This document shows positions 1-35,791 of a stretch of 35,791 nt of DNA, in pieces. The DNA lies in NCBI GenBank assembly GCA_017561145.1, contig JAFZDO010000016.1, positions 1 to 35,791 of the forward strand, in the 5' to 3' direction. How positions within the stretch are numbered: the stretch's first letter is position 1; every line of letters starts with the position of its first letter. The notes beneath the pieces were generated by a model. It worked only from the letters and a program-made list of their open reading frames with translations. It had not been told where the DNA came from and made no database searches. Position numbers and translations under genes: made by a program. This DNA is from Clostridia bacterium (GTDB taxonomy: Bacteria; Bacillota; Clostridia; Oscillospirales; CAG-382).

Positions 1-10
1 AAAATAGCAC

Positions 11-107
11 TGACTGATGAGGGGTTCGTTAACTAAATTTATAAATGTATTTTACCCCTCATCCGTCATTTTCCAAGGAAAATGCCACCTTCCCCCGAGG
101 GGGAAGG
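11..107. repeat. Multi-hairpin intergenic palindromic element
   Basis: Three inverted repeats lie back to back. The outer arms are 15 bases at 11-25 and 54-68 with a single mismatch (core GATGAGGGGT / ACCCCTCATC). The second hairpin is CATTTTCC at 67-74 against GGAAAATG at 77-84. The third is CCTTCCCC at 88-95, loop CGAG, GGGGAAGG at 100-107. No open frame here looks coding. The compact GC-rich hairpins resemble the interspersed palindromic repeats found in many gut Clostridia genomes; that family link is from memory and was not searched. Its function is unknown. Confidence 0.6.
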
Positions 108-202
108 CTATTCAGAATTCAACGCAACATAAATGCACAAAAAATAATTAATATTGAAAAGTTTTTGGAGAGAGCGCGAGAGTCACTTTTTTTAAAAAGG
201 GG

Positions 203-280
203 CTCTCGCACTATATTCGCAAAAAACTCTCTCGCACTATATTCCAAAAAGGGGCTCTCGCATTATATTCCTTACGCTTT
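203..280. repeat. 26-bp tandem repeat, three copies
   Basis: Three direct copies start at 203, 229 and 255, an exact 26-bp period. Each begins CTCTCGCA(C/T)TATATTC. The first two continue into an A-rich or A5G4 tail, while the third diverges after about 17 bases. A decayed partial copy sharing only the AAAAAGGGG tail may precede them at about 177-202. The array ends about 16 bp upstream of the -35 box of the deoC promoter, so it could be regulatory or simply a slippage product. With the element at 11-107 it accounts for most of the gene-free stretch 1-355. Confidence 0.75.
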
Positions 281-295
281 CTCCCAAAAATCCTC

Positions 296-325
296 TTGCA
301 TACGCCATGATAAATGTGTTACAAT
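296..325 (+). promoter_or_regulatory. Promoter of the deoC-cdd-pdp operon
   Basis: TTGCAT (296-301), an 18-bp spacer and TACAAT (320-325) preceded by TG at 317-318, which makes an extended -10. It lies 31 bases before the deoC start codon. It is a sigma-A-type match by eye. Confidence 0.65.
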
Positions 326-355
326 GTATATAACATAAATAAGGAAGTAGAAAAT

Positions 356-1006
356 ATGAACATAAACGAAATTCTTTCCTATTGCGACCATACTCTGCTT
401 TTGCAAACCGCAACGAAGGACGAAATAATCGCGCTCTGCGACGATGCATTGAAGTACAAAACAGCGTCGGTCTGCATTCCGCCCTGCTACGTGCGTCTCG
501 CGAGCGACTATTTAAAGGGCAGGGTAAAGGTCTGCACTGTTATCGGCTTCCCCAACGGCAACACCACAAGCGAATGCAAGGCGTTCGAAACCAAGCAGGC
601 GATCGAAAACGGCGCCGACGAGATAGATATGGTCATCAATATCGGCGCGCTCAGAGACGGCGATATAGAATACGTCAAAAACGATATCTTCGCCGTGCGT
701 AATGCAAGCATCGGCAAGGTGCTGAAGGTCATTATCGAAACCTGCCTTTTGACCGATGACGAAAAAAGGCTTATGTGCAAGATCGTCGCCGAATGTAAGG
801 CTGATTTTATCAAAACGAGCACAGGCTTTTCAAAGGGCGGCGCAACCGTAGAGGACGTAAAAATATTCGCCGAAAATTGCCCCGAAACGTTAAAAATCAA
901 GGCGGCAGGCGGTATTTCGTCGATTGCCGATGCCGAGGAGTTCATAAACCTCGGCGCGACCCGTCTCGGCACGAGCAGGATCGTAAAAATTGCGAAAGAG
1001 ATGTAA
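356..1006 (+). CDS. deoC: Deoxyribose-phosphate aldolase
   Basis: Cytosolic class I aldolase that cleaves 2-deoxyribose-5-phosphate to acetaldehyde and glyceraldehyde-3-phosphate, the last step of deoxynucleoside breakdown. The 216-residue product matches the family length. Visible motifs are GFPNGNTTSECK, the ETCLLTDDEK strand, the Schiff-base lysine segment FIKTSTGFSKGGAT and the phosphate-binding KAAGGI loop. The frame is open from further upstream, but ATG 356 is chosen because AAGGAAG sits 8 bases before it and the protein then begins MNINEIL, as expected. It is the first gene of a salvage operon, with cdd starting 5 bases after its stop. The functional call is secure from the active-site motif. 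Confidence 0.96.
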   Translation: MNINEILSYCDHTLLLQTATKDEIIALCDDALKYKTASVCIPPCYVRLASDYLKGRVKVCTVIGFPNGNTTSECKAFETKQAIENGADEIDMVINIGALRDGDIEYVKNDIFAVRNASIGKVLKVIIETCLLTDDEKRLMCKIVAECKADFIKTSTGFSKGGATVEDVKIFAENCPETLKIKAAGGISSIADAEEFINLGATRLGTSRIVKIAKEM

Positions 1007-1011
1007 AAATT

Positions 1012-1404
1012 ATGAAAAACGAGCTTATACGTCTTGCGACCGAAGCGGCAAATAACGCCTATTCACCCTATTCGGGCTTCAAGGTAGGTGCGGCGCTTCT
1101 TTGCAAAAACGGAAAGATATATACAGGCTGTAATATCGAAAATTCCTCGTTCACCCCGACCGTCTGTGCCGAAAGAGTAGCGATCTTCAAGGCGGTAAGC
1201 GAGGGCGTGACCGATTTCGTTTCGATAGCGATAGTCGGCGGCAGAGAAGAGATCGGGAGCGAGATATGCTATCCCTGCGGTGTCTGCCGTCAGGTCATGA
1301 CCGAATTTTGCGATGCCGATACCTTTAAAATAATTCTTCCTCACAAGGACGGAACCGATGAGCTTTTCTTAAAAGACCTTCTTCCGCATGGGTTCAAGCT
1401 ATGA
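1012..1404 (+). CDS. cdd: Cytidine deaminase
   Basis: Zinc-dependent deaminase converting cytidine or deoxycytidine to uridine or deoxyuridine, feeding the phosphorylase encoded next. The protein is 130 residues, the size of the small homotetrameric class. The zinc site is visible as CAERVA (first Cys ligand and catalytic Glu) and PCGVCRQ (two more Cys). Substrate contacts include the N-terminal YSPYSGFKVGAAL and GCNIENSSF segments. ATG 1012 is chosen over an upstream in-frame start that would overlap deoC; the ribosome binding site is weak (AAAGAG), consistent with translational coupling. The stop codon overlaps the pdp start by four bases (ATGA). Confidence 0.96.
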   Translation: MKNELIRLATEAANNAYSPYSGFKVGAALLCKNGKIYTGCNIENSSFTPTVCAERVAIFKAVSEGVTDFVSIAIVGGREEIGSEICYPCGVCRQVMTEFCDADTFKIILPHKDGTDELFLKDLLPHGFKL

Positions 1405-2705
1405 GAATGTATGATATACTCGATAAAAAGCGCAACGGGAACGAGCTTACCGACGAGGAGATAAGCTTTTTCGTTTCGGAATACGTAAACGGAAGTATCC
1501 CCGATTACCAAGCGTCCGCGCTCCTGATGGCGATATGCATAAACGGTATGACGAGCCGCGAGACCGCAACGCTCACCAAGGCGATGGCGGAATCGGGCGA
1601 TATGCTCGACCTGACCGCCTTCGGTAACAATACCGTCGATAAGCATTCAACGGGCGGCGTCGGTGACAAAACGACTCTCATCGTCGCGCCGATAGTCGCG
1701 TCTCTTGGCTGCAGCGTCGTAAAGCTTTCGGGCAGAGGACTCGGACATACGGGCGGCACGCTCGATAAGCTCGAATCAATTAAGGGCATGCGTATCGACC
1801 TTACACCCGATGAATTTATGTCGGTCGCAAAGCAATGCGGACTTACCGTCTGCGGAGCGGGCGCAAATATCGCACCCGCCGATAAAAAGCTCTATGCACT
1901 GCGCGACGTGACGGCAACGGTGCAAAGCATTCCGCTTATCGTCTCGAGCATAATGAGCAAAAAATTGGCAGGCGGCGCAAAAAACATAGTCCTCGACGTA
2001 AAAACGGGAAGCGGCGCTTTTATGAAAACGCTCGATTCTGCTCGTGAGCTTGCAAAGGGAATGGTCGAAATAGGCGCTCTTTCGGGCAAAAACGTGTCGG
2101 CGGTTATTACGAATATGGATAAGCCGCTCGGCTATTGCGTCGGCAATTCGTTGGAGGTGGCAGAGGCTGTCGCGCTCCTTAAAAACCGAAGCTGTGATAA
2201 CGACCTGCGCGAGATTTGTATAACTCTCGCAAGCGAAATGGTTTCGCTTTCAAAGGGCATTACTGCAAAAGAAGCAAGAGCCAAGGTCGTAGAAACGCTC
2301 GAAAACGGCAACGCCTTTAAAACCTTTAAGGACTGGATATCCTATCAGCAGGGCGATTTTAACGTGCTCGATGACCTTGATGAATTTACAAAAGCGGCAT
2401 ATAAGACCGAGCTTCTTTCCCCCTGCGACGGATATATCTCCTCGTCGGAAGCATCCGGCATCGGCATAGCCGCAATGATGCTCGGCGCGGGCAGAAGCTC
2501 CAAGGAGGACGCTATCGACCCGACCGCGGGCATTATACAGATAAAGCGCGTCGGCGATAAGGTCGAAAAGGGAAGCGTTATAGCGATCCTGCAATCCTCA
2601 ACGGTTGCCGATCATTCTGCCGCACACAAAAAAATGCTCGAATCGTTAACCTTTTCAAAAGAAAAGCCAAGCGAGATGCCGCTTGTTTATGAAATCATAA
2701 GATAA
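1401..2705 (+). CDS. pdp: Pyrimidine-nucleoside phosphorylase
   Basis: Splits uridine, deoxyuridine and thymidine with phosphate into base plus (deoxy)ribose-1-phosphate. The 434 residues match Pdp/DeoA enzymes. Seen directly: N-terminal MRMYDILDKKRNG, the phosphate-binding KHSTGGVGDKTTL and the family signature SGRGLGHTGGTLDKLE. A C-terminal alpha/beta domain follows with an IKRVGDKVEKG segment. The start at 1401 overlaps the cdd stop (ATGA), and the MRM N-terminus resembles Bacillus Pdp, so I prefer it to the ATG two codons later. Within the operon, cdd and pdp would produce deoxyribose-1-phosphate. The phosphopentomutase that links it to DeoC is not in the window. Confidence 0.95.
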   Translation: MRMYDILDKKRNGNELTDEEISFFVSEYVNGSIPDYQASALLMAICINGMTSRETATLTKAMAESGDMLDLTAFGNNTVDKHSTGGVGDKTTLIVAPIVASLGCSVVKLSGRGLGHTGGTLDKLESIKGMRIDLTPDEFMSVAKQCGLTVCGAGANIAPADKKLYALRDVTATVQSIPLIVSSIMSKKLAGGAKNIVLDVKTGSGAFMKTLDSARELAKGMVEIGALSGKNVSAVITNMDKPLGYCVGNSLEVAEAVALLKNRSCDNDLREICITLASEMVSLSKGITAKEARAKVVETLENGNAFKTFKDWISYQQGDFNVLDDLDEFTKAAYKTELLSPCDGYISSSEASGIGIAAMMLGAGRSSKEDAIDPTAGIIQIKRVGDKVEKGSVIAILQSSTVADHSAAHKKMLESLTFSKEKPSEMPLVYEIIR

Positions 2706-2718
2706 TTAAAAAAAACAA

Positions 2719-2754
2719 AGAGGGTTGCTTTTTTAAGCACCCTCTTAAATTTTA
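2719..2754 (+). terminator. Intrinsic terminator after pdp
   Basis: AGAGGGTTGCTT (2719-2730) pairs with AAGCACCCTCT (2735-2745) with one bulged base, followed by a T-rich tract. An A-run before it could let it act weakly on the opposite strand. Confidence 0.75.
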
Positions 2755-2790
2755 TTTGATTTTCAAGCATTAAAAGTTTTTGAAGTTGTT

Positions 2791-2816
2791 AAGAAACTTT
2801 TTTCAAAAAGTTTCTT
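2791..2816 (-). terminator. A/T-rich hairpin downstream of the SLOG-like gene
   Basis: AAGAAACTTT (2791-2800) pairs perfectly with AAAGTTTCTT (2807-2816) around a six-base loop. On the minus strand it lies about 31 bases past the stop of the gene at 2847 and is followed by a mixed AT-rich sequence, so it is a weak terminator or an interspersed hairpin. Confidence 0.45.
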
Positions 2817-2846
2817 AAAATGCAAAAATCCCAAAACCAAAAACAC

Positions 2847-3176
2847 TCAAACGATATAGATCTCGCAGGGGACGTTGCGTCGCTTTGCGTAGGAGATGGT
2901 AAATTCGGTACCTCTCGATTCGCCGTCCCAAACGGCAATAACCAAATCGGCGCTGTCAACGATAAGCTTATCGCGTATCAACGGCGCGCTTTTTCCGTAA
3001 CGCTCGTAATCGGGATAAATTATCATCTTTTTGATACCGCGTTCATCGGCATATTTTTCGGCAAGCGTGTCAACACCGACCGCACCGCCCGATATGATAA
3101 GAGTGGCATCGGGTGGGATATATCTTCTGAGATCGGCATGCGCGATACTGCGTGAGCCGACAACGGCAACCTTCAT
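2847..3176 (-). CDS. Small SLOG-like (DUF2493-type) nucleotide-binding protein
   Basis: A 109-residue Rossmann-like protein. It begins KVAVVGSRSI, has the glycine-rich IISGGAVGVDTLAEKYA loop near residues 27-43, then IYPDYERYGKSAPLIRDK, and a strand VIAVWDGESRGTEFTI near 79-94. This arrangement (GSR, SGGAxGVD, WDG.S.GT) is that of the SLOG superfamily, specifically DUF2493/YspA-like proteins, thought to bind nucleotides or related ligands; no enzymatic role is established. The frame is open far upstream, but ATG 3176 is preceded by TTAGGATT and a consensus promoter at 3210-3238, so the longer form is rejected. It stands alone, divergent from apgM. Confidence 0.8.
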   Translation of the reverse strand: MKVAVVGSRSIAHADLRRYIPPDATLIISGGAVGVDTLAEKYADERGIKKMIIYPDYERYGKSAPLIRDKLIVDSADLVIAVWDGESRGTEFTISYAKRRNVPCEIYIV

Positions 3177-3209
3177 AAAAATCAATCCTAACATAAATAT
3201 TGTGTGATA

Positions 3210-3238
3210 ATTATAAACAAAGCAGAGAGATTTGTCAA
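3210..3238 (-). promoter_or_regulatory. Promoter of the SLOG-like gene
   Basis: On the minus strand, TTGACA (3238-3233), a 17-bp spacer and TATAAT (3215-3210). Both hexamers are perfect consensus, and the -10 box lies 33 bases upstream of the ATG at 3176. Confidence 0.85.
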
Positions 3239-3272
3239 CGAAATTTATGCAGCGAAGGAAAAAACAGTCATA

Positions 3273-3292
3273 ATAACGATTGATTTCGTTAT
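3273..3292. promoter_or_regulatory. Inverted repeat centred on the apgM -35 box
   Basis: ATAACGA (3273-3279) and TCGTTAT (3286-3292) are perfect complements flanking exactly the six bases TTGATT that form the apgM -35 element. The position suits a repressor operator. No known regulator is assigned. Confidence 0.45.
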
Positions 3293-3308
3293 CGTTTTTT
3301 GTTATAAT
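3280..3308 (+). promoter_or_regulatory. Promoter of apgM
   Basis: TTGATT (3280-3285), 17 bp, TATAAT (3303-3308). A second TATAAT occurs at 3318-3323 but lacks a well-placed -35 box. Confidence 0.75.
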
Positions 3309-3350
3309 ATAAAATGTTATAATGTATCGAATCGAAATCGGGTGAAAAAA

Positions 3351-4568
3351 TTGAAATATTTGATAATGCTCGGCGACGGCATGGCGGATAACGAAATCGC
3401 CGTCCTCGGTAAAAAAACACCGCTTGAAGCGGCAAATAAACCGGTTATGAACTATCTTTCCTCCCACGGCTTTAACGGCTTGGTCGAAACCGTGCCCGAG
3501 GGAATGGTTCCCGAAAGCGACACCGCGAATTTAGCGGTAATGGGCTATGACCCGCGCGTCTATTCCAAGGGGCGCTCGCCTCTTGAAGCGGCAAGCATGG
3601 GTATAAAAATGGCGGATAACGAAACCGCTATCCGTGCGAATATCGTCGCTCTCGGCGGCAACGGCGAATATGAGGATCTTGTTATGCTCGACCATTCGTC
3701 GGACGAAATACCCACCGAGGAAGCGAGAATTCTTATAGAAGCGGTTCAGGAAAAATTCGGCAACGATATTCTTAAATTCTATTGCGGCATATCCTACCGT
3801 CACTGCCTTATCTGGAAGGATTGCCCCGAATTTAACGATTTTTCCCGTCCTCACGATATCATCGGCAGAAGAATAGGCGATTATCTCCCCAAGAGCGAAT
3901 CGTCAAAGCCGATGAAGGAGCTTATGAAGGCGTCCTATGAATTCCTCAATAACCATCCGTTGAATATCGAAAGGGAAGCAAGAGGACTTAAAAAGGCAAA
4001 CAGCATCTGGCTCTGGAGCCCCGGCAAAAAGCCGTCGCTTCCTTCGTTCAAGGAAAAGACGGGGCTTAAGGCATCCGTCGTCTGTGCCGTCGACCTTATT
4101 AAGGGAATCGGCTTTTGCGCAGGCATGAACGTGCCTTACGTCGAGGGCGCAACAGGCGCCGCCGAAACCGATTACAAGGCAAAGCGCGATGCCGCGATAA
4201 ACGAATTCAAAAACGGTGCCGAGCTTGTTTATATCCACGTCGAAGCACCCGATGAATGCGGACATCAGGGCAAGGTATGGGAAAAGATAAAGGCGATAGA
4301 AAATATCGATAACGATATCCTCAAGGGCGTGCTTGAATATCTGCATTCCACGGGTGAGGATTACCGCGTGCTCCTCCTTCCCGACCATCCGACTCCCATA
4401 AGCGAGCGCACCCACACCCGCGCTCCCGTGCCTTTCGTTATCTACGATTCCGCAAATACCGTCGACAACGGCGAGCTTATCTATTGCGAAAAAACAGCAA
4501 GAGATTGCAATTTTATGCTCGACAAGGGCGAAAAACTTATCGATCTTCTCATCGGAGGAATAAAATGA
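3351..4568 (+). CDS. apgM: Cofactor-independent phosphoglycerate mutase, ApgM family
   Basis: A 405-residue member of the archaeal-type, metal-dependent phosphoglycerate mutase family of the alkaline phosphatase superfamily, interconverting 3- and 2-phosphoglycerate. Motifs: N-terminal metal site MLGDGMAD, the phosphoserine segment ESDTANLAVMGYDP, the VHVEAPDECGHQG block, and C-terminal LLPDHPTPISERTHT with metal-binding Asp and His. Bacterial members of this branch have also been proposed to be homoserine kinases, and sequence alone does not exclude that. The start is TTG 3351: it precedes KYLIMLGDGM directly, lies 6 bases after GGTGA, and removes an upstream extension that would overlap the promoter. 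It overlaps the next gene by ATGA. Confidence 0.85.
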   Translation: MKYLIMLGDGMADNEIAVLGKKTPLEAANKPVMNYLSSHGFNGLVETVPEGMVPESDTANLAVMGYDPRVYSKGRSPLEAASMGIKMADNETAIRANIVALGGNGEYEDLVMLDHSSDEIPTEEARILIEAVQEKFGNDILKFYCGISYRHCLIWKDCPEFNDFSRPHDIIGRRIGDYLPKSESSKPMKELMKASYEFLNNHPLNIEREARGLKKANSIWLWSPGKKPSLPSFKEKTGLKASVVCAVDLIKGIGFCAGMNVPYVEGATGAAETDYKAKRDAAINEFKNGAELVYIHVEAPDECGHQGKVWEKIKAIENIDNDILKGVLEYLHSTGEDYRVLLLPDHPTPISERTHTRAPVPFVIYDSANTVDNGELIYCEKTARDCNFMLDKGEKLIDLLIGGIK

Positions 4569-5125
4569 GCGAACAGCAAAAATATAAATTAAGAGCTCTC
4601 GAATCGGAGGGCTACGTCACCCCTCGCGATTATTCGACATATCTTAAATTCAATATCTTGAAGGGAAGATATTTCCGCATCAAGGTGATCGCCGTGATCG
4701 TATCACTCGTCGTGATATGCGCGTGGCTCTTGCTTGCGGGCTGGGCATACGGAAATAAAAGCCTCTGGATAGCCGCAGGCGCGATCGCACTTTCCGCGAT
4801 CATGTTCCTTTATATGGTCAATAACAACGTAAAAAGAGTCTGCAACAAGAGCGCCAAGGTCATCCGCGCAAAGCAACGTACCCAATTCGGCAAAAACGGC
4901 TTCGTCTGGGAGCTTATCTTCCAGAACGAGGAGGAAAACGAATACCACGAGATCTTTTACGATGAGATCGAAAGGATATATCTTGCACCCAAGGCGATGT
5001 ATATCTATATAGAAAAACGCTCGGTGATCGTAGTCCCCAAGCGTAATCTTAAAGTCGCACCTATCGAGGCGCGTGCGTTTTTAACTAAATTCGTGCCTGC
5101 TCACAAGGTCGTAGTCTGCGTCTGA
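4565..5125 (+). CDS. Membrane protein with YcxB-like C-terminal domain
   Basis: The protein has 186 residues. A basic cytoplasmic N-terminus of about 40 residues is followed by two hydrophobic segments, about 41-62 (VIAVIVSLVVICAWLLLAGW) and 66-86 (LWIAAGAIALSAIMFLYMV). A soluble C-terminal domain of about 100 residues ends in YIEKRSVIVVPKRNL and IEARAFLTKFV. That arrangement resembles YcxB-like proteins, whose function is unknown. The ATG at 4565 overlaps the apgM stop and is preceded by ATCGGAGGA, so it is translated with apgM. Its 3' end overlaps the convergent trmK by 25 bases. Confidence 0.75.
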   Translation: MSEQQKYKLRALESEGYVTPRDYSTYLKFNILKGRYFRIKVIAVIVSLVVICAWLLLAGWAYGNKSLWIAAGAIALSAIMFLYMVNNNVKRVCNKSAKVIRAKQRTQFGKNGFVWELIFQNEEENEYHEIFYDEIERIYLAPKAMYIYIEKRSVIVVPKRNLKVAPIEARAFLTKFVPAHKVVVCV

Positions 5126-5772
5126 CAAAAATCTATCAAGCCGTCGATCTCCGCCGTATCCTCGTTCCTCGCAACGACACCCAAACGGCGCTTTTTGGCG
5201 GCTGTGAGTATTTTTTCACAGTAAAGCGAAAATTCCTTCGTTTGCTCTCTTTCCTTTCCGAGGAAGAGGTCGATATAGGAATATTCGGTCCTTTCACCGC
5301 TAAAGCGTAGCTTCATAACGGTGTAGCTCTTGTTGGCTTCAAGGGTAAAGATCTCCTTTTCGATAACGAATCCGTTGTCCCAAAGGTATTTTCTCAGATC
5401 CTCCTGCGCCGACATCGGCTGAACGATAAGTGTTGCTTCATGCGCGACGCGACTGCGTCCGATGATCTTTGCGATCAGCTCGCCCCCCATACCGCAGATT
5501 GCCGCAGAGGTTATCGGAAGGGAATCGATGGCATCAAACCCATCGGAAAGGTAAAAATCGATCTTAACACCGCTTCTCGCGGCATTTTCCTTGCCCTTCA
5601 AAAGGGGCTGCTCGTTAATGTCCGAAGCGATCGCAGACACGGCTAAGCCCTTTTTCAAAACCTCGATAGCCAAAAAAGCGTGATCGCTGCCTATATCGGC
5701 AAAAAGCGTGTTGTCTTTAACGTCCGAAAGCAGTCTTGTAACTGCCGAAAGACGTGAACCTATCAAGCTCAT
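5101..5772 (-). CDS. trmK: tRNA (adenine-22 N1)-methyltransferase
   Basis: SAM-dependent Rossmann-fold enzyme methylating N1 of A22 in bacterial tRNAs. The 223 residues fit TrmK. Seen: the SAM motif FADIGSDHAFLAIEVL, the acidic SDIN after it, the family block ICGMGGELIAKII, and IVQPMSAQEDLRKYLWDNGF. Residues after about 150 form the helical C-terminal part typical of the family. ATG 5772 is chosen over the ATG six codons upstream because GGAGAG stands 6 bases before it and the protein then starts MSLIGSRLSAV. The last 25 bases overlap the 3' end of the YcxB-like gene, tail to tail. Confidence 0.92.
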   Translation of the reverse strand: MSLIGSRLSAVTRLLSDVKDNTLFADIGSDHAFLAIEVLKKGLAVSAIASDINEQPLLKGKENAARSGVKIDFYLSDGFDAIDSLPITSAAICGMGGELIAKIIGRSRVAHEATLIVQPMSAQEDLRKYLWDNGFVIEKEIFTLEANKSYTVMKLRFSGERTEYSYIDLFLGKEREQTKEFSLYCEKILTAAKKRRLGVVARNEDTAEIDGLIDFCQTQTTTL

Positions 5773-5795
5773 ATGTAACTCTCCGATCATAAGAA

Positions 5796-5813
5796 CGGCT
5801 CTTTAAAAAGCCG
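5796..5813 (-). terminator. Weak hairpin between the small membrane protein gene and trmK
   Basis: CGGCT (5796-5800) and AGCCG (5809-5813) pair around an A/T-rich loop. On the minus strand it lies between the stop at 5834 and the trmK ribosome binding site. The T-tract beyond it is poor, so it may only partly terminate. Confidence 0.3.
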
Positions 5814-5833
5814 CCTTTGTAAAGAAAAACGCG

Positions 5834-6019
5834 TTAGGGCATCATTTTTTCTTCAATGCACTTAAAAGCCTTTTTCGCCTTGTTGGTAAGGGATTCACAG
5901 CATTGACAGTGGTTGATAAGCAATTTTGCCGTAACGTAGCCCGATAAAGCGCCGAGCAAAACCATGGTAATACAGGTGCATCCCTTTTTCGATGCAACGG
6001 TTTTCTTAAAATTCATCAT
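5834..6019 (-). CDS. Small cysteine-rich single-pass membrane protein, function unknown
   Basis: A 61-residue protein beginning MMNFKKTVASKKGCTC. It has one hydrophobic segment around residues 16-33 (ITMVLLGALSGYVTAKLL), then NHCQCCESLTNK and a basic amphipathic tail ending CIEEKMMP. Six cysteines lie just outside the membrane segment on its two sides. I do not recognise the family. The start at 6019 is supported by GAGGTG six bases upstream and by a promoter at 6063-6091; the longer open frame would read through that promoter. Metal binding or disulfide anchoring are possible but not shown. Confidence 0.6.
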   Translation of the reverse strand: MMNFKKTVASKKGCTCITMVLLGALSGYVTAKLLINHCQCCESLTNKAKKAFKCIEEKMMP

Positions 6020-6062
6020 ACTTTTCACCTCAATGCTATTATGCATCGAAGTCTTTAAAGTT

Positions 6063-6091
6063 ATACTATCACAAAAAAAGCTCTGTTTCAA
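6063..6091 (-). promoter_or_regulatory. Promoter of the small membrane protein gene
   Basis: Minus strand TTGAAA (6091-6086), 17 bp, TAGTAT (6068-6063), 44 bases upstream of the ATG at 6019. Confidence 0.6.
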
Positions 6092-6131
6092 CCTAAATAG
6101 GCGAAAATTCCAAGATTTTTGGCTAAAACTA

Positions 6132-6160
6132 TTGACAAAAGGGATATTCAAATATATAAT
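6132..6160 (+). promoter_or_regulatory. Consensus promoter of yceD-rpmF
   Basis: TTGACA (6132-6137), a 17-bp spacer and TATAAT (6155-6160). Both hexamers are perfect, as expected for strong expression of a ribosomal protein operon. Confidence 0.9.
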
Positions 6161-6204
6161 GGACAGTGCGCTTTTACGCGTGTTTTTCGGAAAGGAGCAA
6201 AGTG

Positions 6205-6690
6205 ATGCTTGATCTCAAAAAACTCCTCGACGGCAGTAAGGATTCCGTTACGGTCTCCCAAACGGTTGAAGATTGCAGCTTCTTAGACGGTATCGATTGC
6301 GGCACCGCAAGGGTCGACGCGGTCATTACCAACCATTCCGGTCTTATCGTTTTGGAAGGCGAAATTAAACCCGACCTGACCGTTTTCTGCGCCCGTTGCG
6401 GCAAGCAGTTCGGTTATTCCGAACCGATAAAGCTTTATGCAAAGATTACCGATAAGCTCGCGAACGATGATGAAGACGAATTCATCATTATGGAAAATTT
6501 CGCCGTTGATATCGATGAAATAGTCCGTTCCGCGCTCATTCTTGAAGCACCCACAAGGTACATTTGCAAGGAAGATTGCAAAGGACTTTGTCCCAAATGC
6601 GGATGCGACCTTAATCTTCGCGATTGCGGATGCGACGTTAGCGACCGCGATTCGAGATGGGACGTATTAAAAGATTTTTTTAATGAATAA
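6205..6690 (+). CDS. yceD: YceD/DUF177 family protein linked to rpmF
   Basis: A 161-residue DUF177 protein. This family sits next to rpmF in many bacteria, and plant and bacterial members have been connected with 23S rRNA accumulation. The sequence shows a CARCGKQF pair in the middle and a cysteine-rich C-terminus, CKEDCKGLCPKCGCDLN with DCGCD after it, ending DSRWDVLKDFF. That layout is standard for Bacillota DUF177 proteins. ATG 6205 is chosen because AAGGAG lies 8 bases upstream, and earlier in-frame starts would sit too near the promoter. rpmF follows after 37 bases with its own strong ribosome binding site. Confidence 0.85.
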   Translation: MLDLKKLLDGSKDSVTVSQTVEDCSFLDGIDCGTARVDAVITNHSGLIVLEGEIKPDLTVFCARCGKQFGYSEPIKLYAKITDKLANDDEDEFIIMENFAVDIDEIVRSALILEAPTRYICKEDCKGLCPKCGCDLNLRDCGCDVSDRDSRWDVLKDFFNE

Positions 6691-6727
6691 AAATAAAAAT
6701 ATATAACTATCAAGGAGGATTCCAACG

Positions 6728-6919
6728 ATGGCTGTACCCAAGAGAAAAGTATCCAAGGCAAGAAGAGATAAGAGACGTTCTTCTGTTTGGAAGCTCGACC
6801 TCCCCGGAATGACCAAGTGCCCCAAGTGCGGTGAATACATTCTTTCTCACCGTGTTTGCAAGAGCTGCGGTAGCTACGGCGGAAAAGTAGTTCTTCAGGT
6901 TAAGGATAAAGAAGACTAA
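6728..6919 (+). CDS. rpmF: Large ribosomal subunit protein bL32
   Basis: A 63-residue basic ribosomal protein. It opens [18 protein letters not shown], the conserved L32 N-terminus, and carries a zinc ribbon [18 protein letters not shown] (CxxC...CxxC). AAGGAGG stands upstream at good distance. It is the second gene of the yceD-rpmF unit and is followed at once by a strong terminator. In many genomes plsX comes next, but here the following gene encodes a DUF512 protein. Confidence 0.97.
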
Positions 6920-6927
6920 GCGAAATA

Positions 6928-6956
6928 GCGTGTTGCACCTTGCAACACGCTTTTTT
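6928..6956 (+). terminator. Intrinsic terminator after rpmF
   Basis: GCGTGTTGCA (6928-6937) pairs perfectly with TGCAACACGC (6941-6950) around a three-base loop, followed by six T. Confidence 0.92.
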
Positions 6957-7004
6957 GTAGTTTGTTTTTTCGTGATTTGATTATCATTGTAAGGTGGTGG
7001 CGTA

Positions 7005-8306
7005 ATGGTAAAAATTACCGATGTCGAAAAGGGCTCTTATGCCTCTGAGGCAGGGATAATTTCGGGCGATATTCTTTTGTCCGTCAATAAAAATATCATC
7101 AACGACGTGCTCGATTACCGTTTTTATATTATGGAGCCGTCGCTTGTGCTCGAAATCGAGCGTGACGGCAAAATTATTTCGTTCACGATCAAAAAGGGTG
7201 AATACGACGATATCGGCCTTGAATTTTCGACCTATCTTATGGACGAAAAAAAGCGTTGCCGCAATAACTGTATCTTCTGCTTTATCGATCAGAATCCCAA
7301 GGGAATGCGCGAAACGGTGTATTTCAAGGACGACGACGAGCGCCTTTCCTTCCTCCACGGAAATTACGTCACGCTTACCAATTTAAAGGAATCGGATATC
7401 GAGCGTATTATTAAAATGCGCATTTCTCCGATAAATATATCGGTACATACGACCAACCCCGCGCTTCGCGTTATGATGATGCGTAACCGCTTTGCGGGCG
7501 ATTGCTTAAGGTTTATCAAAATGCTCGACGACGGCGGTATCGCGATAAACGCCCAGCTCGTGCTCTGCAAGGGCATAAACGATGGCGAGGAGCTTGAAAA
7601 TTCGCTTTCCGACCTTGTAAAGCTTAAAAACATCGAATCGATTGCGCTCGTGCCCTGCGGATTGACGGGCCACCGCGAGGGACTTTACGAATTGGAGTCC
7701 TTCGATAAAGAAAGCGCGTCCGCCGTTATCGATATCGCTTGCCGATTCGGCGAAAAATGTCTTAACGATAAGGGAATGCGCCTTATCTATCCTTCGGATG
7801 AATTTTTCCTGACCGCAAAGAGAGAAATTCCCGAGGAGGAATTTTACGAGGGCTATCCTCAGCTCGAAAACGGCGTCGGAATGATAAGAAACGATATCAC
7901 CGAATTTCTCGAATGTCTTGAAAATCTCAACGATTTGGAGTATAATAGAAAAATAACGGTCGCAACCGGCTTTGCCGCAAAGGATCATTTGCAGATGCTT
8001 GCCGATCACGCAACCGAAAAATACGAAAAATTAACCGTCAATATCGCTCCCATCCGCAACGATTTCTTCGGCGGAAGCGTCACTGTGAGCGGACTTGTCA
8101 CAGGCGGCGACATTATCGCTCAGCTCAAGGGCGTCGATATCGGCGATGAATTGCTCATACCCGAAAATATGCTTCGTGCACAAGGCGATCTTTTCCTCGA
8201 TAACGTTTCGGTCGAGGACGTCGAAAAGGCACTTTCCGTCAGGATAAGAGTCGTGCAAAGCGGCGGATATAACCTCTGCGAAGCAATCACGGGACTAAAC
8301 GAATAA
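7005..8306 (+). CDS. PDZ-radical SAM-DUF512 protein
   Basis: A 433-residue protein with three parts. An N-terminal PDZ-like domain occupies about 1-65 (EKGSYASEAGIISGDILLSVN). A radical-SAM-like region contains Cys85, Cys89 and Cys92 (CRNNCIFCF, a C-x3-C-x2-C cluster motif) followed by DDERLSFLHGNYVTLTNL. The C-terminal DUF512 part spans roughly 200-430 with ITVATGFAAKDHL and NDFFGGSVTVSGLVTGGD. The family is widespread in Clostridia and Cyanobacteria and often adjoins der; its reaction is unknown. The ATG at 7005 has AAGGTGG upstream. der follows after 21 bases, suggesting co-transcription. I could not find a convincing promoter between 6957 and 7000. Confidence 0.88.
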   Translation: MVKITDVEKGSYASEAGIISGDILLSVNKNIINDVLDYRFYIMEPSLVLEIERDGKIISFTIKKGEYDDIGLEFSTYLMDEKKRCRNNCIFCFIDQNPKGMRETVYFKDDDERLSFLHGNYVTLTNLKESDIERIIKMRISPINISVHTTNPALRVMMMRNRFAGDCLRFIKMLDDGGIAINAQLVLCKGINDGEELENSLSDLVKLKNIESIALVPCGLTGHREGLYELESFDKESASAVIDIACRFGEKCLNDKGMRLIYPSDEFFLTAKREIPEEEFYEGYPQLENGVGMIRNDITEFLECLENLNDLEYNRKITVATGFAAKDHLQMLADHATEKYEKLTVNIAPIRNDFFGGSVTVSGLVTGGDIIAQLKGVDIGDELLIPENMLRAQGDLFLDNVSVEDVEKALSVRIRVVQSGGYNLCEAITGLNE

Positions 8307-8327
8307 GCCCTGAAAGGACTGATTTTA

Positions 8328-9671
8328 ATGGCAAAATGCACAGTTGCTGTTGTCGGCAGACCTAACGTCGGCAAAAGCACGTTTTTCAACAAAATAGCGG
8401 GCGAGCGCATTTCTATCGTCGAGGACACCCCCGGTGTAACCCGCGACAGAATCTATTGCGACGTTGAATGGAACGGCAGACAGATGCTGTTTATCGACAC
8501 TGGCGGTATCGAGCCCACCACCGAAAACACCCTTCTCCGTCAAATGCGCGATCAGGCTCTTATTGCGATCGGCTCCGCAGACGTTATCATTTTTATGACC
8601 GAGTTTTCGGTCGGCGTTACCGCGGCGGATAGGGAAATCGCTTCGATGCTCAAAAAGAGCCGCAAGCCGATAGTTGTTGCCGTCAACAAGGTCGACACCG
8701 TCGGCGAGGTACCCGCAGGCTTTTATGAATTTTACGAGCTAGGATTTGAGGACGTTATCCCCGTTTCCTCGGTACACGGTACCGGTACGGGCGATATTCT
8801 CGACTGCGTTATCTCCTATCTCCCCGAGGAGGTCAGCAACCCCGAGGAGGAGGGCTCTATCCGCGTTGCGGTAATCGGTAAGCCCAATGCAGGCAAATCG
8901 AGCATAATCAACCGCATCACGGGTGAGGACAGAGCGATCGTTTCGGATATCCCCGGCACGACGAGAGACGCTATCGACAGCTTCGTTGAAAACCAACACG
9001 GCAAATATATCTTCGTCGATACCGCAGGTATAAGAAGAAGCGCAAAGGTCGAGGACAGAATCGAAAAATATTCGGTCATCCGCGCAAACGCCGCCGTCGA
9101 AAAGGCGGACGTCTGCCTTATTATGGTCGATGCGAACGAGGGCGTCACCGCTCAGGACGAGCGAATCGCAGGACTTGCGCATAACGCAGGCAAATCGAGC
9201 ATAATCGTTATTAATAAATGGGACAGCCTCGAAAAGGACAATTCCTCGGTAAACAATTATAAAAAGGACGTTTACACCGCACTTACCTATATGCGCTATG
9301 CGCCGGTTGCATTCGTTTCCGCAAAAACCGGTCAGAGAGTAGATAAGCTCTATCCGATGATCAACGAGATCCACGAAAACGCAAACCGCCGTATCACGAC
9401 CGGTCTGCTCAACGATTTTCTGTCCGACGTTACGGCAAGAGTTCAGCCCCCCTCCGATAAGGGCAGAAGATTAAAGATCTATTATATGACGCAAACGGGC
9501 GTGACCCCTCCCACCTTCGTTCTCTTCTGTAACGATTCCGAGCTTTTCCATTTTTCCTATCAGCGTTATATCGAAAACTGCCTGCGCGAAGCGTTTGATT
9601 TCTCGGGCACACCGATACGCTTCGTGATCAAACAAAAGGGCGAAAACCCCAAAGGAGTTGAAATCAAATGA
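8328..9671 (+). CDS. der: Ribosome biogenesis GTPase Der (EngA)
   Basis: An essential tandem GTPase acting in 50S subunit assembly. Its 447 residues carry two G domains. The first has GRPNVGKST, DTPGVTRDR, DTGG and NKVD; the second has GKPNAGKSS, DIPGTTRDA, DTAG and NKWD. The last 110 residues form the KH-like domain, with RLKIYYMTQTGVTPPTFVLF and GTPIRFVIKQKG. All GTP-binding motifs look intact. The ATG at 8328 has AAAGGA upstream. Its stop overlaps the plsY start by four bases, so the two are translationally coupled. Confidence 0.97.
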   Translation: MAKCTVAVVGRPNVGKSTFFNKIAGERISIVEDTPGVTRDRIYCDVEWNGRQMLFIDTGGIEPTTENTLLRQMRDQALIAIGSADVIIFMTEFSVGVTAADREIASMLKKSRKPIVVAVNKVDTVGEVPAGFYEFYELGFEDVIPVSSVHGTGTGDILDCVISYLPEEVSNPEEEGSIRVAVIGKPNAGKSSIINRITGEDRAIVSDIPGTTRDAIDSFVENQHGKYIFVDTAGIRRSAKVEDRIEKYSVIRANAAVEKADVCLIMVDANEGVTAQDERIAGLAHNAGKSSIIVINKWDSLEKDNSSVNNYKKDVYTALTYMRYAPVAFVSAKTGQRVDKLYPMINEIHENANRRITTGLLNDFLSDVTARVQPPSDKGRRLKIYYMTQTGVTPPTFVLFCNDSELFHFSYQRYIENCLREAFDFSGTPIRFVIKQKGENPKGVEIK

Positions 9672-10465
9672 GATATTTATTCGATCTTGATCCCAACAAT
9701 AACTTTTTCGGCGTGCTTGCAAAATGGATCCTCAACATCGAGGATCAAACCGTTTGCAACACCGTAACCATCATCTGCTGGGTGATCTGCGCTATCATCG
9801 CATATCTCCTCGGCTCGCTCAACTCGGCGATAATCATCTCGCGCTATAAGTATAAGCAGGATATCCGTTCCTTCGGCAGCGGCAATGCAGGTCTTACCAA
9901 CATGCACCGTGTATACGGCAAGGACGGAGCGGTATGGACGCTTGCGGGCGATATTGCAAAGCAGCTTTTGTCTGTTCTCATCGGCGCAATTATGTTTTCG
10001 AGAATGGGTGCCTACCTCGCAGGCGCGTTCTGTATGATCGGTCACATTTTCCCCGTATATTACCGCTTTAAGGGCGGCAAGGGCGTGCTTACCGCCGCAA
10101 CGATGATCCTTCTTATCGACCCGATGATATTTGCGGTGCTTATCGTAATATTTGCGTTGGTGCTTCTTATCACGCGCTACGTTTCGCTCTCCTCTATCAT
10201 TGCGGCGCTCGTTTATCCTGCGGCTATCCGTATCGCCTACGGTATGGAGCACGCGTTCGAGCTCTTCTTTGCGCTCTTCGTCGGTGTTTTGGTAATCTAT
10301 ATGCACCGTTCGAATCTCTACCGAATATTCAACAATCAGGAATCCAAATTCTCCTTCCGCAAAAAGCCCGAGGCTAAGGAAATAATGGATATGGAGGATA
10401 AGGAAAACGACGGCGATACGACCTTCTATCCCCCTGCAACCGAAAAGAAAAAGAAGAAAAAGTAA
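9668..10465 (+). CDS. plsY: Acyl-phosphate:glycerol-3-phosphate acyltransferase PlsY
   Basis: Integral membrane enzyme that acylates glycerol-3-phosphate from acyl-phosphate, the first committed step of phospholipid synthesis in Gram-positive bacteria. The 265-residue protein shows the PlsY blocks LLGSLNSAII, GSGNAGLTNMHRVYGK and GHIFPVYYRFKGGKGV, plus several hydrophobic segments. It is longer than usual PlsY (about 200 residues): about 30 extra residues precede the first transmembrane segment, and a charged tail ends in a run of six lysines. Both extensions look like cytoplasmic or lineage-specific additions. The start overlaps the der stop. Confidence 0.93.
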   Translation: MRYLFDLDPNNNFFGVLAKWILNIEDQTVCNTVTIICWVICAIIAYLLGSLNSAIIISRYKYKQDIRSFGSGNAGLTNMHRVYGKDGAVWTLAGDIAKQLLSVLIGAIMFSRMGAYLAGAFCMIGHIFPVYYRFKGGKGVLTAATMILLIDPMIFAVLIVIFALVLLITRYVSLSSIIAALVYPAAIRIAYGMEHAFELFFALFVGVLVIYMHRSNLYRIFNNQESKFSFRKKPEAKEIMDMEDKENDGDTTFYPPATEKKKKKK

Positions 10466-10501
10466 TTTCGTCTTAAGCTTAAATGAAAAGAGGTGAATTC
10501 C

Positions 10502-11749
10502 ATGCCGCTTGCCGACAGCGTACGTCCCAAAAGCTTCGATGAGGTAGCGGGGCAAAAGCATCTTCTTGCCAAAAATGCGCCGTTTCGCCGCATAATCGAA
10601 AGTGGACATATCCCGTCGCTCGTCTTCCACGGCCCTCCCGGTACGGGCAAAACCACCGTTGCCGATATCGTCGCAAAGCAAACGGGCAGGGAATTCTACC
10701 GCATAAACGCAACCGTTGCCTCTCTTTCCGACATAAAGGATATATTATCGCTTTCTCAAACGATAACCGCCTATGACGGGATCATCCTTTATATCGATGA
10801 AATTCAGTATTTCAACAAAAAGCAACAGCAATCGCTTCTCGAATACGTCGAAGACGGCAGAGTCACGCTTATAAGCTCTACCACCGAAAACCCCTTTTTC
10901 TCGCTCTATCCCGCACTTTTGTCACGCTCAAGCGTGTTTGAATTCAAGCCCGTCGACGCAAAGGATATGCTTCCCGCGCTTCGCCGCGCGTTTGATTATT
11001 GCAATAAGAATGCAAGCCTTACAAAGGAATGCAGCGACGACGTGCTTCTTACCATTGCAAACGGCTGCGGAGGCGACGTGAGAAAGGCACTCGGCGCTTT
11101 GGAAAACGTCTATTACGCAAGCGAAAGCGTGCTTTCCGTTGAGCTTGCATCCTCTCTGGCGCAAAGGTCGGGCATACGCTTCGACCGCGACGGTAACGAG
11201 CATTACGATCTCCTTTCTGCGTTCCAGAAATCCATCCGCGGCTCCGACCCCGATGCGGCAATATTCTATCTTGCGCGCATCCTTGAGGGCGGCGACCTTA
11301 TTTCGGCTTGCCGCAGATTGATGGTCATCGCGTGTGAGGATATCGGTCTTGCCTATCCCACGTGCATCCCGATAGTAAAGGCGTGCGTCGATATCGCAAA
11401 TTCAATAGGACTTCCCGAAGCAAGCCTTCCGCTTGCCGATGCGGTGGTGCTTTTGGCAACCGCACCGAAATCCAATTCCGCACACGATGCTTATTACGCG
11501 GCTGTAGAGGCTATAAACAGCGGCAGGGGAAGGGATATACCGTCGTATCTGCGCGATACGCACCGCCCCGATGCCGACAACGGATATAAATATCCGCATA
11601 GCTATCCCAACCACTACGTAAATCAGCGCTATCTCCCCAAGGATATCAAGGAAGGCGAATTTTACACCTTCGGCGATAACAAGCTCGAACGCGCCGCTTA
11701 CGATTATTACAAGCTCATCCGAGGTATCTCGGAAAAGGATAAAAAATAG
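10502..11749 (+). CDS. rarA: Replication-associated recombination protein A (RarA/MgsA AAA+ ATPase)
   Basis: A AAA+ ATPase of the clamp-loader-like RarA/MgsA/WRNIP1 family acting at stalled replication forks. The 415 residues include PLADSVRPKSFDEVAGQ at the N-terminus, Walker A GPPGTGKTT, Walker B ILYIDEIQYFNKKQQ, the sensor stretch STTENPFFSLYPALLSR, and the C-terminal tetramerisation region with RRLMVIACEDIGLAYP and YKYPHSYPNHYVNQRYLP. ATG 10502 is preferred over the in-frame GTG at 10493 because that GTG is part of the ribosome binding site AGAGGTG, six bases from the ATG. A membrane protein gene follows after 7 bases. Confidence 0.96.
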   Translation: MPLADSVRPKSFDEVAGQKHLLAKNAPFRRIIESGHIPSLVFHGPPGTGKTTVADIVAKQTGREFYRINATVASLSDIKDILSLSQTITAYDGIILYIDEIQYFNKKQQQSLLEYVEDGRVTLISSTTENPFFSLYPALLSRSSVFEFKPVDAKDMLPALRRAFDYCNKNASLTKECSDDVLLTIANGCGGDVRKALGALENVYYASESVLSVELASSLAQRSGIRFDRDGNEHYDLLSAFQKSIRGSDPDAAIFYLARILEGGDLISACRRLMVIACEDIGLAYPTCIPIVKACVDIANSIGLPEASLPLADAVVLLATAPKSNSAHDAYYAAVEAINSGRGRDIPSYLRDTHRPDADNGYKYPHSYPNHYVNQRYLPKDIKEGEFYTFGDNKLERAAYDYYKLIRGISEKDKK

Positions 11750-11756
11750 GTAAATT

Positions 11757-12917
11757 ATGAAACTGCAAAAACTCTTACCCCTTGGAAGAAGTGCGCTTCT
11801 TTCAACGATCGCCTTCTGGGGCTACTATTTTATAACAACGTGCATCAACGGCTTGGTGAGCATCTTTTATTCGAACGACGATACCGAGGTTAACGGCTAT
11901 CCCGATTCCTATTTCACCGTTTGTCTTGTCGTTGCCGCAATTGCGTTTTTCTTCTTCTGCCTCGATACCTGCTTTGCCAACTTCGGCAAGCGTGCGGCCT
12001 ATATCGAAAAAAGCAAAGAAAAGGAATCCTTCTTCTTCGGCAAAGAGCTCGCCTCGATGCTTGCAGATATCGAGCTTTGGGTGCTTATCGCGGTATTCTC
12101 CTTCTGGAATCTCATCATCTTCGACGTATGGGCATTCCTTATAACGCTTGCATATCTGCTTGTTTCCGATTTCTTTGCCCGTCTTAATTGGTTTGCATAT
12201 TCACGAGAGGGCGCAAAAATTCCCGAAAGCAAGGGCTTTACCGCTGTAAGAATGGCTATTCACGTTGCTATCTGGTTTGCCGTTATCGGTCTTTTGTGCG
12301 TTCTTTCGCTTATCGGACGTGAGCTCTTCGGTGCGATATTCGCCGCAGTCGGTGTCTATCTTTTCGTCGCGCTCGGCGCGTTGGTCGGTCTGCTCGTCCT
12401 TCTCTTCATCTGGCGCAGGATAAGAGCGTTGAGCGTTCAGCGCCGCTTCTTCAAAAAGCTTGCAAAGGCGTGCCGTGAAAATTCTGTACGCTATAAAGAG
12501 CCCAAGGGTATATATAAAGCAGTCCTTCGTCAGCAGATAATGCAGTTCACCCTCGAGCACAAAAACGTTCGCTTCAATTGCGTGCTCATTCCCACTATAC
12601 TGCGCAAAACACCGCTTTATTTCCTCGGCAAGGGCGAGGTTAAAAGAGTACATACCTTCTATTTCTTCAAGATAGAGTTATTCTCGTCGGAAAAAATACT
12701 TAAATATCAGCTCGAAAGACCGCAAAAGGACGAAAAGAACGTAATAATTCTTTCTCCCATCCCCCGTGAATTCTTCATCGGCGAGCGCGGCAATGCCGCT
12801 TCGGGCGATTTCAATTCCGAGGTAGACAAGGCGCTTATCTACAGCGGCTCGGAATTTTGCAACTATATCGAACGAGTAATTTCCGAAAACCGTGTTTACG
12901 ATAAGGAAGGTAAATAA
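11757..12917 (+). CDS. Polytopic membrane protein, function unknown
   Basis: A 386-residue protein I do not recognise. Hydrophobic segments lie at about 13-37, 51-75, 105-139 (long, probably two spans), 165-187 and 191-219, so about six spans. A soluble domain of roughly 165 residues follows, starting with a basic stretch near 219-245 and containing LIPTILRKTPLYFLGKGEVK and VIILSPIPREFFIGERG. No catalytic motif stands out. It starts 7 bases after rarA and ends at a strong terminator, so it is the last gene of the plus-strand run. The cytoplasmic tail probably carries the function. Confidence 0.8.
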   Translation: MKLQKLLPLGRSALLSTIAFWGYYFITTCINGLVSIFYSNDDTEVNGYPDSYFTVCLVVAAIAFFFFCLDTCFANFGKRAAYIEKSKEKESFFFGKELASMLADIELWVLIAVFSFWNLIIFDVWAFLITLAYLLVSDFFARLNWFAYSREGAKIPESKGFTAVRMAIHVAIWFAVIGLLCVLSLIGRELFGAIFAAVGVYLFVALGALVGLLVLLFIWRRIRALSVQRRFFKKLAKACRENSVRYKEPKGIYKAVLRQQIMQFTLEHKNVRFNCVLIPTILRKTPLYFLGKGEVKRVHTFYFFKIELFSSEKILKYQLERPQKDEKNVIILSPIPREFFIGERGNAASGDFNSEVDKALIYSGSEFCNYIERVISENRVYDKEGK

Positions 12918-12924
12918 GCAAAAA

Positions 12925-12950
12925 GTAGGGGCGATTCACGAATCGCCCGC
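12925..12950. repeat. Short palindromic intergenic repeat
   Basis: GGGCGATT (12929-12936), loop CACG, AATCGCCC (12941-12948), flanked by GTA and GC. A perfect 8-bp stem with no T-tract, so not a terminator. It resembles an interspersed hairpin I associate with gut Clostridia genomes, which was not searched. Confidence 0.5.
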
Positions 12951-12982
12951 AAACGTAACAAACAAAACGAACACACCGTGAT

Positions 12983-13020
12983 AAAAGGACAGAGAACAAA
13001 AAATTCTCTGTCCTTTTTTT
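12983..13020 (+). terminator. Strong terminator between convergent operons
   Basis: A perfect 14-bp stem, AAAAGGACAGAGAA (12983-12996) against TTCTCTGTCCTTTT (13004-13017), with a T-tract after it. It ends the rarA/membrane protein run and lies just beyond the sigF stop, where it may also act on the minus strand. Confidence 0.93.
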
Positions 13021-13723
13021 ATTCCAATTCTCCCTTCAGCCTCGCTAATGCCCTCGCTTCCTTGCGTGATACCGAAACCTGCGTCATCGACAAAACTCTG
13101 CCCGCCTCGCTCTGCGTCATATTCTTAAAATACCGCAAATAAATTATCTGCCTTTCGTCGGGCGGTAGCTTAACGATTGCCTGCTTCAGTGCGATCTTTT
13201 CGTTTATTTCGGGGGTAAAATCGATTCCGATAAGGTCTTCAAGCGTTCCGTCCTCGCCAACAGCCTCCGAAAGGGAAATAAGACAGTTCGAGGCATTGAT
13301 GCTCAAAACGGCATCCTCCTCCGAAATATCGCAGATCCTTGCAATCTCCGAAACACTCGGCTCGCGGTTGTAAAGGTTGATAAATTTCTCGCGCTCTGCC
13401 ATTATCATCGCGCTCTTCCGCTTTATCTCGCGCCCTATCTTTATCTCGCCGTCATCGCGCAGAAAGCGCTTTATCTCGCCGACTATAAGCGGCACGGCGT
13501 AGGTTGAAAAGGCGGTCCCGCGTGAAAGGTCAAAATTCTTTATCGCCCTTATCATCCCGATATGTCCGATCTGACAAAGATCCTCATATTCGACTCCGCG
13601 ACCCGTAAAGCGAAAAGCCACCGACCGAACAAGCCCGATGTTTTCGCTCACAAGCTCATCCAGAGCATCGGCTTCGCCGTCCTGAGCGCGCTTTATCAGC
13701 AAAGCGTTTGCGCCTCTCGTCAC
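13019..13723 (-). CDS. sigF: Forespore sigma factor SigF
   Basis: A sigma-70 family factor of 234 residues, the first compartment-specific regulator of the forespore. Region 2 is clear (EDLCQIGHIGMIRAIKNFD and FSTYAVPLIVGEIKRFLRDD). Region 3 contains REPSVSEIARICDISEEDAV. Region 4 contains LPPDERQIIYLRYFKNMTQ and MTQVSVSRKEARALARL. Position after spoIIAA and spoIIAB fixes the identity as SigF rather than SigG or SigB. Its ATG overlaps the spoIIAB stop by four bases. All conserved regions look intact, so the pathway is probably functional. Confidence 0.97.
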   Translation of the reverse strand: MTRGANALLIKRAQDGEADALDELVSENIGLVRSVAFRFTGRGVEYEDLCQIGHIGMIRAIKNFDLSRGTAFSTYAVPLIVGEIKRFLRDDGEIKIGREIKRKSAMIMAEREKFINLYNREPSVSEIARICDISEEDAVLSINASNCLISLSEAVGEDGTLEDLIGIDFTPEINEKIALKQAIVKLPPDERQIIYLRYFKNMTQSEAGRVLSMTQVSVSRKEARALARLKGELE

Positions 13724-14166
13724 CGCTTCAACCTCTTTTCGAGCGTAACGACCGTGCCCTTGCCGGGCGTCGACCGAACGCGTATGGCGTCTGTAAACGA
13801 TTGCATCACCGTAAAGCCCATACCGCTTCGCTCACCGTCGGTATCGGTCGTGTAAAGCGGCTGCATCGCCGTATGTACGTCCTCGATCCCCCGACCCTTG
13901 TCCTTAATGCGAATAATAAGCTTATTTCCTTCGGTCATTTTGCAGAGTACCGAAACGATGCACTCCTGCTTGTTTTCAAACCCCGCATAGCCGTGAACTA
14001 TTGCGTTCGTGACCGCCTCGCTGACGACCGTCTTTATGTCGGCAATAACCGAAACGCTCGGGTCACACAACGCCGCAAATGCCGCCACAGCGCTCCTTGC
14101 ATAGGCTTCGTTAATGCTTTTTGCGGCAAACTCTGTTTTCATCACGTTAGTAATACGTTCGCTCAT
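13720..14166 (-). CDS. spoIIAB: Anti-sigma F factor and SpoIIAA kinase
   Basis: A GHKL-fold serine kinase of 148 residues that holds SigF inactive and phosphorylates SpoIIAA. The ATP-binding signatures are visible: N-box EAVTNAIVHGY, G1 IRIKDKGRGIEDV, and the G2 region RSGMGFTVMQSF. The N-terminal half contains the FAALCDPSVSVIADIKTVVSE helix. It starts one base after the spoIIAA stop and overlaps sigF, as in other endospore formers. Confidence 0.97.
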   Translation of the reverse strand: MSERITNVMKTEFAAKSINEAYARSAVAAFAALCDPSVSVIADIKTVVSEAVTNAIVHGYAGFENKQECIVSVLCKMTEGNKLIIRIKDKGRGIEDVHTAMQPLYTTDTDGERSGMGFTVMQSFTDAIRVRSTPGKGTVVTLEKRLKR

Positions 14167-14167
14167 A

Positions 14168-14482
14168 TCATTTTCCTCTCTCGATCTTCAAAATTCTGTC
14201 CATTCCTGCGATAGCAAGCATCCTTTCCGCCGCCGCAGAAGGATTTTTAATAAACATACTGCTCCCGACGGTCTGGCATTTTCTCATTCTGCCCATAACC
14301 AACCCAAGCCCCGACGAATCGCAAAAGGTGACCCCCGAAAGGTCGATACCGAATCTAATCGGCGCAAGCTGCTCGATCATCTCGTCGAGCGCCGCCCTTG
14401 CGGTAACAGCGTTGTGGTGGTCTATCTCTCCCAAAATATAAGCGACCGTCGTATTGCCCTCTGTCTTACATCCTATTTCCAT
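14168..14482 (-). CDS. spoIIAA: Anti-sigma F factor antagonist (STAS domain)
   Basis: A 104-residue STAS protein that, when unphosphorylated, displaces SigF from SpoIIAB. The phosphorylated serine lies in GVTFCDSSGLGLVMGR near residues 50-65, and the protein opens MEIGCKTEGNTTVAYILGEIDHHN. AAGGAG stands six bases before the ATG. It is the first gene of the operon. Expression in relatives depends on sigma-H; I looked for a sigma-H-like promoter at 14483-14600 and found none convincing. Confidence 0.96.
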   Translation of the reverse strand: MEIGCKTEGNTTVAYILGEIDHHNAVTARAALDEMIEQLAPIRFGIDLSGVTFCDSSGLGLVMGRMRKCQTVGSSMFIKNPSAAAERMLAIAGMDRILKIERGK

Positions 14483-14593
14483 TTCAGTCTCCTTCTTTTT
14501 TTATGAATATTACATCAAAAGCCCTGTCGCATTTTGCCACATTACGCAACAGGTGATTTTTTTGTTTAAAATGACAAAAATATCACGCAACGG

Positions 14594-14622
14594 TTGACTA
14601 ATGACACTAAATAGTATAAAAT
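14594..14622 (+). promoter_or_regulatory. Promoter of the solute-binding protein gene
   Basis: TTGACT (14594-14599), 17 bp, TAAAAT (14617-14622). An overlapping TATAAA at 14615-14620 would give a 15-bp spacer. It is the only good candidate upstream of 14694. Confidence 0.6.
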
Positions 14623-14640
14623 AGGGTAAATAAGCGGTTG

Positions 14641-14664
14641 AGTAAATTCACTTGTGGGTTTACT
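14641..14664 (+). promoter_or_regulatory. Imperfect palindrome in the 5' leader
   Basis: AGTAAATTCA (14641-14650) pairs with TGGGTTTACT (14655-14664) through eight Watson-Crick and two G-T pairs around CTTG. It lies between the expected start of transcription and the ribosome binding site (14682-14687), so it could be an operator or an RNA hairpin. Confidence 0.4.
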
Positions 14665-14693
14665 TTTCCAAAAAAATGAAAAGAGGGTCTTAT

Positions 14694-16220
14694 ATGTTAA
14701 AGAAATTTCTTAGTATGTTCCTTTGCTTTATCCTCGTATGCGCAACGCTCGTTATGACCGCCTGCGACGGTATGGGAACGACCACGTCCGAACCCGGCGA
14801 AGTAAGCGTGCAGGGCTCGAATACCGTTTCCGGTGATGAATCCGTAGAGGAGCCCTTCATCGAAGCAAAGAATTGGGGCGGCGTAGAGGTAAACATCCTT
14901 ACCTACGACCACGATTATGAATTCTCCACCTGTCAGGTAGTTGCCGAAGAGCTCACCAACGAGCCCATCAACGACGCTTTCTATGAAAGAAACGCTCTTA
15001 TCGAAGATAAGTACGGCATCACCATCGTTGCTCACTATCCCGAAGGCGATGAAGATTACATCGCTATGATTCAGGAAGATATCATCTCCGACAGCCGTCT
15101 TTACGATGCAGTTGTAGGTCAGATCGTTTACGTTGCAGCACTTGCAACCAACGGCAGATTCCTCGATTTCAACTCTATCAACAACGGTATCCTCCAGCTC
15201 GATAAGCCCTGGTGGGACCAGAACCTCCAAAAGGATATCGCTCTCAACGGCAAAAACTTCTTCATCACCGGCGACGCGCTTGTTGAAGACGACCAGGCTA
15301 CCTGGGCAATTTACTTCAACAAGGATCTCGTTCAGTCCCACAACCTTTCCGATCCTTACGCACTTGTTAAGGAAGGCAAATGGAATCTTGACGCTATGCA
15401 TGAAATGGCACAGCAGGTATCGCTCACCCACGGCTCGCAGAAATCCTACGATCCCGCAGTAGGCGACCAGTGGGGTATGGTTGCTCAGTCCTATGACTAT
15501 TATCAGTTCATGCAGGGCTGCGGTCAGCGTCTTATCGACAACACCGGCGAAGTTCCCGTTATCCGTATCGACGATCAGCGTAACCTCGACGTTTATTTCC
15601 GCCTTGCAGATATCATCTTCGACTTTGAAAACGTCGGCGTAGCAGACCACCACGGTCCTTGGAACAGCGGCGTTTACGGTCAGAGAACCGAAATTTTTGC
15701 AAACGGCAACGCACTCTTTATGCCCAGCTCGATCGCAACCGTAGGCGAAGAGCTTATCCGTGAAGCAGAGATCCGTTACGGTATCCTCCCGATGCCCAAG
15801 GCAGACGATCTTCAGGAAGACTACACTACCGCTATTAACGTATATCACTACTCTGTATTCTGCATTCCTATCTCCAATACCGACAAGCTTGACGTTACCT
15901 GCTACGCTCTCGAGGCTATGGCATACTACGGCAAAAAGCTCGTAACTCCCGAATATTACGACAGAACCCTTACCTACAAGCGCTTTACCGATGACGACTC
16001 TGTTGAAATGCTCGACCTTATCTTCCGTAACAGAACCTATGATATGGGCGCAGTATTCGACTTCACCACCGGCGGCGACGGCTCGGGTACACTCTATTTC
16101 TACACCACTCTTCTCGGTCAGAAGGATACCAAGGGCGCAAACATTATGTCCTTGCTCGAATCGAAGAGAGCACTCTTCCAGGGCGGTATCGACAGACTCG
16201 TTGAACAGTGCTACAACTAA
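14694..16220 (+). CDS. Extracellular solute-binding lipoprotein (sugar ABC type)
   Basis: A 508-residue secreted lipoprotein. The signal peptide FLSMFLCFILVCATLVMTAC ends in lipidated Cys24, followed by an acidic Ser/Thr/Glu linker (about 25-60). The mature part has the layout of family 1 solute-binding proteins: WGGVEVNILTYDHD, then NDAFYERNALIEDKYGITI, and GQIVYVAALATNGRFLDF. Trp-rich segments such as KPWWDQNLQKDIALNG could contact sugars. The substrate is unknown. No permease or ATPase gene adjoins it, so it must use components encoded elsewhere or act as a sensor. ATG 14694 is chosen because AGAGGG lies six bases before it. It is bounded by its own promoter and terminator. Confidence 0.88.
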   Translation: MLKKFLSMFLCFILVCATLVMTACDGMGTTTSEPGEVSVQGSNTVSGDESVEEPFIEAKNWGGVEVNILTYDHDYEFSTCQVVAEELTNEPINDAFYERNALIEDKYGITIVAHYPEGDEDYIAMIQEDIISDSRLYDAVVGQIVYVAALATNGRFLDFNSINNGILQLDKPWWDQNLQKDIALNGKNFFITGDALVEDDQATWAIYFNKDLVQSHNLSDPYALVKEGKWNLDAMHEMAQQVSLTHGSQKSYDPAVGDQWGMVAQSYDYYQFMQGCGQRLIDNTGEVPVIRIDDQRNLDVYFRLADIIFDFENVGVADHHGPWNSGVYGQRTEIFANGNALFMPSSIATVGEELIREAEIRYGILPMPKADDLQEDYTTAINVYHYSVFCIPISNTDKLDVTCYALEAMAYYGKKLVTPEYYDRTLTYKRFTDDDSVEMLDLIFRNRTYDMGAVFDFTTGGDGSGTLYFYTTLLGQKDTKGANIMSLLESKRALFQGGIDRLVEQCYN

Positions 16221-16230
16221 AAAGCATAAT

Positions 16231-16259
16231 AAAAAAGGACTCCTCGGAGTCCTTTTTTT
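16231..16259. terminator. Bidirectional terminator between convergent genes
   Basis: AAAAAAGGACTC (16231-16242), loop CTCG, GAGTCCTTTTTT (16247-16258), with T-runs on both strands. It serves the solute-binding protein gene and the minus-strand hydrolase operon. Confidence 0.93.
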
Positions 16260-16275
16260 ATTGTATTAACAATGC

Positions 16276-17598
16276 TTAAAGCCCGCGTGCCTTAAGGTCG
16301 GCAACGAGGTCGACGTAAAAGTCGCGCACGTCAAACCCTTTTATGTCCTTGCGGTCAAGGTCGATCATATCGCAATGCGAAATACCGATCCTTTCCTCGG
16401 TACGCAGGAGCGTGTATTCTTCGCCCCATTCAAATGAATCTGCGCTCACAAGTCCGTCGTTTTCGCCGTTGAAATGCTTAACCAGCACGTAAGAAAGATT
16501 CATCGGAAACCGTCCACCGCCCGAGCCGTTCATAACCGAACCGATGCTGCGGCAGAATATACCTTCGGGAATCGGCATTTCCTTGTCGCGCGCAATGCAA
16601 ACGTTTGCCGTAAGGTCGGTGACAGCCGCCATAAAATCGGGGTGATGATCGCCGAACCGATGCCACATTCTGTTGTAAAAGCCTTCGATCTTGTCGACGA
16701 TGCTTTTCGGCAGCTCCTCGATCAGATATTCTGCAAATTCGCAGCCTCTGTGAGGAGAATTTACCGTCGTAAGCGATGCGACGTATTTACCGATTCCGTA
16801 ATGAGCGATCGCATATCTGCAATCAAGTCCGCCCTTGGAATGAGCGATGATGTTTACCTTTTCACATCCGGTAGCTTTAACGATGCTCTCGATACGCTCG
16901 CTCAGCTCACGTGCGCTGTTCGGCACCGCATCGGCAGATTGGTGGTTGCCGTAAAAGATCCTCGCACCGTTTATCTTAAGCTCCTTGGGGATCCTGCCCC
17001 AATAGTTAAAGATCTTGCTGTCACGGAAGAATACGCCGTGAACGAGAAGGATGGGATATTTGGTGTCGCATTCCTGAAGCAAGACCCTTTCGCGTCTTTC
17101 CTCTTCGCGCTTAGTTTCGCTCTTGACCTCGTCAAAAACCGTTTTGATGATCGAATTAAGAACGATCAAATTCCAAATAGGGATAAGTCCAACCAAAACG
17201 CCCTTTAACCTCTGCTTGAACGAAAGCTTATACGAAGCAAAATATACGCATAAGATACCGTTCCAGAACAGCAAAAATTCAAGAATGAAGCAGAACAGAA
17301 CGCTGTACCAAAATTCGGTGCCCTCGATACCGAAAGCAAGCCAAACCGCGTGAACGGTAACCGCAACGGCAGTCGACGCCTGAAATACGATAAGCGCGAC
17401 CGCACCGTGAAAGCATATCCTAAGCCTCGTTTTAACGGTGTTGATACAAAAATATCCCATTCCGACGGTAAGTATCGCAAAAACTGTAACAGCCAAAGCA
17501 AGCATCGCAGTGCTTTCTTTAAGTAACGAATAACAGTTGACCGTCAACGAAAATATTACCGTATATAATGCAAGTAAATAAGGGTAAATTCTTTTCAT
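16276..17598 (-). CDS. Membrane-anchored alpha/beta hydrolase (lipase-like)
   Basis: The 440 residues split in two. The N-terminal 150 hold about five hydrophobic segments (near 5-25, 29-52, 59-88, 96-122, 131-150). After a charged stretch KSETKREEERRERV comes an alpha/beta hydrolase domain: YPILLVHGVF with the oxyanion region, nucleophile elbow IAHSKGGLDCRY (Ser254), Asp381 in NGENDGLVS and His408 in GISHCDM. That is a full triad in the order expected for triacylglycerol lipase-like esterases. The HSKGG elbow and VNSPHRG segment support the lipase branch. It is the last gene of the operon, starting one base after the DHHW gene stop. Substrate and the side of the membrane are not determined. 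Confidence 0.82.
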   Translation of the reverse strand: MKRIYPYLLALYTVIFSLTVNCYSLLKESTAMLALAVTVFAILTVGMGYFCINTVKTRLRICFHGAVALIVFQASTAVAVTVHAVWLAFGIEGTEFWYSVLFCFILEFLLFWNGILCVYFASYKLSFKQRLKGVLVGLIPIWNLIVLNSIIKTVFDEVKSETKREEERRERVLLQECDTKYPILLVHGVFFRDSKIFNYWGRIPKELKINGARIFYGNHQSADAVPNSARELSERIESIVKATGCEKVNIIAHSKGGLDCRYAIAHYGIGKYVASLTTVNSPHRGCEFAEYLIEELPKSIVDKIEGFYNRMWHRFGDHHPDFMAAVTDLTANVCIARDKEMPIPEGIFCRSIGSVMNGSGGGRFPMNLSYVLVKHFNGENDGLVSADSFEWGEEYTLLRTEERIGISHCDMIDLDRKDIKGFDVRDFYVDLVADLKARGL

Positions 17599-17599
17599 A

Positions 17600-19075
17600 T
17601 CAGTTAAAAACGATTTCTTTTGCGTTCCATTCGGAAACGATATAAATAACGTAATCGGGCTTTTCGTTGTTGATGGTCCAGGTCTGCCAGCCGTAGCTCC
17701 ACATACCGATATAATGCGTCTTGTTCATTCTTTCGGGTATAAGGTCGTAAATAGCCGCGCTGTAGGAATCGCGGTAAACCACACAGGAGGGAAGATTGCT
17801 TCTGTTGGTGTTAAACGTCTTTTCCTCGGTGGTAAGGTCGTTATAGATCAACTGCATACCTCTGTATCTCGGTACCGAGGTAATGTTTCCGGGGTCTGCG
17901 AAATCAAATTCGCGGTAATATCCGTATTCCTTAACCTGAACCTGCGGAATACCGAGGTAAAGACAAGCGTCTGCGCTCGTGTAATAATCCGCTGTCCATT
18001 TAAAATCGTCGATGTCTCTCGGCTTCGCATCGGGGAACTTCTTCGAAATATGCTCGAAAAGCTCGACGTATGCAAGATATGCGCCGTAATCTGCCCAGTG
18101 AGAATCGAGCTTGTAATAAAGCGGCATTTCGTCGTTTTTATGCTCCTTGAAGGTATCGCGAAGGTCGATGACCGTAGCGCCTGCCTCCTTAAGCTTGCCC
18201 GTCACCTGGTCAAATGCGGTAATACCCTTGGTCTGTGTATATCTTTCGGGCACAAGCTCGGGGTAGGTGGTCATAGGAGAGGGAACGATCATATAAATGA
18301 TCTCGGCATTCTTGTTGTATTGATGCAGCTGATCAACACGTGTCGAAACACGGTCCTTCATCTGGTTAAGTATGCTTTCGTTATAAAGGTTCGTACCCTC
18401 GAAATCGGGCACCATAAGGTCGAGGAAGAACTGAAATTGCTTATTACTGCCGATAGCGCGTGTCCACAAATATTCGGGCTCTGTCGGGCGCGCCTTAAGA
18501 GTCTGCTTTTCCTGTTTAACGCCGTTTACCGTCTGAGTAAACTGAACGTCGATAATATTAAGCTTGCCTGTGTTTTCGAGCGAGATCTCAAACCAACCCA
18601 TATAAGAGGGAACGGTGACCTCCTGCTCGCCGAGCCTTGCGGTAACGATTGCACCGGGCTCACAGGTGCCTATCATAACGAAGATCGGATTTTGCGTGTA
18701 TCGCGAGAATAAAAGCTTAACACGCTGTATCTTCTTTTCTTCATCGCTCGATTCCTCGGGCTCGCTTGATTCCTCGGGCTCGCTCGATTCCTCGGGAGCA
18801 GACGGTTCCTCCTTGCTCGATTCCTCGGGTGCAGACGAGTCTTCCGCCTCGCTCGATACTGCTTCGCTCGATTCCTCCTCATCGGATTGGTCGGACGGGT
18901 CTTCGGAGCCGTCGCTTACCGTATTAGATGCCTCACCCTTGCTTTCCTCCGAGGAAGCAACGGACGATTCTGCGGAAGAGGGAAGAGCACTTTCGTCGCT
19001 TTCGCTTTCGCAAGCCGCAAAAATGCAGGTCGCAAACATTACCAATACCAAGGTAAATAAGGTCAGTCGTTTCAT
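17600..19075 (-). CDS. DHHW/AlgX-like SGNH lipoprotein
   Basis: A 491-residue lipoprotein: signal peptide with lipobox FAAC (Cys22), a Ser/Glu/Pro-rich linker at about 23-115 including PEESSEPEESSEPEESS, and a beta-rich segment at about 116-200 that looks Ig-like. A C-terminal SGNH-like domain follows. The catalytic pieces match DHHW proteins related to AlgJ/AlgX acetyltransferases: Asp324 and His326 in YKLDSHWADYG, and Ser437 in YRDSYSAAI. The family is linked to O-acetylation of surface polysaccharides or wall polymers, usually with an MBOAT partner (AlgI/DltB-like); none is in the window. The ATG has TGGAGG eight bases upstream. It lies between the capA-like and hydrolase genes. Confidence 0.85.
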   Translation of the reverse strand: MKRLTLFTLVLVMFATCIFAACESESDESALPSSAESSVASSEESKGEASNTVSDGSEDPSDQSDEEESSEAVSSEAEDSSAPEESSKEEPSAPEESSEPEESSEPEESSDEEKKIQRVKLLFSRYTQNPIFVMIGTCEPGAIVTARLGEQEVTVPSYMGWFEISLENTGKLNIIDVQFTQTVNGVKQEKQTLKARPTEPEYLWTRAIGSNKQFQFFLDLMVPDFEGTNLYNESILNQMKDRVSTRVDQLHQYNKNAEIIYMIVPSPMTTYPELVPERYTQTKGITAFDQVTGKLKEAGATVIDLRDTFKEHKNDEMPLYYKLDSHWADYGAYLAYVELFEHISKKFPDAKPRDIDDFKWTADYYTSADACLYLGIPQVQVKEYGYYREFDFADPGNITSVPRYRGMQLIYNDLTTEEKTFNTNRSNLPSCVVYRDSYSAAIYDLIPERMNKTHYIGMWSYGWQTWTINNEKPDYVIYIVSEWNAKEIVFN

Positions 19076-19094
19076 CTTTTATCCTCCAAAAAGG

Positions 19095-20522
19095 TTAATT
19101 TGCCGTGTTATGGGAAATTTTTCCGTCGTCTGATATTTCTATCTGTTCGGGCTCGTGCGAAGCAAGATTGTCAAGAATTTCGCGGCCCTGCTCCGTGCCG
19201 AGCAAATATTTCGTCTTACATCCCGATTGCAATCCGGGGATGAAATAAAATTCCTCGTTTCCGTCACCGTCAAGCTCAAGCTTAAGCAAGCCGGTTTCGA
19301 TGTCCTTTGCATTGAACCAGAAATTGCCGAGGTTGTAAAATATCGCCTTGCCCTTGTAAAATTCGATTCCCTGAAGCTGATGTGCGTGTGTGCCGACGAT
19401 AAGGTCTGCACCCGCATCGATATATTCGTGCGCCGTATCCTTTTGAACTCCTTCAAGCTTTGCCGAATATTCGGTGCCCCAGTGTATAAGGAGAATGACG
19501 TAATCACAGCTCTGCTTCGTTTCTTCGATCACCTCAAGTAGCCTTATATTGTCATAGCATCTGAAAACACCGCTTTGAATATCGGTCGCCTCGGGGGTAA
19601 GAATGTTCTTTTCCGCCCTCGTCGCCGAAATATAAGCTATCTTTCTGCCGTTTATAACGTAATAAAAGGGCTTTTGTGCCTCGTTTGCGTTCCTTCCCGC
19701 TCCCGAATGATCGATACCGTATTTGTCAAGCGTGTCGAGCGTATCGAAAAAAGCATCCTCGCCGTAATCGAAAACGTGGTTGTTCGCAAGACTTACGTAA
19801 TCAACGCCTATCTTCTTTAGTATCTCGGCGTTTTCGGGCTTGCCAACATAGGTATAAAGCTTATGCTTCATCGGTGTTCCGCGGTCGGAAAGCGCGTTTT
19901 CAAGGTTAAGCATCGCAACGTCGGCTTCTCGCATTATGCTTGAAAATTCGGGCGAAATGCAATAATCGATATCGCCTTTTTTGTGGTTAAGATAGGGAAT
20001 TGTCGCATAATTGTCGGCAAGCGAAATATCACCGCCGAAGGTAAGCACCGTCTTTTTGTTTCCGCCCTTTTCTCCCAAGCTGATAATTTTCAAATTATCG
20101 GCACTTTTCGCCTCGTCTAAATACAGCGATCTCCAAACGTGGATACTGTTGCCCGTGTGCTTTATCCAAACGTCGTCGCTGTATCCGTTTTGCTTTATAT
20201 CCAAGTAAATGCTGTAAAGAGGCTCGTTTTCGTAACCGTAATATTCAAGTATAAAGCCTATAAAGTCGTTGGCCTTGTCATGCATATCGGCGCTTTCAAA
20301 GGGCGTAAAGAGGTTGACCATATCAAGCGTCACGTCGAAAAACGGCTCGCTTTGTTCTTCACTCGATTCGTCGCTCGATTCATCGCTTGCTTCAGAGCTT
20401 TCTGTCGAAAATTCATCTTCAGTGCCTTCCGAGATTTCAATCGCTTCCTCAACGTCAAAGCCGCACGAGCAGACCGAAAAGCATAACAAAACAATTAAAA
20501 CAAAATACAAAAATCTTTTCAT
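19095..20522 (-). CDS. CapA-family metallophosphatase lipoprotein
   Basis: The protein has 475 residues. The signal peptide ends at Cys20 (SVCSC), followed by an acidic linker (SSEASDESSDESSEEQSE) and about 90 residues without recognisable motif. From about 155 to 440 lies the PGA_cap/CapA calcineurin-like domain: TFGGDISLAD, LNLENALSDRGTP, VDYVSLANNHVFDYG, LLIHWGTEYS, VGTHAHQLQGIEFYKG and FYNLGNFWFN. These carry the Asp, Asn and His residues of a two-metal site. CapA/PgsA proteins take part in poly-gamma-glutamate capsule production, but the biosynthetic genes (capB, capC) are absent here, so a general surface phosphoesterase role is as likely. It is the first gene of a three-gene minus-strand operon. 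Confidence 0.88.
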   Translation of the reverse strand: MKRFLYFVLIVLLCFSVCSCGFDVEEAIEISEGTEDEFSTESSEASDESSDESSEEQSEPFFDVTLDMVNLFTPFESADMHDKANDFIGFILEYYGYENEPLYSIYLDIKQNGYSDDVWIKHTGNSIHVWRSLYLDEAKSADNLKIISLGEKGGNKKTVLTFGGDISLADNYATIPYLNHKKGDIDYCISPEFSSIMREADVAMLNLENALSDRGTPMKHKLYTYVGKPENAEILKKIGVDYVSLANNHVFDYGEDAFFDTLDTLDKYGIDHSGAGRNANEAQKPFYYVINGRKIAYISATRAEKNILTPEATDIQSGVFRCYDNIRLLEVIEETKQSCDYVILLIHWGTEYSAKLEGVQKDTAHEYIDAGADLIVGTHAHQLQGIEFYKGKAIFYNLGNFWFNAKDIETGLLKLELDGDGNEEFYFIPGLQSGCKTKYLLGTEQGREILDNLASHEPEQIEISDDGKISHNTAN

Positions 20523-20550
20523 CGTTTACCTTGACAGTATAATTTAAAAC

Positions 20551-20579
20551 ATTATAACATATTCTATTTATTTTTTCAA
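20551..20579 (-). promoter_or_regulatory. Promoter of the capA-like operon
   Basis: Minus strand TTGAAA (20579-20574), 17 bp, TATAAT (20556-20551). Only five bases separate its -35 box from that of the divergent leu/ilv promoter. Confidence 0.8.
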
Positions 20580-20584
20580 CAGCT

Positions 20585-20613
20585 TTGACAAAGTCGAATT
20601 TATATGATATAAT
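20585..20613 (+). promoter_or_regulatory. Consensus promoter of the leu/ilv operon
   Basis: TTGACA (20585-20590), 17 bp, TATAAT (20608-20613), perfect at both hexamers. The leader to the first ATG is only about 28 bases, too short for a T-box or attenuator. Confidence 0.9.
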
Positions 20614-20617
20614 ATAG

Positions 20618-20628
20618 GTTAACTTAAC
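20618..20628. promoter_or_regulatory. Possible operator at the leu/ilv transcription start
   Basis: GTTAA-C-TTAAC is a perfect 11-base palindrome placed about where transcription should begin. It could bind a repressor; no regulator is identified. Confidence 0.35.
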
Positions 20629-20647
20629 ATGGAGAAGTATTACCGTT

Positions 20648-21595
20648 ATGAAGATAACCGTTTTGGATTCCGCAACACTCGGCAACGATATAGATCTTTC
20701 GCTTTTTAACGAGCTTGGCGACGTTAATATTTTTGACGTTTCACCGCGTGAAACGGTGTCTAAACGCATCAAGGATACAGACGTTTGCATCATCAACAAG
20801 GTCAAGCTTGATGAAGAAGTGCTTAAGGGCGCGAAAAATTTAAAGCTTATCTGTGTTGCCGCAACCGGATACGATAATATCGATACCGCTTATTGCAAAA
20901 GCAACGGCATCGCCGTCTGCAACGTAGCGGGCTATTCGGCAAATTCGGTATCTCAGCTTACTCTTGCGATGGTGCTTTCCGCATCGGTCAATTTAAACGC
21001 GTTTCGCAATTCTGTTGCAAACGGAAGCTATTCTGCGGGCAACGTGCAAAATATCTTGACCCCCGTCTATCACGAGCTTTGCGGCAAGACCTGGGGTATC
21101 ATAGGCTACGGCGGAATCGGCAGACGCGTCGGCGCCGCGGCAAGCGCGCTCGGATGCAAGGTCATCGTCAACAAGCGCACCCCCGTCGACGATGCCGAAT
21201 GTGTAGACCTTGCCACCCTCTTAAAGGAATCGGATATCGTTACCGTCCACGTGCCCCTTACCGCGCAAACTCGCGGTATGATCGGCGCTGACGAGCTTAA
21301 AACGATGAAGGACGGCGCATTCCTCGTAAATGTCGCACGCGGTGCGGTGCTCGATGAGGAGGCTGTCGCAAATGCGGTAATTTCGGGCAAGCTCGGTTTC
21401 TTCGGCTGTGACGTTTATTCCGTCGAGCCGATGCCCGCCGACCACCCCTTTGATAAAATTAAAAATTACGAAAACGTCTGCCTCACACCTCACATGGCTT
21501 GGGGCGCTTACGAAGCAAGAGTCCGTTGTATGAACGAGATAAAGCTCAACGTAATTTCCTTCCTTAACGGCGAGAGCCGTAACAGAATCGTATAA
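20648..21595 (+). CDS. D-isomer-specific 2-hydroxyacid dehydrogenase
   Basis: The 315-residue protein belongs to the NAD-dependent 2-hydroxyacid dehydrogenase family. The nucleotide-binding loop is WGIIGYGGIGRRVG. The catalytic Arg is in NVARGAVLDEEAV, the Glu is in the SVEPMPADHP region, and His is in LTPHMAWG. Family members reduce pyruvate, hydroxypyruvate, glyoxylate or branched 2-ketoacids, and the substrate cannot be read from motifs. It opens the leucine operon, so a 2-keto acid of this pathway, such as 2-ketoisocaproate, is a reasonable guess; glycerate dehydrogenase is an alternative. The ATG has GGAGAAG about ten bases upstream, and leuA starts 14 bases after the stop. Confidence 0.88.
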   Translation: MKITVLDSATLGNDIDLSLFNELGDVNIFDVSPRETVSKRIKDTDVCIINKVKLDEEVLKGAKNLKLICVAATGYDNIDTAYCKSNGIAVCNVAGYSANSVSQLTLAMVLSASVNLNAFRNSVANGSYSAGNVQNILTPVYHELCGKTWGIIGYGGIGRRVGAAASALGCKVIVNKRTPVDDAECVDLATLLKESDIVTVHVPLTAQTRGMIGADELKTMKDGAFLVNVARGAVLDEEAVANAVISGKLGFFGCDVYSVEPMPADHPFDKIKNYENVCLTPHMAWGAYEARVRCMNEIKLNVISFLNGESRNRIV

Positions 21596-21609
21596 GGAGC
21601 GGTCTTATC

Positions 21610-23277
21610 ATGATGGATCCCACAAAATACCGTGCGGGCTATTTTCCCGTCGGAAGCAAATATAATAAATGGGTCAATGCCGAGCGTATCGAAAAAGCGC
21701 CCGTATGGTGCAGTGTCGATATGCGTGACGGCAACCAAAGCCTTGTTATACCTATGAGCCTTGAAGAAAAGCTTGAATACTTCAAGGTGCTCCTTGAGGT
21801 CGGCTTCAAGGAGATCGAGGTCGGCTTTCCCGCCGCAAGCGAAACCGAATATGAATTTCTTCGCACGCTTATCGATAATAACCTCATCCCCGATGACGTT
21901 ACCGTTCAGGTGCTCACCCAATGCCGCGAGCATATCATCCGCAAGACCTTCGAGGCTGTCAAGGGCGCACCGAGCGCGATAATCCACTTCTACAATTCCT
22001 TAAGCGTCGCTCAAAGAGAGCAGGTATTCGAAAAATCCAAGGAAGAAATAAAGCAGCTCGCTATCGAGGGCGCGCGCCTTGTAAAGTGCCTCTCGAAGGA
22101 ATACGAGGGCAATTTCCGTTATGAATATTCGCCCGAATCCTTCACCGGCACCGAGCCCGAATATGCGCTTGACGTCATCAACGCCGTGCTCGATGTCTTA
22201 GAGCCGAGCGAGGATAATAACGTCATCGTTAACCTTCCCGTAACTGTCGAAATGAGCCTTCCGCACGTCTATGCAAGTCAGGTCGAATATATTTGCGAAA
22301 ATATAAAATACCGTGAATTCGTCACCCTTTCGGTTCATTCTCACAACGACCGCGGTACGGGCGTCGCAAATACCGAGCTTGCGCTTTTGGCAGGCGCAGA
22401 CCGAGTCGAGGGCACCCTTTTCGGCAACGGCGAGCGCACGGGCAACGTAGATATAATCACTCTTGCATTGAATATGTATTCCCACGGTGTCGATCCGAAG
22501 CTTGACTTTTCGGATATGAATTACCTTGTCGAAAAATTCGAAAAATGCACCCGAATGCAGGTCTATGACCGCGCACCCTATGCAGGCGCGTTGGTATTTG
22601 CCGCCTTTTCAGGCGGTCATCAGGATGCCGTCGCAAAGGGCTTGAAATACCGCCAAAAGTATTCGCTTCACCAATGGAGCGTTCCCTATATTCCCATCGA
22701 CCCGATGGACATCGGCAGAACCTACGATGCCGACATCATCCGTGTCAACTCTCAATCGGGCAAGGGCGGCATCGGCTATCTCCTCGAGCAGAATTACGGC
22801 TACGTACTGCCCTTGAAGATGCGCGAGCATTTAAGCTACCTCTGCAAGAGTATCTCCGACCGTGAGCACCGCGAATTAAAGGCAAACGAGGTGCTTTCGA
22901 TCTTTTCCGAAAATTATCTCAACACCGTCGGCGCAATAACCGTCAAGAAGCTTGATTTCATGCGTGAAAACGAAACGGTAAGTATTAATATCACCTTCAA
23001 CGAAAACGGAAAAGACACCTCGCTTACCGCCGAGGGCAACGGTTCGCTTTCGGCAATAAACAATGCGCTCAAGGCATACACGGGCAGAGAATACGTTCTT
23101 CAGGTATTCACCCAGCACAGTATGCAGGGCCAAGGCTCGCAATCGGTTGCGGCGTCCTATATCGGACTCCAAACCGATGACGGCAAAATGTATTGGGGCG
23201 CAGGAACCCATACCGACGTCATCAAGGCGAGCACGAACGCACTTTTAAGCGCATTTAACAATATGGTGAGAGGTTGA
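21610..23277 (+). CDS. leuA: 2-isopropylmalate synthase (long type)
   Basis: Condenses acetyl-CoA with 2-ketoisovalerate, the committed step of leucine synthesis. The 555 residues match the longer LeuA class seen in actinobacteria, fungi and many Clostridia. Visible: [18 protein letters not shown] at the start of the TIM barrel, [20 protein letters not shown], metal-binding [17 protein letters not shown], and [20 protein letters not shown]. The C-terminal 130 residues form the regulatory domain that usually binds leucine for feedback inhibition. The start is the first of two adjacent ATGs, ten bases after AAGGAG. leuC follows after four bases. Confidence 0.95.
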
Positions 23278-23281
23278 TTTT

Positions 23282-24541
23282 ATGGGAATGACCTTAACAC
23301 AAAAAATACTCGCATACCATTCGGGGCTTGAAAGCGTCAAAGCGGGTCAGCTTGTAAGCGCGAACCTCGATATAGTATTAGGCAACGATATTACCACACC
23401 CGTAGCGATAAACGAATTTAAAAAAGCAGGCTTTGACAAGGTTTTCGATAAGGATAAGATCGCAATAGTGCTCGACCATTTCGTGCCCAATAAGGACATA
23501 AAGGCGGCAGAGCAATCAAAGCAATGCCGTGAATTTGCAAATATCCATTCGGTAAGCCATTTTTATGACGTCGGCAAAATGGGTATCGAGCACGCGCTCC
23601 TCCCCGAGCAGGGAATCGTCACCGCGGGCGATTGCATTATCGGCGCGGACTCGCACACCTGCACCTACGGCGCGCTCGGCGCGTTTGCAACGGGTGTCGG
23701 AAGCACCGATATGGCGGCAGGAATGGCAACCGGCAAGGCTTGGTTCAAGGTTCCTTCGGCGATCGGCTTTAATATCGTCGGAAAACTGCAAGAAAATTGT
23801 AGCGGCAAGGACGTTATCCTTACCATAATCGGCAAAATAGGTGTCGACGGCGCGCTTTACAAGAGCATGGAATTCTTCGGAGAGGGAATAAAGAATCTCT
23901 CTATCGACGACCGCCTCTGCATCTGCAATATGGCTGTCGAGGCAGGCGCGAAAAACGGCATCTTTCCCGTCGATGATATAACTCTTGACTATTTAAACGG
24001 CAGAAGCGAGAGGGAAATAAAGATATTCACCGCCGATGACGATGCTCAATACGATGAAATAATCGAAATCGACCTTTCAAAGATCACTCCCACCGTCGCT
24101 TGTCCGCATCTCCCCGAAAATACGAAAAACGCAAGCGAACTGAATAACGTAAAAATCGACCAGGTCGTAATAGGCTCCTGCACCAACGGCAGGATCGAGG
24201 ATATGGAAGCCGCTTATAAGGTATTAAACGGCAAGCGGATAGCAAAGGGAGTGCGCTGTATCATCATCCCCGCAACGATGCAAATACTTCGCGAATGCGT
24301 AATCCGCGGCTATTACACCGCCTTTATCGATGCGGGCGCAGTCGTTTCGACCCCCACCTGCGGACCGTGCTTGGGCGGTTATATGGGCATACTTGCCAAG
24401 GGCGAAAGATGCATCGCCACAACTAACCGCAACTTCGTCGGCCGTATGGGACACGTTGAAAGCGAGGTATATCTCGCATCCCCCTATACCGCCGCCGCAA
24501 GCGCGATTACCGGCTATATAACCGAATATAAGGAGGCGTAA
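23282..24541 (+). CDS. leuC: 3-isopropylmalate dehydratase large subunit
   Basis: Aconitase-family subunit that with LeuD isomerises 2-isopropylmalate to 3-isopropylmalate. The 419-residue length fits the shorter clostridial/archaeal class. Iron-sulfur ligands are visible in [13 protein letters not shown] and in [12 protein letters not shown]. Substrate-loop segments include [35 protein letters not shown] and [10 protein letters not shown]. The first ATG (23282) is used because AGAGG lies eight bases upstream. LeuD starts three bases after the stop. Confidence 0.95.
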
Positions 24542-24544
24542 GCG

Positions 24545-25033
24545 ATGAAAACGAACGGAAAAGCCTTCAAATATAACGACAACGTCGATACCGACGTTAT
24601 CATCCCCGCAAGATATTTAAACACTCCCGACGTTAACGAGCTGTCGAAGCACTGTATGGAGGATATCGATAGTGAATTCGTCGGAAAAGTAAAAAAAGGC
24701 GACGTTATCGTCGCAGGGCTCAATTTCGGCTGCGGCTCCTCGCGTGAGCACGCACCGCTTGTCATCAAGGGCTGCGGTGTCGGCTGTGTCATCGCAAAAT
24801 CCTTCGCGCGTATCTTTTACCGCAACGCGATAAACATCGGTCTGCCCATTCTCGAATGCGCTCAAGCGGCAGAGGAGATAAAGGCAAACGATATTATCGA
24901 GGTCGATTTCGACAACGGAATCATCACAAATATAACAAGCGGAAAAAACTATCAAGCGCAACCCTTTCCGCCCTTTATTCAAAGCATTATCGAAAAAGGC
25001 GGACTTTTGGCATCCTTAAAAGAAGGTGAATAA
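24545..25033 (+). CDS. leuD: 3-isopropylmalate dehydratase small subunit
   Basis: The swivel-domain partner of LeuC. The 162-residue protein shows [16 protein letters not shown] near its start and the signature [18 protein letters not shown], then [24 protein letters not shown] is placed well before ATG 24545. Its 3' end, GAAGGTGAATAA, contains the ribosome binding site of leuB. Confidence 0.95.
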
Positions 25034-25034
25034 A

Positions 25035-26108
25035 TTGACAAAAAATATCGCCGTCATCAAGGGCGACGGCATCGGCCCCGAAATAATCACCCAAGCGGTC
25101 AAGGTATTAACGCGTATCGGTGAGCTTTACGGCCATACCTTTAACTTCAATTACGTCGATATGGGCGGATGCGCCATCGATAAATACGGTGAACCGTTAC
25201 CCCAAGAATCGATCGATAAATGCTTAAATTCCGACAGCGTGCTTTTGGGCGCGGTCGGCGGCGACAAATGGAACGGTATGCCTGCAAGCCTACGCCCCGA
25301 AAAGGGACTTTTAAAGCTTCGCGCGGCGATGGGCGTTTACAGCAACAACCGCCCTGCCAAAATCTGGCGTCAGCTCGCCTCGGCTTCGCCCTTAAAAAGC
25401 GAAATAGTCGAAAAGGGCATCGATTTCATAATCGTGCGCGAGCTTATCGGCGGTATCTATTTCGGCGAGCATAAAACCGAAACTGTCGGTAATCAGCAAA
25501 AAGCGACAGACGTGCTTGTATATACCGAATCGGAGATAGAGCGCATCGGAAGAATAGGCTTTGAAACGGCAAGAAAACGCAATAAAAGGCTTTGCTCTGT
25601 CGAAAAAAGCAACGTTTTGGATTCAAGCCGCCTTTGGAAGTCGGTAATGCACAAATTAAGCGAGGAATACAGCGACGTTGAATTGACCGATATGCTCGTC
25701 GACAACTGCGCTATGCAGATTGTAAAGGACCCCTCGCAATTCGACGTTATCGTTACCGAGAATATGTTCGGCGACATCCTCTCCGACGAAGCTTCGATGA
25801 TAACCGGCTCTATCGGTATGATACCGTCATCGAGCCTCGGCGCAACGAGCCGCGGACTTTATGAGCCGATACACGGCTCTGCACCAGATATCGCAAACAA
25901 GGATATCGCAAACCCGATAGGAACGATTCTTTCCGCTTCCATGATGCTTAAATACAGCTTCGATATGGAACGCGAAGCCGAAACGATCGAAAAAGCCGTC
26001 GACGAATTTTTAAATGACGGCTACCGCACCAAGGATATAGCGCTTGACGGCGAAAAAACCGTCGGCTGTAATGAATGCGGCGACCTTATAGTAAAATACA
26101 TCAAATAG
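25035..26108 (+). CDS. leuB: 3-isopropylmalate dehydrogenase
   Basis: NAD-dependent oxidative decarboxylation of 3-isopropylmalate to 2-ketoisocaproate. The 357-residue protein shows IKGDGIGPEI at the N-terminus, ELIGGIYFGEHKT, VDNCAMQIVKDPSQFD, TENMFGDILSDEASM and EPIHGSAPDIA. The start is judged to be TTG 25035: AAGGTG lies exactly six bases before it, while the in-frame GTG at 25026 is inside that ribosome binding site and inside leuD. The alternative would add three residues. ilvB begins after nine bases. Confidence 0.94.
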   Translation: MTKNIAVIKGDGIGPEIITQAVKVLTRIGELYGHTFNFNYVDMGGCAIDKYGEPLPQESIDKCLNSDSVLLGAVGGDKWNGMPASLRPEKGLLKLRAAMGVYSNNRPAKIWRQLASASPLKSEIVEKGIDFIIVRELIGGIYFGEHKTETVGNQQKATDVLVYTESEIERIGRIGFETARKRNKRLCSVEKSNVLDSSRLWKSVMHKLSEEYSDVELTDMLVDNCAMQIVKDPSQFDVIVTENMFGDILSDEASMITGSIGMIPSSSLGATSRGLYEPIHGSAPDIANKDIANPIGTILSASMMLKYSFDMEREAETIEKAVDEFLNDGYRTKDIALDGEKTVGCNECGDLIVKYIK

Positions 26109-26117
26109 GAGGCAAAT

Positions 26118-27785
26118 ATGCTTCTTTCAGGCGCAGACATACTCGTAAAGACGCTGATCGAGCAGGGCGTTGATACCGTTTTCGGTTACCCCGGCGGACA
26201 GATATTAAACGTTTACGACAGTCTATATAACCATAAAAACGAAATAAACCACATCCTCACCGCACACGAGCAGGGCGCGGCGCACGCCGCCGACGGCTAT
26301 GCAAGAACCACGGGCAAGGTGGGTGTCGTTATCGCAACCTCGGGACCGGGCGCAACCAACCTCGTCACGGGCATTGCGACTGCGTACCTCGATTCCGTCC
26401 CTATGGTCGCCGTGTGCGGAAACGTGCCGACCTATCAGATCGGTACCGACAGCTTTCAGGAGATAGATATTACGGGTATAACTCTGCCCATAACCAAGCA
26501 CAACTATTTCGTCGGCTCGGTCGAAGCACTTGCCGAAACGGTGCGCGAGGCGTTCATTCTCGCCCAATCGGGCAGACCCGGTCCCGTGCTTATCGATATT
26601 CCCAAGGACGTTCAAATCGCGCTTTGTGAATATGAAAGCAAAGATAAGGTCGAAAGAGAAGAGGCATTTTCCGCAAAGGACGTCCGCATCGCCCAAGCCG
26701 CAGAGCTTATTAACGAATCGAAGCGCCCCTATATCTATTTCGGCGGCGGTATCCTCTCTGCCGATGCAAGGGAAGAAATGCTTTCTCTTGCCGATAAGAT
26801 CGATGCGCCGCTCGGTTGCTCGATGATGGGTATTTCGATACTGCCGTCCGACCATCCGCGCTTCTTGGGTATGCAGGGAATGCACGGGCATTACGCATCC
26901 TCAATGTCGATGAACAAGGCCGACCTTATCATTTCGCTCGGTGTTCGCTTTACCGACCGCGCAACGGGCAACCGCGAAAAATTCCTTCCCGGTGTCAAGG
27001 TCGTTCATATCGACGTCGACGGAAGCGAGCTTTCTAAAAACGTCAACGCGGTCTGCGGCTTGAGAGGCGATTTAAAGCAAACGCTTCAAAAGCTTCTGCC
27101 CCTTGTTAACGAATCGAAAAAGGATGCTTGGCAGAAAACCGTCGAAGCGTTAAGGGCAAAGGAAAATGAATTTGCCGACACGCGCGAAGGTCTTACGCCC
27201 GAAAATATCCTTAATACCTTAAATAACTATCTCGGTGAAAGCACCCCCGTCGTAACCGACGTCGGACAGCATCAGGTATGGTCTGCCCGTACGCTTAAAT
27301 TCAAAACCGAGCGCCGTTTTCTCACAAGCGGCGGCTTGGGCACGATGGGCTTCGGCTTGGGTGCCGCCATCGGCGCATATTTCGGCACGAACGAAAGATG
27401 TGTGCTCGTCACGGGCGACGGAAGCTTCGGCATGTCACTTCACGAGCTTGCGACCGCCGTTACCTATAAGGTCCCGTTGGTCATCCTTATTATGAACAAC
27501 GGCGTGCTCGGTATGGTGCGTCAATGGCAAAAGCTATTCTTCGATAAACGCTACTCCAATACCGAGCTCGACCGCAAGACCGATTTCGTCGCGCTCGCAA
27601 AAGCCTTCGGCGCAGACGGTATGGCGGTAAACACCGTCGCCGAGCTTGATAACGCGTTGACAGCGGCATTTTCAAGCGATATACCCTTTGTTATCGATTG
27701 CGCCGTCGATAAGGACGAGCTCGTTCTCCCCATGCTGCCGCCGGGCGGAAGCATGGACGATATCATCGTAAAGGCAGGTGGCTGA
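26118..27785 (+). CDS. ilvB: Acetolactate synthase large (catalytic) subunit
   Basis: Thiamine-diphosphate enzyme forming acetolactate or acetohydroxybutyrate, first step common to valine, leucine and isoleucine. The 555 residues show VFGYPGGQILNVYD, catalytic Glu in TAHEQGAAHAADGYART, and GTDSFQEIDITGIT. The ThDP motif begins VTGDGSFGMSLHE and ends MNNGVLGMVRQWQ. The ribosome binding site AGGAGG is consensus. It is coupled to ilvN, whose ATG follows the stop by one base. ilvC and ilvD, needed to finish valine and isoleucine, are not in the window. Confidence 0.96.
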   Translation: MLLSGADILVKTLIEQGVDTVFGYPGGQILNVYDSLYNHKNEINHILTAHEQGAAHAADGYARTTGKVGVVIATSGPGATNLVTGIATAYLDSVPMVAVCGNVPTYQIGTDSFQEIDITGITLPITKHNYFVGSVEALAETVREAFILAQSGRPGPVLIDIPKDVQIALCEYESKDKVEREEAFSAKDVRIAQAAELINESKRPYIYFGGGILSADAREEMLSLADKIDAPLGCSMMGISILPSDHPRFLGMQGMHGHYASSMSMNKADLIISLGVRFTDRATGNREKFLPGVKVVHIDVDGSELSKNVNAVCGLRGDLKQTLQKLLPLVNESKKDAWQKTVEALRAKENEFADTREGLTPENILNTLNNYLGESTPVVTDVGQHQVWSARTLKFKTERRFLTSGGLGTMGFGLGAAIGAYFGTNERCVLVTGDGSFGMSLHELATAVTYKVPLVILIMNNGVLGMVRQWQKLFFDKRYSNTELDRKTDFVALAKAFGADGMAVNTVAELDNALTAAFSSDIPFVIDCAVDKDELVLPMLPPGGSMDDIIVKAGG

Positions 27786-27786
27786 T

Positions 27787-28293
27787 ATGAATAAATATAC
27801 CCTTGCCGTGCTCGTTAAAAACGAATTCGGCGTACTTAACCGTGTTACAAGTATGTTCCGACGCCGTCAGTTCAACATCAGCGCACTGACGGTAAGCGAA
27901 ACCGAATCGAGCGCATTCTCGCGCATTACCGTCGTCTTCGAGGGCGAGGAGGGCTATAAGCAGCAGCTTGTAAATCAGCTCTATAAGCTCCCCGTGGTCT
28001 GCTCGATAAAGGAATTCAATTCCGACAATTCGATAAGCTGTGAGCTTTTGCTTATCAAAATGCAAAACGATCCCAAAACGCGTGACGATATCCGCACCGC
28101 CGCCGATGCCTTCGGCGCAACGGTCGTCGATTATTCAAAGGATTCGTTAATGCTCCGACTTACCGACGATTCAACCAAGATCGATGATTTCATCAACCTT
28201 ATGCGTGAATATACGATCCTCGAAATTTGCCGTACAGGTAGCGTTTCGCTTGAAAAGGGAAGTACGACCATCCGTCAGCAGTTGAACTTTTAA
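27787..28293 (+). CDS. ilvN: Acetolactate synthase small (regulatory) subunit
   Basis: ACT-domain subunit giving feedback control to IlvB. The 168 residues open NKYTLAVLVKNEFGVLNRVT followed by MFRRRQFNISALTVSETE, the conserved valine-binding ACT domain. The C-terminal half (LMLRLTDDSTKIDDFINLM) resembles the ALS small-subunit C domain. ATG 27787 is chosen over a GTG three codons upstream because GCAGGTGG serves as its ribosome binding site. It is the last gene of the operon. Confidence 0.95.
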   Translation: MNKYTLAVLVKNEFGVLNRVTSMFRRRQFNISALTVSETESSAFSRITVVFEGEEGYKQQLVNQLYKLPVVCSIKEFNSDNSISCELLLIKMQNDPKTRDDIRTAADAFGATVVDYSKDSLMLRLTDDSTKIDDFINLMREYTILEICRTGSVSLEKGSTTIRQQLNF

Positions 28294-28308
28294 AAAAGAC
28301 AAAACAAA

Positions 28309-28337
28309 AAGACCGCTCGATCGAGCGGTCTTCTTTT
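28309..28337. terminator. Bidirectional terminator after ilvN
   Basis: AAGACCGCTC (28309-28318), loop GATC, GAGCGGTCTT (28323-28332), with T-rich tracts on both sides. It ends the leu/ilv operon and the convergent lipoprotein gene. Confidence 0.93.
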
Positions 28338-28346
28338 TAGCTTAAA

Positions 28347-29132
28347 TTACTTAACAACGGTAATAGCAGAGATGTGGGGGTTAGCGCCCTTGTACCAGTA
28401 AAGGAAGCCGGTAACGTCAACAACGTCGCCTTCCTTGAGCTCGCCAACGGTCTTGTAAACGTCGGTTTCGGTGCCGGTGAAGTAAACTTCAACACAGAAG
28501 CTGTAATCCTTGCCGTCCTTGGTAAGAGTTACGTAGATATCGTCGCCGGGTTCGCCGTTCTTGTATTCAAGAGACTTGAAGGTAAGACCCTTGAAGGTAA
28601 CGAGCTGGTTCATATAGTTAATGAGATCATCGCTCGCAAGCTTGTCGGTGAGGTCCTTAGCTTCTGCAACGTAGGTATCGCCGCCTTCAACGAATTCAAA
28701 GGTAGCGTCCATGATTTCAACTTCGCCGTCGTATTCAGCCTTGGAGCCGGTAACGCGGATCTTGGTACCCTTTACGAGCTTTGCAGCGTTTTCTTCGGAG
28801 CAAGCGAGGTTGTAAACGAAGATGCCGCCGTCAGCGCTCTGGCAGTAAAGAACGATGGAGTTGTTCCACCAGCCCTGGTTAGCCTGAACGTAGGTTTCAA
28901 CGGTAACGGTTGCGCCAACTTCTGCAGCGAGGTATTCAGCATAGGTCATAACCTTAACTTCATCGGTAGAAGCTTCGGTAGAAGCCTCGGTGGAAGCTTC
29001 GGTAGATGCTTCAACAGAAGTGTCAGCAACAGAAGAGCTGTCAGCTACGGAAGATGTGTCTTCGCTTTCTGCGCAAGCCGCAAAAGCAGCAAACATCGAA
29101 AGAACGAGCAACATAGCAATGATCTTTTTCAT
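28347..29132 (-). CDS. OB-fold-like lipoprotein, function unknown
   Basis: A 261-residue secreted lipoprotein: signal KKIIAMLLVLSMFAAFAAC (Cys20), then a short linker with three EAST repeats (EASTEASTEASTEAST). Two similar beta-rich halves follow. One runs from GATVTVETYVQANQ to KGTKIRVTGSKAEYDG, the other from NQLVTFKGLTFK to EGDVVDVTGFLYWY. The 'velocity' pattern of a barrel closed by G-x-x-V-x-V-T-G is typical of OB-fold proteins of the YhcR/nucleic-acid-binding type, but I cannot assign a ligand. ATG 29132 is preferred over ATG 29138, which lies only three bases from GGAG. It is a single-gene unit downstream of the ABC importer. Confidence 0.72.
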   Translation of the reverse strand: MKKIIAMLLVLSMFAAFAACAESEDTSSVADSSSVADTSVEASTEASTEASTEASTDEVKVMTYAEYLAAEVGATVTVETYVQANQGWWNNSIVLYCQSADGGIFVYNLACSEENAAKLVKGTKIRVTGSKAEYDGEVEIMDATFEFVEGGDTYVAEAKDLTDKLASDDLINYMNQLVTFKGLTFKSLEYKNGEPGDDIYVTLTKDGKDYSFCVEVYFTGTETDVYKTVGELKEGDVVDVTGFLYWYKGANPHISAITVVK

Positions 29133-29177
29133 TTTCATAAACTCCTTTTTTATGCATAAATGCATTGTATTGTAATT

Positions 29178-29205
29178 ATTATATGCTAACCAACTAAAAA
29201 ATCAA
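29178..29205 (-). promoter_or_regulatory. Promoter of the OB-fold-like lipoprotein gene
   Basis: Minus strand TTGATT (29205-29200), 16 bp, TATAAT (29183-29178), located just downstream of the solute-binding gene stop. No terminator is obvious between them. Confidence 0.6.
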
Positions 29206-29227
29206 TGTTATCAAAATAGATTTTATA

Positions 29228-30805
29228 TCACTTTTTGCTTTTGATTTTGTTAAATACGACATAAAACAGCATCAATATCCAACAAAGCGCCAACAAACCT
29301 ATCAATATCCACGAACCCGTCGGCAGCTCGCCTAAGGTAAGCTTCTCGTTCGAAGAGTTAATCTGATCGAGTCTGTAAAGCGATTTCGTATCCTCAAAGA
29401 CCTTGTCGATATATTCGTCGTCGACGGTGATATTGTTCTTGACCGCCTTGTTTACCGTTTCGATCAAATGCCCCGAAGCATCGCGAAGCGAAACCGAGCC
29501 GTTAAACACGGGGGTAACAAAGGTCTTGTCGACGTTGTCAAGCAAAAGCTTCGTCGCGTCGAGCTTGATATCGTAATAAAAATCGTCGTCCTCGCCGCTT
29601 CTGCTGAGGTAATCGACGTATTCCGCCGAATTCTGCGCCTTCGAGGTAACGGGAACGTAGCCCTCGGTCTGCGCATAAGCGATCTGCACCTTGTTGGTTA
29701 TCATAAACTGCATAAACAGCCAGGATGCAAGGACCTCTTGGCTGTCCTCGCTGTTAAAGATACACATCGAGGGGCCTTGAGATATCATGCTGATATTCTG
29801 AGGATCGTATTGAGGAATAGGGTAAACGACGGTTTCAAACTGAACCAAGGTTTCCTCGGGAATGTCAAGCAGAGGCGCGTTACTGCCCATCCAGGTCGCA
29901 CCCGCAGTCGAGTCTACCGCGAAAATGCACTGTCCCGCATTAAGAAAGTTTGCGGGATATCCGTTCATTTTGTAGGTGTTAAACGCACGTGATGCCGAGT
30001 GTACCGATATCTGCTTAAGTATATCCTTCGTCGTATCGTTGAATATCTTGATTTCGCCGAAGACGCTTGAATATTCGCCGCCCTTCTGATTGATCATCTG
30101 GATCATCATATTGTCGGTCGATTTATACATAAAGGGGATAAGTATCTTCTGACCGTTTATCTTGAAATTTCCGTTCTCATCCTTCGCCATAGCCGCCTCC
30201 GAAACTTCGAAAACGAAGTCCCAGGTGAGCACTTCGGGAAGGGTAAAGCCAAGCTTTTCGACGTAGGTCTTGTTAACGTAGCAAGCCTCTGTCGAGCGCA
30301 TATAGGGCAAAGCGTAATAATATCCGTTGAATTCGCATTCGTTAAGGAACTGCGGAATGATCTCATCCTTTTTCGCGGAATCGAACAAAACCTCGCTTCC
30401 GCCCAGACCGTATTTTTCATCGACCATCAGATCGTCAAGCGGAACTACTGTATCCTTACCGGTAAGATAGGTTGCGATGTGGTCGGGGTAGGTAATACAA
30501 ACGTTGGGGGGAGTATCTGTCGAAATGTTCGTAAGAACGTCCTGATAAATTCTGCCGTAATCGGTATAAAGCTTAAGCTTTACGGTAATGTTGGGATAAA
30601 GCTCCTGAAAATCGGCGATAGCCTGCTTGTAAATGCCTACCTGAGTAAGGTTGGTATCGTTTTTCGCCCAGAACGAAATTTCGTAATTGCGCGAGGTATC
30701 AAAAGCTTCGGGTATGACAAAAGCCTTGCTTTCACGGTTGCCGTGACAAGCGGTCAAAGAAAATACAAGCAAAGCAAGAAGAACAACGCAAAGAAATCTT
30801 TTCAT
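29228..30805 (-). CDS. Carbohydrate ABC transporter solute-binding lipoprotein with C-terminal membrane segment
   Basis: The 525-residue protein has a lipobox SLTAC (Cys20) and then a family 1 binding-protein fold: ISFWAKNDTNLTQVGIYKQA, DFQELYPNITVKLKLY, CITYPDHIATYL, and PYMRSTEACYVNKTYVEKLG. Later blocks include FAVDSTAGATWMGSNAPLLD. Unusually, the last 30 residues form a predicted transmembrane helix, WILIGLLALCWILMLFYVVF, followed by a basic tail NKIKSKK. That is rare for a binding protein that is also lipidated. Its ATG overlaps the stop of the permease gene by four bases, so it is the third gene of the importer operon. Confidence 0.88.
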   Translation of the reverse strand: MKRFLCVVLLALLVFSLTACHGNRESKAFVIPEAFDTSRNYEISFWAKNDTNLTQVGIYKQAIADFQELYPNITVKLKLYTDYGRIYQDVLTNISTDTPPNVCITYPDHIATYLTGKDTVVPLDDLMVDEKYGLGGSEVLFDSAKKDEIIPQFLNECEFNGYYYALPYMRSTEACYVNKTYVEKLGFTLPEVLTWDFVFEVSEAAMAKDENGNFKINGQKILIPFMYKSTDNMMIQMINQKGGEYSSVFGEIKIFNDTTKDILKQISVHSASRAFNTYKMNGYPANFLNAGQCIFAVDSTAGATWMGSNAPLLDIPEETLVQFETVVYPIPQYDPQNISMISQGPSMCIFNSEDSQEVLASWLFMQFMITNKVQIAYAQTEGYVPVTSKAQNSAEYVDYLSRSGEDDDFYYDIKLDATKLLLDNVDKTFVTPVFNGSVSLRDASGHLIETVNKAVKNNITVDDEYIDKVFEDTKSLYRLDQINSSNEKLTLGELPTGSWILIGLLALCWILMLFYVVFNKIKSKK

Positions 30806-31668
30806 CCCTTAAGTCCTCCTCTCGAAACGCCCGCCATGATCTTGTTACGGAACACGAGGAACAGAACGATAAGCGGAAGCGAAATAACGCAAATAGCCGC
30901 CATCATCGCGGGGATGTTCTCGCGGCCGAAGCCGTTTTCGCGTATTTCCTGAATACCGTTCGAAACGAGATAATACGCACGGTCGTCGGTAACAAGACGC
31001 GGCCAGACGAAGGAGTTCCAGCATTCGATGACCTTAAGTATCGTTACAGTAACTATCGTCGGCTTGCATATCGGTATCATTACCTTCCAAAGGTATTTGA
31101 AATCGCCCGTGCCGTCAGCCTTTGCGGCATAATAAAGCTCGTCGGGTATCTGCGCAAAGTTTTCCTTAAGCAGATAAATATAGAACACCGATGTGACCGA
31201 GGGAAGTATAAGTCCCAAGAAGGTATTTCGAAGATCCATATCCGTGACGGTAACAAAGTTTGTAATAACGACCAACTCGCTCGGGATCATCATAAGTGCA
31301 AGAAATATCGTGAACACAAGATTCTTGCCCCTGAATTCAAGCCTTGCAAATGCAAACGCCGCAAGTATGGTCACTATAAGCATTATCGCGGTCGTCGCAA
31401 GCGTGAAAAGCAGAGTGTTTCCGAAATATCCGCCGAGCGGTACCGCCGAAAAAGCGGTGTGGTAGTTGTCGAACGTCGGGTTTGCCGCATAAAACTTCGG
31501 TACCCATTCGGATGCATATTCGCCGTAGCTCTTGAACGAAGAAAGCACCATCCAATAAAAGGGGAAGAGCACCACCAACGCCCAAACTGCGAGCAGAAAG
31601 TAAATAAGCGTCTTTGAAATATAGCCTTTGTCGCTTCGAGCGGCTTTTTTCATTCTGATCTTTTCCAT
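30802..31668 (-). CDS. Carbohydrate ABC transporter permease, MalG/MsmG type
   Basis: A 288-residue inner-membrane permease of the CUT1 class. Six hydrophobic spans are apparent. The EAA loop that contacts the ATPase is PDELYYAAKADGTGDFKYLW followed by KVMIPICKP. The N-terminal LFPFYWMVLSSFKSYGEY is characteristic of MalG-type proteins. The start is ATG 31668, eight bases after AAAGGGG; an in-frame GTG nine bases earlier overlaps that site and is rejected. It sits between the MalF-type permease and the binding protein. No ATP-binding gene is nearby. Confidence 0.92.
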   Translation of the reverse strand: MEKIRMKKAARSDKGYISKTLIYFLLAVWALVVLFPFYWMVLSSFKSYGEYASEWVPKFYAANPTFDNYHTAFSAVPLGGYFGNTLLFTLATTAIMLIVTILAAFAFARLEFRGKNLVFTIFLALMMIPSELVVITNFVTVTDMDLRNTFLGLILPSVTSVFYIYLLKENFAQIPDELYYAAKADGTGDFKYLWKVMIPICKPTIVTVTILKVIECWNSFVWPRLVTDDRAYYLVSNGIQEIRENGFGRENIPAMMAAICVISLPLIVLFLVFRNKIMAGVSRGGLKG

Positions 31669-31681
31669 AAAAGCCACCCCT

Positions 31682-32569
31682 TTAGTAATGCACGCGCTTT
31701 TTGCTCACGAGCAGATTGATGCAGGTGATGGTAAGCACGATAAAGAACAAAATAACTGCCGCGGCGGATGCGAACGAGGGATATCCGCCGGAATCACCGT
31801 AAAGCATATCGTAAATATAACCGACAATAGTGTTCATACCGTTGGCGTTGAGGTCGGTTCCGAACAAAGCCACCGCATCCGAATAAGCCTTGAAGGCGCC
31901 GATAAATCCGGTGATGATAAGATAAAAGGTCGTCGGAGATATCATCGGAAGCGTGATCTTAAAGAAGCGCTTTATCTTCGAAGCGCCGTCGACCTTCGCC
32001 GCGTTGTAATAGTTTTCGTTTACCGATGCAAGCGCACTTGTGAAGATAAGTATCTTAAACGGCAAAACTATCCATACGGTATAAACCGAAAGCATAGTCA
32101 TCTTTGCCCAATAAGGACCGTTTACAAAGTCGATGGGCGCAACGCCGAACCAACCGAGAACGTTGTTTATAAGACCGTCGCTGTAGCTTGTCTGCTTGAA
32201 GAGGATCATAAAAACAATGCCGACCGCAAGCGTGTTTGTAACGTAGGGAAGGAAATACACCGTTTGAAAGAGGTTGCGAAGCTTCTTTATCGACGTAAGT
32301 CCGACCGATATAAGCAAAGCAAGCGCTGTCGAAAGCGGCACCGTGATAAAAACGAGTATCAACGTGTTTTTAAGCGCCTGAAGAAAATAAGGATCTCTCA
32401 GCACGTATTCATAATTATAGCTGCCGACGCCGAAATAGGTCTGCGAGGCGAAATTAAATCCCTCTTCAAACGAATAAATAAAAACGTCGACAAGCGGGTA
32501 TACCAAAAACACACCCAAAAATGCAATGGACGGCAACAAATAAAGCCATCCCTTAAGATTGTTTTTCAT
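31682..32569 (-). CDS. Carbohydrate ABC transporter permease, MalF/MsmF type
   Basis: A 295-residue CUT1 permease. It opens LKGWLYLLPSIAFLGVFLVY, has the conserved NTLILVFITVPLSTALALL segment, and carries the EAA loop NENYYNAAKVDGASKIKRFF before KITLPMISP. About six membrane spans are visible. It is the first gene of the operon, with promoter at 32611-32639, and the second permease follows 13 bases later. The operon order (permease, permease, binding protein) is the reverse of the common one. An imperfect AT-rich palindrome near 32585-32605 could be an operator. Confidence 0.92.
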   Translation of the reverse strand: MKNNLKGWLYLLPSIAFLGVFLVYPLVDVFIYSFEEGFNFASQTYFGVGSYNYEYVLRDPYFLQALKNTLILVFITVPLSTALALLISVGLTSIKKLRNLFQTVYFLPYVTNTLAVGIVFMILFKQTSYSDGLINNVLGWFGVAPIDFVNGPYWAKMTMLSVYTVWIVLPFKILIFTSALASVNENYYNAAKVDGASKIKRFFKITLPMISPTTFYLIITGFIGAFKAYSDAVALFGTDLNANGMNTIVGYIYDMLYGDSGGYPSFASAAAVILFFIVLTITCINLLVSKKRVHY

Positions 32570-32610
32570 ATCGTCACCCGTGCGGTTTACAAAATATGTT
32601 TTAATGGTTT

Positions 32611-32639
32611 ATTATACTACAAAGCCAAACGGTTTTCAA
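32611..32639 (-). promoter_or_regulatory. Promoter of the ABC importer operon
   Basis: Minus strand TTGAAA (32639-32634), 17 bp, TATAAT (32616-32611), followed by a 41-base leader. Confidence 0.8.
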
Positions 32640-32660
32640 GATTTTGTTTACATTTTATTT

Positions 32661-32691
32661 AAAAAAGAACTCCCGAAAGTTATCTCGGGAG
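32661..32691 (-). terminator. Terminator after the second DHHW gene
   Basis: On the minus strand, CTCCCGA (32691-32685) pairs with TCGGGAG (32676-32670) around an eight-base loop, then TTCTTTTTT. Confidence 0.85.
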
Positions 32692-32699
32692 CGTTTTCT

Positions 32700-34097
32700 T
32701 TATTGTCCTATAAGTGTTTTGTAATATTTGGTAAATCCGGTGCCGTTGCTCGTCGATGCAGTCGCGCAGATGATGATATCGTCAACACCCTTTTCAGCGA
32801 CAAGATCTCTAATGTCAATGCTGATATGTCTGGGGTCGATAACGATAATATTTCCGTAATGCTCGATAAGGAAGGGAACGAAGGCGTTGCCCGACGATTC
32901 CTTGATAACAAGCACCGTCTTTTCCTGATCGTTTTCGGGCACGTTTATTTCGGTATAAGGATTATCGCCGTTGATGAAGCAGGAATATCCCTTGCGCGAT
33001 TCGTTGATACAGCTTTTAAAGGTTCTGGAAGGGTTCAGGTTTTTGTCATAGACCGTCATCGTATGCGCTTTTCTCGGCATATAGGCATAAACGGTGTCGT
33101 AAAACGACAAAATCCTGTCGTCCTTCGCATAATCGTTCGTCTTGCCGATAAAGCTGTCGGTAATTATCTTTTCCTCAAATGCCGAAAGCGGTGTCGGAGT
33201 AAGACCGACAGACGTTGCAAACGCGCAATAAGCATAATAAGCCGCGCGCTGTGTCCAATGGTAATCGCTCTTGAAATAAAGATATTCGCCTCTGTGCTCG
33301 GCAAAAATGCTTTTCAGATTAACGAAATTAACGTTTCCGTATATCTTCGCTTCCATTTGGTCGAGTATCTCGCCTTGGTCGGTAAGCCAGGAGCGTACCG
33401 TTGCGTTGGTAATGCCGAACGCCGACGACGGCATATTAACAATGCTTATGCGTGTGTCGGGGAAAAGGCTTGCGTATTCGGCATAAACGTCTGCATTGCT
33501 TTCGGCAACATTTTCTTTGAATTTAGTGCCGTAATAGCAACCGCCGTTGAAAATTATATAATTGGTAGGCAAAAGCTCTGCATCTCCTATATCATCGTCC
33601 GATTCCTCGGGCTCGCTCGATTCCTCGGGCTCACTCGATTCCTCGGGCTCACTCGATTCCTCGGGCTCACTCGACTCCTCGGGTTCACTCGATTCCAAGG
33701 GCTCGCTCGACTCCTCGGGCTCGCTCGATTCTTCGGGCTCGCTCGACTCCTCGGGTTCACTTGACTCCACGGGCTCGCTCGACTCCTCGGGCTCACTCGA
33801 TTCCTCAATCTTGTTCGATTCCTCGGTCACGCTTGACTCCTCGACCTTGCTTGATTCCTCAATCTTGCTCGATTCATCATTCAACACGTCGCTTGATTCC
33901 GCAACGCCGTTTGGGCTTTCGTCCTCGGTCGAGGCGATGGCACTCGATTCCGTGCCGTCGAATGACGTATCAACCGACTGCTCGGTAGGAACGGAGCTTT
34001 CGGGCAGGGAAGAAGCGTTGTTTTCATCGGTTGCGTTGCATCCGATAACGAATATAAAGAACAGCGAAAGTATGACTGCAGTTATAATTTTTTTCAC
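32700..34097 (-). CDS. DHHW-family SGNH lipoprotein with 18-bp repeat linker
   Basis: A 465-residue lipoprotein: signal ending VIGC (Cys20), a linker from about 21 to 170, then a DHHW domain. The linker holds four degenerate and eleven near-perfect SSEPEE units. Catalytic pieces: Asp278 and His280 in FKSDYHWTQRAAYYAY, and Ser401 in VIKESSGNAFVPFL, with IIVIDPRHISIDI after it. This fits the DHHW group, related to AlgX-like O-acetyltransferases. Unlike the paralogue at 17600-19075, it lacks the Ig-like insert, and the catalytic domain follows the linker directly. The start is GTG 34097, nine bases after GGAG. It is a single-gene unit. Confidence 0.86.
   Translation of the reverse strand: MKKIITAVILSLFFIFVIGCNATDENNASSLPESSVPTEQSVDTSFDGTESSAIASTEDESPNGVAESSDVLNDESSKIEESSKVEESSVTEESNKIEESSEPEESSEPVESSEPEESSEPEESSEPEESSEPLESSEPEESSEPEESSEPEESSEPEESSEPEESDDDIGDAELLPTNYIIFNGGCYYGTKFKENVAESNADVYAEYASLFPDTRISIVNMPSSAFGITNATVRSWLTDQGEILDQMEAKIYGNVNFVNLKSIFAEHRGEYLYFKSDYHWTQRAAYYAYCAFATSVGLTPTPLSAFEEKIITDSFIGKTNDYAKDDRILSFYDTVYAYMPRKAHTMTVYDKNLNPSRTFKSCINESRKGYSCFINGDNPYTEINVPENDQEKTVLVIKESSGNAFVPFLIEHYGNIIVIDPRHISIDIRDLVAEKGVDDIIICATASTSNGTGFTKYYKTLIGQ
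33603..33872 (-). repeat. 18-bp coding tandem repeat encoding SSEPEE units
   Basis: Fifteen 18-bp units in frame. Positions 33603-33800 hold eleven units encoding SSEPxE (x is Glu except once Val and once Leu), differing mostly at synonymous sites. Positions 33801-33872 hold four degenerate units (SSKIEE, SSKVEE, SSVTEE, SNKIEE). The core pattern on the plus strand is CTCGGGCTCGCTCGATTC. Shorter relatives encode the linker in the gene at 17600-19075. Confidence 0.92.
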
Positions 34098-34135
34098 TGA
34101 AGATCACTCCAAAAAAGTGTTGCATTATTTAATTT

Positions 34136-34164
34136 AGTTTATCATCTTTTGTGCAAATTGTCAA
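34136..34164 (-). promoter_or_regulatory. Promoter of the second DHHW gene
   Basis: Minus strand TTGACA (34164-34159), 17 bp, TAAACT (34141-34136), about 38 bases upstream of the GTG. Confidence 0.65.
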
Positions 34165-34192
34165 GATGATCGCAGTGCAACGACGAAACTTA

Positions 34193-34221
34193 TTGACATA
34201 TTGAGTAAAATGTAGTATAGT
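34193..34221 (+). promoter_or_regulatory. Promoter of the dockerin protein gene
   Basis: TTGACA (34193-34198), 17 bp, TATAGT (34216-34221), divergent from the DHHW promoter with 28 bp between the -35 boxes. Confidence 0.8.
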
Positions 34222-34264
34222 AAATTCACAACAGTATGCTAAAACAAAAACTTGGAGGTTGGCT

Positions 34265-35395
34265 ATGAAAAAAGTCACAAAGCGATTCCTGAAAATGCTC
34301 CTCGCGGCTTGTATGCTTTTCACCGCAATTCCTCTCGGAGTCGGCGCAGCTGCCGATACCGAATGGTTTACCGAAAAAGACGTTCAGGGCATCAAGTCTA
34401 CTATTATTTCCAACAAGTACCATGCATTGTACGTTGACGTTATGATGCGTTATCACCTTCTTTCCGAAACCAATAACCACCGCGTTGAGCGTAACCTTAA
34501 CGACGGCAAGAGCATTGTCTTCTTCTTCGACGGCTGCAGCGATAACGTCGATGACAGTAAGTACAGCGATATCAACAAATACCGCCTTTCGTCCTACTGT
34601 GCTGTAATTCAGCTCAAGGACGGCGTTCCCACCATCGTTTACGAATCCGAATTTAATTCCACCATCCCCGATAACCCCCGTAACCCCGAAACAAACGAGG
34701 GGGACCCCGTACCTACCGTTCTCGACGGTATCTATAACATCCAGTCCACTAACCACGGCGGAAGCTATGCCGCACTCTGGATCGAGGACGACGGCACTCA
34801 GGTTCCCGTAATGCGTTGCACCGAAACCACCAATTACGTAAGCACCTCCAAATATATAAACATCCACGCACGTTATCCCTGGACAGGAGCTCCCCTCGAC
34901 GGCATCACCTCCGATTCCTACAGCTCGTCGGGCTGCTTCAACGTAGGCAAGACAAGCGACAGCTTCAGAGATTACAATAAGTTCATCGAGCTTATTCTCG
35001 GCGTAAAGAATGCACGTAAGCCCGACTGGAACAACGCAAAATGCACAAGCGGCGTTGACCACGGCCTTGTTATCGTAGACAGATCGCATTATCAGACCCA
35101 GCTTGCTCAGATCTATAAGGGCAACGTAAACAACGGCGCGGAGATCGTTGCAAAGCTCGTCGAAAATTCTCTTAAGCTCCAAAAAGAGATATTCAACGGC
35201 TTGGGCGACGTAAACGGCAACGGCGAGATCGATAAATACGACTATATCACCGTTAAGCGCGGACTTTTGGGAACACTCGACCTCACTGACGTTCAGACAA
35301 TGTCCGCCGATGTCAACAAAAACGGCGAAACCGAAAAGTTCGACTATATCCTCATCAAGCGCGACATTCTTGGCACCTACGAAATAAAAGACTGA
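34265..35395 (+). CDS. Secreted type I dockerin protein with L,D-transpeptidase-like motif
   Basis: A 376-residue exported protein. The signal peptide (basic start, then MLLAACMLFTAIPLGVGAAA) lacks an obvious lipobox. Residues 35-140 form a domain I do not recognise, followed by a Pro/Asn/Glu linker near 135-150. The domain at about 150-250 has YINIHARYP (His201) and SYSSSGCFNVG (Cys224), which resembles the His...S-x-G-C signature of YkuD-like L,D-transpeptidases or related peptidases. A complete dockerin follows at about 314-373, with calcium loops DVNGNGEIDKYD and DVNKNGETEKFD. It should therefore dock to a cohesin encoded elsewhere. ATG 34265 has GGAGG six bases upstream. The dockerin is secure; the catalytic assignment is inference. 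Confidence 0.85.
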   Translation: MKKVTKRFLKMLLAACMLFTAIPLGVGAAADTEWFTEKDVQGIKSTIISNKYHALYVDVMMRYHLLSETNNHRVERNLNDGKSIVFFFDGCSDNVDDSKYSDINKYRLSSYCAVIQLKDGVPTIVYESEFNSTIPDNPRNPETNEGDPVPTVLDGIYNIQSTNHGGSYAALWIEDDGTQVPVMRCTETTNYVSTSKYINIHARYPWTGAPLDGITSDSYSSSGCFNVGKTSDSFRDYNKFIELILGVKNARKPDWNNAKCTSGVDHGLVIVDRSHYQTQLAQIYKGNVNNGAEIVAKLVENSLKLQKEIFNGLGDVNGNGEIDKYDYITVKRGLLGTLDLTDVQTMSADVNKNGETEKFDYILIKRDILGTYEIKD

Positions 35396-35404
35396 TTATA
35401 AACG

Positions 35405-35437
35405 AAAAGGACTTGCTTAACGCAGGTCCTTTTTTTC
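35405..35437 (+). terminator. Terminator after the dockerin gene
   Basis: AAAAGGACTTGC (35405-35416), loop TTAAC, GCAGGTCCTTTT (35422-35433), then a T-tract. One G-T pair. Confidence 0.9.
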
Positions 35438-35497
35438 TTTGAAAATATTACGGCAGTTTGGGGTATGATTCGAATTTTTCATAATCGTTGGTTTTTA

Positions 35498-35676
35498 GTG
35501 AAATCGTTCGCTTACGCTCACGCTGAAATCAAAGGCTACGCCTTTGGTGAAATATTTTGCTAAAACAAAATATGAAATTAAATCCACCCACTCGCCGTCG
35601 AGGCGGATTTCACACGCCGCAGGCGTATTTCACATTGCAAAGCAATATTTCACCCACCCGCAAGGGTGGATTTAGC
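35498..35676. repeat. Array of small hairpins joined by a conserved heptamer
   Basis: Fills most of the gene-free stretch 35396-35709. Left-half linkers read GTGAAAT or one-base variants at 35498, 35523, 35547 and 35572. Right-half linkers read ATTTCAC at 35607, 35627 and 35647, with ATTTAGC at 35670. Between them are unrelated short stems: CAAAGGC/GCCTTTG (35530-35546), ATATTTTG/CAAAATAT (35552-35573), AAATCC/GGATTT with an inner stem (35580-35610), ACGCC/GGCGT (35614-35626), ATTGC/GCAAT (35634-35646) and CCACCC/GGGTGG with a GCAA loop (35654-35669). No coding frame fits. It looks like a repeat element that could fold as one large branched structure. Confidence 0.8.
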
Positions 35677-35678
35677 TG

Positions 35679-35709
35679 AAAAAGGACTTTCTTTCGAAAG
35701 TCCTTTTTC
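35679..35709 (-). terminator. Terminator after tRNA-Tyr
   Basis: A perfect 13-bp stem, AAAAAGGACTTTC (35679-35691) with GAAAGTCCTTTTT (35696-35708), starting one base beyond the CCA end of the minus-strand tRNA. It is nearly symmetric and can act both ways. Confidence 0.85.
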
Positions 35710-35791
35710 TGGTGGGGGAAGGTGGATTCGAACCACCGAAGTCAGTGACAACAGATTTACAGTCTGCCCCCTTTGGCCGCTCGGGAATTCC
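35710..35791 (-). tRNA. tRNA-Tyr (GUA), cut by the window edge
   Basis: Read on the minus strand. CCA is encoded at 35712-35710. The acceptor 3' strand is TTCCCCC and the T-arm is GGTGG-TTCGAAT-CCACC. A long class II variable arm follows, and the anticodon stem-loop CAGA-CTGTAAA-TCTG has GTA at 35760-35758. Only GGAA of the 5' acceptor strand is present, so three bases should lie beyond 35791, giving about 85 nt in total. The anticodon, with a purine 3' to it, and the long variable arm identify tyrosine. Confidence 0.95.

Follow-up and report, generated by a model that had tools for sequence, protein, structure and literature searches.

Near the end of the 35,791-nucleotide stretch of Clostridia DNA analysed here (the window) lies an array of short hairpins that probably represents a MITE-like member, without an ORF, of a family of small mobile elements located directly behind tRNA genes, the array working as DNA. 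Longer members of the family run from the tRNA CCA through a palindromic terminator hairpin (h0), an array whose linker words flip orientation at its centre, and promoter-like sequence to a gene of the 23S_rRNA_IVP family (IVP, also called S23); some copies add a small 'cargo' gene, its start overlapping the IVP stop codon. Each array half can be pictured as a series of highly stable mini-hairpins in DNA, spacing out three to four recognition words; these linker words would be bound by the IVP, and copies lacking the ORF would depend on action in trans for their movement or maintenance. Comparison between copies shows dispersal, a fixed orientation behind tRNA 3' ends with a left boundary at or near the CCA, the coexistence of copies with and without the ORF, and exchange of cargo at the IVP stop. 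We infer transposition, and a move of the window copy in trans.

The array was first noticed as a row of about seven unrelated stems separated by one conserved heptamer, GTGAAAT-like in four left copies and ATTTCAC-like in four right copies. The words stand at the 6-mer level: TGAAAT occurs on the plus strand at 35499, 35524, 35548 and 35573, and ATTTCA at 35607, 35627 and 35647, while the fourth right linker is degenerate (ATTTAGC, 35670-35676). Of the four left words, only those at 35498 and 35547 are full GTGAAAT heptamers, the others reading CTGAAAT and ATGAAAT; the right half has three full ATTTCAC words. The spacings of 25, 24 and 25 (left) and 20 and 20 (right) agree with the 20-25 bases first given. 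There are five perfect hairpins (stem at least 5) in 35498-35676, compared with a mean of 1.02 and a maximum of 4 in 200 shuffles, and one further stem with a tandem mismatch (35505-35522). None of 100 dinucleotide shuffles of the whole window contains a 6-mer flip (at least three words, then at least three inverted, within 260 bp); the looser 5-mer setting with at least 3+3 words is not rare, occurring in 56 of 100. Both strands of the array fold far better than shuffles, with z-scores of -5.0 (plus) and -4.9 (minus). The array centre, 35579-35589, is an exact 11-nt complement of 35664-35674, i.e. of an arm of the first hairpin, and this pairing is a possible closing helix of the array's first half. 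The feature is longer than the array itself: towards the tRNA it includes the terminator hairpin and reaches 35709, and in the other direction, judged by eye, its tail reaches about 35440. Its flanking terminators and the tRNA gene, a tRNA-Tyr, are as first described (Table 1).

Table 1. Features of the element and its surroundings in the window, from the tRNA gene towards the tail.
Feature	Position	Strand	Remark	Source
tRNA-Tyr (gta)	35710..35791	-	cut by contig end; encoded CCA ends at 35710	ARAGORN, Rfam
h0, palindromic terminator hairpin GAAAAAGG...CCTTTTTC	35678..35709	-	first base after tRNA CCA; taken as element start	
Array first half, Gut-1 (RF01706)	35602..35678	-	89.6 bits	Rfam
First linker, GCTAAAT on - (ATTTAGC on +)	35670..35676	-	degenerate	sequence
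Hairpin h1, CCACCC-GCAA-GGGTGG (on +)	35654..35669			hairpin scan
Linker ATTTCAC (+)	35647..35653			sequence, flip scan
Hairpin ATTGC-AAA-GCAAT	35634..35646			hairpin scan
Linker ATTTCAC (+)	35627..35633			sequence, flip scan
Hairpin ACGCC-GCA-GGCGT	35614..35626			hairpin scan
Linker ATTTCAC (+)	35607..35613			sequence, flip scan
Centre	35579..35606		35579-35589 complementary to 35664-35674	repeat search
Array second half, inverted weak Gut-1	35496..35583	+	35 bits	Rfam
Linker ATGAAAT (+)	35572..35578		first past the flip	sequence, flip scan
Hairpin ATATTTTG-CTAAAA-CAAAATAT	35552..35573			hairpin scan
Linker GTGAAAT (+)	35547..35553			sequence, flip scan
Hairpin CAAAGGC-TAC-GCCTTTG	35530..35546			hairpin scan
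Linker CTGAAAT (+)	35523..35529			sequence, flip scan
Imperfect hairpin, CGTGAGCGTAAGCGAACG on -	35505..35522		tandem mismatch; G003 copies have near-identical counterparts (by eye)	
Linker GTGAAAT (+)	35498..35504		last	sequence, flip scan
Degenerate tail TAAAAACCAACG..TTCGAATCATAC..	35440..35497	-	resembles tail of ORF-less copies (by eye)	
Terminator of convergent protein gene	35405..35433	+	stop near 35395; probably outside element	

The Rfam match to Gut-1 on the minus strand is full-length with respect to the model and well over the gathering score of 50; the inverted match on the plus strand falls below that score. The window array thus approximates two Gut-1 halves placed head to head. 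A report of 2010 introduced Gut-1 as a non-coding RNA without a cis-regulatory or switch role, known from the human gut only and in environmental sequence only (PMC2864571). It corresponds to one half of the present unit, which comprises two inverted halves, a terminator, and a tail or IVP gene, occurs in several linker variants, and often lies behind tRNAs. In contrast to the environmental-only record, the accepted named contigs are mainly Clostridia MAGs: among 21 with printed titles, 19 are Clostridia, Oscillospiraceae, Ruminococcaceae or similar, one is Akkermansia and one is labelled 'bacterium'. The first-pass annotation would have been refuted by identity with a repeat family known before; RF01706 is such a family for half of the element, which it describes as an RNA.

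Searches of the source genome and of related Clostridia, as proposed in the first-pass annotation, reveal a dispersed family and not a single copy. In the source genome, Gut-1 matches lie at the window and on contigs C42, C27 and C30, with a weak one on C20 (E 0.8). The same layout is seen there by eye with differing linkers, namely GTGAAAT (C27), GATGAAAT (C42), GTGATATT-like (C30) and GTATGTAAT / GATTCCATAC (C20). Within the genus, at least 22 of 24 genomes have matches at E<=0.01 (at least 17 over the cut-off, with up to at least 50 matches each); sub-threshold matches also came from 2 of 14 control genomes. Across the class, matches at E<=1e-6 occur in at least 52 of 391 genomes and at least 41 of 223 genera (controls 0/14). 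When named contigs were searched for stretches with three copies of GTGAAAT, at least 119 were obtained, unrelated taxa included; among the 120 viral loci listed with the pattern, four arrays in three loci passed the hairpin filter.

Outside Clostridia, an Akkermansia MAG contig (L158, 2312-3306 and 6168-7054) carries three Gut-1 matches over the cut-off and an IVP gene about 350-380 nt from a flip array with ATAACC words, through transfer or misbinning.

For a closer look at the arrays, 238 raw hits were reduced to 123 with at least three hairpins and to 117 after removal of exact duplicates, near-identical copies within one genome being counted separately. Since most were gathered by Gut-1 or GTGAAAT searches (seven come from loci fetched with a tRNA-Tyr query), linker frequencies in this set are biased to GTGAAAT. 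Of 575 spacers between linkers in these non-redundant arrays, 444 are end-to-end hairpins (stem at least 4), compared with 5.9% in shuffles and 6.3% at random places. These 444 hairpins comprise 173 distinct arms.

The hairpin loops are strongly patterned. On the strand with the ATTTCAC-like linker, 220 of 300 triloops are GNA and 125 of 159 tetraloops are GNNA, only 64 of the latter being GNRA (116 arrays, the Akkermansia array with linker ATAACC being left out of loop and closing-pair counts). A C-G pair closes 123 of 131 GNA and 84 of 92 GNNA loops of distinct spacers. The loop types are therefore cGNAg and cGNNAg, and the favoured loop swaps strand together with the linker at the flip. As DNA, c(GNA)g and c(GNNA)g loops are exceptionally stable, and a mini-hairpin DNA serves for stability in aptamer work; RNA tetraloops would prefer a purine at the third place. 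When orientation is judged by the closing arm, 40 of 101 arrays stay undecided.

These observations bear on the catalogued interpretation, in which the array is transcribed as a structured non-coding RNA. The full-length Rfam match and the strong fold z-scores speak for it, as does the grading of Gut-1 as 'certainly' RNA in Weinberg et al. 2010 (PMC2864571). Nevertheless, the loops change strand at the flip, as expected of a symmetric DNA element and not of one transcript, and the GNNA loops lack the purine bias of GNRA; both features argue for hairpins of DNA rather than RNA. G-T mismatches (22) are not clearly above A-C mismatches (16) among 2815 pairs, a comparison of little power that keeps folds with up to two mismatches and contains 122 other mismatches. 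Moreover, entire stems are swapped between copies with the linkers kept. As to position, a terminator precedes the array, and copies with an ORF have promoter-like sequence (by eye) after it. The conserved palindromes of a repeat can mimic RNA structure. An RNA role, which had been one of three readings first suggested and has been published under the name Gut-1, is accordingly improbable on the evidence of loops and position, and we infer that the array acts at the DNA level.

In gut bacteria, this dispersed repeat is often located just behind tRNA genes. A tRNA 3' end reads into the array within 120 nt in 55 of 117 cases and a tRNA reads away in one; with the seven tRNA-query arrays removed, the figures are 52 of 110 and one, involving 19 kinds of tRNA. 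Among 89 arrays with 200 nt on both sides, a tRNA reads in for 47, and about half of all arrays have no tRNA within 120 nt. Within 75 nt of these 89 arrays, a strong hairpin (score at least 10) flanks 67 on exactly one side and 8 on both sides, while 14 have none. This hairpin is h0. Typically, h0 has the form GAAAAA-stem-TTTTTC, and in the tRNA cases it begins at the CCA or a few bases beyond. Identical h0 sequences follow different tRNAs, for example tRNA-Gly and tRNA-Tyr of genome G003, so h0 travels with the unit. The left end of the element thus seems to coincide with the tRNA CCA, its own terminator hairpin coming first. At locus L045 the order is tRNA-Gly CCA, h0, array, tail and another terminator, which suggests that the element was inserted between the tRNA gene and that gene's terminator.

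At the opposite end, the tails of ORF-less relatives were compared in 22 distinct places, 12 of which share a common TAGCCCATAGACA-like end motif; in 8 of these 12 a terminator hairpin lies at most 5 nt past the motif, and three of these hairpins represent h0 of a further element. In the window copy h0 is present, but the tail is degenerate and the TAGCCCATAGACA end motif was not found in it; tail patterns matched relatives and not the window. An origin of the tail as an IVP remnant was considered, and reading frames inspected by eye gave no convincing match. No terminal inverted repeats shared among element ends were seen by eye.

The tRNA-Tyr site itself differs across the genus. By eye, GTGAAAT arrays like that of the window are present in G003 and G006, a GTGATATT array in G007, a CATATCATC array in G010, and short or degenerate CATATCATC forms in G002, G011 and G015; in G012 (L100) and G022 (L103), tandem CACTCTT-like words without hairpins directly follow the terminator. 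No array was seen by eye at this site in G004, G013 and G017, in what is a comparison between species, and the site is cut by the contig end in G008, G009 and G014. The site has thus been used repeatedly by different variants. The CACTCTT-like tandem words of G012 and G022 resemble words found before some IVP genes.

Could arrays instead have grown in place, through hairpin-driven template switching behind terminators and without dispersal? Near-perfect, freely varying palindromes speak for such a process, and tandem copies exist: L054:1-720 (contig C15 of G003) holds tail, array and h0 in three tandem copies with a period of about 242 bp, beside a tRNA. However, the same h0, array and tail stand behind different tRNAs within one genome, and units with an IVP gene have sharp ends, which makes growth in place very unlikely as the sole cause.

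Duplication of the tRNA 3' end, as produced by integrases, was also considered as the origin of the array and rejected. A direct repeat of the tRNA 3' end (at least 13 nt) lies downstream of 14 of 150 tRNAs, compared with 5 of 150 in the control, and such duplications stem mostly from a second, different repeat. This second repeat lies behind tRNAs at L018:774-956, L278:1065-1242, L289:1106-1282 and L045:1760-1905. It consists, in order, of a terminator, an inverted part of the tRNA T-arm, a conserved CAGTTCGGGGAACTG-like hairpin and, in direct orientation, a repeat of the final ~20 nt of the tRNA including CCA at its end; at L298 the copied tRNA end mismatches the upstream tRNA-Trp. An integrase was not found beside arrays among the ORF clusters of array loci.

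The protein partner emerges from clustering of ORFs at array loci with no family presupposed: one cluster is present in 18 loci and the next best in 4. The eight smallest distances between a cluster ORF and an array are 0-11 nt (stop-to-stop frames). The cluster is PF05635, 23S_rRNA_IVP (Pfam, E 3.8e-27; NCBIfam 'four helix bundle protein'), and is related to PDB entries 2rld and 2gsc. Each entry has five chains, and we take these crystallised relatives to be pentamers. IVP matches were obtained in 28 loci. An array lies no more than 130 nt away in 20 of them; in 19 of these the gene lies 17-126 nt beyond the array and reads away from it, and in L136 the two overlap. Among the remainder, six lack an accepted array; the only array of L025 and of L158 is ~350 nt off, downstream of the gene. 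Promoter-like sequence is visible by eye between array and gene in several loci. At L018:1030-1460 (C27 of the source genome), an array and ribosome-site-like sequence are followed by a non-IVP ORF of 84 aa in the place of the IVP gene.

Within the genus, PF05635 occurs in 19 of 24 genomes with 43 matches, ten of which were dropped for having less than 330 nt of upstream sequence. Of the remaining 33 genes, 26 have a flip array directly upstream at the 6-mer level, compared with 22 of 758 control windows, and 22 have a co-directional tRNA upstream, with none in the opposite direction. Seven genes fall below the flip threshold, three of which (L291, L299 and L305) show arrays by eye. At k=5 the flip score did not separate IVP loci from controls, and k=6 with explicit controls was used for this reason. 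By eye the linkers vary with the IVP gene (GCTAAAT, GTGATA, ATGAAG, GTGATG, ATGATG, TGAATT and others), and L283, L289, L292, L302 and L303 have tandem words with no hairpins between them. The window copy carries no PF05635 gene, those of the source genome being on other contigs (C34 and C43); as arrays precede most genus IVP genes, it is best called an ORF-less relative and not a full IVP member. Dispersed copies, the tRNA-anchored left boundary and these longer, ORF-bearing relatives together give good support to the non-autonomous mobile repeat first suggested, and the array is also likely to bind protein, as had been proposed; the IVP probably binds the linker words.

Copy number and linker type are modestly linked. 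Gut-1 number was compared between genomes with and without a GTGAAAT-linked IVP (5 v 19 genomes, one-sided p=0.012); with two TGAAAT-linked loci under the cut (L290 and L075) added afterwards, the same test gives p=0.005 (7 v 17). The source genome (68% complete) has two IVP genes, neither with GTGAAAT linkers; of the two IVP matches in G006 (50 Gut-1 matches), one has different words and the other is too truncated to judge; and in G020 (23 Gut-1 matches, 91% complete) no IVP was found.

A further rival is a domesticated BIME-like element at the 3' ends of tRNA operons, serving as a binding site for host gyrase or a host nucleoid protein, or marking a transcription boundary, its mobility being a thing of the past. 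Inverted pairs of palindromic units do resemble REP/BIME sequences, and the location behind tRNA genes would fit. Against this, arrays accompany IVP genes, and a single host factor is ill-suited to linker words that vary among copies of one genome; such domestication is likewise improbable.

Alignment of eight pairs of IVP units defines their ends, and units from different tRNA contexts align up to the IVP stop. In seven pairs similarity is lost no more than 16 nt from that stop codon; in L280/L295 it extends 51 nt beyond. The left limit falls on the CCA or within the tRNA, apart from L301/L297, where it comes 40 nt past the tRNA, and three pairs limited by a contig end or low similarity. The IVP stop overlaps the start of an ORF of at least 45 aa (ATGA/GTGA) in 13 of 57 rows, or 11 distinct loci, a count without control in which the rows include loci fetched twice. 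Ten such followers were scanned: two are GNAT acetyltransferases, one is MazG-like, one a Vut_1 transporter, one matches DUF553 below the cut-off, and five have no Pfam match. One module is common to L301, L293 and L046 (82-86%), with three different followers, and another to L296 and L286 (87%), with two. Conversely, L301 and L296 share a follower (161 of the first 170 bases identical) behind IVP genes that are identical at only 221 of 340 positions. Common modules with different followers, and a common follower with different IVPs, show exchange at the IVP stop. PADLOC gave no hits to known defence genes for nine proteins (eight followers and the IVP).

Beyond the class, PF05635 is present in 57 of 299 genomes of a phylum sample. 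Among the best 30 loci, all from other classes (L306-L335), an upstream tRNA was found in none and a flip array in one. In these loci, short words often repeat in tandem just before the gene and, as their inverted complement, just after it. In an alignment test, inverted words exceed the 95% level of swapped partners in 22 of 30 loci and direct words in 11 of 30, and the locus's own downstream sequence is the best partner in 19 of 30. Exact 7-mers are found inverted around 9 genes and direct around 7 (controls 51 and 69 of 1500); some of the 30 are close relatives, and only 11 gave a tblastn hit. Such bracketing words suggest that an inverted short-word array is a common trait of IVP genes, of which the hairpin form seems a local elaboration.

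Several known systems resemble parts of this arrangement. The 23S rRNA intervening sequences, e.g. of Coxiella burnetii, encode the S23 protein and have been termed selfish in one account (PMC4990558), and IVP ORFs are also mentioned in 16S and 23S insertions of CPR bacteria (PMC11270868). The family protein is the same, and both kinds of element are tied to stable-RNA genes; unlike the intervening sequences, the present elements lie behind tRNAs, have flip hairpin arrays and promoter-like sequence, and include many ORF-less copies. The window element, directly behind tRNA-Tyr, is not in the classical position inside rRNA. With MITEs the family shares dispersed ORF-less copies alongside ORF-bearing relatives, but terminal inverted repeats and target duplication were not recognised in this element. 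As in integron attC sites and gene cassettes, there are folded-DNA-like sites and unrelated small cargo genes exchanged at one junction; here, by contrast, the site is a long array on the 5' side and the junction is the IVP stop codon.

REP/BIME/REPIN-RAYT systems likewise have short, inverted palindromic units dispersed at 3' ends of transcription units, and the oriented hairpin units in inverted halves could suggest movement by a Y1 (HUH) transposase. Y1_Tnp is indeed present in the Gut-1-rich genomes G005 (33 matches) and G017 (20), but in just 5 of the 24 genus genomes, which are incomplete. It was not found in the source genome or in the high-copy genomes G003, G004 (97% complete), G006 and G008, and was rejected as the partner. 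REP stems do not vary freely; here the linker is kept, the stems are free and there is no consistent Y1 transposase. A REP/RAYT-Y1 system is thus largely refuted for the genus, and as an explanation of the window it is extremely unlikely.

The preferred reading, a small mobile DNA element with an IVP partner, can be extended to a cassette system without a known recombinase, in which hairpin arrays with their own linker code, a cognate oligomeric IVP, a module at the tRNA 3' end and cargo swapped at ATGA would act together. This extension is speculative and, for the present, rather doubtful; if true, a widespread class of mobile elements would use IVP/S23 proteins as the factors that bind their arrays. 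In the literature available so far, IVP/S23 proteins are listed with no function assigned (PMC11270868), and the open-licence literature gave no link of Gut-1 to IVP, nor of IVP to hairpin arrays or tRNA. Two orphans would be joined: a catalogued gut RNA family would correspond to about half of a DNA element, and IVP/S23 would gain a consistent partner. That partner would be inverted arrays of short words, of the hairpin type here and of short tandem words in other classes of the phylum, and through it the function of IVP becomes directly testable.
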